The notes below the pieces were generated by a model that had not been told where the DNA came from, did not search any database, and worked only from the letters and a program-made list of their open reading frames with translations. A program made the position numbers and the translations under genes. A DNA stretch of 64,000 bases from positions 1,550,001 to 1,614,000 of the forward strand of contig NZ_CP095554.1 in assembly GCF_023078375.1 (NCBI RefSeq), read 5' to 3'. The DNA comes from Roseomonas gilardii subsp. gilardii. Its GTDB lineage: Bacteria > Pseudomonadota > Alphaproteobacteria > Acetobacterales > Acetobacteraceae. Below are positions 1 through 64,000 of this stretch, one piece after another; the first letter of the stretch is position 1, and each line of letters begins with the position of its first letter.

Positions 1-614
1 GGCAAGGGTTCCGGAGATAAGGGTTCCGGAGCCACGGGTTCCGGTGGGGAAATGGCCTCCGCCCGGCTTTCCGTGGTGTCGGGCGGGCTGTCCGGAGAAC
101 CATTCCGGAGGTTCAGCCCTGGCTGTTCCGGAGCCCGGGACGGGACCCTGGATGCTGTCCTGCCACCGGCACGGCGTGGTTTCGCCACGGTTTCCGCCGA
201 AGGAGCGGTGGCCGGAAGGGGCAGGGCGGGGGCATCCTGCCCAGGCGGAGGGGAGGCCCCCACAGCCGGAGCGGCCTCCGCCGGGGAAGGCTCGTCCCGG
301 AGGGCGGCCTCCTGGGATGCGGGGGCTTGGGGCGCCGGCGCCTGGGCCGCCCCGGCTGGCGGGGCATCGGCCGGCCGGGCAGCGGCATGGCCGCCGGAAG
401 GCTCTTCGGAATGCGCGGGCGCCTGCGCGAGCAGGCGGCGCAGCGTGCCGGCGGTCTCGTGGAACCCGTCCCCGCGGCTTACGACGAAGGCCTTTCCATC
501 CAGCCAGAAGATCCGCTGCTGCATGGACAGGCGGTGGATCTGGGATTCGGTCGCCGGCAGGAAACGACAGCCGAGCGATTCCGCGATGGCATACTGCTCG
601 CGCGTCAGTTGCAC
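1..614 (-). CDS. Partial gene of unknown function, Pro/Ala-rich, runs off the left edge
   Basis: An open minus-strand frame runs from about 614 to the window edge without a stop. The N-terminal ~55 residues look like a real fold (VQLTREQYAIAESLGCRFLP, then a segment with RIFWLDGKAFVVSRG). The rest is a Pro/Ala/Glu-rich tail that includes repeated P-E-P units at the left edge. I chose the GTG at 614 because it sits just before the ordered segment; there is no good Shine-Dalgarno sequence, and the frame stays open further upstream, so the start is uncertain. I do not recognise a family. Ordered head plus disordered tail would suit a small DNA- or envelope-associated protein, but nothing here proves that. 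The C-terminus lies outside the window. Confidence 0.5.
   Translation of the reverse strand, partial: MQLTREQYAIAESLGCRFLPATESQIHRLSMQQRIFWLDGKAFVVSRGDGFHETAGTLRRLLAQAPAHSEEPSGGHAAARPADAPPAGAAQAPAPQAPASQEAALRDEPSPAEAAPAVGASPPPGQDAPALPLPATAPSAETVAKPRRAGGRTASRVPSRAPEQPGLNLRNGSPDSPPDTTESRAEAISPPEPVAPEPLSPEPL
6..44. repeat. 15-bp tandem repeat, three units, inside the partial gene
   Basis: The 9-mer GGGTTCCGG occurs at 6-14, 21-29 and 36-44 with an exact 15-bp period. On the minus strand this encodes repeated Pro-Glu-Pro units (PEPVAPEPLSPEPL). The repeat probably continues to the left of the window. Confidence 0.8.
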
Positions 615-1045
615 CGATGAATTCTCATAATATCTGAAGAACCTGTGCGAAGGGCGGACAGGGCAGGACTTGGCGGGGACTTGTCACCTGCTGTCACACG
701 CTGCATTCCGATCTGTCTTCCGTCACGAAGTTCCTGGCCAAACAATGAATGCGAATGCCTTTCCGGCTTCCCGCGCAGGACGGTTCCCGCCTGGATCGCT
801 CCGGCACTTTCGCCGGATGCCCATCCGGATCATGGATCGGGGCGAGTTTTGCCCGCTTCCATCCGCAGAGGCAATCCATGGATGCGAATGCCCATGGGAA
901 GGGAGGGCCGTGGGCCACGGCATTCTGCGCGCAAGCGGCACGGGATGCCAGCGCATTTTCCAGAGCTGGCCGGCGGAGGAAGCGGCCTTCCCGCGCCGGC
1001 CGGTGGAACCCTTCCCGCGGAAGTCAAGGCTTCCGCGGGGCGGCG
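615..1045. other. Intergenic gap with no supported gene
   Basis: About 430 bases between the truncated left-edge gene and the end of the SDR gene. Open frames here on both strands have no recognisable protein signature and no ribosome binding site at a sensible distance. It probably contains the promoter of the left-edge gene, but I cannot pick out a convincing -35/-10 pair. Confidence 0.4.
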
Positions 1046-1798
1046 TCAGACGGTGCGGCCGCCATCCACGGGAAATTCCACGCCCGTGATGAACTCGGCC
1101 TCGTCGGAAGCGAGGTAGAGCGCCGCGTTGGCGATGTCCTCCGCCCGCGACATGCGGCCGAGCGGGATGGTGGAGACGAATTTCGCACGGTTCTCCGGCG
1201 TGTCGGGCACGCCCATGAACTCGCTGAGCAGGCCGGTCGCCCCCATCACAGGGCAGATCGCATTCACGCGGATCTTCCAGGGCGCGAAGTCGAGCGCCAG
1301 CGACTTCGACATCACGTTCACCGCGCCCTTGCCGGCATTGTACCAGGACAGGCCCGGCCGCGGCCGCAGCCCGGCGGTGGAGCCGATGTTCAGGATCACG
1401 CCGCCGCCCGCATCCCGCATCACCGGCACGACCTCGCGCGCGAAGAGGTAGATCGACTTCACATTCACCCGCATGACGCGGTCGAAGGTTTCCTCGTCCA
1501 CATCCAGCACCGGCTGGTTGCGGTGCGTGGTACCGGCATTGTTCACCAGGATGTCGATGCGCCCGCCGAACGCCGCGCGCACCTGCTCCACCGCGCGGTG
1601 CACGGAGGGGCCGTCGCCCACATCCGCCGTGACGGCGATGGCATCGCCGCCGATCTCGCGCGCCACGCGCTCCGCCGCCTCCCCCCGCAGGTCGAGCACG
1701 GCCACCTTCGCGCCTTCCTGCGCGAAGCGCTTCGCGATCCCCTCGCCGAAGCCGCTGCCCGCGCCGGTGACGATCGCAACCTTGTCCTTGAGCCTCAT
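1046..1798 (-). CDS. Short-chain dehydrogenase/reductase (SDR), FabG-like
   Basis: A 250-residue classical SDR, the usual family length. The Rossmann motif TGAGSGFG is at residues 11-18, NNAG at 86-89, and the catalytic set is Ser140, Tyr153 and Lys157 (Y-N-A-G-K). D36 after the second strand suggests a preference for NAD(H), which is an inference. It is the second gene of a minus-strand pair, 31 bases after the aldehyde dehydrogenase, so the two are probably co-transcribed. Together they could oxidise an alcohol or sugar to the acid, with the SDR acting on an alcohol or keto group and the partner on an aldehyde. The substrate cannot be named from sequence. A 3-oxoacyl-ACP reductase role is possible but less likely in this context. 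Confidence 0.9.
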   Translation of the reverse strand: MRLKDKVAIVTGAGSGFGEGIAKRFAQEGAKVAVLDLRGEAAERVAREIGGDAIAVTADVGDGPSVHRAVEQVRAAFGGRIDILVNNAGTTHRNQPVLDVDEETFDRVMRVNVKSIYLFAREVVPVMRDAGGGVILNIGSTAGLRPRPGLSWYNAGKGAVNVMSKSLALDFAPWKIRVNAICPVMGATGLLSEFMGVPDTPENRAKFVSTIPLGRMSRAEDIANAALYLASDEAEFITGVEFPVDGGRTV

Positions 1799-1829
1799 GC
1801 TACCTCCTCCCTCGAATCACGCGCCCCAT

Positions 1830-3266
1830 TCAGGTACCGTGCCGGATCGCGATGGTCTTCATCGTGGCGAAGCCGTACAGCGCGGCGAAACCCTTCTCGC
1901 GCCCATGGCCGGAGCGCTTCATGCCGCCGAAGGGCAGTTCCACGCCGCCGGCGGCGCCGTAGTTGTTAACGAAGACCTGCCCTGTGCGCACGCGCCGCGC
2001 CAGCCGCATCGCCTTGCCAACATCGCGCGTCCAGACGCCGGAGACCAGGCCGAATTCCGTGCCGTTGGCGACGCGCAGCGCCTCCGCCTCGTCACGGATG
2101 CGGATGGCGACGAGGACGGGGCCGAAGATCTCCTCCTGCGCCAGGACATGGTCCGGTGGCACGTCGCCGATCAGCACCGGCCGCACGTAGAAGCCGTCGC
2201 GCGGCAGGTTCGAGCCCAACTCGCCTTGCGCCAGGATCGGCAGCCCGTCACGCTCCGCGATGGCGAGGTAGCGCTCGATCCGCTCCTTCTGCGCCGCGTT
2301 CACCACCGGGCCGAGATCGAGATCCTGCGACGCCGCGCCGACGCGCAACTGGCGGAAGCGCGCGGCGAGGTCGGCGGTGAAGCTGTCGTAGATGGAATCC
2401 TCGATCAGCACGCGCGACCCGGCGGAACAGGTCTGGCCGGCATTCTGGATGATCGCCTTCACCACGGTCGGCGCCGCCTCCGCCAGTTTGGCATCGGCGA
2501 AGACGATCTGCGGCGACTTGCCGCCCAGTTCCAGCGTGACGGGGATGGTGTTCCGCGCTGCCGCCGCCTGGATCAGCGTGCCGACCTCGGGGGAGCCGGT
2601 GAAGCTGATATGGCTGATGCCGGGATGCGCGCTCAGCGCCGCGCCGACCTCCTCGCCCAGCCCGGTGACGACGTTGAACGACCCGGCCGGGAAGCCCGCC
2701 TCATTGGCCAGCCGCGCCAGGGCCAGCGCCGTCAGCGAGGTGTCCTCCGCCGGCTTCAGCACCACCGCATTGCCCATGGCCAGCGCCGCGCCGACCGAGC
2801 GGCCGGTGATCTGCAGCGGATAGTTCCAGGGCACGATATGCGCGGTGACGCCATGCGGCTCCCACATCGTCAGGACGGTGTAGCCCTCCTGGAAGGGGAT
2901 GGTCTCGCCATGCACCTTGTCGGCGGCGCCGCCATAGAACTCGAAATACCGCGCGCAGGCGGCCACGTCCGCCGCCGCCTGGGCCAGCGGCTTGCCGACA
3001 TCCTCGCTCTCCATGCGGGTCAGCGCCTCGGCATCCCGACGCACCAGCTCCGCGAAGCGCAGCAGCAGGCGGCCGCGCGTGACGGCGTCGAGACGGCCCC
3101 AGTCGCCCTCCATCGCCGCCTGCGCCGCGGCCACGGCGGCATCCACATCCGCCGCGGTGCCGCGTGCGATCTGCGCCATCACCTGCCCGTCCGAGGGGTT
3201 GACCACCGGCAGGGCCTTCTCCGAGCCGACCCAGCGGCCCCCGATGAAGTGCTTGTGCGTTTCCAT
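1830..3266 (-). CDS. NAD(P)-dependent aldehyde dehydrogenase
   Basis: A 478-residue ALDH-superfamily enzyme that oxidises an aldehyde to its carboxylic acid. Visible motifs are the oxyanion Asn148 in PWNYP, general base Glu246 in LELGGKSP and the catalytic nucleophile Cys280 in NAGQTCSAGSR. The C-terminal FGGMKRSGHGRE motif is typical of betaine/gamma-aminobutyraldehyde-like ALDHs. The ATG at 3266 has a clear GGAGGA ribosome binding site; an upstream in-frame extension to 3437 has neither family similarity nor an RBS. It is the first gene of the two-gene operon with the SDR. The promoter should lie in the ~300-base gap shared with the divergent response regulator gene. Substrate unknown. Confidence 0.93.
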   Translation of the reverse strand: METHKHFIGGRWVGSEKALPVVNPSDGQVMAQIARGTAADVDAAVAAAQAAMEGDWGRLDAVTRGRLLLRFAELVRRDAEALTRMESEDVGKPLAQAAADVAACARYFEFYGGAADKVHGETIPFQEGYTVLTMWEPHGVTAHIVPWNYPLQITGRSVGAALAMGNAVVLKPAEDTSLTALALARLANEAGFPAGSFNVVTGLGEEVGAALSAHPGISHISFTGSPEVGTLIQAAAARNTIPVTLELGGKSPQIVFADAKLAEAAPTVVKAIIQNAGQTCSAGSRVLIEDSIYDSFTADLAARFRQLRVGAASQDLDLGPVVNAAQKERIERYLAIAERDGLPILAQGELGSNLPRDGFYVRPVLIGDVPPDHVLAQEEIFGPVLVAIRIRDEAEALRVANGTEFGLVSGVWTRDVGKAMRLARRVRTGQVFVNNYGAAGGVELPFGGMKRSGHGREKGFAALYGFATMKTIAIRHGT

Positions 3267-3565
3267 GGACAGTCCTTCCTCCGAGCAGGCAACGCCGCGG
3301 CCCGGACGGAACCCGTGGCGGCCGGCCAGCCCCGAAGGGCGGCGGGCCCGGCATTCCCTCCGTCCGGCCGCTCCCGCGACTCTTGGCCGGCAGAGTGGCA
3401 TCGCCATCGCCCCAGGTCCAACCCGCTCCTGGGGCATGCCGGCCCTGCCGGGAACGAGGTGGTCGGCGCCGCCGGGCCCGGCGCGTTGTCGCCCCGTCCG
3501 ATCTGCGTCACAACGGCAGCCAGGGCCTCCTGGAACGGAGGGGCGGGGCTGGAGATGGTGGCGGC

Positions 3566-4258
3566 ATGCGCATCCTGGTGATCGAGGATGATACGGTCAC
3601 GGCCGACTACCTCGCCAAGGGCCTGGGCGAGGACGGCCATGTCGTGGATGTGGCGCGCAACGGCAAGGACGGGCTGTTCCTGGCGCTCAACGAGCCCTTC
3701 GATGTGATCGTCACCGACCGCATGCTGCCCGGCCCCGATGGCGTGGCCATCGTGCGGGCCCTGCGCGCCTCGGCCATCGCCACGCCCGTCCTGATGCTCA
3801 CCGCGCTGGGGGAGGTGGACCGCAAGGTGGAGGGGCTGGAGGCGGGGGCGGACGACTACCTGGCCAAGCCCTTCGCCTTCGCCGAACTGCGTGCCCGGCT
3901 GCGCGCCCTGGCACGCCGCCCCGTGGCCAGCACCGAATCCACCGGGCTCGCCCTCGGCGATCTCCGCATGGACCTGCTCCGCCGCACCGTGGCGCGCGGC
4001 GGCCGCCCGATCGAGCTGCTGCCGACCGAGTTCCGCCTGCTGGAATACATGCTGCGCCATCCGGGCGAGGTGCTGACCCGCACCATGCTGCTGGAGAAGG
4101 TCTGGGACTTCTCCTTCGACCCCACCACCAATGTGGTGGACGTCCATGTCAGCCGCCTGCGCCGCAAGCTGGAGGCGGGCGGCGAGCCGCCGATGATCCG
4201 CACCGTGCGCGGCGCCGGCTATGCGCTGGAGGCACCGGAGCCCCGGCCCGGAGCCTGA
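3566..4258 (+). CDS. OmpR/PhoB-family response regulator
   Basis: 230 residues: an N-terminal receiver (1-115) with acidic pocket E7-D8-D9, phospho-acceptor Asp51 (VTDRMLPG) and conserved Lys in the YLAKPF motif, then a winged-helix DNA-binding domain (about 130-222, VDVHVSRLRRKLE). The ATG at 3566 starts directly at the receiver. No sensor kinase is adjacent: the next genes are an ABC transporter on the opposite strand. The best candidate partner is the HAMP histidine kinase at 8913 on the same strand, followed by a DegP-type protease. In related genomes a Do protease, regulator and kinase of this kind often sit together, so this looks like a split two-component locus, probably for envelope stress. 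That pairing is inference. Confidence 0.92.
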   Translation: MRILVIEDDTVTADYLAKGLGEDGHVVDVARNGKDGLFLALNEPFDVIVTDRMLPGPDGVAIVRALRASAIATPVLMLTALGEVDRKVEGLEAGADDYLAKPFAFAELRARLRALARRPVASTESTGLALGDLRMDLLRRTVARGGRPIELLPTEFRLLEYMLRHPGEVLTRTMLLEKVWDFSFDPTTNVVDVHVSRLRRKLEAGGEPPMIRTVRGAGYALEAPEPRPGA

Positions 4259-4272
4259 TCCCGGCCCGCCAC

Positions 4273-4288
4273 CCGGGCCTCAGCCCGG
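4273..4288. terminator. Hairpin between convergent genes
   Basis: Perfect 6-4-6 stem-loop (CCGGGC, loop CTCA, GCCCGG) just after the response regulator. The stop codon of the convergent ABC ATPase gene lies in the loop. There is no T-tract, so it is at best a weak or Rho-assisted bidirectional terminator. Confidence 0.4.
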
Positions 4289-5590
4289 ATTGTCGAGGCT
4301 GAAGATTTCCGTCTGCTCGTCATAGGCGAAGAGCTCGGCATAGCGTCCCCAGGACACGGCGGCCCGCAGCGTCCGGCCGGCCTGGTCCTCCCGCATGTGG
4401 TCCTCCAGCTCGTTGCGGAAGCGCGCGGCGGGGGCGGTGTGGCTCGGCCGTTCGTCCAGCACGCGCCGGATCAGCCCGACCAGCGGCACATGGGCGAGGA
4501 GCTGGTCGGCGAAGAGCCTCTTGCGGGCATCCGTGTCGAGATGGGCGAAGCGCCAGCCCGCCTCGGTCAGCGTCAGGTCGCCGTCATCGAGCTGCGCGAA
4601 GCGGAGCAGTTGCAGCGCCTCGGCCATGTGGAACAGCTGGTTTGCCTCCATCTGCAGGGCCGCGGCCAGGACCGGCAGGTCCGCCCGGCCCTGGTAGCGC
4701 GGCGAGGCCAGGGCCTCGATGAGCCCGGACAGGACATTGGTCGAGACCGGGTTGAGCACCATCCCGATGCCGGTTCCGGAGATACCGTCCGGGCTCGGTG
4801 CCTTGCCTTCCGCCCGCTGCGTCATGACCGCGTAGATATGGTCCACCAGCCGGCGGAACTCGCCGTCGAGCCGGTTGCGCGGATGCGGCAGCTCCACCCG
4901 CAGTTCCCGCGCGACACGGCCGGGATTGGCGGCGAGGATGAGGATGCGGTCGCACATCAGCACCGCCTCCTCGATATTGTGGGTCACGATCAGCACGGAC
5001 CGGATGGGCAGGCGCCCCTCGGTCCACAGGTCGATCATGTCGGTGCGCAGCGTCTCGGCGGTCAGCACGTCGAGCGCGGAGAAGGGCTCGTCCATCAGCA
5101 GCAGGTCGGGATGCACCACCAGCGCCCGGGCGAAGCCGACACGCTGGCGCATGCCGCCGGAAAGCTCGCGCGGATAGGCGTTCTCGAAGCCGTCGAGGCC
5201 GATCAGGTCGATGGCCTCCAGGGCGCGCCTGCGCCGTTCGGCGCGGCTCACGCCCTTCGCCTCCAGCCCCAGCTCCACATTCTGCTGCACGGTCAGCCAG
5301 GGAAACAGCGCGAAGGACTGGAACACCATCGCCACCCCTTCGGGCGGGCCGTCGATGGCGCGGTCCCGGAACAGCGCCTGGCCGGAGGAAGGCGGGATGA
5401 GGCCCGCGATGATGCGCAGCAGCGTGGACTTGCCCGAGCCGGAGCGGCCCAGCAGCCCCACGATCTCCCCTTCCCGGATGGTGAGATCGACATTCTCCAG
5501 CACCACCATGTCCTTCCCACTCCCCTGCGGGAAGCTGCGGCAGACCTGATGGAGGCCGATCAGCGGCGCGATGGTCACGGCGTCGGGCAT
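4280..5590 (-). CDS. NitT/TauT-type ABC transporter ATP-binding protein with C-terminal AAA-associated domain
   Basis: 436 residues. The nucleotide-binding domain shows Walker A GRSGSGKST (48-56), signature LSGGMRQR (143-150), Walker B LLLMDEP (163-169) and a switch-region His in TVTHN-like context. It is closest in type to nitrate/sulfonate/bicarbonate (NitT/TauT) ATPases. The last ~135 residues form the extra AAA-associated domain seen in a subset of these proteins. The ATG at 5590 follows an AAGGA ribosome binding site and lies 32 bases after the fused permease gene, so both belong to one operon. No substrate-binding protein gene is adjacent, so the transported anion cannot be named. Confidence 0.9.
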   Translation of the reverse strand: MPDAVTIAPLIGLHQVCRSFPQGSGKDMVVLENVDLTIREGEIVGLLGRSGSGKSTLLRIIAGLIPPSSGQALFRDRAIDGPPEGVAMVFQSFALFPWLTVQQNVELGLEAKGVSRAERRRRALEAIDLIGLDGFENAYPRELSGGMRQRVGFARALVVHPDLLLMDEPFSALDVLTAETLRTDMIDLWTEGRLPIRSVLIVTHNIEEAVLMCDRILILAANPGRVARELRVELPHPRNRLDGEFRRLVDHIYAVMTQRAEGKAPSPDGISGTGIGMVLNPVSTNVLSGLIEALASPRYQGRADLPVLAAALQMEANQLFHMAEALQLLRFAQLDDGDLTLTEAGWRFAHLDTDARKRLFADQLLAHVPLVGLIRRVLDERPSHTAPAARFRNELEDHMREDQAGRTLRAAVSWGRYAELFAYDEQTEIFSLDNPG

Positions 5591-5622
5591 GATGACGGTT
5601 CCTTGCAGGACAGTGTCCGGGG

Positions 5623-7356
5623 TCAGCCCAGGCGCAGCCGGCGCTCGCCGAAGGCATAGAGCGGCCGCCAGAAGGCGCGGTTGAACAGGGTGACGAAGAC
5701 GCACATCACGACGATGCCGAGGGTGACGCGGTGGAAATCCCCCGCCGCCGTCGCGTTCGCGATATAGGAGCCGAGGCCGGGGGTGGAGATCTGCGTGTCG
5801 CCCCAGCTCGCGACCTCGGCGACGATGCTGGCGTTCCAGGAACCGCCCGAGGCGGTGATCGCGCCGGTCACGTAATAGGGGAAGATCCCCGGCAGGATCA
5901 CCTTCGTCCACCAGCGCCAGCCGGAGATGTGGAAGCTGCGCGCCGCGTCCCGGAGGTCGCCCGGGAAGGCCGAGGCCCCGGCGATCACGTTGAACAGGAT
6001 GTACCACTGCGTGCCGAGGATCATCAGCGGACTCAGCCAGATATCCGCGTCCAGCCCGAAGCGCACGATCGCCACCACGAAGACCGGGAAGGCGAGGTTG
6101 GCGGGAAAGGCCGCCAGGAACTGCGCCAGCGGCTGCACACGCTCGGCGATCGCCGGGCGTAGTCCGACCCAGACCCCCACCGGCACCCAGATGAGCGTGG
6201 CGATGACCAGCAGCACCGAGACCCGCAGCAGGGTGATGCCGCCATAGGCGAAGGCCGTCGCCACGTCGGGCCAGCCGATGCCGGTCCGCAGGTAGGCGAT
6301 GCCGGCCCAGGCGCCGCAGCCGGCGGCGAGGGCGATCAGCGCGAGCCAGGCCCTGTCGAGGAGGCGCGATGCCCGGGCCCCGGCCGCCTCCGTGGCGGGT
6401 TTCGGCAGGGCCGGAAGGCGCAGGTTCCAGACCAGCCGGGCGAGCCAGCGCAGCGGCGCGGTCAGCAGGCGGAAGACCCGCGCGCGCCGCAGGATATCGA
6501 GCATCCAGGAGGAGGGTGCGGGGCCGGAGGCGCTGGTCTCGAAGCGGAACTTGTCCGCCCAGGCCACCAGCGGGCGGAACAGGAGCTGGTCGTAGAGCGC
6601 GATCACCGCCAGCATGGCGGCCATGGCGTAGAGCACCGCCGTCAGGTCCTGCTCCTTGATCGCGAGCGCGACATAGGAGCCCAGGCCGGGCAGGGTGACG
6701 GTGGTGTCGCCCACGGTGATGGCCTCGGAGGCGACGACGAAGAACCACCCGCCGGACATGGACATCATCGTGTTCCAGACCAGCCCGGGCATCGCGAAAG
6801 GCACGTCCAGCCGCCAGAAGCGCTGCCAGCCGCTGAGGTGGAAGCTGCGCGCCGCCTCCTCCAGGTCCTTCGGCTCGTTCCGCATCGACTGGTACAGGCT
6901 GAAGGTCATGTTCCAGGCCTGGCTGGTGAAGATGGCGAAGACCGAGGCCAGTTCCGCGCCCAGGACCCGGCCCGGGAAGAGGTTCATGAAGAAGGTGACC
7001 GTGAAGGTCAGGAAGCCGAGGATCGGCACCGATTGCAGGATGTCGAGGACCGGGATCATCACCATCTCGGCCCGCCGGCTGCGTGCGGCGAGCGCGGCAT
7101 AGAGGAAGGTGAAGACCAGCGAGCAGACGATCGCCGCCAGCATGCGCAGCATGGTCCGCAGCGCGTAGCCGGGCAGGTTAACCGGATCGAGCGAGAGCGG
7201 CGGCGCATCCAGCGTCTCGAGCGGCGCCGTCGTGACCTCGGCGCCATAGGCCAGCAGCACGATCGCCCCCGTGACCAGCAGAAGGGCGAGCAGATCCCAG
7301 AGGGTGGGAAGGATGGAGCGGCGGACGGGAAGATGAAAAATGACAGGAACGGTCAT
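5623..7356 (-). CDS. Fused double ABC transporter permease, NitT/TauT type
   Basis: 577 residues containing two complete binding-protein-dependent permease domains in tandem. Each carries an EAA-type loop that contacts the ATPase (EEAARSFHLSGWQRFW in the first half, DAARSFHISGWRWWTK in the second), with a hydrophilic linker between the halves. It acts in the inner membrane with the ATPase encoded downstream. The ATG at 7356 begins a short cytoplasmic tail before the first membrane segment. Fusion of both permease halves is known in this transporter group, usually alongside the ATPase with the extra C-terminal domain seen here. No periplasmic binding protein gene is linked, either because it lies elsewhere or because the system works without a dedicated one. 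Confidence 0.9.
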   Translation of the reverse strand: MTVPVIFHLPVRRSILPTLWDLLALLLVTGAIVLLAYGAEVTTAPLETLDAPPLSLDPVNLPGYALRTMLRMLAAIVCSLVFTFLYAALAARSRRAEMVMIPVLDILQSVPILGFLTFTVTFFMNLFPGRVLGAELASVFAIFTSQAWNMTFSLYQSMRNEPKDLEEAARSFHLSGWQRFWRLDVPFAMPGLVWNTMMSMSGGWFFVVASEAITVGDTTVTLPGLGSYVALAIKEQDLTAVLYAMAAMLAVIALYDQLLFRPLVAWADKFRFETSASGPAPSSWMLDILRRARVFRLLTAPLRWLARLVWNLRLPALPKPATEAAGARASRLLDRAWLALIALAAGCGAWAGIAYLRTGIGWPDVATAFAYGGITLLRVSVLLVIATLIWVPVGVWVGLRPAIAERVQPLAQFLAAFPANLAFPVFVVAIVRFGLDADIWLSPLMILGTQWYILFNVIAGASAFPGDLRDAARSFHISGWRWWTKVILPGIFPYYVTGAITASGGSWNASIVAEVASWGDTQISTPGLGSYIANATAAGDFHRVTLGIVVMCVFVTLFNRAFWRPLYAFGERRLRLG

Positions 7357-7522
7357 CGTGACCTCGGATCATCCTCCGAGGGGTATCACGGAAATTGACG
7401 GCGGAAGTTGCCGTGCGCAATTCCTGATGCGGTTTCATCATCCCACAAAGAAACCGTAACGCCATGCCCCGCCGGCGGGCCGGGGCCGGGGGATCGGCGC
7501 ACCGCGCCGATCCTTTCCGGTC

Positions 7523-8647
7523 TCAGGGCATGGCGACGCCGAGCTTCTCCGCCCAGGGCCGCAGCGAGTCGAGGATGCCCGGCCGCAGGGCCACCCCGTC
7601 GCGTTCTGCGGCCTCCCGCCGCCGCAGCCCGGCCTCCCCGGGCAGGCGCACCGCGCCGAAGCCGGGGCGCGGCGGGCTGGCGCGGCAATTGCCGGTGATG
7701 GCGTCGGTCTGCCGGGTGAAGGCCTCCAGCCCGGCGAAGGCCGCGGGGTCGAAGACCTGGAGGAAGACGGCATTCGCCATGCCCGGCGCCCCGTCGGCCC
7801 GGCCATGGCCGGACAGGCCCTGGCTCAGCGCCTCGGCGGTCAGGGCCCAGCCATAGCCCTTCTGCCCATGGTCCTGCCCGCCCGCCGGCAGCACGGTGCC
7901 GCCGCGCTGGATCACGGTGGGGTCCTCGGTCGGCTGCCCCTCCGCATCCATCAGCCAGGGCCGCTCGTAGCGCCGCCCTTCGCGCACCAGGCGCAGCGCC
8001 ATGTTGTTGGTGGTGATCGAGGCGCTGACATCGATCATCACCGGGTCGCCGCCGGTCGGGAAGCCGAAGGCGAAGGGGGCGGGGGAGAGCACGCCCTTCA
8101 CCCCGCCGAAAGGCGCCACCGAGGCCGCGCCGGGCGCCGAGGAATGGATCGAGAGCACCAGCCCCCGTTCCGCCGCGCGCCGCAGATAGGCGGCGAGGCA
8201 GCCCGTGTGGTGGCAGTCCCCGATGGCGATGGCCGCGGTGCCGAACCGCGCCGCCCGCTCATAGGCGGCCTCCAGGGCCTTCAGCACCAGCCAGGCCCCG
8301 GGCAGGCGCCGGCCGTGCCAGGCCATCACCGCGCCCCGGTCGGAGATGATCTCGGGCTCGCCGCGCAGGACCATGTTCCCCGCCTCGATCTCGCCCAGGT
8401 AGCGCGCGGCCAGTTCCAGGCCATGCGTGTCGTGGCCGAGCATGTCGGCCTCCACCAGGATATCGGCGACGGCCGCCGCCTTCTCCGTCTCCATCCCCGC
8501 CGCGCCGAAGAGCCGCGTGGCGAAGCCGCGCAGCGCCCCGGGCCGGTGGCGCGGGGCGGGGGCCGCCGCTGGGGTGACCTCTTGGGCCACTCCTGGGGCC
8601 ACCCCTGGGGCCACCCCTGGGGCGGGCGAGGCGGTGCCGGTCTTCAT
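7523..8647 (-). CDS. Malate/L-lactate/ureidoglycolate dehydrogenase family (Ldh_2) oxidoreductase
   Basis: 374 residues of the NAD(P)-dependent Ldh_2 family, unrelated to classical LDH/MDH. Family features are the early ADMLGHDTHGLELAARYLGE segment, the central SIHSSAPGAASVAPFGG region and the C-terminal VRLPGE motif. The ATG at 8647 has an AAAAGGA ribosome binding site. The first ~35 residues are atypical: a low-complexity PGVA-repeat leader encoded by 12-bp tandem repeats precedes the conserved part. Family members reduce or oxidise 2-hydroxy acids such as malate, lactate, ureidoglycolate or sulfolactate; the substrate here is unknown. The gene stands alone between the ABC operon and the kinase gene, inside the block that separates the response regulator from its likely kinase. 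Confidence 0.88.
   Translation of the reverse strand: MKTGTASPAPGVAPGVAPGVAQEVTPAAAPAPRHRPGALRGFATRLFGAAGMETEKAAAVADILVEADMLGHDTHGLELAARYLGEIEAGNMVLRGEPEIISDRGAVMAWHGRRLPGAWLVLKALEAAYERAARFGTAAIAIGDCHHTGCLAAYLRRAAERGLVLSIHSSAPGAASVAPFGGVKGVLSPAPFAFGFPTGGDPVMIDVSASITTNNMALRLVREGRRYERPWLMDAEGQPTEDPTVIQRGGTVLPAGGQDHGQKGYGWALTAEALSQGLSGHGRADGAPGMANAVFLQVFDPAAFAGLEAFTRQTDAITGNCRASPPRPGFGAVRLPGEAGLRRREAAERDGVALRPGILDSLRPWAEKLGVAMP
8583..8624. repeat. 12-bp tandem repeat in the 5' end of the Ldh_2-type gene
   Basis: TGGGGCCACCCC is repeated with a 12-bp period (8594-8605, 8606-8617 and a partial third copy, plus a diverged copy before). It encodes repeated Pro-Gly-Val-Ala in the N-terminal leader. 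Such repeats can change copy number without disturbing the reading frame. Confidence 0.85.
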
Positions 8648-8912
8648 GCGCTGGCGATCCTTTTCCTGTCTGTCGTCCGGTGGCCCTGTCGGCAAGGCCG
8701 TGCGGACAGCCTGCCACGGCCCGCGCCGCTCCGGCACCCGGCCAGCCGTCCGGACTCGCCTCGCGGGCCGGTTTCGCCCTACAGCCATCGCCGCCGGTGC
8801 CCACGCCGTGGGAATCGCGGCGCCGGAAGGGCGCGGCCGGCCGCATCCTCCGCTTCCGGGCCCCGCCTCTGGCCCCTTTGGCATCACCCCTGGAGCCCGG
8901 TCCCCACGCCCC

Positions 8913-10328
8913 ATGCGCCTGCGCCGCCATTTCCGCTGGACCCGGTCCTTCGCCCCGCGCGCCGCCCTGCTGATCGCCGCCGTGGTGATGCTCGCCTCCG
9001 GCCTGGGCGCCGGCTGGGGCTGGCTGCGTGCCCAGGCGGCGCTGAACCAGCAACTCGACCTGATCCTGGCCGCCGAGGCCGAGGGGTTCCTGCGCGAATA
9101 CGAGGCCGGCGGCCTGTCCGGCCTCGCCGTCGTGGCGCAGTCCTATGTCCGGCGCAGCGGCCCGCTTCGCGTGCAGTTGCAGACCGCCGATGGCCGCCCC
9201 CTGCTGGGCGACCTGCCCGGCGTACCGCCCGGCCTGCGCGGCTTCGTCACGCTGCGGGGGCGGGACGGCACCCGGCTGCGCGCCCTGGGCACCGTGCTGC
9301 AGGGGGGCGTCGGCCTCGTCATCGCCACCGACCTCGCCCCGGCCGAGCGCGCCGCCGCCGCCCTGGCCTGGACGCCCTGGATCTCCGGTGCCCTGGGGGC
9401 CGTGCTCGCTTTGGCCCTGGGCTTCCTCGCCGCGCGTGGCCTGGAACGCCGCCTGGCCGGGGTCAGCACCGCCGCCCGCGCGGTGATGGCCGGCGATCTC
9501 GGCCGCCGCCTGCCCGCCTCGGGGCGCGGGGACGAGTTCGACCGCCTCGCCGCGACGATGAACGCCATGCTGGAACGCATCGAGCGCCTCGTCGCGGAGG
9601 TGCGGCAGGTCACCGACGACGTGGCGCATGATCTCCGCTCGCCGCTCTTCCGCCTGCGGCAGCGGCTGGAGACAGCCCTGGCCGGCGCGCGGGAGCCCCA
9701 GGCCGATGCCACCACGCTGGAGGCGGCGATCGGGGAACTCGACGGCATCCTCGCCACCTTCTCCGCCCTGTTGCGCATCGCCCGCACCGAGGCGGGGGCG
9801 GGGCGGGACGACATCGCCCCGCTCGACCTGTCCGCGCTCGTGGCCCAGGTGGCGGAGGTCTATGCCCCCGTCGCCGAGGAGGCCGGCCGGAGGCTGGAAA
9901 CCGGGATCGCCCCCGGCCAGCGCATCGCCGGCCATGCCACCCTGCTGCGGCAGGCCCTCGCCAACCTGCTCGACAACGCCCTGGCCCATGGCGGCGGCAC
10001 GCTGCGCGTCTCGCTGCGCCCCGGCCCGGTGCTGGAAGTCTCCGACGACGGCCCCGGCATCCCGGCCGGGGAGCGGGAGAAGGTGCTCCGCCGCTTCTAC
10101 CGCCTGGACCGCAGCCGCAACACGCCGGGGACCGGCCTCGGCCTCTCCCTGGCCGCCGCGGTGGCCCGCCTCCATGACAGCCGGCTCGAACTCCGCGACG
10201 GGCCGGAAGGAAAGGGCCTCACCGCCGCCCTGGACCTTTCCGCCGCCGCCGGGCGTGCTTCCCCCGGGACGGGGCATGGATCGCCCTCGCCTGGAACCCC
10301 ATCCGGAACTCTGAAAACTCTTTCATGA
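8913..10328 (+). CDS. HAMP-domain sensor histidine kinase
   Basis: 471 residues with two membrane segments (about 17-39 and 155-173) enclosing a ~110-residue periplasmic sensor, a HAMP linker (about 175-228), a dimerisation/phospho-acceptor domain with His239 in VAHDLRSPL, and an ATPase domain with N box LANLLDNALAHG, G1 DDGPGIP and G2 GTGLGLSLA. The C-terminal ~25 residues are Gly/Ser/Pro-rich. The ATG at 8913 begins with a basic MRLRRHFRW stretch, normal for this class. No regulator gene is adjacent, but an orphan OmpR-type regulator on the same strand lies 4.65 kb upstream. The DegP-type protease gene starts 90 bases downstream, suggesting an envelope-stress role. Confidence 0.92.
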   Translation: MRLRRHFRWTRSFAPRAALLIAAVVMLASGLGAGWGWLRAQAALNQQLDLILAAEAEGFLREYEAGGLSGLAVVAQSYVRRSGPLRVQLQTADGRPLLGDLPGVPPGLRGFVTLRGRDGTRLRALGTVLQGGVGLVIATDLAPAERAAAALAWTPWISGALGAVLALALGFLAARGLERRLAGVSTAARAVMAGDLGRRLPASGRGDEFDRLAATMNAMLERIERLVAEVRQVTDDVAHDLRSPLFRLRQRLETALAGAREPQADATTLEAAIGELDGILATFSALLRIARTEAGAGRDDIAPLDLSALVAQVAEVYAPVAEEAGRRLETGIAPGQRIAGHATLLRQALANLLDNALAHGGGTLRVSLRPGPVLEVSDDGPGIPAGEREKVLRRFYRLDRSRNTPGTGLGLSLAAAVARLHDSRLELRDGPEGKGLTAALDLSAAAGRASPGTGHGSPSPGTPSGTLKTLS

Positions 10329-10417
10329 TCCTGTCGGAGCGCCTCCAGCGGCGCGGGTCCAGATGGCATCCATCGCGGTGGCATCGCCACCGGCCGCAAC
10401 CCAGAGGAACCGCTCGG

Positions 10418-11950
10418 ATGTCGAACCCCTTCCGCAACCGTCGCAACGCCGCCTTCGCCGCCGTGCTGCTGGCGGGCACGGCCCTGGGCGGCGTCGCCGC
10501 CGGCTGGGCCCCCGCCTTCGCCGAGGGCAGTCCCGTCGGCGGCCAGATCCAGCCCGCCGCCGCCGTGGTGGCCCCGGCCATGCAGGGCCTGCCGGGCTTC
10601 GCCGATCTCGTCGCCAAGGTCCGCCCGGCGGTGGTGACCATCACCGCCATCGAGAAGCCGCAGCAGCAGGCCGGGGCCGGCTCGCCCTTCCCGCCGGGCT
10701 CGCCGCAGGACCGCATGTTCCGCCGCTATTTCGGCGCGCCCGAGGGTGGCCGCCAGGGCGGGCGCATCGCCGAGGCGCTGGGCTCCGGCTTCCTGGTCGA
10801 TGCCGAGGGCCATATCGTCACCAACAACCATGTCGTGAAGGACGCCGCCTCGGTGAAGGTGACGCTGGATGACGGGCGCGAGCTGCCGGCCAGGATCGTC
10901 GGCCGCGACGAGCGCACCGACCTGGCGCTGCTCCAGATCGATGCCGGCAAGAACCTCCCCTTCCTGAAGCTGGGCGATTCCGACAAGGCCCGCCCGGGCG
11001 ACTGGGTGGTGGCGGTGGGCAACCCCTTCGGCCTCGGCGGCACCGTCACGGCGGGCGTGGTCTCGGCCCGTGGCCGCGACATCGGCGCCGGCCCCTATGA
11101 CGACTTCCTGCAGGTCGATGCCCCGATCAACCGCGGCAATTCCGGCGGCCCGCTCTTCGCCCAGGACGGCACGGTGATCGGCGTCAACACCGCCATCTTC
11201 TCCCCCAGCGGCGGCTCGGTCGGCATCGGCTTCGCCATCCCCTCGAACATCGTCCAGACGGTGGTGGCGCAGCTGGAGAAGAACGGTCATGTGGAGCGCG
11301 GCTTCCTCGGCGCCAGCACGCAGCCCGTGACCGACACCATGGCCAAGGCGCTGCAACTGCCGGAGGCCCAGGGCGCGCTGGTGGCGCAGGTGGAGCCCGA
11401 CAGCCCCGCCTCCCGCGCCGGGCTCAAGGCCGGCGACGTCATCACCGCCGTGGACGGCACCCCGATCCACAGCCCGCGCGAACTGGCCCGGGTGATCGCC
11501 GACCACCGCCCCGGCTCCGAGGCCACGCTGACCGCCCGCCGCGACGGACAGGACGAGAAACTGCCGGTGAAGCTGGCCTCGCTGCCGGCCCAGGACGGGT
11601 CCCAGGCCCAGGCCAACAACGAGGAGGGCGGCCAGCCCCGCTTCGGCATCGGCCTCGCCACCATCCAGGATGCCGAGCGGCAGGGCCTCGACCTGCCGCG
11701 TGGCACCAAGGGCGCCGTGGTCTCGGCCGTGGAGCCGGACGGCCCGGCGGCCCAGGCGGGGCTGCAGCCGGGCGACGTGATCACCAGCGTCGCCGGCAAG
11801 CCGGTGGCCAGCCCCGAGGACGCCGCGAAGGCGATCCGCGAGGCCGCCCAGAGCCATGGCGGCGCGGTGGCGCTGCGCGTGCTGCGCGATGGCCATGGCG
11901 CCTTCGTGGCGATGCAGGCGCCGCAGGCGGGCAAGCCCAACCAGGGCTGA
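10418..11950 (+). CDS. degP: Do/DegP-family periplasmic serine endopeptidase
   Basis: 510 residues: a signal peptide (1 to ~36, cleavage near AFAEG), a trypsin-like protease domain with triad His138 (TNNHVV), Asp168 (ERTDLALL) and Ser242 (RGNSGGPLF), then two PDZ domains (about 280-375 and 410-500). It degrades or refolds misfolded envelope proteins. The ATG at 10418 has an AGAGGA ribosome binding site, and the signal peptide begins right there. It follows the histidine kinase by 90 bases on the same strand, so the pair may share control. A strong hairpin follows the stop. DegP, DegQ and DegS-like names are not separable by sequence alone, but two PDZ domains exclude DegS. Confidence 0.93.
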
Positions 11951-11975
11951 CGTTCAGGCCCGGGGATACGGGGAT

Positions 11976-12010
11976 GGAAAGGGCGGCTCCCGCAGGGGGC
12001 CGCCCTTTCC
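11976..12010 (+). terminator. Strong hairpin after the Do protease gene
   Basis: Perfect 12-bp stem: GGAAAGGGCGGC (11976-11987) pairs with GCCGCCCTTTCC (11999-12010) around an 11-base loop. There is no clear T-tract, but the position directly after the stop codon and before edd fits a transcription terminator. Confidence 0.65.
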
Positions 12011-12092
12011 CGCGTTCGGCTCCGCACAATCGGCTTGCGGCATCGCCGAACAATGCTCAGGTTGCGGGCGGGGTTCCGATGGGTTGAGAACA

Positions 12093-13904
<1,812 letters not shown>

Positions 13905-13938
13905 CCGTCACCGCCAGGAAAGAACCCAAGAGACCGTG

Positions 13939-15402
13939 ATGGCCAAGATCGTTCCCGTCCCGCAGTTCGACTATGTCGTGTTCGGCGCCACCGGCGACCT
14001 GACGATGCGCAAGCTGTTGCCCTCGCTCTACCACCGCTTCCGGGACCGGCAGTTCGACGACCGCTGCCGCATCGTCGCCGCCGCGCGCAGCGAGGTCTCC
14101 GACGATGGCTACCGCGCCCGTGCCGAGGAAGGGCTGCGGCAGTTCGTGAAGGCGGATTTCGACGCCGCCACGGTGCAGGACTTCCTGCGCCTGCTCGTCT
14201 ACAGCCGCGTGGACGGCGCCGGCGAGGATGGCTGGCCCGCGCTGATGGAACGGCTGGATGAGCGCCCCGATGTCGTCCGGCCCTACTACCTCGCCACCTC
14301 GCCCGATCTCTATGGCCCGATCTGCCGCAACATCGAATCCCATGGCGGCCTGACACCGAAATCGCGCGTGGTGCTGGAGAAGCCGATCGGCCGCGACCTC
14401 GCCTCGGCGAAGGCGATCAACGATGCGGTCGGCGCGGTGGTGCCGGAGGCGCAGCTCTTCCGCATCGACCACTATCTCGGCAAGGAGACGGTACAGAACC
14501 TGCTGGCGCTGCGCTTCGCCAACACCATCTTCGAACGGCTCTGGAACGCGGACATGATCGACCATGTCCAGATCACCGTGGCCGAGACGGTGGGCGTGGA
14601 GGGGCGCGGCGGCTACTACGACAAATCCGGTGCCATGCGCGACATGCTGCAGAACCACATCCTGCAGCTTCTCTGCCTGCTCGCCATGGAAAGCCCCGTC
14701 TCGCTCGACGCCGATGCGGTGCGCGACGAGAAGCTGAAGGTGCTGCGCGCCCTGCGCCCGCTGCTGCCGTCGGAATTCGGCGGGACCATCGTGCGCGGCC
14801 AGTACACGGCGGGCGCGGTGAACGGCCAGCCCGTCGCCGGCTACCTCGCCGATCTCGGCGACGGCGCCAGCACCACCGAGACCTTCATCGCCATGAAGGC
14901 CTATGTGAACACCTGGCGCTGGGCCAATGTCCCCTTCTATCTCCGCACCGGCAAGCGCCTGCCGCAGAAGGTCTCGGAGATCGTCATCCAGTTCCGCAGC
15001 CCGCCCTTCACCATCTTCCCCGGCGAAGCGGGCAACCTGGAGCCCAACCGCCTGCTGATCCGCCTGCAGCCGGAGGAGGGGATGCGGCTGGAGATGATGA
15101 CCAAGGAGCCCGGGCCGGGCGGCCTGCACCTGCGTCCCACCGGCCTCGACATCTCCTTCGAGAAAGCCTTCAACAGCCGCTATCCGGATGCCTATGAGCG
15201 GCTGCTGATGGATGTGGTGCGCGGCAACGCCACGCTCTTCATGCGCCGCGACGAGGTCGAGGCTGCCTGGAACTGGGTCGAGCCCCTGCTGGAAAGCTGG
15301 GAAGACAAGCCCGAGACCCCGCGCCCCTATGCCGCCGGAAGCTGGGGCCCCACCGCCGCCATCGCCCTGATCGAGCGCGACGGCCGCACCTGGTACGAGT
15401 GA
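13939..15402 (+). CDS. zwf: Glucose-6-phosphate 1-dehydrogenase
   Basis: 487 residues. It oxidises glucose-6-phosphate to 6-phosphogluconolactone with NAD(P)+. The nucleotide-binding GATGDL is at residues 16-21, the catalytic signature RIDHYLGKE at 175-183, and LEKPIGRD is also present. The ATG at 13939 is chosen; a GTG lies immediately before it at 13936. It is the second gene of the edd-zwf operon. Together with pgi at 60209 it indicates glucose catabolism by the Entner-Doudoroff route, normal for Acetobacteraceae and related alphaproteobacteria. Confidence 0.97.
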   Translation: MAKIVPVPQFDYVVFGATGDLTMRKLLPSLYHRFRDRQFDDRCRIVAAARSEVSDDGYRARAEEGLRQFVKADFDAATVQDFLRLLVYSRVDGAGEDGWPALMERLDERPDVVRPYYLATSPDLYGPICRNIESHGGLTPKSRVVLEKPIGRDLASAKAINDAVGAVVPEAQLFRIDHYLGKETVQNLLALRFANTIFERLWNADMIDHVQITVAETVGVEGRGGYYDKSGAMRDMLQNHILQLLCLLAMESPVSLDADAVRDEKLKVLRALRPLLPSEFGGTIVRGQYTAGAVNGQPVAGYLADLGDGASTTETFIAMKAYVNTWRWANVPFYLRTGKRLPQKVSEIVIQFRSPPFTIFPGEAGNLEPNRLLIRLQPEEGMRLEMMTKEPGPGGLHLRPTGLDISFEKAFNSRYPDAYERLLMDVVRGNATLFMRRDEVEAAWNWVEPLLESWEDKPETPRPYAAGSWGPTAAIALIERDGRTWYE

Positions 15403-15424
15403 GGCGGGTGGGGCGGGAGCGGGC

Positions 15425-16117
15425 TCACCCCGGCTCCTGCCGGTCGAAGAACAGCCGGACCGCATCCGCCGTCCGCTGGTAGTGCTCCCGCAGGGCCGCC
15501 ACCGCCTCCTCCGCCCGCCGGCCGAGCGTGGCGTCGAGGATCTCCCGGTGCTCGCGCACCACATCGCGCTGCACGCCGGGGATGCTGACCGACATGCGGC
15601 GGTAGCGTTCCGCCCGCGCCAGCAGCGCCCCGCACAGGCCGGTCAGGATGGGCGAGCCGCAGGCGGAGAGCAGGCTGGCATGGAAGGCGGCGTGCTTCTC
15701 CTCCCAGTCGTCCCGCAGCGCGGAGGGGATGTCGTCGCGCTCGCGCGGCAGGCGGGACATCAGGTGATGCGCCGCCAGCACGCGGCTTTCCCATTCCGCA
15801 TCCCCATGCAGGATCGACAGCCGCAGCGCCTCGCCCTCCAGGAGCTGCCGGTTGCGCACGATGTCCATCATCTCGGCCGCGGAAACCGGCGCCACCCGGA
15901 AGCCCCGGTGGTTGTCGGACTGCGTGTATCCTTCCGCCGTCAGCCGGACCAGCGCCTCCCGCACCGGGGACACGCTGGTGCCGCAGAGCGCCTGCAACTC
16001 GGCGAAGCGGAGCCGCTGCCCCGGCGGCAGCGATCCGCGGCGGATCGCGTCCAGGATGGTGGCATAGGCATCGCCCGCCAGCGTGCGCGTCTCCACCCGT
16101 TCCTTCACCTGCTGCAC
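15425..16117 (-). CDS. GntR-family transcriptional regulator, FCD (FadR) subfamily
   Basis: About 230 residues with an N-terminal winged helix-turn-helix (LRFAELQALCGTSVSPVREA region) and a helical C-terminal FCD ligand-binding domain containing metal-type His residues (EEKHAAFH, VREHREIL). I prefer the GTG at 16117 because an AGGGAG ribosome binding site lies about ten bases upstream. An ATG at 16174 and a GTG at 16234 would add unconserved residues reading through the likely operator. It is divergent from the FAH hydrolase, KDG-permease and SDR genes and so probably represses them, with a keto sugar acid as likely inducer. The gene converges on zwf with only 22 bases between stops. Confidence 0.88.
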   Translation of the reverse strand: MQQVKERVETRTLAGDAYATILDAIRRGSLPPGQRLRFAELQALCGTSVSPVREALVRLTAEGYTQSDNHRGFRVAPVSAAEMMDIVRNRQLLEGEALRLSILHGDAEWESRVLAAHHLMSRLPRERDDIPSALRDDWEEKHAAFHASLLSACGSPILTGLCGALLARAERYRRMSVSIPGVQRDVVREHREILDATLGRRAEEAVAALREHYQRTADAVRLFFDRQEPG

Positions 16118-16133
16118 GCCGGACCCGCTCCCT

Positions 16134-16162
16134 GATTTTCGAAAATCCACACTATATTCGAA
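16134..16162. promoter_or_regulatory. Candidate GntR operator: perfect palindrome plus second half-related site
   Basis: GATTTTCGAAAATC at 16134-16147 is a perfect 14-bp inverted repeat, and a second TTCGAA core lies at 16157-16162, 19 bp away centre to centre (about two helical turns). Both lie in an unusually AT-rich stretch between the GntR start and the divergent FAH operon. On the minus strand TATAGT (complement of 16150-16155) could be the regulator's -10 box. This fits autoregulation plus control of the divergent operon. Confidence 0.55.
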
Positions 16163-16272
16163 GACTATTGACATGGCGCATGATCGGGGGGAAGCCTGCG
16201 CCCAGGTTCCAGACTCAGAAAAGGCGGCCCTCACGCCCGGCCGGAGCCCGCCTTGCTCAGGGAGACAACGTC

Positions 16273-17115
16273 TTGAAGCTCGTTCGTTTCGGTTCCCCCG
16301 GCGCCGAGAAGCCCGGCCTCGTCGATGCCGAGGGCCGCATCCGCGACCTTTCCGCCGTGGTGCCCGACATCGCCGGCCCGGTCCTGTCCCGCGACGGCCT
16401 CGCCCGCCTGCGCGGCCTCCGGCCGACGGACCTGCCCCTGGCCCCCGAGGGCGCCCGCCTCGGCGCCTGCGTCGCCGGCACCGGCAACTTCATCGCGGTC
16501 GGGCTGAACTACGCGGACCATGCGGCCGAGAGCGGCATGGCGGTGCCCACCGAGCCCGTCCTCTTCAACAAGGCCCCCTCCTGCATCGTCGGCCCGGACG
16601 ATACCGTCCTGCTGCCGCCCGGTTCCACGAAATCCGACTGGGAGGTGGAACTCGCCGTGGTGATCGGCGAGCGCGCCTCCTATGTCTCCGAGGCCGAAGC
16701 GCTGGACTATGTCGCCGGCTACTGCGTCTGCAACGACGTGTCGGAGCGCGAATACCAGCTTGAGCGCGGCGGCCAGTGGACCAAGGGCAAGGGCTGCCCG
16801 ACCTTCGGCCCGCTCGGCCCCTGGCTGGTGACGAAGGACGAGATCGCCGATCCCCAGGACCTGCGCATGACCCTCTCCGTGAATGAGGAGACGGTGCAGG
16901 ACGGCTCCACCCGCACCATGGTCTTCCAGGTGCCCTTCCTGGTCTCCTACATCTCGCGCTTCATGATGCTGCTGCCGGGGGATGTCATCACAACCGGCAC
17001 CCCGCCCGGCGTGGGCATGGGCATGAAACCGCCCCGCTATCTCCGCGACGGCGACACGATGCGCGTGGAGATCCAGGGCCTCGGCGTGCAGCGGCAGCGC
17101 GTCTCGGCCGGCTGA
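16273..17115 (+). CDS. Fumarylacetoacetate hydrolase (FAH) family protein, probable diketo-acid hydrolase
   Basis: 280 residues. The TTG at 16273 is chosen because GGGAGA precedes it and the family N-terminus MKLVRFG starts exactly there. Metal-binding residues are Glu124 and Glu126 ([11 protein letters not shown]) and Asp155 (CNDVSERE). FAH enzymes cleave C-C bonds in beta-diketo acids. Next to a 2-keto-3-deoxy acid permease and an SDR resembling 2-keto-3-deoxy-L-fuconate dehydrogenases, the likely job is hydrolysis of a 2,4-diketo-3-deoxy sugar acid to pyruvate plus lactate or glycolate, as in the non-phosphorylative L-fucose/L-rhamnose route. Ureidoglycolate lyase and fumarylpyruvate hydrolase are alternatives. 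First gene of the GntR-flanked operon. Confidence 0.88.
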
Positions 17116-17299
17116 ACCGCCCCTCCCAGGCCGGCCCGGCCGGTCCGGACATCCCGGGTGCGCCCGTCCGGCGCCCCGGCCCCTGTCACCCGACAACCCC
17201 GGCCACCGGCCCAGAGAAGGGCGGGGCCGAGGGGCGGGGGGTCGAGGCCCGCGGGCCAGGGACCCTCGCCCCGCAACCCGGAAGCGTGAGGGTACGTCC

Positions 17300-18313
17300 A
17301 TGAGAATCAAGGATACGATCGACCGGCTGCCCGGCGGGCTGATGCTGGTGCCGCTGCTGCTCGGCGCGCTGTGCAAGACCTTCGCCCCCGGTGCGCCGAT
17401 CTACTTCAAGGGCTTCACCCAGGGGATCATGACGGGCGTGATCCCGATCCTGGCCGTGTGGTTCTTCTGCATGGGTGCCTCGATCAAGCTTTCCGCCACC
17501 GGCACGGTGCTGCGGAAATCCGGCACCCTCGTCCTCACCAAGCTGATCGCCGCCTGGATCATCACCCTCGTCGCCTCGATGTTCATCCCGGTCGAGGGCA
17601 TCCAGACCGGCTTCTTCGCCGGCCTCTCCATCCTGGCCATCGTCTGCGCCATGGATATGACGAATGGTGGCCTCTACGCCTCGCTCATGCAGAGCTACGG
17701 CACGAAGGAGGAAGCGGGCGCCTTCGTCCTCACCTCCATCGAATCCGGGCCGCTGATGAGCATGATCATCCTCGGCGCCTCCGGGGCCGCGCATTTCGAG
17801 CCGCAGGTCTTTGTCGGCGCCGTGCTGCCCTTCCTGGTCGGCTTCGCCCTCGGCAACCTCGACCCCAAGCTGCGCGCCTTCTTCGCGCCCGGCGGCCAGT
17901 TGATGATCCCCTTCTTCGCCTTCTCGCTGGGCAATACGATCGACCTGAACACGCTGCTCTCGCCGCTGGCGGGCCTCGGCGTGGTGCTCGCCCTGGCGGT
18001 CATCGTGCTCACCGGCATCCCGCTGATCCTGGCCGACCGGATCATCGGCAAGGGCACCGGCACGGCCGGCATCGCCGCCTCCTCCACCGCCGGTGCCGCC
18101 GCGGCCAACCCGCTGGCCATCGCCGCCGTCGCGCCGCAGTTCATGCCGGTGGCCCAGACCGCCACGGTGCTGGTGGCGATCTGCATCATCGTCACCTCCC
18201 TCGTGGTGCCGGTCCTCACCGGCCTCTGGTACCGGCAGTTCGGCCAGGGCATGGCGGAGAAGGCACGGGCGGACGATCCGATGCCCGGGCTGCACATGCA
18301 TCCGGCGGACTGA
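17300..18313 (+). CDS. kdgT: 2-keto-3-deoxygluconate permease family transporter
   Basis: 337 residues, almost entirely hydrophobic, with about ten membrane segments. It matches the KdgT family: opening [20 protein letters not shown], the central [17 protein letters not shown], then [16 protein letters not shown]. KdgT is an inner-membrane proton symporter for 2-keto-3-deoxygluconate and related keto sugar acids. The ATG at 17300 has a GAGGG ribosome binding site. It lies between the FAH hydrolase and the SDR on the same strand, so imported keto-deoxy acid could be oxidised and cleaved directly. The 184-base gap before it is GC-rich and might hold a separate start of transcription. The exact substrate is inferred. 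Confidence 0.9.
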
Positions 18314-18434
18314 ACGCGGCCACCCTTCGCACCGGCATGGCCTTCCGTGGGGCCATGCCATGAAAGAGACGGGAGCCCGTTCCACCCCAGGGGAGGCGGG
18401 CGGGCTCCGGAAGCACCCGAGCGGGAGACGACAC

Positions 18435-19166
18435 ATGACACTCAGCCTGGATGGCAAGACCGCCGTGATCACCGGCGCGGCACAGGGCATCGGCCGCGCC
18501 ACGGCGGAACTCTTCGCCCGCGCGGGCGCGAAGGTCGTCGCCACCGACGTCAATGCGGCGAAGCTGGAGGAACTGGAAGGCCCCGGCATCGAGCGGCGCG
18601 CCCTGAACGTGCTCGACGATGCCGCCGTGCGCCAGGCCATGGCCGAGATCGGACGCGTGGACGTGCTGTTCAACTGCGCCGGCATCGTGCATGGCGGCAC
18701 GATCCTGGAGATGCCGGACGCGGATCTCGACTTCGCCTTCGACCTGAACGTGAAGGCCCTGGTCCGCACCAGCCGCGCCGTGCTGCCCGGCATGCTGGAG
18801 CGTGGCGACGGCTGCATCATCAATATGTCCTCGGTGGCCTCCAGCGTGAAGGGCGTGCCCAACCGCTTCGCCTACCAGACCACCAAGGCCGCCGTGGTCG
18901 GCCTCACCAAGTCCATCGCCGCCGACTATGTGACGCGCGGCATCCGCTGCAACGCCATCTGCCCCGGCACGGTGGAAAGCCCCTCGCTGCAACAGCGCCT
19001 CGCCACCGGCGGCGACTACGAGGGCGCCCGCGCCGCCTTCATCGCCCGCCAGCCGATCGGCCGCAACGGCCAGCCGGAGGAGATCGCCGACCTCGCTCTC
19101 TATCTGGCCACCGCCACCTACACCACCGGCCAGATCCACGTCATCGATGGCGGCTGGACGATGTAG
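18435..19166 (+). CDS. SDR oxidoreductase similar to 2-keto-3-deoxy-L-fuconate dehydrogenase / DHRS6
   Basis: 243 residues. TGAAQGIG at 13-20, NCAG at 80-83, catalytic Tyr147 and Lys151 with Ser in MSSVASSVKG. The Asp after the second strand (TDVN) suggests NAD+. The block SSVKGVPNRFAY together with RGIRCNAICPGTVESPSL closely resembles the group that includes DHRS6/BDH2 and bacterial 2-keto-3-deoxy-L-fuconate dehydrogenases (recognised from memory). The ATG at 18435 follows GGGAG. As third gene after the FAH hydrolase and KDG permease it would oxidise the imported 2-keto-3-deoxy acid at C4 to the diketo acid that the FAH enzyme cleaves. A 3-hydroxybutyrate dehydrogenase role is the main alternative. 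Confidence 0.9.
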   Translation: MTLSLDGKTAVITGAAQGIGRATAELFARAGAKVVATDVNAAKLEELEGPGIERRALNVLDDAAVRQAMAEIGRVDVLFNCAGIVHGGTILEMPDADLDFAFDLNVKALVRTSRAVLPGMLERGDGCIINMSSVASSVKGVPNRFAYQTTKAAVVGLTKSIAADYVTRGIRCNAICPGTVESPSLQQRLATGGDYEGARAAFIARQPIGRNGQPEEIADLALYLATATYTTGQIHVIDGGWTM

Positions 19167-19200
19167 GATCGGCGGGACGTCACTTCGGGCGTTGCGCTTC

Positions 19201-19505
19201 CCGGGGGAAAGGCGCCGCCTTTCGCCCCGGACCCCCTATCCGCCAGGACCCTGCGGGCCCTGGACCCGGTTCGTTGGTGTTTGTTGCGGCTGGATCGCGC
19301 CGGAGAGCAATGCTCTCCGGCGACTGCCGGTGCCGCCAGCGCGGAAATGGTGATTTTCTTTTCGGGAGCCCCACTGATCCACCTGCTCCCAGGGATCGGT
19401 CCGCAGGCTGACGGTTACCGCCAGCGCCAACGAAAGCCCGGGGTCCGGGGACCGGCTTCGGTCCCCGGCGGAGTGGGGGACGGAGGGCGAGGCGGAGCCT
19501 TGCCC
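19201..19505 (+). repeat. Dispersed intergenic hairpin element, copy 1
   Basis: Fills the gap between the convergent SDR and hrcA genes. Five hairpins in order: H1 19201-19230 (GGGGGAAAGGC, loop GCC), H2 19243-19263 (9-3-9, one mismatch), H3 19298-19322 (CGCCGGAGAGCA / TGCTCTCCGGCG), H4 19446-19469 (CCGGGGACCG, loop GCTT, CGGTCCCCGG), H5 19487-19505 (GGCGAGGC, loop GGA, GCCTTGCC). The same five hairpins recur in order and orientation at 57018-57294, with stems H2-H4 differing by paired changes. The flanks between H3 and H4 have diverged. No open frame is supported. Confidence 0.8.
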
Positions 19506-19545
19506 CGGGGGGGCGGACACAGGCGCACTCCCGGCCGGATCCCTC

Positions 19546-20631
19546 TCAGCCCAGCAGGCGCCCGATCACCCCGGCGGTGTAGTCCACCACCGGGATGATC
19601 CGGCGGTAGTTGATCCGTGTCGGCCCGACCACGCCGACCGCGCCGACGATGCGCTCCTGCGCGTTGCGGAAGGGTGCCACGATCATCGAGACGCCGGAGG
19701 CATCGAAGAGCCCGCTTTCCGCGCCGATGAAGATCTGCACGCCCTCGCCACGTTGCACCAGCTCCAGCAGGCGCAGCATGGTCTCCTGCGCCTCCAACTG
19801 GTCGAACAGCGCCTGGATTTCCCCGATCTTCTGCGTCTGGTCCAGGTTCTCCAGCAGCCGCGACTGGCCGCGCAGGATCAGCGCTCCGCCGCCGCCGCCG
19901 GACCAGATGCCGAGGCCGGATTCCACCACCTGGGCCGTCAACTCGTCGAGCGCGCTGCGGTTCGCCGCGATCTCGCGGCTCACCTCGTCACGCGTCTCGT
20001 CCAGCGTGCGGCCGTTGAGCCGGTGGTTCAGGTAGTTGGTCGCCTGGGTGAGGGAGCCGGTGGGCAATCCGGCCGGCACCTCGATCACCCGGTTCTCCAC
20101 CTGCCCGTTCTCGCTCACCAGGATCACCAGCGCCCGGCCGGGGCCCAGCGCCACGAACTCGATATGCCGCACCGGGCTGTTGGTCTTCGGCGCCACGACC
20201 AGGCCCGCCGCGCCGGCCAGGCCGGACAGCATCCGCCCCGCCTCGCCCAGCGTGTCGTGCAGCGAGCGCCCGGAGGCCGCGCAGCGCGCGGTGATGGCCT
20301 CCCGCTCCTGCTCGGTCAGCTGGCCGAATTCCAGCAGCCCGTCCACGAAGAGGCGCAGCCCCCGCTCGGTCGGCAGGCGCCCGGCGCTGGTATGCGGGGC
20401 GAAGAGCAGGCCGGCTTCCTCCAGATCCGCCATCACGTTGCGGATGGTGGCCGGGGAAAGGGCATGCGGCAGGCGGCGCGACAGGGTGCGCGAGCCCACC
20501 GGCTCCCCGGTCTCCACGTAGAGTTCCACGATCTGGCGCAGGATCGTGGCCCCGCGGCCATCCAGCGCCTTTTCGAGATTGCTCGAGATCATGCCTTCCT
20601 GGTCCCGATAGGCTCGGCTCGCGGTGGACAT
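19546..20631 (-). CDS. hrcA: Heat-inducible transcription repressor HrcA
   Basis: 361 residues, normal for HrcA: an N-terminal winged helix (DGRGATILRQIVELYVETGEPVGS region, then SPATIRNVMADLEEAGLL and HTSAGRLPTERG) followed by a GAF-like domain and the C-terminal GPTRINYRRIIPVVDYTA signature. It represses groESL/dnaK-type operons by binding CIRCE elements; GroEL is its usual co-factor. The ATG at 20631 is used; a second ATG at 20592 (MISSNLEKAL) is a plausible later start. In many relatives hrcA sits by grpE or rph; here neither neighbour is present. I found no CIRCE element (TTAGCACTC-N9-GAGTGCTAA) upstream. Confidence 0.96.
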   Translation of the reverse strand: MSTASRAYRDQEGMISSNLEKALDGRGATILRQIVELYVETGEPVGSRTLSRRLPHALSPATIRNVMADLEEAGLLFAPHTSAGRLPTERGLRLFVDGLLEFGQLTEQEREAITARCAASGRSLHDTLGEAGRMLSGLAGAAGLVVAPKTNSPVRHIEFVALGPGRALVILVSENGQVENRVIEVPAGLPTGSLTQATNYLNHRLNGRTLDETRDEVSREIAANRSALDELTAQVVESGLGIWSGGGGGALILRGQSRLLENLDQTQKIGEIQALFDQLEAQETMLRLLELVQRGEGVQIFIGAESGLFDASGVSMIVAPFRNAQERIVGAVGVVGPTRINYRRIIPVVDYTAGVIGRLLG

Positions 20632-21131
20632 GTCCCAACAAGCAGCAAGAAGTGTTCCAGCACGGAGGGAAGGTAGGTTTGCCCTCCCGCCGGGTCAATC
20701 GCTGCCTCCATCTGCCTGGACTGCGGGAGGCGCCATCCCGGCTCCCCAGAATTTGACCTGAGGCCGGAACGAACCTTCCCTGCCTTCTCCGTGCCGGCAA
20801 GCTACTGATTTTCCTCTGGAAAAATCGGGATCGCCGATGCCGGCGGGGGCCAGGGCCACTGGTTCCGGACCCCGCCTTGCCCCGGACACCGGGAGGTGAG
20901 TTGGCGGTTGCCGGGACGCCTTCATGATCCCACGGCCATCGTGCGGGAGGGGCTCGCGAAAGCCCGCCGCTGGACTCGTTCCGCCGTGGGGAGACGGCGC
21001 GGCGTGCTGCACCCCCGGCCAGCGTCCGCCCGGGCGCCGGCTCTTTCCATGGCCGGAAGGGACCAGTCCCGGGGTCGACCCTGGGGGGCATCCTGCCCTG
21101 AGGCCAGATCCAGGCCAGGAGCCCCGCGCCG
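20632..21131. other. 500-base divergent intergenic region
   Basis: Separates hrcA (minus) from the aspartate:alanine antiporter gene (plus). Open frames here lack ribosome binding sites and recognisable protein content. An AT-richer patch near 20805-20835, with an imperfect inverted repeat of GATTTTCC and GAAAAATC, is the only feature that stands out and could belong to a promoter. AGGAG near 21117 is the probable ribosome binding site of the antiporter gene. Confidence 0.4.
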
Positions 21132-24561
<3,430 letters not shown>

Positions 24562-24625
24562 CGCAGCCTCATGCCGGGCCGCGAAAGCCGGAGCTTCCGT
24601 GGCCCGCTGCCCTCGTGGCCCGCTA

Positions 24626-26593
24626 TCAGACCTCGCCCGGCATGGCCGCCCGGCTGCACCCATGCGGCAGGGGGTGGCTTTCCCGCATCTCCCTCGCCCC
24701 CGTCGCCCGGAGCAGCCAGGGGATCGCCGCCGGGATCTCGCTGCCGGAGACCGGCCTGCTGTAGCGATAGCCCTGCGCGTGCTGCACGCCCATCGCCCGC
24801 AGCGCCTCTTCCTCGGCCCCTGTCTCGACGCCTTCCGCCACGAGTTCCAGCCCCAGGGTCTGTCCCAGGGCGCAGATCGTGCCGGTGATCGCCCGCTTGT
24901 CCGAAAGCGCGTCGATGCCGGTGACGAAGCTGCGGTCGATCTTCAGGATGTCCACCGGCAGCCGGCGCAGGTAGCCCAGCGAGGAATAGCCCGTTCCGAA
25001 ATCGTCCAGCGCCACGCGGACCCCGAGAGCGCGCACCGCGTTCAGGCTGCCCAGCGCCAGATCCAGATCCTCGACCATCACCGTCTCGGTGACCTCGACC
25101 TTCAGGCAGGAGGCCGGCAGCCCATGCCGCCCCAGCGCCGCCGCGAGGTCGCGTGGCAAATGCGGGTCGGCGATCTGCGCCGCGGCGAGGTTCACGCCCA
25201 TCGTCGCCCGCTCGTCCACCAGCCCCTGGCGGCGCCACTCGGCCAGCCGGTCCAGCGCCTGTTCCAGGATCCGCGCGCCGAGCGCGGCGATCAGCCCGGT
25301 CCGCTCGGCGACAGGGATGAACTCCGCCGGCGAGATGGCCGTGCCATCCTCCGTCCGCATCCGCGCCAGCGCCTCGAACCCGGCCAGGCTTCCATCGGAA
25401 AGGTGGATGAGCGGCTGGAAGAAGGCCTCCACCCGCCCATGGTCCAGCGCCTCGCGCAGCCGCACCTCGTCGGCCACGTCCTTCTCGCTCTGCCGCCGCT
25501 GCGCCGGGTCATAGACGGCGACCCGCTCGCGCCGCCCCTTGCGCGAATGGCGCAGCGCCGTCCAGGCGGCGGAAAGGATGGCATCCGCCTCATGCCCCGC
25601 CATGTCCCGCAGCGGCACCAGCCCGGCTCTCGGGGACAGCCAGCGCCGCTCGGCGCCGCCCAGGCGGAGCGGCTCCTCGCAGAGCCGGGCCAGGATCGCC
25701 TCCGCCAGCGTCAGCGTCTCCGGCACGCCGCCGGGCAGGATCACGCCCACGGACTTGCCGGGCAGCAGCGCCATGGGCGCGGCCAGCGGCAGGCACTGGG
25801 TGAGCCGCTGCAGCAGCAGGCGCAGGAATTCCCGCGTCTGCGCCGGCGCGAGAGCCTCGGCCAGTTGCGCCTGCCCGTCGAAGCCGAGCAGCACGAGAGA
25901 GGCGTCGTGCCCTTCCTCCTGCATCCCGGCCAGCCGGTCGAGCAGGAACTGCTCGTTGGGCTGGCCGGTGGCAGGATCGAGATGCCGGCGCAGGGTGATG
26001 TCCGTCTGGGTGCCGGCCAGCATCACCGGCTCGCCGCGCGCATCGCGGCGGCAGACGCCACGGCAGAGCATCCAGCGGGAGGCGCCATCGGCCGAGCGCA
26101 TGCGGTACTCGGCCTCCACATGCGGCAGCAGCCCCTCCAGATGCCGGCGGATCGCATCGTGCAGCCCGGCCCGGTCGTGCTGGTGCACATGGTCGAACCA
26201 GACGGAAACCGGGTTGCCCTCGGCCGGCAGCCCGGTCAGCCCGCTGATGGCCAGCCAGCGCGCGGAAAGGGACAGTGTCTGCTGGGCGAGGTCCCAGACC
26301 CAGACGCCGTCATTGGAACCCTCGAGGATCAGGTTGAGCTGCGCGGTCCGCTGCGCCACCAGATGCTCCAGGTTCTCCTGGACCTCCCGCTGCGCGGCCA
26401 GGGCGCGGCGCACATTGTCCAGGAGGAAGTTGACCATCATGGACAGCTTCTGGACCGAGACTTCCCTCGACTCGCAGTTCACGTAGAGGTCGAAATTGCC
26501 GTCCACCGTGCAAGAAAGCTGGTCCGCGATATGGGAGACATCCGCCGCGAGGATTTCGGTCCCGCAGCCCTGTGCCCCCGGACGGTTATCCAT
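24626..26593 (-). CDS. PAS-GGDEF(degenerate)-EAL c-di-GMP phosphodiesterase
   Basis: 655 residues. A Cys-containing N-terminus (1-45) leads into a coiled coil (about 50-88), a PAS domain (about 88-205), a GGDEF-like domain (about 210-370) in which the GGDEF motif is absent and replaced by PGKSVGVILPGG, and an EAL domain (about 375-630). The EAL domain keeps E407 (GFEAL), N468, DDFGTGYSS (530-538), K551 and E587 (EGVET), so it should hydrolyse c-di-GMP. The degenerate GGDEF may bind GTP as a regulator. The start codon overlaps the last 8 bases of the H-NOX gene, so translation is coupled. NO or redox sensing through H-NOX probably controls the phosphodiesterase, as in other H-NOX/EAL pairs. 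Confidence 0.93.
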   Translation of the reverse strand: MDNRPGAQGCGTEILAADVSHIADQLSCTVDGNFDLYVNCESREVSVQKLSMMVNFLLDNVRRALAAQREVQENLEHLVAQRTAQLNLILEGSNDGVWVWDLAQQTLSLSARWLAISGLTGLPAEGNPVSVWFDHVHQHDRAGLHDAIRRHLEGLLPHVEAEYRMRSADGASRWMLCRGVCRRDARGEPVMLAGTQTDITLRRHLDPATGQPNEQFLLDRLAGMQEEGHDASLVLLGFDGQAQLAEALAPAQTREFLRLLLQRLTQCLPLAAPMALLPGKSVGVILPGGVPETLTLAEAILARLCEEPLRLGGAERRWLSPRAGLVPLRDMAGHEADAILSAAWTALRHSRKGRRERVAVYDPAQRRQSEKDVADEVRLREALDHGRVEAFFQPLIHLSDGSLAGFEALARMRTEDGTAISPAEFIPVAERTGLIAALGARILEQALDRLAEWRRQGLVDERATMGVNLAAAQIADPHLPRDLAAALGRHGLPASCLKVEVTETVMVEDLDLALGSLNAVRALGVRVALDDFGTGYSSLGYLRRLPVDILKIDRSFVTGIDALSDKRAITGTICALGQTLGLELVAEGVETGAEEEALRAMGVQHAQGYRYSRPVSGSEIPAAIPWLLRATGAREMRESHPLPHGCSRAAMPGEV

Positions 26594-27176
26594 GGGCCAT
26601 GGCCGCCATGGGGGCCGCCATGGGAAAGGAAAGGCGGAAGGTGCAGCCGGCGCCGCCGTCGCGCCGCTGGCAGCGCAGGTTGGTCAGCGTCAGCATCTCC
26701 CCGAACTCCCGCGCCGCGCCATGCGCCAGGGCCCGGTAGAAATCGCAGAGCTGGCTCGCGGAGTGGTAGGAGACGATCAGGTCGCCATGCTCGCCATCCT
26801 CGATCCGGAACTTGTCCTTGACGCCCTGTCTTTCCTCCGGGCTGCGCAATCCGGCACCCAGGCTGACATGGATCGCGGCCTGGCGCCGCAGGAAGCCCCG
26901 CGCCCCGCCCGGCAGGGTGAAGAAGGCGGGGAACAGCACCTTCGCCCGCGCCAGGAAGGCCGTGGCATAGGCCTCGATCAGCATGGGGCGGTCCAGGCCC
27001 GTGGTCGCGGTGGCCGCGTCCAGCAGGCGCAGGAACTCGCCATCCGGGTAGTTGCGGTCGATCCGGAACTCGGTATCGGGTGGAAGCTCCGCCAGGGCGA
27101 GCGTGTCCCGCAGCAGGGCCTCTCCTCCCCTCTCATGCAGGAGGTCCACAAGGACGGATTGGATCAGGCCGATCAA
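26586..27176 (-). CDS. H-NOX (heme NO/oxygen-binding) sensor protein
   Basis: 196 residues, the usual H-NOX size. I choose the TTG at 27176 because GGGAG lies about nine bases upstream and the protein then begins MIGLIQSVLVDLLHERGG, aligning with the family N-terminus. An ATG at 27236 would add 20 Pro/Arg-rich residues. His103 (FLRRQAAIHVSL) fits the proximal heme ligand. The heme-propionate motif Y-x-S-x-R appears as Tyr137-His-Ser139-Ala-Ser141, so the arginine is replaced by serine. It is cotranslated with the EAL phosphodiesterase gene (ATGGATAA overlap). H-NOX proteins bind NO and regulate partner signalling enzymes; whether this variant keeps heme is open. Confidence 0.82.
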   Translation of the reverse strand: MIGLIQSVLVDLLHERGGEALLRDTLALAELPPDTEFRIDRNYPDGEFLRLLDAATATTGLDRPMLIEAYATAFLARAKVLFPAFFTLPGGARGFLRRQAAIHVSLGAGLRSPEERQGVKDKFRIEDGEHGDLIVSYHSASQLCDFYRALAHGAAREFGEMLTLTNLRCQRRDGGAGCTFRLSFPMAAPMAAMAHG

Positions 27177-27430
27177 GCACGCGTTCTCCCGCGGCGGCCC
27201 CGGGGCAGGCCGGATCGGCAGAGATCCATTCCCCAAGGGCGGCCCATGCCCTGATATTCCGTCGGATGGGAGGCGGATCGCCGGCGGCCGGCACCATGAC
27301 CCTCCCGATGTGTCGCTTCAGGTTCCGATATATGGGCCTGCGCTACAACTCACGAGAGCATGACAAAGAAAAATCGCCGGACAGGAGATTTTGGTGGGCC
27401 GTAGGGTGCAGGACCCGGCGGGAAAGAGAG

Positions 27431-29047
27431 TCAGAGCGGCTCCCCGGCCCCTGTCCCGGCATGCGGCGTCGGAAAGCACCATTCCTCCCCCCGCACCGTG
27501 ATGACGTATTCCGGCCAGCGCAGGTCCACCGGCGGGTCGAGGCCGGGCGGCAGCAGCGGCCCCACCCAGCGCGAACCGCCCACCCCGCCACCGGTGCGCT
27601 CACGGAACTCCGCCTGCGCCGCCTCCAGCAGTTCCGCCCGCCCGGCGAGGTCGAGCAGCGTCAGCGCCATGGTGCGGGCCGCCGTGAACATCCCCGGGTC
27701 CATCACTGCTGGCAGCCCGCCCAGCGCGTTGTAGGCCCAGGCGGGATAGCTGTAGCCGGGCGAGGGTGGCCGCAGCCGGGGCCGCGCCGCCTGCAGCCGC
27801 ACCGTGGGCGCGTGCCAGGAGTATTCGACATAGTCGTCGGCGCTCAGATGCTTCTGCCAGGAGGGCAGGCCGGCCCGCTGCGTGGCCTCGTATTCCTCCG
27901 GCGGCGTCAGCTTCGTCACCCCCTCGATGAAGGGGTTCTCCATCGGCGCCAGACCCAGGTTGCGCTGGATCTCCCGCCCGAATTCCAGTGCCTCCCCGGA
28001 ATAGGACGGAGCGCCGACAGCCTTCAGGTTCTCCCAGGTCGCCTGCGTCAGCACGCTGTTCGGCAGCCCGACACGCGTCTTGGTCACCCAGCGCACGAAG
28101 GCGCGGCAGCCCGTGGTCGCCGCCGCCTGCCGCGCGTTGTTGGCCAGCACGCGCCAGATCTGCTCCTGGATCTCCAGCGCCGAACTGCGCCAGGAATACT
28201 GGATCTGCGAGAAGCGCGGGGTGAGGTTGTCCGAGGTCGCGCCCGCATCGCCCAGGACGAACTCGTTCAGCGTCCAGGAGCCGGCATGCGGGAACATCGC
28301 CTCCTTGGTGTACTTCGTCATCGTGTACATCAGGCACATCGCATCCAGCGCGCCGGGCGAGCGCGCCACCGCATGCGCCGCGTCGATCGGCATCAGCGCG
28401 GGATCGACCCAGCGTTCGGGAGCCTCGGATTCGAAGCTGATCACGGCACTCCAATAGGCGCCGAAATGCGTCTCCCCGGTCACCGTGTTCAGCGGCCAGG
28501 GATGCCAGACCACCGCCGCGTCCAGCCCGTCGTAATAGCCGCGCGCGGCATGGAAGGGCTTGGAGCCGCAGACCTTCTCCGCCGGCTCCCCGAACAGCTT
28601 CAGCGTGCCCGGCACGCCCTGCGCCTGCATCGCCGACTTCGCCGCCAGCATCGCGGCGAGCGAGGCGGTGCCCAGCACCGAATGCGGGTCGGTATGCCCG
28701 GCGGCATAGGGGTGCAGCCCCTCGCGCGGGGCAGGGTAGGGGACGGCCTGCTGCGAATTCCCCGGCACCGCGTCGTATTCCGAGAAGCCGGCCAGCACCG
28801 GGCCGCCTTCCCCTTGCTCTCCCCCTTGCGTCCAGCGCGCGGCGAAGGCGGTGGGCATGCCGCCCGAACCTTCCTCGACCTCGAAACCCTCGGCGCGCAG
28901 GATCTCCACATAGTCGCGCACCGAGCGGTACTCGCGCCAGGCAGGCTCCGCATGCGACCAGATCCGCGCATTGAAGGCGGAAAGCCGCGCCTCGTTCCCG
29001 GCGATCCAGTCCAGCGCGTGCCGGCGCAGGGCCTCGTGCTTCTCCAT
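27431..29047 (-). CDS. AbgB-like M20-family amidohydrolase
   Basis: 538 residues resembling AbgB (p-aminobenzoyl-glutamate hydrolase subunit) of the M20D group: an early GxP-type VLAGFSEYDAVPGNSQQ segment, GHTDPHSVLGTASLAAM with metal-ligand His/Asp, and AVVWHPWP. The ATG at 29047 has a GAGGAG ribosome binding site. It is the last gene of a minus-strand series: LysR, M20 peptidase, peptide-binding protein, this hydrolase. AbgB normally works with AbgA, which is absent. The expected reaction is hydrolysis of an amide or peptide bond in an imported compound; the substrate is unknown. Length is above the ~480 residues of AbgB, mainly through insertions in the C-terminal half. Confidence 0.85.
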   Translation of the reverse strand: MEKHEALRRHALDWIAGNEARLSAFNARIWSHAEPAWREYRSVRDYVEILRAEGFEVEEGSGGMPTAFAARWTQGGEQGEGGPVLAGFSEYDAVPGNSQQAVPYPAPREGLHPYAAGHTDPHSVLGTASLAAMLAAKSAMQAQGVPGTLKLFGEPAEKVCGSKPFHAARGYYDGLDAAVVWHPWPLNTVTGETHFGAYWSAVISFESEAPERWVDPALMPIDAAHAVARSPGALDAMCLMYTMTKYTKEAMFPHAGSWTLNEFVLGDAGATSDNLTPRFSQIQYSWRSSALEIQEQIWRVLANNARQAAATTGCRAFVRWVTKTRVGLPNSVLTQATWENLKAVGAPSYSGEALEFGREIQRNLGLAPMENPFIEGVTKLTPPEEYEATQRAGLPSWQKHLSADDYVEYSWHAPTVRLQAARPRLRPPSPGYSYPAWAYNALGGLPAVMDPGMFTAARTMALTLLDLAGRAELLEAAQAEFRERTGGGVGGSRWVGPLLPPGLDPPVDLRWPEYVITVRGEEWCFPTPHAGTGAGEPL

Positions 29048-29058
29048 GGGCTTTCTCC

Positions 29059-30657
29059 TCAGGCCGGCCGGACGTTCCAGAAGGTCGGGAAGCCGTTCAG
29101 CACTCCGGTGATCGACTTGCGATAGGCGGTAGGCTGGATGTACTGGCCCAGCGGGTAATAGGGCACGTCGATCAGGCACTGCTTCTGGATCTCGGCGCAG
29201 ATCGCCTTCTGCGCCGCCTCGTCCGGTGCCTGGAACCAGGCGTCGCGCAGCTCCTCCGTGCGCGGGCTGGTGGACCAGCCGGCATAGCCCGCCTCGCCAT
29301 TGCCGCGCAGCGCGATATGCCCCGCCGGGTTCAGCCAGTCCGTGCCCGCCCAGCTCGTCACGAAGGCATTCCAGCCGCCCTGCTCGGCCCCGTCCTTGCG
29401 GTTTCGCCGCGTCAGCATCGTGCCCCAGTCCAGCGCGAGGTAATCGACGTTGAAGCCCACCTGCTTCAGCATGTCCGCCGCCACATCGCCCTGCGACTTC
29501 AGCGTCGGGCTGTCGGCCGGCACCATCAGCACCACCTTCTCGCCCTTGTATCCGGCGGCGCGGATGTCGTTCCTGATCCTCGCGAAGTCATGCGGCGGCC
29601 TGAACACCTCCAGCCCCGCCTCGGTCGCCATCGGCGTCTTCGGGCAGAAGAAGCCGACCGGCACATGGAACAGCGCCGGATCTCCGCCGGTCAGCGCCTG
29701 CATATAGGCGGTCTGGTCGATCGCGGGCAGCAAAGCGCGCCGGATCGCGGGGTTGTCGAAGGGAGGCTGGAGATGATTGACCCGCAGCATGGTGACGAGC
29801 CCGGTCGGGTCCGGCACCTGCACCGTGACGTCCTTCATGCCGCGCAGCAGCGGCAGCATGTCGTGGTAGGCGTATTCCATCCAGTCCTGCTCGCCATTCT
29901 GCAGGGCGGCGGTGGCGGTGCCGATATCCGGCATGGTGTTCCACACCACGCGGTCGTAGTGGACGATCTTGGGCCCGGCGGTCCAGTCCGGCGCGCCGCC
30001 CTCGCGTGGCCTGTAGCCGGCGAACCTCTCATAGACGTTGCGCGCCCCCGGCACGCGCTCGTCGGCCTTGAAGCGGAAGGGGCCGCTGCCGATCAGCTCC
30101 GGCACCTGCTGGAAGGCATCGGTCCTCGCCAGCCGTTCCGGCATCATCGCGCACATCGGGGAAGGCGTCTTGCCCAGCGCCACCGGCAGCAGGGGGAAGG
30201 GCCGTTTCAGCCGGAAGCGGATGGTGCGGTCGTCGGGCGCGGACAACTCCTCCGTGGTGGCGAGCAGCGTGGCGCCGAAGGGATCGCGCTTCGCCCAGCG
30301 CTGGATCGAGGCGACGCAGTCCCGCGCCAGCACCTTCTCCCCGTCATGCCAGAGCAGGCCGGGCCGGAGCGTCAGGTCCCACCGTTTCCCGTCATCCTCG
30401 ACCTGGTGTCCTTCCAGCATCTGCGGCTGCGGCTGGAAGTTGCCGTCCATGCCGTAGAGCGTGTCGAAGACCAGATAGCCGTGGTTCCGCGACACATAGG
30501 GCGTCGTATAGACCGGATCGAGATAGACGAGGTCGATCTGCGGGATGAAGCGCAGCGTGGTCTGCGATGCCGCGCGCAGCTTCGCCGGCGCCGCGAGGGA
30601 GGCCATCGCTCCCCCCAGGACCGCGCCACTTCCCTTGAGCAGGCTGCGTCTCTGCAT
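29059..30657 (-). CDS. ABC transporter substrate-binding protein, family 5 (peptide/nickel type), Tat-like signal
   Basis: 532 residues. The N-terminus MQRRSLLKGSGAVLGGAMA looks like a twin-arginine export signal with cleavage around residue 30. The mature part is a family 5 solute-binding protein: IDLVYLDPVYTTPYV near the start, WHDGEKVLARDCVASIQRWAKRD and the late PYYPLGQYIQPTAYR. Such proteins capture di- or oligopeptides or related compounds in the periplasm. No permease or ATPase genes are present; both neighbours on the same strand are M20-type hydrolases. It could feed a transporter encoded elsewhere. The 12-base gap to the AbgB-like gene shows tight coupling. Confidence 0.92.
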   Translation of the reverse strand: MQRRSLLKGSGAVLGGAMASLAAPAKLRAASQTTLRFIPQIDLVYLDPVYTTPYVSRNHGYLVFDTLYGMDGNFQPQPQMLEGHQVEDDGKRWDLTLRPGLLWHDGEKVLARDCVASIQRWAKRDPFGATLLATTEELSAPDDRTIRFRLKRPFPLLPVALGKTPSPMCAMMPERLARTDAFQQVPELIGSGPFRFKADERVPGARNVYERFAGYRPREGGAPDWTAGPKIVHYDRVVWNTMPDIGTATAALQNGEQDWMEYAYHDMLPLLRGMKDVTVQVPDPTGLVTMLRVNHLQPPFDNPAIRRALLPAIDQTAYMQALTGGDPALFHVPVGFFCPKTPMATEAGLEVFRPPHDFARIRNDIRAAGYKGEKVVLMVPADSPTLKSQGDVAADMLKQVGFNVDYLALDWGTMLTRRNRKDGAEQGGWNAFVTSWAGTDWLNPAGHIALRGNGEAGYAGWSTSPRTEELRDAWFQAPDEAAQKAICAEIQKQCLIDVPYYPLGQYIQPTAYRKSITGVLNGFPTFWNVRPA

Positions 30658-30754
30658 GCTTCGTCATCCTTCCGCTGCGTCCGGCGGCCCCGGCCGCCTC
30701 GCGATGAAATAGCCTGTCACGATGCCATGCCTGGCGCCCCGGCGCGCCCTTGCC

Positions 30755-30819
30755 GGCGGTTGCGCCTTCGGCCCGTGGGGAAGGCGGAGCCTCTCCCCCG
30801 GGCCAAGGGCGCAACCGCC
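30755..30819. other. Long intergenic hairpin between peptidase and binding-protein genes
   Basis: Outer arms GGCGGTTGCGCC (30755-30766) and GGCGCAACCGCC (30808-30819) are perfectly complementary. Inside, TTCGGCCCG pairs imperfectly with CGGGCCAAG, and GGGGAAGGC / GCCTCTCCCC forms the tip. The total is about 65 bases. The tip resembles hairpin H1 of the dispersed element at 19201 and 57018. Within a minus-strand operon it could act as an internal attenuator or stabilise mRNA ends. Confidence 0.7.
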
Positions 30820-30832
30820 TGCCTCTGAAGGC

Positions 30833-32113
30833 TCAGGCGCCCTCGACGCCGCACCAGCCTGCCACGAAGGCGGCGATACTCTTGGTGGTGCCGCGGATGG
30901 ATTCGATCTCCACGCGCTCGTTGAAGCCGTGGATCTGCTCCGCCTTCGGCCCGTAGCAGAAGGCCGGGGTGCCGTAGAACAGGCTGTAGAAACGCGCGTC
31001 GTTCAGCCCGGTGCCGGCGCGGCTGCGCAACTCGCCACCGCCGAAGGCCGCGTTCGCCGCGCGCAGCATCGCCACCGGCTCCTCCGCATTCTCCAGCACA
31101 TAGCCGCGCGACAGATAGCCCGACCAGACCACCTCCGGCGGGTTGTTGGAGAGGAAGGGATCGGCCTTCGCCGTGGCCGCCACGCAATCGGCGATCTCCT
31201 GGCGGCAGGCATCCACGTCCCAGCCCGGCAGGATCGCGATGCGGCAGTCCACGTCGCACCAGGCGGGCACGGAGGAGGCCCAGTCGCCGCCCTTGATGAT
31301 GCCCGGGTTGAAGTTCAGCGGATGCTCCATCGAACCGTAATGCGGGTCGCTCTTCGCCCGCTGGTTCCAGTCCGCTTCCAGCCCCTCCAGTCCCTGGATC
31401 AGCCGGTAGGCCGCCTTGATCGCGTTGGAACCGTCGCTGGCATAGGCCACATGCGCCGGGATGCCGCGCACCTTCAGCCGGAACCACAGCACGCCGACGC
31501 AGACATCGGTGATGGTCCGGCCGCTCGGCTCCGGCAGCAGCGCGCAATCGGCGCGGTAGCCGCGCTGGAGGGTCGAAAGCGCGCCGACGCCCGTGCTCTC
31601 CTCCTCGATCACCGACTGGAAGTGCAACCGCCCCTTGAGGTTGTAGCCCGCCTGCCGCACCGCCTCGACCGCATAGAGCGCGGCGATGGTGCCGGACTTC
31701 ATGTCGCCCGCGCCGCGCCCGTACATCCAGCCATCCTTCACCACCGGGCTGAAAGGCGGCGTGTCCCACATGTCCAGCGGCCCCGCCGGTACCACGTCGC
31801 AATGCCCCTGCAGGATCAGAGAGCGCCCTGTCTCCCGCGCCGGGCGCAGCGTGCCCACCACGGTCCGGGCCTGGGAGAAGTCGTGCTCGATCACGCCGCA
31901 ATCGGGCAGGGCGGCGAGGTCCTCCATCCGGATCGCCCAGTCATCGACCGTGTAGCCGCGCTCGCGCAGCAGGTCGGCCATCATGTCCTGGGCCGGCCCC
32001 TCGGCGCCACGCGTGCTGGGGATGGCGGAGAAGCGCTTCGTCGTCTCGATCTGCGCGTCGAAGTTCCGGTCCACCACCTCGGCGATCCGGGCGGCGATCT
32101 GGGGATCGATCAT
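30833..32113 (-). CDS. M20-family peptidase/deacylase (ArgE/DapE type)
   Basis: 426 residues. Zinc-ligand motifs of the M20 family are visible: LQGHCDVVPAGP (His and catalytic Asp), GRGAGDMKSG (bridging Asp), EEESTG (catalytic Glu plus zinc Glu) and a late FYGTPAFCYGP. The domain order is catalytic-lid-catalytic as in ArgE/DapE and succinyl-diaminopimelate desuccinylase. The ATG at 32113 has a GAGGAG ribosome binding site; upstream in-frame sequence is not conserved. It precedes the binding protein and the AbgB-like hydrolase, so the set probably processes an N-acylated amino acid or small peptide. Exact substrate unknown. Confidence 0.92.
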   Translation of the reverse strand: MIDPQIAARIAEVVDRNFDAQIETTKRFSAIPSTRGAEGPAQDMMADLLRERGYTVDDWAIRMEDLAALPDCGVIEHDFSQARTVVGTLRPARETGRSLILQGHCDVVPAGPLDMWDTPPFSPVVKDGWMYGRGAGDMKSGTIAALYAVEAVRQAGYNLKGRLHFQSVIEEESTGVGALSTLQRGYRADCALLPEPSGRTITDVCVGVLWFRLKVRGIPAHVAYASDGSNAIKAAYRLIQGLEGLEADWNQRAKSDPHYGSMEHPLNFNPGIIKGGDWASSVPAWCDVDCRIAILPGWDVDACRQEIADCVAATAKADPFLSNNPPEVVWSGYLSRGYVLENAEEPVAMLRAANAAFGGGELRSRAGTGLNDARFYSLFYGTPAFCYGPKAEQIHGFNERVEIESIRGTTKSIAAFVAGWCGVEGA

Positions 32114-32175
32114 GCGAAGCAGGCTCCTCTGCGTGGAGCGGCGATGATCCCGCAGGCCCTGGCGGGGACAATCAG

Positions 32176-33180
32176 CTATTTGGCGAGGACCGGTGCCTTT
32201 TCCGCACCACTCGCGCCGCCCGCCCCCGTCCGGTCTCCCATCTGGCACATCTCATGGAACCAGGCGCGCAGGGTCGCGATCTCCTCTTCCTCCCAACGCG
32301 CCGCATCGGCCAGGAAGTGATAGGATTTGGGCCGCACCTCGGAGGGGAAGGGCTCCACCAGCCGGCCGTCGCGGAGGTCCTCCTCCACCAGCAGCTCGTT
32401 CGCCAGCGCCACGCCCTGGCCCAGCCGCGCGGCATCCAGCGCCAGTTGCGCCGTGCCCAGGCAGGCCCCGAAAGGCTGCCGGCGCGACCGCATGGCGCGC
32501 AGCCAGTGCCGCCACAGGTCCATGGATTCGTCATGCAGCATCGGCAGGCGCAGCAGGTCGTCGATGTCGCGGATGCTCTGCCGCCGGTGCAGGTCCCGGC
32601 TCATCACCGGAAAGACGCGTGGCCGTGCGAGCGCCTCGCTGCGCAGCGGCGGCAGCACCGCGAGGTGTTCCAGATAGACCACCTCGACATCCACCTCGAC
32701 GCCCTCCGGGCGGCCGCGGGACAGGCGCGGCTCCAGCACCACCTCCCGGCCCGGCAGCAGCCGCTGCAACCCCGGCAGGCGCGGCAGCACCCGCACATTG
32801 GAGAAGCCCGGCACGCAGCGGATGGTCAGCGGCCGCCGGCGGTGCCCCAGATCCGCGGCGGCCTCCGCCAGCCCCGCAAGATGTGGCGCCACCCGCGCGG
32901 CGAAGCGCGCACCCTCCGCCGTCAGCGCCAGACCGCGCCCGGAAGGGCGGGTGAGCGGCACGCCGAGCGCCAGTTCCAGATTGTGGACATGCCGGGACAC
33001 CACCGTGTGGCTGACCCCCAGCGCCTCGCCCGCCGCCCGTACGCTGCCGGTGCGGGCCAGGGCGTGGAAGGCACGCAGCGCCACCAGGGGAGGGAGCTTC
33101 GGCAGCAGGGGTGGCACCTCCGGAAAGAACGGGGCGGGATCATACCGCGCCCCATCTGCCTGCGAAGGGCCGCCCGCCAT
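32176..33180 (-). CDS. LysR-family transcriptional regulator (GcvA-like)
   Basis: About 334 residues: an N-terminal helix-turn-helix (ALRAFHALARTGSVRAAGEALGVSHTVVSRHVHNLE region) and an effector domain resembling GcvA-type LysR proteins. The ATG at 33180 lacks a good ribosome binding site; a GTG about 20 codons downstream, just before PPLLPKLPPLVALRAF, lies close to GGAG and may be the true start. It is the first gene of the minus-strand group with the M20 peptidase 62 bases away, so it probably regulates this peptide-use cluster. The last ~20 residues are Gly/Ala-rich. Confidence 0.88.
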   Translation of the reverse strand: MAGGPSQADGARYDPAPFFPEVPPLLPKLPPLVALRAFHALARTGSVRAAGEALGVSHTVVSRHVHNLELALGVPLTRPSGRGLALTAEGARFAARVAPHLAGLAEAAADLGHRRRPLTIRCVPGFSNVRVLPRLPGLQRLLPGREVVLEPRLSRGRPEGVEVDVEVVYLEHLAVLPPLRSEALARPRVFPVMSRDLHRRQSIRDIDDLLRLPMLHDESMDLWRHWLRAMRSRRQPFGACLGTAQLALDAARLGQGVALANELLVEEDLRDGRLVEPFPSEVRPKSYHFLADAARWEEEEIATLRAWFHEMCQMGDRTGAGGASGAEKAPVLAK

Positions 33181-33203
33181 CCGGGGCCATGCCGATGAGG
33201 GGC

Positions 33204-33224
33204 GGGGAAGGCCGTGCCTCCCCC
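33204..33224 (-). terminator. H1-type hairpin after the RND efflux operon
   Basis: GGGGAAGGC (33204-33212), loop CGT, GCCTCCCCC (33216-33224), one mismatch. It lies between the end of the RND permease gene (minus) and the start of the LysR gene, so it probably terminates the efflux operon transcript. The stem resembles hairpin H1 of the dispersed element. Confidence 0.5.
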
Positions 33225-33240
33225 AACCCAGGCGTGGTTC

Positions 33241-36200
33241 CTATTCCGCCGGCTGCGCCGCCGGCCCGATGCGCGGCCCCGCGCTGCGCCCGCCACGCAG
33301 GCGCTTCACCCGCTGGCCCAGCGCCTCGAAGCCCAGATAGAGCACCGGCGTCACGAAAAGCGTCAGCGCCTGGCTCACCGCGAGGCCGCCGACGATGGCC
33401 AGGCCCAGCGGCTGCCGCAGCTCCGCCGCGGCACCCCAGCCCGCCGCGATCGGCACCGCGCCGGCGGCGGCGGCCAGCGTCGTCATCAGGATCGGCCGGA
33501 AGCGCAACAGGCAGGCCGCGCGCACGGCGGAAAGCGGGTCCTCGCCCTCCCGCTGCCGGACCAGGGCGACATCCACCACCATGATGGCGTTCTTCTTCAC
33601 CAGCCCGACCAGCAGCAGCACGCCGATCACCGCGATCACCGACAGGTCCAGGTTGAACCACCACAGCGTCGCCAGCGCGCCGAGCGCCGCCGCCGGCAGG
33701 CCGCTCAGGATGGTCAGCGGATGTACCAGGCTCTCGTAAAGCACGCCGAGGACCACATACATCACCAGCACGGCGGCCAGGATCAGCATGCCCTGGCCCG
33801 CCAGTGCCTGCTGGAAGACCTGCGCCGTGCCGGAGAAGCTGCCGATCACTCCGGCGGGCAGGCCCAGCTCCTCCTCCGTCTGCTGGATCGCCGCCGTGGC
33901 ATCGCCCAGCGCCACGCCGGGCGCCACGTTGAAGCCGATCGTCACCGCCGGAAGCTGCCCCTGGTGCCCCACGGTCAGCGGCCCGGTGGAACGCGTCACC
34001 TTCGCCAGGGTGGACAGCGGCACCAGCTTCCCGCCGCTGGCGCGGAGGTAGATCTTGTCCAGCCCGTTCTCGTTGCGCTGGTCCTCCGGCAGGGCCTCGA
34101 CGATCACCGGATAGGCATTGGCCTGGGCATAGATGGTCGAGATCTGCCGCGCGCCGAAGGCGGAATAGAGCGCCTGCCGCACCTGGTCGATGTTCACGCC
34201 CAGCGAGGCCGCGCGCTCCCGGTCCACCTGCACCGAGACCACCGGCGCATCCAGCGTCAGGTCGGTGTTCACGTCCTGGAGCTGCGGCAGCCGCCGCAGC
34301 CGCGCCGCCAGATTCTCCGAGAAATCATAGAGCGTGCCGGGATCCAGGCCCTGCAGGGTGTAGATATAGAGCGTGCGGGCCTGCCGCGCCCCGAAGGACA
34401 GGTTCTGGATCGGCTGCAGATAGACCGCCAGGCCCGGCACCCGCGCGGTCGCGCGGCGGAGCTGCTGCACCACCTCGCCGATCGGCGGCCGCTGGTCGCG
34501 CGGCTTCAACTCCACGAACATGCGGCCCTGGTTGATCGACAGGCTGGTCCCCACCGCGCCGACGGAGGAGTTCACCATCTGCACCGCGGGGTTGGCCTGG
34601 ATGATCTTCGCCGCCTGGCCCTGAAGGTCCAGCATGGCGTCGAAGGAAGCGTCGCGCGGCCCCTCGGTGGAGACGGAGAGCAGCCCCGTATCCTCGATCG
34701 GGAAGAAGCCCTTGGGCATCGCCACGGCCATCCAGCCCGCCGCCGCCAGGGAGGCGATGAAACAGAGCCAGACCACGGCCCGCCAGCGCAGGGCGATGTC
34801 CAGCGCCCAGGCATAGGCCCGCTCCACCGCGCGGAAGCAACCCTCCAGCGCCGCATCGACCCGCGACGGCTTGCTGTGCGCCGGCAGCCAGGAGGACATC
34901 ATGGCGGTCAGCGTCAGCGAGACGAGGCACGACACCGCCACGGACAGCGACACGGTGGCGGCGAAGGCATTGAACACCCGCCCCACCACGCCGCCCATCA
35001 GCAGGATCGGCAGGAAGACCGCGATCAGCGAGCAGGTGATCGAGATGATGGTGAAGCCCACCTCGCGCGAGCCGCGCAGCGCCGCCTCCAGGGGAGGCAT
35101 CCCCTCCTCGACATGGCGCACGATGGCCTCCAGCATCACGATGGCGTCGTCCACCACGAGGCCGACGGCCAGCGTCAGCCCCAGCAGCGTCACGTTGTCG
35201 ATGCCGTAGCCCAGCAGGTACATCAGCCCCAGCGTGCCGGCGAGCGAGACAGGCACCGCGATCACCGGGATCAGCGTCGCCATCGCCCGCCGCAGGAAGA
35301 GCCACACCACCAGCACCACCAGGGCGACGGCGATCAGCAGGCTTTCCTGCACGTCATGCACCGCCGCGCGGATCGACACGGACCGGTCCAGGTTCACGTC
35401 CAGCCGCGCGCCCGGCGGCAGCGCCGCCTGCAAGGCCGGCAGCGCCGCCCGCACCCCGTCCACCACATCCACCGTATTGGCGTCCGGCTGCCGCTGCACC
35501 GCCAGGGTCAGGCCGCGCGTGCCGTTGCGGAAGGAGGCGATGCGGTCGTTCTGCACCCCGTCCACCGTGTCGGCGATGTCGGACAGCCGCACCGGCGCCC
35601 CGGCCCGGCCCGCCACGATCAGGTGCCCGAAGGCCTCGGCATCGGGCGGCTGGTCATTGGCCCGCAGCACGAGCTGCTGCCGCGGCCCGCTCAGCGTGCC
35701 GACCGGCGTGTTGGAATTCGCCGTGGCGATGGCGTTGCTCACCTGGTCGAGCGTGAGGCCCATCGCGGCCAGCCGCTCCGGCCGCATCCGCACCCGCACG
35801 GAATAAAGCTGCTCGCCGAAGGTCACCACCTGCGCCACCCCCGGCACGCGCGAGAGGGCGGGCGAGATCAGCGTCGAGGCGATGTCGTTCAGCTTGTAGA
35901 GCGGCACGTCGCCGCCCGAGAGCGTCAGCAGCAGCACCGGCGCATCCGCCGGGTTCGACTTGCGATAGGAGGGCGGCGTCGTCATCTCCGTCGGCAGCCG
36001 CCGCTGCGCCCGGGTCAGCGCCGCCTGCACATCCTGCGCCGCCGCGTCGATGTTGCGGCTCAGCACGAATTGCAGCGTGATCTGCGTCGTGCCCTGGCCG
36101 GAGGTCGAGGAGATGCTGTCGATCCCCGCGATGGTCGAGAATTCCCGCTCCATCGGCAGGGCCACCGAGGTCGCCATCGTTTCCGGGCTCGCCCCCGGCA

Positions 36201-36351
36201 ACTGGGCGGAGACGGTGATCACCGGGAAGTCCACCCGCGGCACCGCGGCCACCGGCATCGAGAAATAGCCGAGGATGCCCGCCAGCACCGCGGCCACGGC
36301 GAGCAGCCCGGTCATCACCGGGCGGCGGATGAAGGGTTCGGAAAGGTTCAT
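33241..36351 (-). CDS. RND-family efflux pump permease (MdtC/AcrB type)
   Basis: 1036 residues, full length for an inner-membrane HAE1-type RND pump with 12 membrane helices and two large periplasmic loops. The opening MNLSEPFIRRPVMTGLLAVA and FSMPVAAVPRVDFP are typical of the MdtB/MdtC/MuxC branch. The proton-relay aspartates are in VGLVVDDAIVMLEAIVRH. The start codon overlaps the stop of the adaptor gene (ATGA), so the two are translationally coupled. MdtBC-type systems normally carry two permeases; here only one is present, so the pump would be homotrimeric. An outer-membrane channel gene is not adjacent. Confidence 0.96.
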   Translation of the reverse strand: MNLSEPFIRRPVMTGLLAVAAVLAGILGYFSMPVAAVPRVDFPVITVSAQLPGASPETMATSVALPMEREFSTIAGIDSISSTSGQGTTQITLQFVLSRNIDAAAQDVQAALTRAQRRLPTEMTTPPSYRKSNPADAPVLLLTLSGGDVPLYKLNDIASTLISPALSRVPGVAQVVTFGEQLYSVRVRMRPERLAAMGLTLDQVSNAIATANSNTPVGTLSGPRQQLVLRANDQPPDAEAFGHLIVAGRAGAPVRLSDIADTVDGVQNDRIASFRNGTRGLTLAVQRQPDANTVDVVDGVRAALPALQAALPPGARLDVNLDRSVSIRAAVHDVQESLLIAVALVVLVVWLFLRRAMATLIPVIAVPVSLAGTLGLMYLLGYGIDNVTLLGLTLAVGLVVDDAIVMLEAIVRHVEEGMPPLEAALRGSREVGFTIISITCSLIAVFLPILLMGGVVGRVFNAFAATVSLSVAVSCLVSLTLTAMMSSWLPAHSKPSRVDAALEGCFRAVERAYAWALDIALRWRAVVWLCFIASLAAAGWMAVAMPKGFFPIEDTGLLSVSTEGPRDASFDAMLDLQGQAAKIIQANPAVQMVNSSVGAVGTSLSINQGRMFVELKPRDQRPPIGEVVQQLRRATARVPGLAVYLQPIQNLSFGARQARTLYIYTLQGLDPGTLYDFSENLAARLRRLPQLQDVNTDLTLDAPVVSVQVDRERAASLGVNIDQVRQALYSAFGARQISTIYAQANAYPVIVEALPEDQRNENGLDKIYLRASGGKLVPLSTLAKVTRSTGPLTVGHQGQLPAVTIGFNVAPGVALGDATAAIQQTEEELGLPAGVIGSFSGTAQVFQQALAGQGMLILAAVLVMYVVLGVLYESLVHPLTILSGLPAAALGALATLWWFNLDLSVIAVIGVLLLVGLVKKNAIMVVDVALVRQREGEDPLSAVRAACLLRFRPILMTTLAAAAGAVPIAAGWGAAAELRQPLGLAIVGGLAVSQALTLFVTPVLYLGFEALGQRVKRLRGGRSAGPRIGPAAQPAE

Positions 36352-37628
36352 CGCGCCGCCGCCTCGCGCAGCGCGCGGCCCGGCTCCGCGCTGCCGACCC
36401 TGGGGGCGCCTCCGGCACCGTGCACCGTCACATGCGCGCCGTCCTGCAGCCGCTGCGCGCCCTCCGTCACCACCGGCTCGCCATCCGCGAGCGCGGCATC
36501 GGCCAGCACGGCCCGGCCCGAGGCATAGCGCACCACGTTCACCGCGACCCGCCGGGCGGCGGCATTCTCGCCCTCGCCCTTCACCGCGTAGAGGAAGCTG
36601 CCCTGCTGCCCGCGCTGCACCGCCGCCGCCGGCACCGACAGGGCCTTCGGATCGGTGCGCGGCACCAGCACCACTTCCAGATACTGCCCCGGCCAGAAGC
36701 GCGCCGGGGCATTGGCGAAGCGCCCCTTCATGCGGATCGTGCCCGTCGTGCTGTCCACCGCGCTGTCCACGAAGACCAGCTCGCCCTCGGCGCGCGGCCC
36801 CTGGTCATCCGGCGCCCGCGCCAGCACCTTGGGCGGCGCGGCCTGCCCGGCGGCGGCGCCCTGCTGCGCCGCATGCACCTCCGACAGCCAGCGCTCCGGC
36901 ACGGCGAAGGTGACCAGGATCGGGTCCGTCTGGGTGATGGTGGCCAGCACCACCCCCTCCGAGGCGCGCACGAAATTCCCCGCCTTCACCGGCAGCGCGC
37001 CCAGCCGCCCCGGCGCCTCGGCGCGGATCGTGGCGAAGTCCAGGTTCAGCCGCGTCTGCGCCAGCAGCGCCTCGTCCGCCCGCACCACCGCCGCCGCCGA
37101 GGCCGCATCCGCCTGCGCCTGTTCCAGCCGCTGCTGCGAGGCATAGGCCCCCGACTGCAGCGAGGCATAGCGCCGCGCATCCTCCTGCGCCCGCGTGAGC
37201 GTCGAGCGGTCCCGGTCCAGGTTCGCCTGCTGCTGCGCGAGCTGGGCCTGGATGAGGCGGCTGTCCAGCGTGAACAGCACCTGCCCCGCCTGCACCCGGT
37301 CGCCCTCGTTGACCCAGACCTTCTCCACCTGTCCATCGACGCGGGAGCGGACCGAGATGACCGAGGGCGCCTCGGCATTGCCATTGGTCAGCACCTCCAC
37401 CGGCACCGGCCCCACCGTGGCCGGCGCCACCGCGACCGAGACGGCTGGCGCCCCGCCGCCGCGTTCCTGCGCCCGTGCGCCCGCCGGCAGCAGGCCAGGC
37501 ACCGCGCCGAGAAGCGCCGAGCCAAGAAGGATCACGGGCATTGTTCCGGCCAGAGGGCTGGCTGGTTTCCGGGACGGAGCCCGGACGGACGCCCCGGGAA
37601 GGGATGGGGCGCGGAGCGCGAAGGGCAT
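36348..37628 (-). CDS. RND efflux periplasmic adaptor (membrane fusion protein)
   Basis: About 426 residues with the MFP order: signal/anchor, beta-barrel and lipoyl halves (VRSRVDGQVEKVWVNEGDRV, then RAEAPGRLGALPVKAGNFV), a coiled coil between them (about 125-200, Gln/Ala-rich) and C-terminal barrel (GTIRMKGRFANAPARFWPGQ). It bridges the inner-membrane pump to an outer-membrane channel. Start choice is uncertain: the ATG at 37628 leaves a basic 29-residue stretch before the hydrophobic signal, while the ATG at 37541 (MPVILLGSALLGAVPG) begins right at the signal peptide. Neither has a strong ribosome binding site. First gene of the two-gene efflux operon. Confidence 0.92.
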   Translation of the reverse strand: MPFALRAPSLPGASVRAPSRKPASPLAGTMPVILLGSALLGAVPGLLPAGARAQERGGGAPAVSVAVAPATVGPVPVEVLTNGNAEAPSVISVRSRVDGQVEKVWVNEGDRVQAGQVLFTLDSRLIQAQLAQQQANLDRDRSTLTRAQEDARRYASLQSGAYASQQRLEQAQADAASAAAVVRADEALLAQTRLNLDFATIRAEAPGRLGALPVKAGNFVRASEGVVLATITQTDPILVTFAVPERWLSEVHAAQQGAAAGQAAPPKVLARAPDDQGPRAEGELVFVDSAVDSTTGTIRMKGRFANAPARFWPGQYLEVVLVPRTDPKALSVPAAAVQRGQQGSFLYAVKGEGENAAARRVAVNVVRYASGRAVLADAALADGEPVVTEGAQRLQDGAHVTVHGAGGAPRVGSAEPGRALREAAAR

Positions 37629-38275
37629 GGGCGACACCCGCGTGAGAGGGAATGGCGAGCTTTGGTGCTGCCTGTTCTGCAACGATCATACCGGAAACAT
37701 CCCGCTCACGGAGCCGCGAACTTCGCCCTGTGATGCTTTGTCACCGGGAAAAGATGGTTTCGCCGTGCCGGATGAACGGCCTGCAAGCTGGCACGGTGGC
37801 GGTTCTTCCTGCGGTGGCGTCCTCATCCCCCTTCCGCCCCTCTGGCGCCGCCGCCCGGCCGCTCCCCCGTGATCCGCCGGGATGGCTTTCCCGCCATTCC
37901 CGGCACCGCCGGAGGAATGACAAGGACTTCATCTTTCGCGCCCCCGCCGCCGCTCTCCGGCAGGGAATCGCGGCCTGCGCGTCCGTCTCACCCTGGCTAC
38001 CCGCGGGGCATCTGCCCCGCTGGTGGGCCGGACCTGGCCATGGCATGGCGGCGGGGCCCATGACGCCGCCCGCTTCCTCCTGTCCCCGCTGGATGTCCGG
38101 GCCGGATGCCCGGCGCTCCCCTCCAGGCCGCCGCCATCCCCGCCTGCCGCGGCTGTGGATGGCGTGGGGGCCTCCGCCCAACCCAATCCACCGGCCTTGT
38201 GCCCGGGCACACAGCCACCCGGCCGGCGAGCCGCCAGGATGCCGTCATGGCATCAGGGACGAGGAGGGGCCCGCA
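37629..38275. other. 650-base intergenic region, nothing firm seen
   Basis: Lies upstream of the efflux adaptor (minus) and before the small gene at 38276 (plus). Several open frames exist on both strands, but none has both a spaced ribosome binding site and plausible protein sequence. An ATG at 37917 follows GGAGGA with essentially no spacing, so I do not accept it. It should contain the efflux operon promoter and the promoter of the small gene. Confidence 0.4.
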
Positions 38276-38446
38276 ATGACGACGCATCCGGCGCAGCGCC
38301 TTGTCGCGCAGGTCTGGCAGGGGCTGGAACGGCTGGACAGGCGCAAGGCCCAGGCGGCCTCGTCTCTCGGCCCTGGCGAGCGTCTCGTCTGGCACACCTG
38401 GCGCTGGCTGCGCGGCCTGCGCTACGGCAGGCCCAGCCGCGCCTGA
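38276..38446 (+). CDS. Candidate small protein, 56 residues, unknown function
   Basis: A short frame with a good GAGGAG ribosome binding site nine bases before the ATG. The product starts MTTHPAQRLVAQVWQGLERL, is basic, and has four tryptophans (WQ, WHTW, W) and an Arg-rich end, consistent with an amphipathic helix-helix small protein. Its stop codon lies inside a perfect 8-4-8 hairpin that also holds the stop codon of the convergent Crp/Fnr gene, which supports a real gene end here. I do not recognise a family. Confidence 0.6.
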   Translation: MTTHPAQRLVAQVWQGLERLDRRKAQAASSLGPGERLVWHTWRWLRGLRYGRPSRA

Positions 38447-38461
38447 CGCCGCCGCGTCAGG
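38442..38461. terminator. Palindromic hairpin shared by two convergent genes
   Basis: CCTGACGC (38442-38449), loop CGCC, GCGTCAGG (38454-38461): a perfect 8-bp stem. The left arm contains the TGA of the small gene and the right arm the TGA (complement TCA) of the Crp/Fnr gene. A bidirectional terminator or transcript-end stabiliser; no T-tract. Confidence 0.6.
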
Positions 38462-39200
38462 ACAGGTTCAGCGCATGCACCGCCCGCTCGGCGCCGCGCA
38501 GCGCCGCGTCGAGCTCGGCGCGCATCGCCTCGGGCCGGCGCAGCACGATGCCGCTCCGGCTCGCATCGATCAGCCCGGCCTTCTCCATGTCCGACAACTG
38601 CCGCGACACGGCCTCGCGCCGCGCGCCGATGCGGGCGGCCAGCACATGGTGCGGCGGCGGCGGGCTGACCACACGCTCGGCCGTCTGGCCCGGCGCGGCG
38701 CGCCCGCGCGACAGGCGCAGGAGCTCGGCATAGAGCCGCTGCCGCACCGGCAGGGCCGCCAGCTCGAACAGCCGCTCGCTGCGCGAGCGCACGAGCTCCG
38801 CGAGATAGCGCATCAGCCGCAGCGACACGGCAGGAGAGGCCAGCACCAGTTCCATGAAGGCCGCCCCCGGCAGCACGCAGAAGCGCGAGCGGTGCAGGGC
38901 GGTGACATTGGCGGAACGCGGCTGTCCGGTGATGGCCGCCAGCTCGCCGAAGGCTTCGCCGGGCGACAGGTCGCCCAGGATCATCTCGTAACCCTCCCCG
39001 GTGCGCGCCACGACCCGCGCGGCCCCCTCGAGGAGGAAGTAGACATCGTCCGACAGCTCGCCGAAATCGATCAGGACCGTGCCGGGCTCGCAGGAACGGC
39101 AGCGCGCATGGCGGGCCGCCTTTTCCAGCGCACCCGGATCGGCGCCCTGCAAGAGGGCCAGGCGCCCCAGACTCTCGGTATCCACTCCATGGCTCCACAT
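38457..39200 (-). CDS. Crp/Fnr-family transcriptional regulator
   Basis: 247 residues: an N-terminal cyclic-nucleotide-binding fold (about 15-130, ISP-style GEAFGELAAITGQPRSANVTA), a dimer helix and a C-terminal winged helix (HHVLAARIGARREAVSRQLSDMEKAGLI). The cNMP phosphate-binding pattern GE..GELA....PRSA is intact, so a cAMP-like ligand is possible. There is no N-terminal Cys cluster for an Fnr-type Fe-S centre. The ATG at 39200 has an AAGGAGG ribosome binding site. It lies 225 bases after the YcaO-TfuA operon on the same strand. Since that operon starts with a predicted adenylate cyclase, a cAMP link is attractive but unproven. Confidence 0.92.
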   Translation of the reverse strand: MWSHGVDTESLGRLALLQGADPGALEKAARHARCRSCEPGTVLIDFGELSDDVYFLLEGAARVVARTGEGYEMILGDLSPGEAFGELAAITGQPRSANVTALHRSRFCVLPGAAFMELVLASPAVSLRLMRYLAELVRSRSERLFELAALPVRQRLYAELLRLSRGRAAPGQTAERVVSPPPPHHVLAARIGARREAVSRQLSDMEKAGLIDASRSGIVLRRPEAMRAELDAALRGAERAVHALNLS

Positions 39201-39425
39201 GCCCGGGGCCTCCTTTTCCCGAATATCGGAACGGTGCCGGGGAACGGTGCAGCGGTTATCCGGAGCCGCGGCATTCCGCCAGGGGGCAATCGCCCCCGGG
39301 GGGTGCTGCGCGGCCGGACCCGTGGCGGGTTCCGCGGCGGCTTCCTCGCATCTGTTCCGGGGTGATGCCGTGGCCCGGCCCCGCCTGCTTTCCTGTCCTC
39401 CCTCAGCCCGCTTTCCGCGCCATGC

Positions 39426-40007
39426 TCACCGCCCGCTCAGATTGGCGCGGCCGAAGACCTCGGCCCGCCCCGTCACCTCCGCCCGGCCGGTGACCTCGGC
39501 CCGTCCCGCCAGGGCATCGGCGCGGCCGCCATGCAACAGCGCCTCGATCATCCCGGTGCTGATGTCGATGCGCAGCCCCATGTCGCCACGGTCGAAGAGC
39601 CAGACCCGCAGCCCGTCCATGAAGTGCCCCGCATCCCGGATGAAGCCGGTCGTCGCGACGGAGCCGTGTTCCGGCACGGGAATGCCCTCACCCTCCACCA
39701 GGAAGACGGCGGGCGCGGGCAGCGGCACATACTGCCCGTCATAGCTGTAGCCGAAGATCCGGGCCAAGGCGGGCGGCGGCTTGGCATCCGGGGCCAGCCG
39801 CGCCATCAGCGGGTCCTGGAACCCTCCGCTCCGGGCATAGGGCGCGCGGGATGCCTCGCTGATGGTGAAGCCCAGGAAGGGCACGCCGAAGAGCCGGATC
39901 GCGGCCGGGGCGAGCAGGGTTTCCCCGAGCCGCGCCGCGGGGCTGATCTGTGCCCCGGCGCTGCCTGCTCCCACCTCGGCCTGTTCCGCTTCAGGGCTGT
40001 CCGACAT
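39426..40007 (-). CDS. Unknown 193-residue protein with C-terminal GRAEVT hexapeptide repeats
   Basis: Last gene of the YcaO-TfuA operon, 66 bases after the metalloprotease gene. The ATG at 40007 has a GGAG ribosome binding site. Residues 1-25 are acidic and low complexity; 25-160 form a beta-rich-looking region with several aromatics (IFGYSYDGQYVPLPAPAVF); the end is a run of hexapeptide repeats, GRAEVT, GRAEVT, GRAEVF, GRANLS, GR (about 168-193), encoded by 18-bp repeats. There are no cysteines. I recognise no family. In this operon it may be a substrate of the YcaO-TfuA pair (leader plus repeated core) or a structural partner; neither is demonstrated. Confidence 0.75.
   Translation of the reverse strand: MSDSPEAEQAEVGAGSAGAQISPAARLGETLLAPAAIRLFGVPFLGFTISEASRAPYARSGGFQDPLMARLAPDAKPPPALARIFGYSYDGQYVPLPAPAVFLVEGEGIPVPEHGSVATTGFIRDAGHFMDGLRVWLFDRGDMGLRIDISTGMIEALLHGGRADALAGRAEVTGRAEVTGRAEVFGRANLSGR
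39429..39524. repeat. 18-bp tandem repeats encoding GRAxxx units
   Basis: About five imperfect 18-bp units at the 3' end of the 193-residue gene encode the hexapeptides GRADALA (7 residues), GRAEVT, GRAEVT, GRAEVF and GRANLS. The two GRAEVT units are encoded by near-identical but not identical DNA (CGG-GGC/CGG-GGA variants), so the protein repeat appears to be maintained. Confidence 0.85.
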
Positions 40008-40073
40008 GCTCCATCTCCATCCGCGAGACGCTTCGCGGCATTATATCCATTCAGGAATGATACGGCAGTGTTT

Positions 40074-41462
40074 TCAACCGGGCGATGCGCGCGACCCGTG
40101 CGGCATCATCCGGCGTGTGGCGATGATGTCGCCGTGGCAGGCGCAATGCCTCGGCCGGCCCAGCTCCGGCCCATGAGGGGGCCGTAGCGCTTCCGGCGCG
40201 GTCCGGGAGGCGGACGAAGGGGGTCCGGCCGGAGCCCCCGGCAGGAAGGGGCGCGGGTCGATATCCCTTTCGTCGAAGATGTCGAGCAGGGCGTCCACCG
40301 TGATGCGCGGGGCGGCGCCCGGTTCCGTCAGAGCCTCGATCAGCAATGCCGCCACGCGGTCGAAGCTGACCTCCTCCGGGTCCAGCCGCAGGATGGTGCG
40401 CGCCATGGCCAGCCCGGCCCGGTCGCGCGCCCGGTGCAGGCACAGGCGGAAGACGCTCTCGAAACGCGCCAGCGCCTCGGCCGAGGCATGCCGCAGCGGC
40501 GCCAGCGCGGCCGCGACCGCCGCCGGCGTCCAGCTCCGCGTGTCGCGGTCCGGCGGGATGACGCCTTCCGCCACCAGCCCTTCCTGGAACAGCTCCACCA
40601 GGATGTCCCAGACCGCGCCGGTCAGCGGCGCCGCCAGCATATGCGCGTTGCGGCCGAGGTTCAGCGGGTCGCGCCAGGTGCCGTCCTCCATCAGGCGCAG
40701 CCCGCGCAGGTCGCGGAGGCGGACCGTGTTGTCCACCACCCGTACCTGCTCGACATCCGAAATCTCGCCGAGCCGGCTGACCAGGTTCAGCTCGTAGAGA
40801 TTGCCCGAGGTCTGGGCGAGCAGCCGCGTCACCACCGAGGGGAAGTGCAGCACCGCGACGGTCGAGATCAGGTCGGCGAAAGCTTCGTGGAAGGCCAGGA
40901 AGGCGCCGCTCACCGCGCCGGAAGCCGGCACGCCCATGGTGGAGAAAAGGATGGCGTGGCCGACCTCATGCGCCACGACATCGAAGCTGAGGCAGAGCGG
41001 CAGCGCCTGCCCGAAGCGGGTCCAGCGCAGCCCCGTTTCCAGGAAGCCGAAGCCGGACTGCGCATTGGCCCAGTACACGACCGGCTGCAGCTCCAGCCGC
41101 GGCAGCACGTCCGCATGCCACCACCGGACGGGCCGCCCCAGATAATCCTCCCAGATCTCCAGCACGAGCCGGGTCGTGCCGTAGAGATGCGCCGACAGGA
41201 ATTCCGGCGCGCCGGAGGGGATGCGGTCGAAATTCCCGGCCGCATCCGGCAGGGCGGGCGGCAGCAGCGCGCCCTGGTAGGGCGGCAGCCAGGCCGGCGG
41301 GTCATAGGGCTCCCGCTTGTCCACCGCATGCGCGACATACATCCGGTCGTCCGACGGCCCCGGGCCGATGCTGCCGGGGGCAGCCGCCAGTTCCACCAGC
41401 TCGGGCTCGTCATAGCCCTGCGCCCATTGCGGGAAGAGCCGGAACAGCGTGCCCCCGGCCAT
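40074..41462 (-). CDS. Gluzincin-type zinc metalloprotease-like protein (HEVGH)
   Basis: 462 residues. VVAHEVGHAIL gives His165-Glu166-His169, and AFHEAFADLIS supplies Glu193 and Asp197 in the thermolysin (M4-like) ExxxD arrangement, 24 residues after the second His. A zinc endopeptidase of the gluzincin clan is therefore predicted. There is no signal peptide, so it is probably cytoplasmic. The C-terminal ~60 residues are Pro/Arg-rich with a His/Cys patch (RPRHCACHGD). It starts 3 bases after tfuA and precedes the repeat protein. In RiPP loci such an enzyme could remove a leader peptide. Family name below clan level is not recognised. Confidence 0.8.
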   Translation of the reverse strand: MAGGTLFRLFPQWAQGYDEPELVELAAAPGSIGPGPSDDRMYVAHAVDKREPYDPPAWLPPYQGALLPPALPDAAGNFDRIPSGAPEFLSAHLYGTTRLVLEIWEDYLGRPVRWWHADVLPRLELQPVVYWANAQSGFGFLETGLRWTRFGQALPLCLSFDVVAHEVGHAILFSTMGVPASGAVSGAFLAFHEAFADLISTVAVLHFPSVVTRLLAQTSGNLYELNLVSRLGEISDVEQVRVVDNTVRLRDLRGLRLMEDGTWRDPLNLGRNAHMLAAPLTGAVWDILVELFQEGLVAEGVIPPDRDTRSWTPAAVAAALAPLRHASAEALARFESVFRLCLHRARDRAGLAMARTILRLDPEEVSFDRVAALLIEALTEPGAAPRITVDALLDIFDERDIDPRPFLPGAPAGPPSSASRTAPEALRPPHGPELGRPRHCACHGDIIATRRMMPHGSRASPG

Positions 41463-41465
41463 GCC

Positions 41466-42799
41466 TCAGCCCCCGCCCTGGGGTGGGGAGGCCTCCACCC
41501 CGTCGCGCCGCATGGTCAGGGCCATGCGGTATTCCCGCCAGATGGCGGCCCGGAAGCGGTCCGCATCGGGGAAGCCATGGGCCCGCGCCTCGGCCTCCTC
41601 CCCGCCGGGCGGCGGGGGCGGCCGCTCCGCCCGTGTCTCGAACCACCAGCGCAGCGCCGCGTCGAGCACCGCCTCGCCGGCCATGTCCCGGTCTTCCTCC
41701 TCCCGCCCCGCCAGCCTGGCCCGCAACGCGGCGTAGCGGCCGGACAGGCGCAGCGCATCCAGCATCGCGCCCAGGGTGGCCGGGGCCGGCGGGCGCCGCA
41801 GCCCCTCCCGGATCGCGGCCTCCCGGGCGAGGAGCCGGTGCAGCCCGGCCTCGTCGAGGTCATGGGCCGCCAGCCAGGCTTCCAGCGCCGAGCGCCGCCA
41901 CAGGCCATGGCGCCGGCGGAAATCCTCCAGCAGCGCGGCATCGGGCACCCCATGGCCAGGCGGGCCCGGATGACCCTCCGCCATCAGGCGCAACTCCCGC
42001 CATGCGGCCGGATCGGACACCGCGAGTTCCTGCAACACGCCTTCCCTCTGCTCCTCCCCCTCCGGCTGCGCGGCAAGGAAGTTCTCCCAGGCAAGGCTAC
42101 GGATGAAGCGGAACCCCGGCGCCCTCCGATCGGGGGAGATCAGGCCGATTCGGGCCAACAATTCCTCGGCATCGCGCCGTTTCTGCGCGACCCGGTGGTG
42201 CCGCAGCCACTCCACGGCCTCACGCCCGAGCCCCGGCATGGCCGCGGCCTCCCGGACGAGGCGCGCATGGCTCCGCTCCGGGAAGGGCAGGCGCTTGAGT
42301 GCCCGGGCCAGGGCCTCGCACCCCTCCAGCCCGATCGCGCCGGCGCTCCAGGCGGCGGCCAGCGTGGCGCGCAGGTCCACCATGGCGTCGGAGGCGGCGA
42401 CCCAGCCGGCCTCGGCGGGTGCGTGCAGGATGGCGACCTCGTCGTCATCCTCGAAGGCTTCGCCGAAAGGGGGAAGCGCCCGGCGCGATAGGCGCGGTAG
42501 ACGGCGCCGACCCCCTCCATCCCGAAGGCGTCGCATTCGGCGGCGCGCAGGGCCCCCATGCTGGCGGCACCCAGCACCGGGATGCCTTCGGACAGAGCCC
42601 AGAGGATCTCCCGGTGCCAGACCGCCGGCGCCTCCCGGAACAGCCCGTCCACCAGCCCGATCGCGCGGGGGCGCAGGGAGCGTGCCGCGCGGTAGAGATC
42701 GCCCTGCCGCGCCGGGGGCAGGAGGATGGCCTCCGGCGCGATCGCCCGCGCATCCTCCCGCGGCAGGCTGGGGCCGAGAAAGACGACCGGCGCCCTCAT
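41466..42799 (-). CDS. tfuA: TfuA-like protein, apparent -1 frameshift
   Basis: Starting at the ATG at 42799 (overlapping the ycaO stop), the product carries the TfuA core: RAIGLVDGLFREAPAVWHRE, LGAASMGALRAAECDAFGM and GVGAVYRAYRAG. At a G5 run on the plus strand (42469-42473) the frame breaks; the continuation FEDDDEVAILHAPAEAGW and AMVDLRATLAAA, also TfuA-like, lies in the -1 frame to 41466. One extra C in the coding run would join them into about 444 residues. TfuA proteins partner YcaO enzymes in thioamide formation, probably delivering sulfur. Homopolymer sequencing error is the likeliest cause; recent inactivation or -1 slippage on the CCC codon are alternatives. Confidence 0.85.
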
Positions 42800-44055
42800 G
42801 TCCGGCCCACCGCCCTGGCCCGGGCGCCGGGGGCATAGCCGCCGCCGGCCGGGCCCGGCGTGCCCTCCAGCCCCGCCACCACGGCCCGCACCACCGGGAT
42901 GCCGATCTCCTCCCGCGTCAGGTCCACCCAGGCCACGGGCCCGAGCCCGGCCGCCCCGATCCGGGACAGCAGCAGGGCGAGGTCGGCACCGATCCCGGGA
43001 GCCGCGCAGCCCTGGACCTCCCCGAAGCGCCGCCGGGGCATCGCCGCCTCGGCCATGGCGCGCCGCGCGGCGGCGCGGCGGGCGGCCCGGGCGGGGGCGG
43101 CATAGGATTCCGGCGCGAAATCGTCCCGCGCGCCGGAGATGCGGGTGACGCGCGCCTGCGCCGCCTCGGCCAGGGCACGGGACAGGGCCACGCCCGGGTC
43201 GGGATGGCATCCCAGGCCAAGCTCCGCCTCCACCCCCGGCTCCTCCCGCCCCGGCAGGGCCAGGACGCGGAAGGCGGGGATGCCGAGGCCGGAGGTGATG
43301 TCCCAGATCGCCAGGGCGATGCCGGCGGCGGCGAAGCGGGCCAGGAAATCGGCGCAGAGCGGATCGGCGATGCTGGCGGGGTCGATCGCCGTCTCCGCCC
43401 GGGCCTCCGGCGGCCGGGCCAGCCAGAGGGCATGCGCGTCGCGCTCCACCAGCTCGGCCAGGGCATGCACCAGCGCCTCGGCGCGCGTGTTGCCGGAGGC
43501 AAGGCCGTTCGTGGTCGCCTGGAGGAAGCCGCCGGAGGGCGGCCCGTCCAGCGCATAGTCGGCGGTCACCAGATCCAGCGGCACCCAGAGCGGCATGCCA
43601 TCGGCGAGGTCGCGCCCCTCCACCCAGAGCATCGGCACCGCGCACGGCAGCAGGTCCGGCGCCGCGCCGGCGCTGCGCGGCAGCCGGGCCGGGTCCAGCA
43701 GCCTCAGCCCGCCCTCCCGCAGCCCGTCATGGCTGCCCCAGCGCAGCGGCGCCGCATGGGTCTCGGCATGCCAGGCCTCCGCCGCCTCCATCACCGCCGA
43801 GGCCTTGGCCGCCGCCAGGGTCGCGCCCTTGCCCTGGAAGACGGAGAGGGAGCGCGCATTGGGGCGGACCGCCGCCGCGACGGGAATGCCCGTCACGTCC
43901 AGCCCGGTCAGCACCGCCACCCGCGTCAGGCCGAAGCGCTCCGCATGGCGCAGCGCCCGCTCCAGGGTGTCCCCGGGATCGCAGACCCGGTGCGCGCCGA
44001 GGCGGAAGCGCTTGGCCCCGTCCTCGGGCGGCAGACCGGGAGGAAGACCGGTCAC
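42796..44055 (-). CDS. ycaO: YcaO-domain protein (ATP-dependent backbone-modifying enzyme)
   Basis: 419 residues. ATP-binding hallmarks of YcaO proteins are present: SVFQGKGATLAAAKASAVME (71-90, with E90 and E93), a Gln/Thr/Asn block QATTNGLASGNTRAEA (179-194) and ELVERD (201-206). YcaO enzymes activate a peptide amide oxygen with ATP; with TfuA, they are linked to thioamide installation, as for methanogen McrA and the thioviridamide and trifolitoxin loci. The C-terminus lacks the PxPxP end typical of azoline cyclodehydratases. The GTG at 44055 overlaps the stop of the cyclase gene (GTGA), and its stop overlaps the tfuA start (ATGA), so all three are translationally coupled. Confidence 0.93.
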   Translation of the reverse strand: MTGLPPGLPPEDGAKRFRLGAHRVCDPGDTLERALRHAERFGLTRVAVLTGLDVTGIPVAAAVRPNARSLSVFQGKGATLAAAKASAVMEAAEAWHAETHAAPLRWGSHDGLREGGLRLLDPARLPRSAGAAPDLLPCAVPMLWVEGRDLADGMPLWVPLDLVTADYALDGPPSGGFLQATTNGLASGNTRAEALVHALAELVERDAHALWLARPPEARAETAIDPASIADPLCADFLARFAAAGIALAIWDITSGLGIPAFRVLALPGREEPGVEAELGLGCHPDPGVALSRALAEAAQARVTRISGARDDFAPESYAAPARAARRAAARRAMAEAAMPRRRFGEVQGCAAPGIGADLALLLSRIGAAGLGPVAWVDLTREEIGIPVVRAVVAGLEGTPGPAGGGYAPGARARAVGRT

Positions 44056-47000
44056 GGCGCCAGGGAGACGGCGATCCGCCGGAGCCTCGCCAGCAGGCGC
44101 TCGACCTCGCCATCGCCGTCCCGTTCCGCGCGCTCCGCCGCCGCCGCGATCCGCCGCAGCATCTCCGCATCGCCGCGGCGGCCGAGCCGCAGGTCGAGAT
44201 GCGCGAGGCTCAGCCGCGCCCGCAGCGCCAGCATCGACGCGCCCTGCGCCTCGGCCAGCCGCAGCGCCTCGCGCAGCGAGGCCTCGGCGGCGGCCTCCGA
44301 GCCGGGGCCGCCGGCCTGCAGGCGCAACTGGCCCAGCACGCGCCACACCTCCGGCATCCAGATCTGCAGCCCGACGCGCTCGAACAGCTCGCGCGCCTCG
44401 TCGAGTTCCGCCACCGCGCGCCGCACCTGTCCCGCCGTGGTCTGCGCCTCGGCCAGCAGCGTGTGGAAGATGGGGAAGTCCTCGATGGTGCCGACCTCGC
44501 GCTGCACGGCCAGCCCCGCCTCGATCGAGCGCAGCCCCTCCGCCGCCTCCCCGCGCGCCGAGGCCGCCCAGCCGCCGAAGATCATCCCCTTGGCCCGGTA
44601 GTCGGGCAGGTCATGCGTCTCGGCGGCTTCCATCATGCGCCGCGCCGCCTCCGCCATCTCCGCCGGGTCGCGGCGGTAGGCCCGGTGCATGGCGTGGATG
44701 TCCAGCGCGTGCAGGATGCTGCCCAGATGGTTGATCTCCAGCGCCCAGGCCCGGGCCTGGGCCTCGGCGCGCAGCGCCGCGCCGGGGCGGCCTTCCAGCC
44801 ATTCCAGCAGCGCCGTCTCGCCCAGGGCGCAGACCTTGGCATCGTGGTTGCCGTAGAGCGTGGCGTGGTGGCGATAATCACCCGCCTCGTAGATGGCGAG
44901 CCCGGACTCGATGTCCTCCCGGCAGCCGCAGAGATCGCCCAGGCCGAAGCGCGTGCCCCAGCCGCAGTGATGCGCCTGCAGCAGGCTGCCCGGCTCGCCG
45001 CGCCGGCGGGCCCGTTCGGACAGGGCGCCGGAGCGCAGCCGCTTGATGTTGTAGTCCCGCGACACGCGCCACCAGCCCCAGGCGATGGGGAAATGCGCGC
45101 TCTCGTCGGCGGCCGTGTCGTTCAGCGCGGCATAGCTCTCGGCATAATGGTCCTGCGTCTCGGCGGCGCCCGGCCCGTGCAGGGCGATCAGCGCCGGGCC
45201 GAGCAGCGCCAGGAGTTCCAGCCGCTGCGCGCGCAGCGCCGGGGTGGGCGGCACCGTGTCGATCGCCCGCAGCGCCCGGCGCAGCAGGCGCGTCGCCTCG
45301 GCATAGGCGGAGCGCCCCAGGCTGCGCCGCGTCGCGGCGAGCCAGAGCGGCACGCTGTCCGCCACCCGCCCGGCTTCGGCGAGGTGATGCGCCAGGACCT
45401 CCGGCTCCGCGGCGACCCGGTCGGGGTCGAACTCCGGCAGCGCCTGGGCAAGCCGCGCATGCAGCAGGCGGCGCCGGTCGCGCACCAGGCTCTCATAGGC
45501 GGCGTCGCGCAGCAGCGCGTGGTGGAAGGTCCAGCCCTCGCGCCCGGACAGGCTGCGCCGCTGGAGCACCCCGGCCATTTCCAGATGCGCCAGGGCGGCG
45601 TCCAGCTCCTCGCCCGGCAGTTCCGTGGCCGCCTGGAGCAGGTCGCGCGGCACGGAGCGCCCGGCCGCCGCCGCCGCCTGGGCCACCGCCTTGGCGGATT
45701 GCGCCCGGTCGAGCCGCGCCACGAGGCATTCCCGCAGGCTGGGCGGCACCTCCGCCTCGGCCTCCACCGTGCCGTCCAGGATGGCGCGCGCCAGCTCCTG
45801 CGCATAGAGCGGCACGCCCTCCGTGCGCGACGCGACCAGCCGGCTGATCCGCCGCGTCAGATGCGGGGCATCCGGGGAGGAGCCGGCCACGGCCTCCACC
45901 AGTTGCACCATGTCGGGCTCGCTCAGCGGCCGCAGCTCCAGGAGCTCGACATCGCTCCAGGCCGGGGTGGCGGGAGGGGCGAAGGCCTCGCGCGAGGTGA
46001 GGAGGAGCAGGCAGCGGCCCGGCAGGCGCGACAGGGCGCGCTCCAGCAGCTCCATCGAGCTGGGATCGAGCCAGTGCAGGTCCTCCACCATCAGGCAGAG
46101 CGGCTGCCGCGCCGAGAGCCGGGTGAGCTGGTCGAGCAGCGCCGTGAGGGTCAGGCTGCGGAGCCGGCGCGGCGCCAGGGCGGCCAGGGCCGCCGGCCGC
46201 GCCCCCGCCCCGTCGCCGCCGACAAGCAGCAGCTCCGCCAGGGCGGCCGCGCGCTCGCCGGTCTCCGGCGCCTCCTCGCCCAGCCAGTGCCGCAGCTTGA
46301 CCAGGGCATCCGGCCATTCCTCGTCCGGAGCCAGGCGGGCCAGGGCGCGCAGCGGCGTCACCAGGGGATGGAACGGCGTGTCGGTGTGGAAGGGCGAGGC
46401 CATGAAGGTCAGCGCGGCCGAGCCGATCCGGTCCCGCCGCGTCGCCAGGAAGCGGCGCAGCAGGCTCGACTTGCCGATCCCGGCCTCACCCCGCAGCAGC
46501 ACGGTCCGGCTGGCGCCGGCCAGCACGCTGTCCCAGGCCTGTTGCAGCCGGGCGAGATCGGCCAGCCGGTTGACGAAGGCGTCGGGGCGGGCGAGGCGCC
46601 GGCGCTGGCCGCTGCGCTGGGCCTCCCGGCGCACCAGGAAGGCGGGGCAGGGCTCGCTGAAGCCCTTCAGCACCTGCGGGCCGAGATCGCGCATCTCGAA
46701 GATCGGCGTCAGCCGCGCCCGCGTCTCGCCGGACACGATGACCCCGCCGGGCGGTGCCAGGGCCTGGAGCCGCGCCGCGAGATTGGGCGTGGAGCCGATG
46801 GCCATGCTGTCGCCCGGCGCGTCGCCATGGCCCAGCAGGTCGCCGATCAACACCTGCCCCGTGGCGATCCCGGCCCGGGCGCGCAGCGGCTCCTGCCCCG
46901 GCGGCAGGTTCGGCAGCGGCACGCGCAGCCGCCGCACCGCCTCCACGGCCTCCAGCGCGGCGCGCACGGCGCGTTCCGGATCGTCCTCATGCGCGGCGGG

Positions 47001-47380
47001 GAAGCCGAAATAGGCGAGCACGCCATCGCCCAGGAACTGCGCGATGCGCCCGTCATAGCGCGCGACCGGGCCGGCACAGGCCTCGCGGTAGCGCTGCATG
47101 ACCCGCATCAGGTCCTCAGGCTCCAGCAGCTCCGCGAGGCGGGAGGAACCGACCAGGTCGAGGAACAGCACCGACAGCGGGCGGCGCTCGGCGCCCTGCG
47201 GGCGCCCCGGGTCCGCAGCGCCCGGCGGATCTGCTTGCGCGCGCCGATCGGCAAGCCGAGCTCGCGCAGGTCCGCCTCGCTGAGCTCCGGCAGATCGGAA
47301 AGGCTGATCCCGTGCGCCGCGAAATCCGGCGCGTACTGGGCGAGGCCGACCGACTGCAGCCACCGGAGCACGTCATCCAT
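44052..47380 (-). CDS. SAM-adenylate/guanylate cyclase-ATPase-TPR regulator, apparent frameshift near its 5' end
   Basis: The first ~60 residues (from ATG 47380, MDDVLRWLQSVGLAQYAPDF) form a SAM domain in one frame. The class III cyclase domain, with metal Asp residues in VLFLDLVGSS and FLGDGVLAYFG, is in another, followed by an AAA/NACHT-like ATPase (Walker A GEAGIGKSS, Walker B LCLMVEDLHWLD) and a long TPR-type helical tail. SAM-cyclase-AAA-TPR is a known architecture, so the frames should be joined; a missing base in the C4 run at 47205-47208 explains it. Joined length is about 1109 residues. It likely senses a signal and makes cAMP or acts as an ATP-dependent switch. First gene of the YcaO operon; its stop overlaps the ycaO start. 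Confidence 0.85.
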
Positions 47381-47636
47381 ACCGCAATCTGTCCATGGTC
47401 CTGCGGCAGCGTAAAGGATTCAGCGGCTTGGTGAAGGCGTGTTCGGCGGCACGCAGGGCCGGGCGGGTTGCCCAGGTGGTTGCCCAGCCGGGCGCAAGGC
47501 CGATTACCCGGGAAAAAGCGGCGGTCGACGGAGCGGTGTGACCTGCCGCACAGCCCGCCGGAACGCCGTCCGGCAGGATGTCCCCAACGAATCATCCATA
47601 TGCCGGGCCGACCCAGCCCGGCCGAGAGGATAGACC

Positions 47637-48986
47637 ATGCTGGAAGGCCAAGCGTCATCCATTCGGACGGTCCCGGATCGTACGGCCACGGATGCCCATG
47701 CCACCGTCAGCCTGTCCCCCCTGCTGCCGGCATCGCCCCAGGGCGAGGACCCGGTGTCCACCGTCATCGGCCTGATCTACGAGGCCGGCATGGCGCCGGA
47801 ACGCTGGCCCGAGGCGCTGGGCCGGCTGGCGGACCTGTTCGGCAGCGCCGCCGCGGCGCTGCATGTCGGCGAGGCGGGGGTGCCGGCCCGGATCACCATG
47901 GCCTATGGCCTCTCCGAGGAGGCGGTGCGCGGCTATGGCGGCTGCTACAACGCGCTCGATCCGGTGACGCCGGCGCTGCTGGCCGGCGCGGCCTGGAAGG
48001 CCCCGGCGACGCTGCGGCAGATCTCGCCGGCGCTGGAGCGCACGCGCTTCTTCACCGACTGGATGCGGCCGCACGGGATGGAGGATGGGCTGTGCCTCGG
48101 CCTCTGCCCGCCGGACCGGCCGCAGCAGGCCACGCTGCGCCTGCTGCGGCCACGGCGCGCCACGCGCTTCGGCCCGCCGGAGAGCGCCCTGCTGATGCGG
48201 CTGGCCCCCCATCTGCGCCGCGCCGCGGAGATGCACCACCGGCTGGCCTCGCCCCACGCACGCCCGGACGGGCCGCTGGTGGAGATCCTGAACCGGCTCG
48301 CCTGCGGGCTGATGCTGGCGGATTCGCGCGGCGCCCTGATCTGGGCGAACCGTGCCGCCAGCCGGATGCTGGAGGAAGCCGACGGCATCGGCACCGAGCG
48401 CCAGGGCAACCTGCGCGCGGGGTCGCCGGGCATGACGCGCCTCCTGCGCGACCTGGTGAACCGCGCGGCGCTCGGCCAGCATGCGGCGCTGCCCCTGCCG
48501 CGGGCCTCGGGAAAGGTTTCCCTCGCCCTCCAGGCCATGCCGATCACGGTGCGGGAGGTGGAGCGCCACCGCCAGGTCCTGCCGGCCTCGCCACGGGCCA
48601 GCGTGCTGCTGCTGCTGACCGATCCGGCGCGCGGCGCCATGCCCACGCCGGAAATCTGCCAGCAGCTCCGCGAGATCTACGGGCTGACCACGGCCGAGGC
48701 CGGCGTGGCGGCCTGGGCGGCACAGGGCATCGGCCTGCCGGAGGTGGGGCAGATCCTGGGGATCACCGTCAACACGGTGCGGACCCATGTGCGCCGCGTC
48801 TTCCACAAGACCGGGGTGCGCAGCCAGGCGGAGCTGGCGCGGCAGGTGGAACGGCTCGCCCCGCTGCTGGCGGAGGAAGGCCCGGGGCGGGGTGCGGAAA
48901 GGCCCGCGGCCGGAAGCGGCCTGCCGCGCGCACGGGCGCCCTGGCCCGCCGTGGGGAGCCTGCGGGACAGCTCCCCGGGGACGTGA
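47637..48986 (+). CDS. LuxR-family transcriptional regulator
   Basis: 449 residues with a C-terminal LuxR/NarL helix-turn-helix (LTTAEAGVAAWAAQGIGL..EVGQILGITVNTVRTHVRRVFHKTG, residues ~340-395). The N-terminal ~300 residues include a PAS-like segment (GLMLADSRGALIWANRAASRML) and no receiver Asp pocket, so this is a stand-alone sensor-regulator rather than a response regulator. The ATG at 47637 follows GAGAGG. It is divergent from the cyclase-YcaO-TfuA operon, with a 256-base shared promoter region, and is the obvious candidate controller of it. The last ~50 residues are Gly/Pro/Arg-rich, and the stop codon lies inside a 14-bp tandem repeat. Confidence 0.9.
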   Translation: MLEGQASSIRTVPDRTATDAHATVSLSPLLPASPQGEDPVSTVIGLIYEAGMAPERWPEALGRLADLFGSAAAALHVGEAGVPARITMAYGLSEEAVRGYGGCYNALDPVTPALLAGAAWKAPATLRQISPALERTRFFTDWMRPHGMEDGLCLGLCPPDRPQQATLRLLRPRRATRFGPPESALLMRLAPHLRRAAEMHHRLASPHARPDGPLVEILNRLACGLMLADSRGALIWANRAASRMLEEADGIGTERQGNLRAGSPGMTRLLRDLVNRAALGQHAALPLPRASGKVSLALQAMPITVREVERHRQVLPASPRASVLLLLTDPARGAMPTPEICQQLREIYGLTTAEAGVAAWAAQGIGLPEVGQILGITVNTVRTHVRRVFHKTGVRSQAELARQVERLAPLLAEEGPGRGAERPAAGSGLPRARAPWPAVGSLRDSSPGT

Positions 48987-49018
48987 TGCCGGGGACGTGA
49001 TGCCGGGGACGTGATGCC
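48977..49018. repeat. 14-bp tandem repeat, three exact copies
   Basis: GGGGACGTGATGCC occurs at 48977-48990, 48991-49004 and 49005-49018, followed by a partial unit. The first copy holds the stop codon (TGA 48984-48986) of the LuxR-type gene. A copy-number change would alter only the region after the stop. Confidence 0.95.
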
Positions 49019-49032
49019 GGGGGCATGACGGC

Positions 49033-50991
49033 TCACCGCCGGCCGAACATCTTCTCCAGCATCGGCTTGTCCATGCGCAGGAAGGTCGGGCGGCCATGGG
49101 AGCAGGTGGCGGCGCGGGGCGTCGCCTCCATGGCCCGCAACAGGGCCGACATCTCGGCCGTGTTCAGCCGGCGCCCGGCCCGCACGCTGCCGTGGCAGGC
49201 CAGCCGCGCGATGGCGGCGTCGATCCTGGCCTCCAGCGCCTCGGCGCCCTTCCATTCCGCCAACCCGTCGGCCAGGTCCTCCAGCAGCGGGCCGGGTTCC
49301 GGCGCCCCCAGCAGGGCCGGCAGGGCGCGCACCATGACCGCGCCGGGGCCGAACCCCTCGATCTCCAGCCCCAGGCGCAGCAGCTCCGGGGCATGGTCCA
49401 GCAGCCGGGCGGCGCGGGCGGGCGGCATGTCCACCACGGCGGGCAGGAGCAGCGGCTGCATGCGCACGCCGCCGGCCACGAACTGGGCGTGCAGCCGTTC
49501 CTGGGTCAGCCGCTCATGCGCGGCGTGCTGGTCCACCAGCACCAGCGCGCCATCCGGGGCCTCGGCCAGGACATAGGTGTCCAGGAGCTGGGCCAGCGGG
49601 CGGCCCAAGGGGCCATCGGCAAGGGGGGCCTCGCCGGCATCTTCTCTCACCGGAGGCAACGCGGCCGGGTCGCCGGATCGGGCGGCGTATTCCGCCATGG
49701 CCTGTCCGGGATGGGGCATGGCGGCCCCCTCCGCCTCCGCGCCGGCGGGCCAGGACGTCGCGGGCAGGCGGCGCGGCGCCAGGGGCAGTCCCGGCTGAAG
49801 CGGGGGCGGCGCGGGGAAGCTGGCGCGGCTTTCCGAGAAGCCGCTCCAGCCCGGCCCTTCCGCGGCCCGCGGCGAAAGGGGCTCCGGGCGGGGCGGGTTC
49901 CAGCCGCGCACCGTTTCCGCGAGCCCGCCGCGCAGCCCGGCCGCCGCGCCCTCCTCTCCACGGGCTCCGCCCCCGGCCCCGATTCCAGTCCCGGTCCCAG
50001 CTCCGGTCCCAGCACCGATCCCAAGGGCCCGGCGCAGCGCGACGATCACCGCGCCGCGCACCGCGTTCGGGTCGCGGAAGCGCAGCTCCGCCTTCATCGG
50101 GTGCACGTTCACATCCACCGTCGCCGGGTCGATCTCCAGGAACAGCGCGGCCATCGGATGCCGGCCGGACACCATCACGTCGCGATAGGCCGCGCGCAGC
50201 GCCGCCTTCAGCACGGGATCGCGCACCGGGCGGCGGTTGACGACCAGGTGCTGCTCCGCCGCCGTGGCGCGGGACAGGCTGGCGGGGCCGGCCAGCCCGT
50301 CCACCCGCAGATCGTCCCACAGGCCGCCGACCCGCAGGGCCCCGGCGGCGAATTCCTCGCCCATGATCGCCGCCACGCGGCCCAGCCGGTCGTCCGGCGC
50401 CACGTCCAGCACCACCCGGCCCTCGACCTCCACCCGGAAGCCGGTGCCGGGCCAGGCCATGGCGAGGCGCCGCACCGCCTCCGCCGCATGCTCCGCCTCG
50501 GTGCGGGGCTGGCGCAGGAACTTGCGGCGGGCGGGGGTGGCGAAGAACAGGTCGCGGACCTCGACCCGCGTGCCGGGGGCGCCGGAGGCCGGCACGACCT
50601 CGCCCTTGCGCCCGCCCTCCACCATGACCGCATGGGCCTGCCCATCCCTGGCGCGGGAGGTGATGGACAGCCGCGCCACGGCGCCGATGGAGGGCAGGGC
50701 CTCGCCCCGGAAGCCCAGCGTGGCGATGCGGAAAAGCGTGTCCTCCTCGGGCAGCTTGGAGGTGGCGTGGCGCTCGACGCAGAGCCCCAGATCCTCCGGC
50801 CCCATGCCGCAACCGTCATCCTCCACCAGCAGCCGGTCGATGCCGCCGCCCTCGATGGTGACGGCCACGCGGGTGGCGCCGGCATCCAGCGCGTTCTCGA
50901 CCAGCTCCTTCACCGCCGCGGCCGGGCGCTCGACCACCTCGCCGGCGGCGATTCGGTCGGCGGTGACGGCGGGAAGAAGGCGGATGCTCAT
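49033..50991 (-). CDS. mutL: DNA mismatch repair protein MutL
   Basis: 652 residues. The GHKL ATPase motifs are intact: VKELVENALDAGA, DDGCGMGPEDL and GFRGEALPSIGA. A low-complexity linker (about 315-470), including Gly-Ala/Gly-Thr repeats encoded by two 12-bp units at 49991-50014, joins the C-terminal dimerisation domain. That domain has the endonuclease-type motif VDQHAAHERL plus ACHGSVRAG and CSHGRPT, where most relatives have CPHGRP. MutL couples MutS mismatch recognition to strand incision. The ATG at 50991 is the family start. No mutS is linked. It converges on the LuxR-type gene across the 14-bp repeat. Confidence 0.97.
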   Translation of the reverse strand: MSIRLLPAVTADRIAAGEVVERPAAAVKELVENALDAGATRVAVTIEGGGIDRLLVEDDGCGMGPEDLGLCVERHATSKLPEEDTLFRIATLGFRGEALPSIGAVARLSITSRARDGQAHAVMVEGGRKGEVVPASGAPGTRVEVRDLFFATPARRKFLRQPRTEAEHAAEAVRRLAMAWPGTGFRVEVEGRVVLDVAPDDRLGRVAAIMGEEFAAGALRVGGLWDDLRVDGLAGPASLSRATAAEQHLVVNRRPVRDPVLKAALRAAYRDVMVSGRHPMAALFLEIDPATVDVNVHPMKAELRFRDPNAVRGAVIVALRRALGIGAGTGAGTGTGIGAGGGARGEEGAAAGLRGGLAETVRGWNPPRPEPLSPRAAEGPGWSGFSESRASFPAPPPLQPGLPLAPRRLPATSWPAGAEAEGAAMPHPGQAMAEYAARSGDPAALPPVREDAGEAPLADGPLGRPLAQLLDTYVLAEAPDGALVLVDQHAAHERLTQERLHAQFVAGGVRMQPLLLPAVVDMPPARAARLLDHAPELLRLGLEIEGFGPGAVMVRALPALLGAPEPGPLLEDLADGLAEWKGAEALEARIDAAIARLACHGSVRAGRRLNTAEMSALLRAMEATPRAATCSHGRPTFLRMDKPMLEKMFGRR

Positions 50992-51083
50992 GCCCGGTAG
51001 ATGGGGCAGGGAGGGCCGTCCTGGCCAGACCCCCCGCGCCGCATTCCGGCCTTCCGGACCGGCGGCGGATCAGGCTCCTGGGT

Positions 51084-51329
51084 TCAGGCTTCGGTGTGCT
51101 TCCCCTGCTCCGGGCTCCGTTCCAGCCGCTGGAGCTCGGCCCGGCTCAGTTGCAGCACCACGGTCTCGCTCCGGACCTCGGAGACCTCGGACAGCGGGAC
51201 GGGGCGGGGCTCCCCCTGCCCCTGGCGCAACAGGAGTCGCCCGGCATCCAGGTGATCGACGGTACCGACGGCCTCGCCCCGGCAATCGACCACCCGCATG
51301 CCGCCCTCGATCATCGTGGTATCGACCAT
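51084..51329 (-). CDS. DUF2171 domain protein, PRC-barrel-like
   Basis: 81 residues from the ATG at 51329, which has a strong GGAGGAGA ribosome binding site. The sequence (MVDTTMIEGGMRVVDCRGE, then VGTVDHLDAGRLLL) resembles DUF2171/PRC-barrel small proteins that form short beta-barrels. The role of DUF2171 is not established. The gene stands alone between mutL and the sdh operon and is preceded by a 150-base gap containing a ten-base G run (51391-51400). Confidence 0.8.
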   Translation of the reverse strand: MVDTTMIEGGMRVVDCRGEAVGTVDHLDAGRLLLRQGQGEPRPVPLSEVSEVRSETVVLQLSRAELQRLERSPEQGKHTEA

Positions 51330-51430
51330 GGCCGCTCTCCTCCCACCGGGAAGAGACAACGTTCCGCGCCACCACCGGGCTGCATGGCCCGGGGGGGGGG
51401 CAGGGACGGGGGGCAGGGGCGGCCGGAACG

Positions 51431-51457
51431 AAAAAAGGGGGGCCGGAGCCCCCCTTT
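51431..51457 (-). terminator. Rho-independent terminator of the sdh operon
   Basis: Read on the minus strand after sdhB: stem GGGGGGC, loop TCCG, GCCCCCC (plus-strand arms 51437-51443 and 51448-51454), extended by A-T pairs and followed by six T (complement of 51431-51436). A classical intrinsic terminator. Confidence 0.9.
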
Positions 51458-51480
51458 CCTTCCGTGGCGGCGCGGGGCGT

Positions 51481-52263
51481 TCAGCCCTCGCGCTCGACCA
51501 TCATCTTCTTGATCTCGCCGATCGCCTGGGCCGGGTTCAGGCCCTTCGGGCAGGTGCGGGAGCAGTTCATGATGGTGTGGCAGCGATACAGGCGGAACGG
51601 GTCCTGCAGCGCGTCCAGGCGGTCGCCGGTGTGCTCGTCGCGGCTGTCCGCGATCCAGCGATAGGCCTGCAGCAGCACCGCCGGGCCGAGATAGCGGTCG
51701 CCGTTCCACCAGTAGGACGGGCAGGCGGTGGAGCAGCAGAAGCACAGGATGCACTCCCACAGCCCGTCGAGCTTGGCGCGCTCGTCCTTGGACTGCAGGC
51801 GCTCCGCATCGGGCGGCGGCGGGGTATCGGCCTTCAGCCAGGGCTCCACCGAGCGGTACTGCGCGTAGAGCTGGTTCAGGTCGGGCACCAGATCCTTCAC
51901 CACCGGCATGTGCGGCAGCGGGTTGATCTTCACATCGCCCTTCACGTCCTCGATCGGCTTGAGGCAGGCGAGGGTGTTCAGCCCGTCGATGTTCATCGCG
52001 CAGGACCCGCAGATGCCCTCGCGGCAGGAGCGCCGGAAGGTCAGCGTGGTGTCCACCTCGTTCTTGATCTTGATCAGCGCGTCCAGGACCATGGGCCCGC
52101 ACTGCGCCAGATCGATCTCATAGGTGTCGTAGCGCGGATTCTCGCCCGTGTCCGGGTCCCAGCGATAGATCTTGAAGGAACGGACGTCCTTGGCGCCCGG
52201 CTCGGCCTTGTGGGTCTTGCCGGCCTTGACCTGGCTGTTCTTGGGAAGCTGGAAATTGGCCAT
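51481..52263 (-). CDS. sdhB: Succinate dehydrogenase iron-sulfur subunit
   Basis: 260 residues. It carries electrons from the flavin of SdhA to ubiquinone in respiratory complex II. The [2Fe-2S] ligands are in [15 protein letters not shown] with a later Cys (NTLAC), the [4Fe-4S] ligands in [16 protein letters not shown] and the [3Fe-4S] ligands in [17 protein letters not shown]. The ATG at 52263 follows sdhA by 17 bases. It is the last gene of the sdhC-D-A-B operon, ending at an intrinsic terminator. Confidence 0.98.
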
Positions 52264-52280
52264 GATGCTCTGTCCGTCCC

Positions 52281-54095
52281 TCAGTACACGCGCGGCTTGG
52301 GCGGGAAGACCTGGACCTCGTTCGTGAGGGTGCGCATCTTCACGTCACGGTAGTCGAGCTTGACGAGCCCGTTGCTGTCGCAGGTGGCGATGGTGTGCTT
52401 CAGCCAGTTCACGTCGTCGCGCTCGGGATAATCCTCGTGGGCATGGGCGCCACGGCTCTCGTGCCGCGCCTCGGCGCTCACCATGGTGCACATGGCGTTG
52501 CCCATCAGGTTGTGCAGCTCCAGCGCCTCCATCAGGTCGCTGTTCCAGACCAGGGAGCGGTCATGGATGCGGATGTCGGACAGGCCGTCATAGACCGTCT
52601 GCATCTTGTCCACGCCTTCCTTCAGGCTGTCGGAGGTGCGGAACACCGCCGCATGGCTCTGCATGGTGCGCTGCATGCGCTCGCGCAGCGCGGCGACGCT
52701 GGTGCCGCCCTTGGCGTTGCGCACGCCGTCGAGGCGGGCCAGCGAGGCCTCGCCCGCATCGGCCGGCAGCGGCGCCTGGGTCGCGCCCGGCTTGACCGTC
52801 TCGGCGGCGCGGTGCGCGGCGGCGCGGCCGAAGACCACGAGGTCGAGCAGCGAATTGGTGCCGAGGCGGTTGGCGCCGTGCACGGAAACGCAGGCGGCCT
52901 CGCCCACCGCCATCAGGCCAGGGACCACGCGGTCCTGGTCCTCCGCTGTCGGGTTCAGCACCTCGCAATGGATGTTCGTCGGAATGCCGCCCATGTTGTA
53001 GTGGACGGTCGGCAGCATCGGGATCGGCTCCTTGGTCACGTCCACGCCGGCGAAGATCTTGGCCGTCTCGGAAATGCCAGGCAGGCGCTCATGCAGCAGC
53101 TCGGCGCCCAGATGCTCCAGGTGCAGGTAGATGTGGTCCTTCTTCGGGCCGACGCCGCGGCCCTCGCGGATCTCCATCGACATGGCGCGGGACACGACGT
53201 CGCGGGAGGCGAGGTCCTTCGCCGTCGGGGCATAGCGCTCCATGAAGCGCTCGCCCTCCGAATTGGTGAGGTAGCCGCCCTCGCCGCGCGCGCCCTCGGT
53301 CACGAGGCAGCCGGAGCCGTAGATGCCGGTCGGGTGGAACTGCACGAATTCCGGGTCCTGCAGCGGCAGGCCGGCACGCAGCACCATGCCGCCGCCATCG
53401 CCCGTGCAGGTATGGGCGGAGGTGCAGGAGAACCAGGCGCGGCCATAGCCGCCCGTCGCCAGCACCACGGTCTGGGCGCGGAAGCGGTGGATGGAGCCGT
53501 CCTCCAGGCACCAGGCCATCACGCCGCGGCAGGCGCCTTCCTCCATGATGAGGTCGAGGGCGAAGTATTCGACGAAGAACTCGCAGTTGTGCTTCAGCGA
53601 CTGCTGGTAGAGCGTGTGCAGGATGGCATGGCCGGTGCGGTCGGCCGCGGCGCAGGCGCGCATCGCGGGGGTCTTGCCATAGTTCTGCATGTGGCCGCCG
53701 AAGGGCCGCTGGTAGATCTTGCCGTCCTCGGTGCGGGAGAACGGCACGCCGTAATGCTCCAGCTCGATGATCGAGGGCACGGCCTCGCGGCACATGTACT
53801 CGATGGCGTCCTGGTCGCCGAGCCAGTCCGACCCCTTCACGGTGTCGTACATGTGCCAGCGCCAGTCGTCCTCGCCCATGTTGCCCAGCGCGGCGCCGAT
53901 GCCGCCCTGCGCCGCCACGGTGTGGGAGCGGGTGGGGAAGACCTTGGTGATGCAGGCCGTCTTCAGGCCGGAGGCACCCATGCCGAAGGTGGCGCGGAGC
54001 CCGGCGCCACCGGCCCCCACCACCACCACGTCATAAGTGTGGTCCACCACCCGGTAGGCCGCGCCGCCGATACCCGGCTTGCTGATCGCGTTCAT
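52281..54095 (-). CDS. sdhA: Succinate dehydrogenase flavoprotein subunit
   Basis: 604 residues. It oxidises succinate to fumarate with covalently bound FAD. The FAD-binding [15 protein letters not shown] is near residue 25, the flavinylated His is in [17 protein letters not shown], and [11 protein letters not shown] and [18 protein letters not shown] are conserved. The length is normal. A 202-base spacer, longer than usual for this operon, separates it from sdhD; it is GC-rich with no supported gene. Confidence 0.98.
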
Positions 54096-54297
54096 CTCAA
54101 CCGCCTCGTCCGAAGCTCGTCCGCGCGGTCATTGGGCAGGGTGGAAGAGGATGTCCGCCCGCCCTGGCGCCGCCCGGCACCAATTCCTGGGAAAGCCGGC
54201 CCCCGGGCCGGCACGTGTTCGTGAAATGGCCCCGCCGCCCGGTTCCGCCAGCCCGGAAGGGCCATCGGTGGGACCGGCCGCGGAAGGGCATCGTGGT

Positions 54298-54693
54298 TCA
54301 GACCGCGATCCGCAGCACCGCCAGCGCGGCGAAGAGCGCCAGGATCAGGCAGACCGCCTTCTGCACCAGGTCCACCAGCTTCCGCTTGCTCTCGGGGCGG
54401 ACATAGTCCTCGATCACCACCTGCAGTCCGGAGGCGGTGTGGTGGAAGCCGATGCCGATGTAGAGCAGCAGCAGCACGGCGTGGAAGGGATGCCCGATCC
54501 AGGCCAGCACCCGCTCATAGGGCGCCCCCGCGAGGCCCGCCACGCCGAAGGTGAACCAGATGGTCAGCGGCAGCAGGGCCATGGAGGTGACCCGCTGCAT
54601 CCACCAGTGATGCGTGCCGCCCTTGGCGGAACCCAGGCCCCGCACCCGGCCGAGCGGGGTCTGGAGGCGCAGTGCTTCGTGATGTTGGCTCAT
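54298..54693 (-). CDS. sdhD: Succinate dehydrogenase membrane anchor subunit
   Basis: 131 residues with three membrane helices, the usual anchor layout. The HHWWMQRVTSMALLPLTIWF segment and the IGFHHTASGLQVVIEDY motif (heme b His and quinone-site residues) identify SdhD of the alphaproteobacterial type. The ATG at 54693 lies 19 bases after the sdhC stop. Confidence 0.94.
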   Translation of the reverse strand: MSQHHEALRLQTPLGRVRGLGSAKGGTHHWWMQRVTSMALLPLTIWFTFGVAGLAGAPYERVLAWIGHPFHAVLLLLYIGIGFHHTASGLQVVIEDYVRPESKRKLVDLVQKAVCLILALFAALAVLRIAV

Positions 54694-54712
54694 GCTCGTC
54701 GCGTCCCTTCGC

Positions 54713-55161
54713 TCAGCGGATCCAGGCCACCAGGGCGACGATCCAGGTGACCGCCGTCAGCGCCGCGGTGCCGATCAGCACCAGCCGGCCGGTGCGGTAG
54801 GTGGTGGGGATGTCGTAGCCATGGCCGGCATCCCAGACGAGGTGCCGGATGCCGTTCAGCGTGTGGTACCAGGCCACGGCGATCAGCCCCATCAGCACGA
54901 TCACGCCGAGGAAGGAGCCGGCGAACCACTGCACCCAGGCGAAGGCCCGGGGCCCGGACGCCGCCGCCGCCAGCCACCAGACCATGAACAGCAGCCCCAC
55001 CACCCAGGCGCAGCCGGTGATGCGGTGGCTGATCGACATGGCGCTGGTGATCTGCAGCATGTCGTAGACCTGCAGATGGGGGAAATCGGGCGGCGGACGG
55101 GCTTGCCATCGGAACGCCGGCCGTTGAACATCGCCTCGCGTGCGTCTTGTCCGCTCGCCAT
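54713..55161 (-). CDS. sdhC: Succinate dehydrogenase cytochrome b556 subunit, apparent -1 frameshift
   Basis: The gene starts at the ATG at 55161 (GAGGAG ribosome binding site): MASGQDAREAMFNGRRSDGK, then PVRRPISP. The expected SdhC sequence HLQVYDMLQITSAMSISHRI continues in another frame. The break falls on a G5 run on the plus strand (55078-55082); one more base restores RPISPHLQVYDMLQIT and a product of about 149 residues with three membrane helices and heme-ligand His in WYHTLNGIRHLVWD. Losing complex II would be severe for an aerobe whose other sdh genes are intact, so a base undercall in the sequence is the likeliest explanation. Confidence 0.9.
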
Positions 55162-55312
55162 GCCGCTCCTCGTCCTCATGTCACCGAGTCCGGGCGGCCT
55201 GGAAATGCCGGCGCGGCCGGGCCTCGTGTTGCAATAATCCGTGTCCGGGGCCTTTTAGGTTACGGCTTCGCACAACGTCAACGCGGCCCGGAATAACCTT
55301 CCTGAAGCGGGA

Positions 55313-55342
55313 CAAAAAAGAAAGGGGAGGCCCGGCCTCCCC
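55313..55342 (-). terminator. Rho-independent terminator of the glycine-zipper lipoprotein gene
   Basis: A perfect palindrome GGGGAGGCCCGGCCTCCCC at 55324-55342 is followed, on the minus strand, by TTTCTTTTTT (complement of 55314-55323). It lies about 30 bases after the lipoprotein gene stop. Classic intrinsic terminator. Confidence 0.88.
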
Positions 55343-55374
55343 GCAAGTAAATTGCGAATGCTTCGCAATACAGG

Positions 55375-55647
55375 TTACCAGCCGCGATAATAGCCCCGCG
55401 AGGGGCCGTAGCCGCCGTAATAGGGCCGCTGCGGCGTGGTGATGGCACCGCCCACGGCGCCGATCGCCCCGCCCAGCAGGGCGCCGGTGGCCGGATCGCC
55501 GCCGGTCAGTCCCGCCACGGCCGCGCCGCCGCCGGCGCCGATCAGGCCGCCGCCCAGGGCACGCTGGCCGGGGCTGTAGGGATTGCTGCAGGCCGCGAGC
55601 CCCAGCAGCACCGCCACGGCCACGCTGGTTCGCAGAACGCGACGCAT
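55375..55647 (-). CDS. Small glycine-zipper outer-membrane-type lipoprotein
   Basis: 90 residues from the ATG at 55647, which has a strong AAGGAGG ribosome binding site. A lipoprotein signal with lipobox LAAC gives a lipidated Cys near residue 20 (SNPYSPGQ follows). The middle is a glycine zipper (GGGLIGAGGGAAVAG, GALLGGAIGAVGGA), a membrane-inserting or self-associating helix pair. The C-terminus is Tyr/Gly/Arg-rich (YYGGYGPSRGYYRGW). Small proteins of this type are common in alphaproteobacteria with undefined envelope roles. Upstream in-frame extension is not conserved. Confidence 0.85.
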   Translation of the reverse strand: MRRVLRTSVAVAVLLGLAACSNPYSPGQRALGGGLIGAGGGAAVAGLTGGDPATGALLGGAIGAVGGAITTPQRPYYGGYGPSRGYYRGW

Positions 55648-55882
55648 CTGGTCTTCCTCCTTCGCAGACTTCCGCATGCCCAGGAGGCTGCGGGCCGGTC
55701 CGGGCGCCTTTGCGGCACATGCCGGGCGCCAAAAAGGAGAATTGGGGCGGGCCCGCCGTTTTTTCCGACCCGCTTCCGGTCTGCTTCCGCCTGCTTCCAG
55801 TCTGCTTCCCGCTGGGGGCGCATGCCTGGATTGTGCTGCGGTGCGGGATGGGCGGGCACCCATCCCCTCCGACTCGGCCTCT

Positions 55883-56914
55883 TCAGGCGCCGCCGCGGCC
55901 GAGCAGGCCCTGCCGGTGCATCTCCTCGGCGATCTGCACGGCGTTCAGCGCCGCGCCCTTGCGCAGGTTGTCGGAGACGCACCAGAAGGCCAGGCCGTTC
56001 TCCACGGTCGGGTCCTGGCGGAGGCGCGAGACATAGACCGCGTCCTCGCCGGCGCATTCGATCTGGGTGACGTAGCCGCCATCCTCGCGCTGGTCATGGA
56101 CGATCACGCCCGGGGCCTCGCGCAGCGCCTCCCGCGCCTGCTCCACGGTGATCGGGCGCTCGAACTCCACATGCACCGCCTCGCCATGGCCGATGAAGAC
56201 GGGCACGCGCACGGCGGTGGCGAAGACCTTGATGTCCGGGTCGAGGATCTTGCGGGTCTCGACCGCCATCTTCCACTCCTCCTTGGTGGCGCCGTCCTCC
56301 ATGAACCGGTCGATATGCGGGATGCAGTTGAAGGCGATCGGCTTGGTGAACTGCTCCGGCGCCGCGGCATCGTTCACGAAGACGCCCCGGGTCTGGGAGA
56401 AAAGCTCGTCCATCGCCTCCTTCCCCGCGCCGGAGACGGACTGATAGGTCGAGACCACCACGCGGGTGATCCGCGCCAGGTCGTGCAGCGGCTTCAGCGC
56501 CACCACCATCTGGATGGTGGAGCAGTTGGGGTTGGCGATGATGCGGCGCCTGCGGAAGCCCTTCAGCGCCTGCGGGTTCACCTCCGGCACCACCAGCGGC
56601 ACGTCCGGCTCCATGCGGAACTGGCTGGTGTTGTCGATCACCACGCAGCCCGCCTCGGCCGCGCGCGGGGCATGGACAGCGGAAACGGAGGCGCCCGGGC
56701 TGAACAGGCCCAGATCGGTGCCGTGGAAGTCGTACTTGTCCAGGCTCTGGACCTTGAGGACCTTGTCCTCCCCGAAGGAGACCTCGGCCCCGGCCGAGCG
56801 GCCGGAGGCGAGCGCCACCACCTCGCCCACCGGGAACTGGCGCTCGGCCAGGGTCTTGAGGATCTCGCGGCCCACCGCCCCGGTGGCGCCGACGACGGCA
56901 ACCTTGTAGCTCAT
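55883..56914 (-). CDS. asd: Aspartate-semialdehyde dehydrogenase
   Basis: 343 residues. It reduces aspartyl-4-phosphate to aspartate semialdehyde with NADPH, on the path to lysine, methionine, threonine and diaminopimelate. NADP motif VVGATGAVGREIL at 7-19, catalytic Cys131 in ANPNCSTIQM, and the late catalytic His in GHGEAVHVEFE. The ATG at 56914 has an AGGGAG ribosome binding site and is the family start. Monocistronic; its 5' side faces the dispersed hairpin element. Confidence 0.97.
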   Translation of the reverse strand: MSYKVAVVGATGAVGREILKTLAERQFPVGEVVALASGRSAGAEVSFGEDKVLKVQSLDKYDFHGTDLGLFSPGASVSAVHAPRAAEAGCVVIDNTSQFRMEPDVPLVVPEVNPQALKGFRRRRIIANPNCSTIQMVVALKPLHDLARITRVVVSTYQSVSGAGKEAMDELFSQTRGVFVNDAAAPEQFTKPIAFNCIPHIDRFMEDGATKEEWKMAVETRKILDPDIKVFATAVRVPVFIGHGEAVHVEFERPITVEQAREALREAPGVIVHDQREDGGYVTQIECAGEDAVYVSRLRQDPTVENGLAFWCVSDNLRKGAALNAVQIAEEMHRQGLLGRGGA

Positions 56915-57017
56915 CTGAACTCCCTGGCCTCTGCTCTGGCTGTCTGGCACGAAGAGGCGGCACTTAGGGCGCCGCTCCCCGCCGCCGCAACCCCGCGCAT
57001 CGCGCCCCGCCCGTGGC

Positions 57018-57294
57018 CCGGGGGAAAGGCGCCGCCTTTCCCCCATCCCCCCTATCCGCCAGGGAACTGAGTTCCCTGGACCCTCCGTTCGTGGTATGTT
57101 CCATATCGAATCATGCCGGAGAACCCTGTTCTCCCGGCGAACCACGCCCCGGCACGGGACCTGAAGCCCCAAAAGGCTAAAACCCTAAAATCCTAAAGTG
57201 CCCACGCTCCACCATCCGGCGCCAGCACAAGGCAGGTCCAGGAGCCACTGGCTCCTGGCGGAGTGGGGGGCCGGGGGCGAGGCAGAGCCTTGCC
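57018..57294 (+). repeat. Dispersed intergenic hairpin element, copy 2
   Basis: Lies between the divergent asd and M16 peptidase genes. Hairpins: H1 57020-57044 (GGGGGAAAGGC, loop GCC, GCCTTTCCCCC), H2 57059-57079 (CCAGGGAAC, TGA, GTTCCCTGG), H3 57115-57138 (GCCGGAGAAC / GTTCTCCCGGC), H4 57238-57258 (CCAGGAGCC, ACT, GGCTCCTGG), H5 57276-57294 (GGCGAGGC, AGA, GCCTTGCC). Same order and orientation as copy 1 at 19201-19505; H1 and H5 and the short joining sequences CCCTATCCGCCAGG and GGCGGAGTGGGGG are well conserved. The stretch between H3 and H4 is AT-richer here (repeated CCTAAAA-type words). Confidence 0.8.
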
Positions 57295-57379
57295 TCCGGG
57301 GGCCGCCGCACACCCCGCGCCGGCAACCTTTCGGCGGATGGTGGAAAAACCGGGAACCTTCCGCCATCTTGGGGCGGAC

Positions 57380-58768
57380 ATGTCCCTGACCCGACGTGCC
57401 GCGCTCGCCGCGGCGGCCAGCCTGCCCCTCGCCCCGCCCGCCCTGCGGGCCCAGCCCCCGGAAGGCGCCCCCGCCGGGGAGAAGCGCCTGTTCGATGCCG
57501 GGCTCTGGCGCCTGCCCAACGGGCTGCGCGTCGCGCATATCGAGAACCGCCGGGCGCCGGTGGTGGCGCACTACCTCTATTACGGCGTCGGCGCCGGGGA
57601 CGACCCGGCCGGCCGTTCCGGCACCGCCCATTTCCTCGAACACATGATGTTCAAGGGCAGCCCCAACGTCGCCTCGGGCGAGTTCAACCAGCGCGTGGCG
57701 CGGGAGGGCGGGCAGGACAACGCCTATACCTCCCGCGACGTGACCGCCTATCACCAGACGGTCGAGGCTTCCCGCCTCCAGCTCATGGCGATGATGGAGG
57801 CCGACCGGATGCGGGCGGTGACGCTGCCGGAGGCGGAGGTCGAGCCGGAGCGCAACGTGATCCTGGAGGAGCGGCGGCAGCGCACCGACGCCAATCCGCG
57901 CGCCCGGTTCCAGGAGGCCTACCACGCCGCCATGTGGGGCCCGCAGCACTGGCACGGCCGCCCGATCATCGGCTGGGAGCAGGACATCCGGGCGATCTCG
58001 CGCCAGGACCTGCTGGATTTCCACAGCCACTGGTACGCGCCGGGCAACGGCGTGCTGGTGGTCTGCGGCGCGGTGAGCGAGGAGGAGCTGCGCCGGGTGG
58101 TGGAGGCCGAGTATGGCGGCATCCCCGCCCGCGAACTGGCGACCCAGGAGCCCGGACGCGGCCGTGCCGCGCCGCCCGTGGCGCCGCTGGAGGCGCGGCT
58201 GGTGCGCAACGACCCCCAGGTGCGGGAGGCGCAGTACCTGCGCTCCTGGATCGCGCCCAGCCTGACCTGGGGCGAGACCGGCCTGGCCGAACCGCTGGAG
58301 GTGCTGGCGCACCTCTTCGGCGGCGGCCCCGGCTCGCGCCTGCACCGGGCGCTGGTGGAGACGGGCATCGCCGTCTCGGCCGGCTGCTACTACGATTCCG
58401 ACGATCTCGGGGCCGGCTCGCTGATGCTCTATGCCACGCCGCGGCGCGACATCGCCCCGGCGAAGCTGGAGGCGGCGATGGAGGCCGAGGTGGCGAAGCT
58501 GCTGGACCAGGGCGTGACCGGGCCGGAGGTCGCCCGCTCCAAGCGGCAGGTGACGGCGGGCGCGCTGCTGGCCCTGGACGGGCTGGGCTCGGCGCCCCGC
58601 ATGTTCGGCCATGTTCTTTCCATCGGGCTGGGGCCGGAGGTGGTGGAGTTCTGGCCCACCCGCATCCGCGCCGTGACCGAGGCCCAGGTGGCCGCCGCCG
58701 CCCGCGCCGTCTTCACCCATCCCTCCATCACGGGCTGGCTGCTGCCCGAGGGCGTGAGCGCATCGTGA
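57380..58768 (+). CDS. M16 (pitrilysin) family zinc peptidase, catalytic subunit
   Basis: 462 residues with a twin-Arg-like export signal (MSLTRRAALAAAASLPLAPP, cleavage near residue 25). The inverted zinc motif HxxEH is HFLEH at 84-88 and the third ligand Glu lies in EPERNVILEERRQ about 75 residues later. M16 peptidases clip unfolded peptides inside a closed chamber; in the periplasm they clear signal or misfolded peptides. The downstream gene overlaps by four bases (GTGA) and encodes the non-catalytic partner, so the two form a heterodimer of the kind known for M16B pairs. Its 5' region is occupied by the dispersed hairpin element. Confidence 0.95.
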   Translation: MSLTRRAALAAAASLPLAPPALRAQPPEGAPAGEKRLFDAGLWRLPNGLRVAHIENRRAPVVAHYLYYGVGAGDDPAGRSGTAHFLEHMMFKGSPNVASGEFNQRVAREGGQDNAYTSRDVTAYHQTVEASRLQLMAMMEADRMRAVTLPEAEVEPERNVILEERRQRTDANPRARFQEAYHAAMWGPQHWHGRPIIGWEQDIRAISRQDLLDFHSHWYAPGNGVLVVCGAVSEEELRRVVEAEYGGIPARELATQEPGRGRAAPPVAPLEARLVRNDPQVREAQYLRSWIAPSLTWGETGLAEPLEVLAHLFGGGPGSRLHRALVETGIAVSAGCYYDSDDLGAGSLMLYATPRRDIAPAKLEAAMEAEVAKLLDQGVTGPEVARSKRQVTAGALLALDGLGSAPRMFGHVLSIGLGPEVVEFWPTRIRAVTEAQVAAAARAVFTHPSITGWLLPEGVSAS

Positions 58769-60072
58769 CCTCTGCTTCCCTGACCCCGCCGCCCTCGCAT
58801 CCGCAGGCCGGCTTCTCCCTGCCGATCCGCGAGGTCACCGCGCCCGGCGGGCTTTCCGCCTGGCTGGCCGAGGACCATTCCGTGCCGGTGGTGTCGCTGG
58901 CCTGGAGCTGGTCGGGCGGCGCCTCGCTCGATCCCGAGGGGCAGGAGGGCGCCGCCGCCCTCGCCGCCGCCCTGCTGACGGAGGGGGCGGGCGACCTGCC
59001 CGCCGCGCAGTTCCAGGACGCGCTGCGCGATGCCGCGATCGGGCTTTCCTTCCACGGCGACCGCGACGGCTTCGAGGGCGGCTTCCGCGCGCTGAGCGAT
59101 GCGCTGCCGGAGGCGATGCGGCTGGCGCGGCTGGCCATGCTCGCGCCGCGCTTCGATGCCGAGGCGGTGGAGCGGGTGCGGGCGCGGGCCATCGCCGGCG
59201 CGCGGCAACAGCTCGAAGGCCCGCGCGGTCAGGCGAACCGGGCCTTCTGGGCCCAGAGCTTCCCGGGCAGCCCCTATGGCCGCATGCCCGGCGGCACGGC
59301 GGAAAGCCTCGCCGCCCTGCCTGCCGAAGCGATCCGGGCCGCCGCCGCGCGGCATCTGCGCCGGGACGGGCTGGTGATCGCCGCCGCCGGGGCGATCACG
59401 GCGGAGGCCTTCTCCGCCCTGCTGGCCGAGGTCTTCGGCGCCCTGCCGGAAGGCCAGGCGCCCGAGGCGCCGCCGCTGCCGGACTTCGCCCTGCCGGCCC
59501 TGGCCGGGCCGGGACCGGTGGTGGTGCCGGTGGATGCGCCGCAATGTGCCGTGCTCTTCGGCCAGCCCGGCCTGCCGGTGCGCGACCCGGACTGGGAGGC
59601 GGCGCAGGTGGCGCTGCGCGTGCTGGGCGGCGGTGGCTTCTCCTCCCGCCTGATGCAGGAGGTGCGGGTCAAGCGCGGCCTGTCCTACGGCATCGGCGCC
59701 GGGCTGGACGTGATCGCGGGGCAGGGCCTCGTCACCGGCTCCGTGGCCACGGAGAATGCCCGCGTCACGGAGACGCTGAACGTGCTGCGCGCCGAATGGG
59801 CGCATATGGCGGCGGAGGGGCCGACCCAGGCGGAACTGGAGGAGGCGGTCTCCTACCTCACCGGCAGCCTGCCCTTGCAGTTCACCGACAGCCGGCGCAC
59901 CGCCTCCATCCTGATGGGCCAGCGCCGCAACGGAAGGCCGGCGGACTGGCTGGCGAAGCGGCCGGAACGGCTGGCGGCCCTGACCCGCGATGGCGTGGCG
60001 AAGGTGGCGGCGCGCCTGCTGCAGCCCGGCCGCCTGGGCGCGGTGGTGGCGGGGAAGCCGGAAGGGATCTGA
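58765..60072 (+). CDS. M16 family protein, non-catalytic partner subunit
   Basis: 435 residues starting at the GTG at 58765, which overlaps the stop codon of the catalytic subunit. The M16 fold is evident (PGGLSAWLAEDHSVPVVSLA near the start, RVKRGLSYGIGAGLDV late), but the HxxEH zinc motif is absent; the equivalent region reads ALLTEGAGDLPA. The late R/Y motif (RGLSYGIG) used for substrate binding is retained. Together this is the usual division of labour between the two halves of a bacterial M16 heterodimer. No signal peptide is visible, unlike the partner, which is odd for a complex in one compartment; an internal or unusual signal, or cytoplasmic assembly, cannot be excluded. Confidence 0.93.
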   Translation: MTSASLTPPPSHPQAGFSLPIREVTAPGGLSAWLAEDHSVPVVSLAWSWSGGASLDPEGQEGAAALAAALLTEGAGDLPAAQFQDALRDAAIGLSFHGDRDGFEGGFRALSDALPEAMRLARLAMLAPRFDAEAVERVRARAIAGARQQLEGPRGQANRAFWAQSFPGSPYGRMPGGTAESLAALPAEAIRAAAARHLRRDGLVIAAAGAITAEAFSALLAEVFGALPEGQAPEAPPLPDFALPALAGPGPVVVPVDAPQCAVLFGQPGLPVRDPDWEAAQVALRVLGGGGFSSRLMQEVRVKRGLSYGIGAGLDVIAGQGLVTGSVATENARVTETLNVLRAEWAHMAAEGPTQAELEEAVSYLTGSLPLQFTDSRRTASILMGQRRNGRPADWLAKRPERLAALTRDGVAKVAARLLQPGRLGAVVAGKPEGI

Positions 60073-60146
60073 CCTGCCGCGCGGGGCTGGGCTGCGACCT
60101 CTGTCGGGCGGGGGGCCTGCAACGCCCGCGCCCGTTCCTGCGCTGG

Positions 60147-60181
60147 GTCAGGCGAGATTGCCCGCGCGGAGCGGGCCTGAC
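60147..60181. other. Hairpin in the leader before pgi
   Basis: Outer arms GTCAGG (60147-60152) and CCTGAC (60176-60181) enclose an inner stem GCCCGC / GCGGGC (60160-60165, 60171-60176), sharing one base at the junction. It ends 28 bases before the pgi start, so it could be the terminator of the M16 pair or a leader structure of pgi. Confidence 0.4.
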
Positions 60182-60208
60182 GGACCGGAAATGGGAGAGG
60201 GGAATCGC

Positions 60209-61852
60209 ATGCCGCAGGATGCCGCCGACGCCACCGCGAAGTGGACGGAGATCGCCTCCCTGGCACGGGCGCCGGGGGCCTCGGCGATCCGCCCGCTCTT
60301 CGCCGCCGATCCGGGCCGGGCGGAGCGCTTCACCTTCCGCGCCGGCGGGGTGCTGCTGGACCTGTCCAAGACTTCCATCGCCCCGGAGGTGATGCAGGCG
60401 CTGCTGGGCCTGGCGCGGGCGCGCGACGTGGCCGGACGGCGCCGGGCCATGGCGGCGGGCGAGCGGATCAACACGACCGAGGACCGGGCCGTGCTGCACA
60501 TGGCGCTGCGGGCGCCGCGCGGCACCTTCCGGGCGCTGGAGCGGGATGGGGAGGAGGACGCCTCCGCCAGCGTGAACGACACGCTGGAGGAGATGCGGGC
60601 CTTCACCCTGCGGACCCATGCGGGCCAGCCCTATACGGATGTGGTGAATATCGGCATCGGCGGCTCGGATCTCGGGCCGCAGATGGTGGTGCGGGCGCTG
60701 CACCGGCATGACAGCCCGATGCGGGCGCACTGGCTCTCCAATGCCGATGGCCATGCCTGGGAGGCGCTGCGGCACCAGCTCGACCCGGCGCGGACGCTGG
60801 TGCTGATCGCGTCCAAGACCTTCACCACCGCCGAGACCATGTCCAACGCGCATCTCGTGCGCGACTGGCTGCGCGCCACGCTGGGGGAGGCGGGCAACCG
60901 GCATCTCGTGGCGCTCTCCACCAACCGGAAGGCCACGGCGGAGTTCGGCGTGCCGGAGGACCAGGTCTTCGGCTTCCGCGACTGGGTGGGCGGGCGCTTC
61001 AGCCTCTGGTCGGCGGTGGGGCTTTCCATCGCGCTGTCCTGCGGCTGGCTGGCCTTCGAGCGCCTCCTGGCCGGGGCGCGGGCGATGGACGAGCATTTCC
61101 TCGCCGCGCCGGACGCGGAGAACCTGCCGCTGCTGATGGCGCTGGCCGAGGTCTGGCATGTGGACGGGCTGGGCTATGGCACCCGCGCGGTGCTGCCCTA
61201 TGACGAGCGGCTCGCCCGCTTCCCGGCGCATCTGCAACAACTGGAAATGGAATCCCTCGGCAAGCGCGTGACGCTGGAGGGGCTGCCGGTGACGCACAAC
61301 ACCGGGGCGGTGGTCTTCGGCGAGCCGGGCACCAATGCGCAGCATTCCTTCATGCAACTGCTGCACCAGGGCACCACGCCGGTGCCGGCGGATATCGTGC
61401 TGGTGGCGCGGCCGGACCACCACTTCCCGGCCAGCCATCGCCTGCTGCTGGCCAATGGGCTGGCCCAGGCCGAGGCATTGCTGCGCGGCCGCGATGCCGA
61501 GGAGGTGCGGGCCGAGATGATGAAGGCCGGCAAGTCCGCGGCGGAGGTGGAGGCGCTGCTGCCGCACCGGCTCTTCCCCGGGGACCGGCCGAGCACCACG
61601 ATCCTGATCCCGGAACTGACGCCCTTCACCCTGGGGCAGCTCGTGGCGCTGTACGAACACAAGGTCTTCTGCCTCGGCGCGCTGTGGGACGTGAATGCCT
61701 TCGACCAATGGGGCGTGGAACTGGGCAAGCAACTCGCCAGTGCCATCCTGCCGGAGCTCACGGGACCGGTGGGGCCGGGGCATGACGGTTCCACCGCCGC
61801 GCTGATCGGCGCGCTGAAGCGGCTCTGGCCGGAGGGAACGGGCCAGGGCTAG
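60209..61852 (+). CDS. pgi: Glucose-6-phosphate isomerase
   Basis: 547 residues, the normal Pgi length. It interconverts glucose-6-phosphate and fructose-6-phosphate. Conserved segments are IGIGGSDLGPQMV, SKTFTTAETMSNA, the active-site HNTGAVVFGEPGTNAQHSF region and the C-terminal NAFDQWGVELGKQLA. The ATG at 60209 follows GAGAGGGG. In an Entner-Doudoroff organism Pgi mainly recycles fructose-6-phosphate into zwf/edd. Confidence 0.97.
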   Translation: MPQDAADATAKWTEIASLARAPGASAIRPLFAADPGRAERFTFRAGGVLLDLSKTSIAPEVMQALLGLARARDVAGRRRAMAAGERINTTEDRAVLHMALRAPRGTFRALERDGEEDASASVNDTLEEMRAFTLRTHAGQPYTDVVNIGIGGSDLGPQMVVRALHRHDSPMRAHWLSNADGHAWEALRHQLDPARTLVLIASKTFTTAETMSNAHLVRDWLRATLGEAGNRHLVALSTNRKATAEFGVPEDQVFGFRDWVGGRFSLWSAVGLSIALSCGWLAFERLLAGARAMDEHFLAAPDAENLPLLMALAEVWHVDGLGYGTRAVLPYDERLARFPAHLQQLEMESLGKRVTLEGLPVTHNTGAVVFGEPGTNAQHSFMQLLHQGTTPVPADIVLVARPDHHFPASHRLLLANGLAQAEALLRGRDAEEVRAEMMKAGKSAAEVEALLPHRLFPGDRPSTTILIPELTPFTLGQLVALYEHKVFCLGALWDVNAFDQWGVELGKQLASAILPELTGPVGPGHDGSTAALIGALKRLWPEGTGQG

Positions 61853-61901
61853 GCTCCTCTCCGGGAGGCGCCCGGGAGCGGCGCCGGGAGGGGAGAGGCC
61901 C

Positions 61902-62912
61902 ATGGAAAGGATCGGTGTCGCGGTGGTGGGGCTGGGCCCCGCCGCCCAGCCGCATGCGCGCAGCCTGCTGGACCTGTCGGACCGGGCCGAGGTCGTCTGG
62001 GCCGCCAGCCGGACGCGGGAGCGGGCGGAGGCTTTCGCGCGGGACTTCCCCTTTCCCGCCACCACCGACATCGGGGCCGCCATCGCCGATCCGCGGGTGC
62101 GGGCGGTGCTGGTGCTCACCCCGCCGGCGGCGCATCTGGAGGTGGCGCGGCGCTGCCTCGATGCGGGCAAGCATGTGCTGGTGGAAAAGCCGCTGGAGCT
62201 GGACGCGGCCAGGGGAGGGATCCTGGTCGAGGCCGCGCGGCGGGCCGGGCTCTGCCTCGGCGTGATGCTGCAGCACCGCTTCCGCCCCGCCAGCCTGAGG
62301 CTGCGCGCGGTGCTGGAGGGTGGGGCGCTGGGCGCGGTGCAGGCGGCCTCGATGAGCGTGCCCTGGTGGCGGCCGCAGAGCTATTATGACGAGCCCGGGC
62401 GCGGCACGCGGGCGCGCGATGGCGGCGGCGTGCTGCTGACCCAGGCGATCCATACGCTGGACCTGTTCCGCTCCCTGGTTGGGATCAGCGCCGTGACGGC
62501 GGCGGAGGCACGCACCACGGCCCTGCACCGGATGGAGACGGAGGACTATGTCGCCGCCCTGCTGCGCCTGGGGAATGGCGCGCCGGGGATGCTGATGGCC
62601 ACCACCGCCTTTCCGCCGGGGCAGCCGGAGCGGATCGAGGTGATCGGCGCCGGGGGCTCGGCCAGCCTGGTCGGCGGGGCGCTGGACCTCGCCTGGGCCG
62701 ATGGGCGGCGGGAGCATGTCGAGGCCGAGGGCAGCACCGGCAGCGGGGCGAACATCATGGACTTCCCGCATGACGCGCACCGGGCGCTGATCGCCGATTT
62801 CCTCGATGCCTGCCGGGCGGGCAGGGCGCCCGCCGTGTCCGGGGAGGAGGCGCTGGAATCGCAGCGCTGGGTGGAGCGCATCCTGACGCGGGCGGCGGAG
62901 GGCCGGGCTTAA
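61902..62912 (+). CDS. Gfo/Idh/MocA-family oxidoreductase
   Basis: 336 residues. An N-terminal Rossmann domain (GVAVVGLGPAAQPHARSL; the usual GxGxxG is G-L-G-P-A-A) and the family hallmark EKPLELD (EKP) lead into the C-terminal alpha/beta domain with GGGVLLTQAIHTLDLFRSL, where His supplies the usual catalytic residue. These NAD(P)-dependent enzymes oxidise or reduce sugars, inositols or related hydroxy compounds. The ATG at 61902 follows a GGGAGGGGAG ribosome binding site, 49 bases after pgi, so cotranscription is likely. Substrate unknown. Confidence 0.9.
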   Translation: MERIGVAVVGLGPAAQPHARSLLDLSDRAEVVWAASRTRERAEAFARDFPFPATTDIGAAIADPRVRAVLVLTPPAAHLEVARRCLDAGKHVLVEKPLELDAARGGILVEAARRAGLCLGVMLQHRFRPASLRLRAVLEGGALGAVQAASMSVPWWRPQSYYDEPGRGTRARDGGGVLLTQAIHTLDLFRSLVGISAVTAAEARTTALHRMETEDYVAALLRLGNGAPGMLMATTAFPPGQPERIEVIGAGGSASLVGGALDLAWADGRREHVEAEGSTGSGANIMDFPHDAHRALIADFLDACRAGRAPAVSGEEALESQRWVERILTRAAEGRA

Positions 62913-62955
62913 AGCATGATCCGCGCGAGCGGAAGCGCGCCGCTTTGGGCCACGC

Positions 62956-63954
62956 TCAGGCCGCCCCCCGCCCCATGGGCGAAGTGCCGGACGCCACCCC
63001 TTGTGCCGGATCGGATGCCGCATCCCCCATCAGGCGGGAGAAGCTGTCGGCAGGCCGGTTCTGCATCTCGTCGAAGACCAGTTCCTCCGGCCGGCGCGTC
63101 AGCCGGATCCGGGTGCTGCCTTCGGCCTGTTCGATGAAACTGTCGAGATGCGTGAAGTTCTGCTGCGTCAGGTCGAGGACCGGCTCGCGGGACTGCTGCA
63201 TCTTCTCGCGGAAACCCAAGGCGGTACCGTAGCTCGACATGTATTCGACGAGGCGGCGGAAGAGTTTCGGCAGCAGGCAGGCTCCGTCCGTGATCACCGC
63301 GAGGCTGTCGGCATCGAAGCCGGCATTGGTCCTGTCCTCGGGCCAGAGTCCCAGCCCTGCCGTCCGGGCCTGGGCCACGGCCGCAGTCAGGCTGTCGCGC
63401 AGATCGCGGAACAGGCCGGTGTAGAAGGTCGGATAGGCGAGGCCCTGGCGCAGAGCGATGATATTGTAGCTCTTCGCGAGATAGGCCGTGTCGAGGAAGA
63501 CCGGCTCCCCGACAGCGAAGGGCGAGGAGCCGGCATGGACGAAGGCGACCGGGCGGCCGTTCTTCTCGACCGAGCGAGCCAGGATATGGCCGGGTGTGCT
63601 GTCCCGGGCCGAGACCACGGTGTTCCGGCCCTCGTCCCAGACCACCCCGGTGATCCCGGCAAAGTCCAGCAGCAGCTCCTGCGCCCGTTCCGCCCATCGC
63701 CGCGGCTGGTGATAGACGCCGCCGCCGCTCGGCGGGCTGTAATGGGTCTCCAGCGCGTCGATCGCCTCGATGCGGAGCTGGACATGGCCCCGGGCGTTGA
63801 TCCGGGGGCGGAAGCCGCCCAGCCTGCCCAGCTGCGCAGGATCGTCGGGGGCGAAACGGATGGAGTCGCCATCGGGCGAGTATCCCGTGACGTGGAACCG
63901 GCCGGGGATGGACCAGAAGGGCATGATTCCGTCTTCGTCCCAGACTTGCCGCAT
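62956..63954 (-). CDS. Staphylococcal nuclease-like (thermonuclease family) protein
   Basis: 332 residues. The first ~220 match the SNase OB-fold pattern: GYSPDGDSIRF (Asp30), LRIEAIDALETHY (Arg61, Asp66, Glu69, matching the Arg/Asp/Glu active-site strand), a GRPVAFVHAG segment with a candidate second Arg, then GLAYPTFYTG and ARTAGLGLW. A ~110-residue C-terminal extension follows that is not part of the nuclease core. No signal peptide is seen. The ATG at 63954 has no ribosome binding site; an ATG at 63924 (MPFWSIPGRF) is a realistic alternative. The upstream 45 bases are markedly AT-rich, consistent with a promoter. It converges on the Gfo/Idh/MocA gene. Nuclease activity is predicted, not shown. 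Confidence 0.78.
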   Translation of the reverse strand: MRQVWDEDGIMPFWSIPGRFHVTGYSPDGDSIRFAPDDPAQLGRLGGFRPRINARGHVQLRIEAIDALETHYSPPSGGGVYHQPRRWAERAQELLLDFAGITGVVWDEGRNTVVSARDSTPGHILARSVEKNGRPVAFVHAGSSPFAVGEPVFLDTAYLAKSYNIIALRQGLAYPTFYTGLFRDLRDSLTAAVAQARTAGLGLWPEDRTNAGFDADSLAVITDGACLLPKLFRRLVEYMSSYGTALGFREKMQQSREPVLDLTQQNFTHLDSFIEQAEGSTRIRLTRRPEELVFDEMQNRPADSFSRLMGDAASDPAQGVASGTSPMGRGAA

Positions 63955-64000
63955 GAATTTTAATTCTATGACGAAATGAAAAATGCCGGCGATGACGATT

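What the first reader, a model, noticed from the sequence alone, without database searches (positions are those of the whole stretch)
39426..47380. Five-gene YcaO-TfuA operon headed by a SAM-cyclase-ATPase regulator, with an HExxH protease and a repeat-tailed protein
Seen: on the minus strand the cyclase-type regulator stop overlaps the ycaO start (GTGA), the ycaO stop overlaps the tfuA start (ATGA), the HEVGH protein starts 3 bases after tfuA, and a 193-residue protein ending in GRAEVT-type repeats follows after 66 bases. Known: YcaO with TfuA is associated with thioamide installation (methanogen McrA; thioviridamide and trifolitoxin loci), while most alphaproteobacterial YcaO-TfuA pairs have no assigned substrate. 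Inference: this is a self-contained modification system in which the regulator senses a signal, YcaO-TfuA modifies a peptide or protein, the gluzincin processes it, and the repeat protein is substrate or partner. A divergent LuxR regulator and a downstream Crp/Fnr regulator could complete the circuit.
Basis: partly seen in the sequence, partly recalled or inferred. Interest (0 to 1): 0.85.

Follow-up and report, generated by a model that had tools for sequence, protein, structure and literature searches.

The report
YcaO-TfuA system with repeat-tailed precursor
A Roseomonas chromosome carries a conserved gene set that probably adds sulfur to the backbone of a short peptide repeated in tandem at the end of a carrier protein; the same set occurs in scattered other Proteobacteria, including rhizobia.

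Summary
Both are single frames in four relatives, so these are recent indels or sequencing errors.

The module is real and recurrent. In 397 genomes of the family, the repeat-protein N-domain occurs in 10 and this type of YcaO in 10, with 8 shared. A class III cyclase gene lies beside 24 of 28 modules.

The 'repeat protein' has a conserved N-domain and a lineage-specific tail of 4-7-residue units (GRAEVT, GRSDLV, SGARV, SGKRV, MASRAV). Units are near-identical as protein but strongly diverged at synonymous sites (pooled pN 0.080, pS 0.647), as selected core peptides would be. Best reading: a multi-core precursor, thioamidated by YcaO-TfuA and cut by the gluzincin, as with actinobacterial thiovarsolins. 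At 149-291 aa, these precursors fall outside the 20-120 aa window of both published surveys read.

Exceptions exist: rhizobial loci lacking YcaO-TfuA, Paracoccus loci lacking the protease. No chemistry is shown.

The parts
47198..47380 (-). SAM domain, N-terminal part of the regulator, in a frame different from the rest
   Evidence: SAM_1 E 6.8e-12; frame comparison with G003
44052..47207 (-). Regulator body: class III nucleotide cyclase, AAA_16 ATPase and C-terminal region; TIGR03903-like
   Evidence: PF00211 E 1.8e-10, PF13191 E 3.1e-18; TIGR03903 382 bits, cut-off 706
42796..44055 (-). YcaO; GTG start overlaps the regulator stop
   Evidence: PF02624 E 1.4e-74; TIGR03266 207.6 bits against SagD 123.1
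41466..42799 (-). TfuA with long C-terminal extension, split over two frames
   Evidence: PF07812 positions 1-58 and 59-119 in two ORFs; one frame in G003, G004, G019, G027
42469..42473 (-). C5 run where the tfuA frame changes (relatives read through in one frame)
40074..41462 (-). HEVGH protein, gluzincin-like metallopeptidase (H165, E166, H169, E193, D197)
   Evidence: these residues invariant in 40 of 40 aligned rows; weak M4/M36 matches in some members
39426..40007 (-). 193-aa repeat-tailed protein: conserved N-domain plus tail; proposed precursor
39429..39506 (-). Tail GRAEVT GRAEVT GRAEVF GRANLS GR, proposed core peptides
38457..39200 (-). Crp/Fnr-family regulator downstream, possible part of the circuit
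   Evidence: PF00027, PF13545; in 3 of 15 genus genomes, the same three that carry the module
47637..48986 (+). LuxR-type (GerE) regulator, divergent from the operon; link weak
   Evidence: PF00196 E 4.4e-8; 3 of 15 genus genomes

Best explanation
This is a peptide-modification locus. The repeat-tailed protein is a multi-core precursor: its ~130-residue N-domain is a large leader that presents the tail to YcaO, and each short tail unit is a core. YcaO activates a backbone amide in each unit with ATP and TfuA supplies sulfide, giving thioamides, possibly at the residue before Arg as in thiovarsolin APR. The HExxH gluzincin then cuts the modified protein to release short peptides. A cyclase-ATPase regulator, with a Crp/Fnr protein in some lineages, controls it through a cyclic nucleotide. 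Shown: gene set, order, co-occurrence, conserved motifs, selected lineage-specific repeats. Inferred: substrate identity, thioamide, cleavage, release, signalling. In the sequenced strain the pathway works only if the two frame changes are sequencing errors.
For: Repeat protein and this YcaO type share 8 genomes, out of 10 each, in 397 of the family, own included (Fisher p 1.4e-13, not corrected for kinship). Of 19 HExxH loci with TfuA and/or YcaO among 49, 17 have the repeat protein, directly after HExxH; of the two misses L032 ends inside HExxH and L075 has none found. All 7 further genomes found by the N-domain have HExxH and TfuA beside it, 6 with YcaO. YcaO: the G-K-G...E..E and E..ER motif residues are invariant in 20 of 20 rows (that these bind ATP/Mg is recalled). 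All 20 YcaO and 16 TfuA rows match the McrA-glycine thioamidation models; the first row of each scores below the equivalog cut-off, the others' bit scores were not shown. Repeat units: pS 0.647, pN 0.080 pooled, ratio at most 0.26 in each of 20 arrays (some arrays are from near relatives). Module genes dN/dS 0.19-0.38. The 27 HExxH proteins of modules form one side of a branch against 29 unlinked ones (SH-aLRT 98). Thiovarsolins show that YcaO-TfuA can thioamidate a repeated core (PMC6511847, passages).
Against: No chemistry. The N-domain is large and conserved for a leader. No transporter gene recurs next to the operon; of the flanking clusters found in 3 or more loci, one (4 loci) looks like an ABC-transporter ATPase by my reading, its longest member several kb from the module. 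Arg is not universal: G268 has (GMNV)n and no adjacent YcaO, and Paracoccus has GMSV-type units. Three Rhizobium plasmid loci have cyclase, HExxH and repeat protein without YcaO-TfuA in the stretch read, though their HExxH nests inside the YcaO-linked group. Two Paracoccus loci lack HExxH. Some members have no repeats (L090, L092-L094, L103-L105; L036 is degenerate). Six of 17 repeat proteins match Pfam pentapeptide repeats. Units were chosen by protein identity, which biases pN down.
Confidence: 0.55

Rival explanations
1. The repeat protein is the YcaO-TfuA substrate but stays a whole, folded protein: thioamides in the tail tune its binding or stability, as with McrA and ribosomal uL16; the HExxH protein trims or regulates it.
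For: The N-domain is large and conserved over 14 diverse rows; no transporter recurs next to the operon (with the ABC-like exception told above); E. coli YcaO, which has no TfuA, modifies a folded protein through tertiary-structure recognition (PMC13063428, passages).
Against: Tails change unit length (4-7) and letters between lineages, unlike a fixed functional site; a protease gene sits directly before nearly all copies found, Paracoccus excepted.
Confidence: 0.2
2. The tail is a structural pentapeptide- or hexapeptide-repeat element and the repeat protein is a partner of the protease or regulator; the YcaO-TfuA target is encoded elsewhere.
For: PF00805 matches 6 of 17 members, best E 5.4e-6; three Rhizobium loci keep cyclase, HExxH and repeat protein without YcaO-TfuA nearby; one Azospirillum plasmid and two family genomes have YcaO-TfuA without the repeat protein in the stretch read.
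Against: Unit lengths of 4, 5, 6 and 7 on one N-domain do not suit one regular helix; the window tail has under five units; Paracoccus keeps YcaO-TfuA-repeat protein without the protease.
Confidence: 0.17
3. In this strain the locus is decaying: the frame changes in the regulator and tfuA are real and the pathway is dead here. (This does not exclude the readings above for the family as a whole.)
For: Two of five genes are shifted; four relatives read both in one frame.
Against: Both are single-base-type changes at or near G/C runs in a two-contig assembly; a third shifted gene lies elsewhere in the window (54,716-55,179). With three shifts, two or more falling in the five module genes has p of roughly 0.07-0.09 (hand calculation from gene lengths). 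Intact window genes of the module have dN/dS 0.27-0.35, mutL 0.23-0.28.
Confidence: 0.25

Closest known systems
Thiovarsolins (Streptomyces varsoviensis, YcaO VarY + TfuA VarT; PMC6511847)
   Same: YcaO-TfuA pair; precursor with repeated core; Arg in the repeat; thioamide between Pro and Arg of APR (passages)
   Different: Actinobacterial; precursors mined within a 20-120 aa window; [quoted passage not shown] no large N-domain, HExxH gene or cyclase in the passages I read
McrA-glycine thioamidation pair (TIGR03266 / NF033432)
   Same: Best curated NCBIfam matches of the YcaO and TfuA proteins
   Different: Window YcaO scores 207.6 bits against the cut-off of 365; bacterial operon with its own candidate substrate
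TOMM system kinase/cyclase fusion (TIGR03903)
   Same: Regulator matches over about 1,000 residues at 382 bits; 14 of 22 module cyclase proteins match at E 0.001
   Different: Window protein below the cut-off (706) and aligned only from model position 264; a SAM domain at the N-terminus
TfuA-related clusters of Proteobacteria (PMC8120280)
   Same: Over a thousand proteobacterial YcaO-TfuA clusters catalogued by antiSMASH, over 500 in Rhizobium (passages); loci like this one are probably among them
   Different: Precursors there were sought with RiPPER at standard settings (Methods read), i.e. 20-120 aa; 'repeat' and 'cyclase' do not occur in its main text
Thermolysin-like and fungalysin gluzincins (M4, M36)
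   Same: HExxH and a downstream E...D; weak matches in 8 and 11 of 40 members
   Different: No match for the window protein at E 0.1; no described family in Pfam or NCBIfam

Membership tests
Thioamidated RiPP (YcaO-TfuA) system | Adjacent YcaO and TfuA genes | tested here: met
   tfuA frame-shifted in this assembly, one frame in relatives
Thioamidated RiPP (YcaO-TfuA) system | Conserved nucleotide-binding type motifs in YcaO | tested here: met
   20 of 20 rows; role of the residues recalled
Thioamidated RiPP (YcaO-TfuA) system | Precursor with leader and core | tested here: inconclusive
   Conserved N-domain plus variable repeated tail, strongly linked, but no product known and the size is unusual
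Thioamidated RiPP (YcaO-TfuA) system | Thioamide in the product | not testable with these tools
   needs mass spectrometry
Thiovarsolin family | Homologous precursor and var accessory genes | not tested
   The VarA sequence was not fetched or compared; only passages of the paper were seen
TOMM kinase/cyclase fusion TIGR03903 | Score over the equivalog cut-off | tested here: not met
   382 bits against 706, scanned without the SAM part, which is in another frame
McrA-glycine thioamidation YcaO TIGR03266 | Score over the equivalog cut-off | tested here: not met
   207.6 bits against 365
Azole-forming TOMM (SagD type) | Score over the SagD cut-off | tested here: not met
   123.1 bits against 219; the operon genes scanned show no other azole-cluster family
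Pentapeptide repeat protein | Pfam pentapeptide match | tested here: not met
   no match in the window protein; 6 of 17 members of the family match
Gluzincin metallopeptidase | HExxH plus downstream Glu ligand | tested here: met
   motif residues invariant in 40 of 40 rows; ligand role by analogy; fold not tested, no structure prediction was completed

The most novel reading that the evidence does not exclude
A separate class of multi-core thioamidated peptides across Pseudomonadota, built from large precursors (conserved ~130-residue presenting domain plus a lineage-specific array of 4-7-residue cores), released by a dedicated gluzincin and controlled by a cyclic-nucleotide circuit; a source of short signalling or antagonistic peptides in Roseomonas, marine alphaproteobacteria and rhizobia that current surveys skip by their size filter.
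Probability: 0.4. Interest if true: 0.82.

Novelty: new variant of a known kind. Interest (0 to 1): 0.66.

Why it matters
Many proteobacterial YcaO-TfuA pairs have no assigned substrate. Here the neighbour with a repeat tail is a testable candidate, with units short enough to predict masses for. The likely reason it was overlooked (precursors over 120 aa) suggests a simple change in genome mining, and its occurrence on Rhizobium plasmids makes laboratory tests practical.

Tried and rejected
Programmed frameshifting as the cause of the two frame changes: rejected as most likely, because four relatives encode both genes in one frame and I see no classical slippery heptamer at the tfuA site (own reading).

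Neutral slippage as the source of the repeats: rejected, because units differ strongly at synonymous sites while protein letters hold.

'The HExxH family always marks YcaO-TfuA': rejected; 30 of 49 HExxH loci show neither gene, some of them on short contigs, but the 29 that could be placed fall on the other side of one branch.

'The repeat protein never occurs without YcaO-TfuA': held in my genome searches apart from G268 (YcaO missing) and two contig ends, then overturned by Rhizobium plasmids.

'A cyclase-like neighbour is special to modules': not strictly; three unlinked Rokubacteria loci (L071, L072, L074) also have a large protein that matches the regulator query at 1e-44 to 1e-50, 1.4 kb from HExxH; I did not scan its domains.

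LuxR and Crp as module genes: both occur in 3 of 15 genus genomes, the same three as the module, while a flanking transporter-type gene occurs in 10 of 15. The three may be one clade, so this is weak; Crp gains, LuxR does not.

Structure prediction: never obtained. Sequence searches of solved structures gave, up to E 1, nine chains for the HExxH profile (best two designed-type proteins, then weak fungalysins) and one for the repeat protein (E 0.95), none convincing.

One search's figure of 0.026 for clustering of frame changes took only the two genes already hit and is biased; I use roughly 0.07-0.09 for all five module genes. Its test for '60 relatives' miscounted (the own genome is one of the 60) and is not used. 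In one search the slice called tfuC was cut out of frame; superseded.
Full report
OBSERVATION. The window is G000:C1:1550001-1614000 of a 4.62-Mb, two-contig genome. Domain searches give SAM, class III cyclase, AAA, YcaO and TfuA; the HEVGH protein and the 193-aa protein match nothing in Pfam or NCBIfam at E 0.01.

FRAME CHANGES. The SAM domain and the cyclase body lie in different frames, as do the two halves of TfuA. In G003, G004, G019 and G027 the SAM-cyclase gene is one ORF and TfuA one frame. Of 34 G003 genes that could be mapped onto the window, 3 change frame (two here, one at 54,716-55,179); the reverse test gave 3 of 37, one of them the same cyclase event. The indels could be sequencing errors or recent damage. 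The intact module genes of the window (ycaO, HExxH, repeat gene) show dN/dS 0.27-0.35 against G003 and G004; mutL shows 0.23-0.28.

CO-OCCURRENCE. In 60 near genomes (own included) strong YcaO, HExxH and repeat-protein matches fall in the same five: own, G003, G004, G019, G027. Weaker YcaO matches in five others and partial HExxH matches in two others were not counted. In 397 genomes of the family (own included) the repeat-protein N-domain matches 10 and module-type YcaO (E up to 1e-60) 10, with 8 in common. The two with repeat protein only (G866, G827) sit on contigs that end inside the HExxH gene; the two with YcaO only (G810, G917) have TfuA but no HExxH or repeat protein in the stretches read. 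A scan of the GTDB contig collection with the HExxH alignment gave 49 loci. Nineteen have TfuA and/or YcaO, and 17 of these have the repeat protein (the L069 copy cut by the contig end); L032 ends in the HExxH gene and L075 has none that I could find. N-domain searches gave 7 of 385 genomes in the class and 5 of 398 in the phylum, own genome included in both. One of these (G246) is the L044 locus again; the other 7 have HExxH and TfuA beside the repeat protein and 6 have YcaO.

EXCEPTIONS. Plasmid records hold HExxH relatives in 162 records, 124 of them Rhizobium; in 75 the match covers at least 80% of the query, and the weakest are short and distant. Of those opened, R. phaseoli, R. johnstonii and Sinorhizobium K101 have the full cyclase-YcaO-TfuA-HExxH-repeat-protein order. 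Three R. leguminosarum/ruizarguesonis records have cyclase, HExxH and repeat protein but no YcaO-TfuA in the stretch. Their HExxH proteins nest in the YcaO-linked group, which suggests loss or action in trans; strain TP33 has another YcaO-TfuA cluster on a second plasmid. Two Paracoccus plasmids have YcaO-TfuA-repeat protein without HExxH. One Azospirillum plasmid has cyclase-YcaO-TfuA without either.

THE REPEAT PROTEIN. A conserved N-domain (14 rows, invariant G41, A82, G108, W136, D139, G152) is followed by a tail whose unit differs by lineage: GRAEVT (Roseomonas), GRSDLV, GRGQLV, GRGNLV, GRAAMV, GRADLV (family relatives), ARADMT (Pelagibius), SGQRVRA (a Rhodospirillales MAG), SGARV (Roseibium, Labrenzia, Ahrensia), SGKRV (Gammaproteobacteria MAGs), MASRAV/MASRAA (Aestuariispira, Kiloniellaceae), SRSGG-type (Rhizobium), GMNV (G268) and GMSV (Paracoccus). 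Some copies have a non-repeated tail, with PG[K/R/S]RSP..YA in six of them. In 20 arrays, differences between units are overwhelmingly synonymous (pooled pS 0.647, pN 0.080; ratio at most 0.26 in each). Several arrays come from near relatives, and picking units by protein identity lowers pN; but the high pS shows the units are old, not fresh duplications. Nineteen of the 20 arrays contain Arg; G268 does not.

ENZYMES. YcaO keeps the motif residues in 20 of 20 rows, and every row matches the McrA thioamidation model, best E 2e-78, against 3.5e-42 for the azole-forming SagD model. All 16 TfuA rows, which leave out the split window copy, match the corresponding TfuA model. The HExxH protein keeps H165, E166, H169, E193 and D197 in 40 of 40 rows, with weak M4 and M36 matches in 8 and 11 members. 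In a tree of 56, the 27 module proteins stand on one side of a branch (SH-aLRT 98) and 29 unlinked proteins on the other, including two Pseudomonadota; L076, a fragment, was left out. With six plasmid rows added, the unlinked 29 remain together.

REGULATION. Among 28 modules (window, G003, the 19 loci and the 7 new genomes; L040 and L073 are near-copies) a class III cyclase protein adjoins 24: fourteen cyclase-AAA types and ten cyclase-TPR types, one of the latter with a BTAD domain. I gave 22 of these 24 to Pfam, window and L028 left out, and all 22 matched PF00211. It was not seen in L035, L069 and L091, and L057 begins too close to tell. Crp/Fnr-type genes occur in 8 of 32 loci with YcaO-TfuA and 0 of 32 HExxH loci without (Fisher p 0.005, uncorrected for kinship; the 32 include two Paracoccus and one Azospirillum locus). 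So a cyclase-cyclic nucleotide-Crp circuit is plausible; it is not shown.

COMPARISON WITH THE LITERATURE. Thiovarsolins are made by YcaO-TfuA from a repeated core, with a thioamide between Pro and Arg of APR (PMC6511847, passages). The two surveys of YcaO-TfuA precursors that I saw used a 20-120 aa window (PMC6511847, passages; PMC8120280, Methods section at 'standard settings'), whereas the repeat-tailed proteins are 149-291 aa. I found no description of this precursor family in six searches of the held open-access library; subscription papers are mostly absent from it. PMC4603692 (passages) left TfuA-associated YcaOs aside as of unknown substrate. E. coli YcaO acts on a folded protein (PMC13063428, passages), which keeps the rival reading alive; the sulfide-delivering role of TfuA is taken from the same passages.

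VERDICT. A real, recurrent system, most likely a multi-core thioamide-peptide system of a new variety, possibly inactive in this very assembly. Structure, chemistry and function remain untested.

Noticed in passing
54716-55179: A third gene intact in G003 (155 aa) changes frame in the window, hinting at scattered assembly indels.
   Followed up: partly
48975-49022: Perfect 14-bp tandem array (3.4 copies of CCGGGGACGTGATG) at the end of the LuxR ORF, next to mutL.
   Followed up: no
33241-37682: A 1036-aa ORF and a 444-aa ORF that looks like a membrane-fusion protein lie downstream of the Crp gene; the 444-aa gene occurs in 10 of 15 genus genomes. The naming is my reading, not a family match.
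   Followed up: partly
L089:7577-8293, L034:13744-14358 and six other loci: A GNAT-like gene recurs beside the cyclase-TPR gene in 8 module loci (the L089 copy matched PF13302); thiovarsolins are N-acetylated.
   Followed up: partly
L099:8600-8932, L100:9949-10275, L103:8672-9016, L105:8690-9085: An extra small hypothetical gene follows the repeat protein in rhizobial loci.
   Followed up: no
L107:5917-8252: R. ruizarguesonis TP33 carries another YcaO-TfuA cluster on a second plasmid with an 88-aa ORF and a BTAD regulator.
   Followed up: no
L091 (G268): Repeat protein with tail (GMNV)n beside HExxH and TfuA but no YcaO in the stretch.
   Followed up: partly
L114:8503-9700: TfuA of G810 also appears split into two ORFs.
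   Followed up: no
L071, L072, L074, about 12.6-16.8 kb: Unlinked Rokubacteria HExxH loci also have a large regulator-like gene nearby that matches the module regulator.
   Followed up: no
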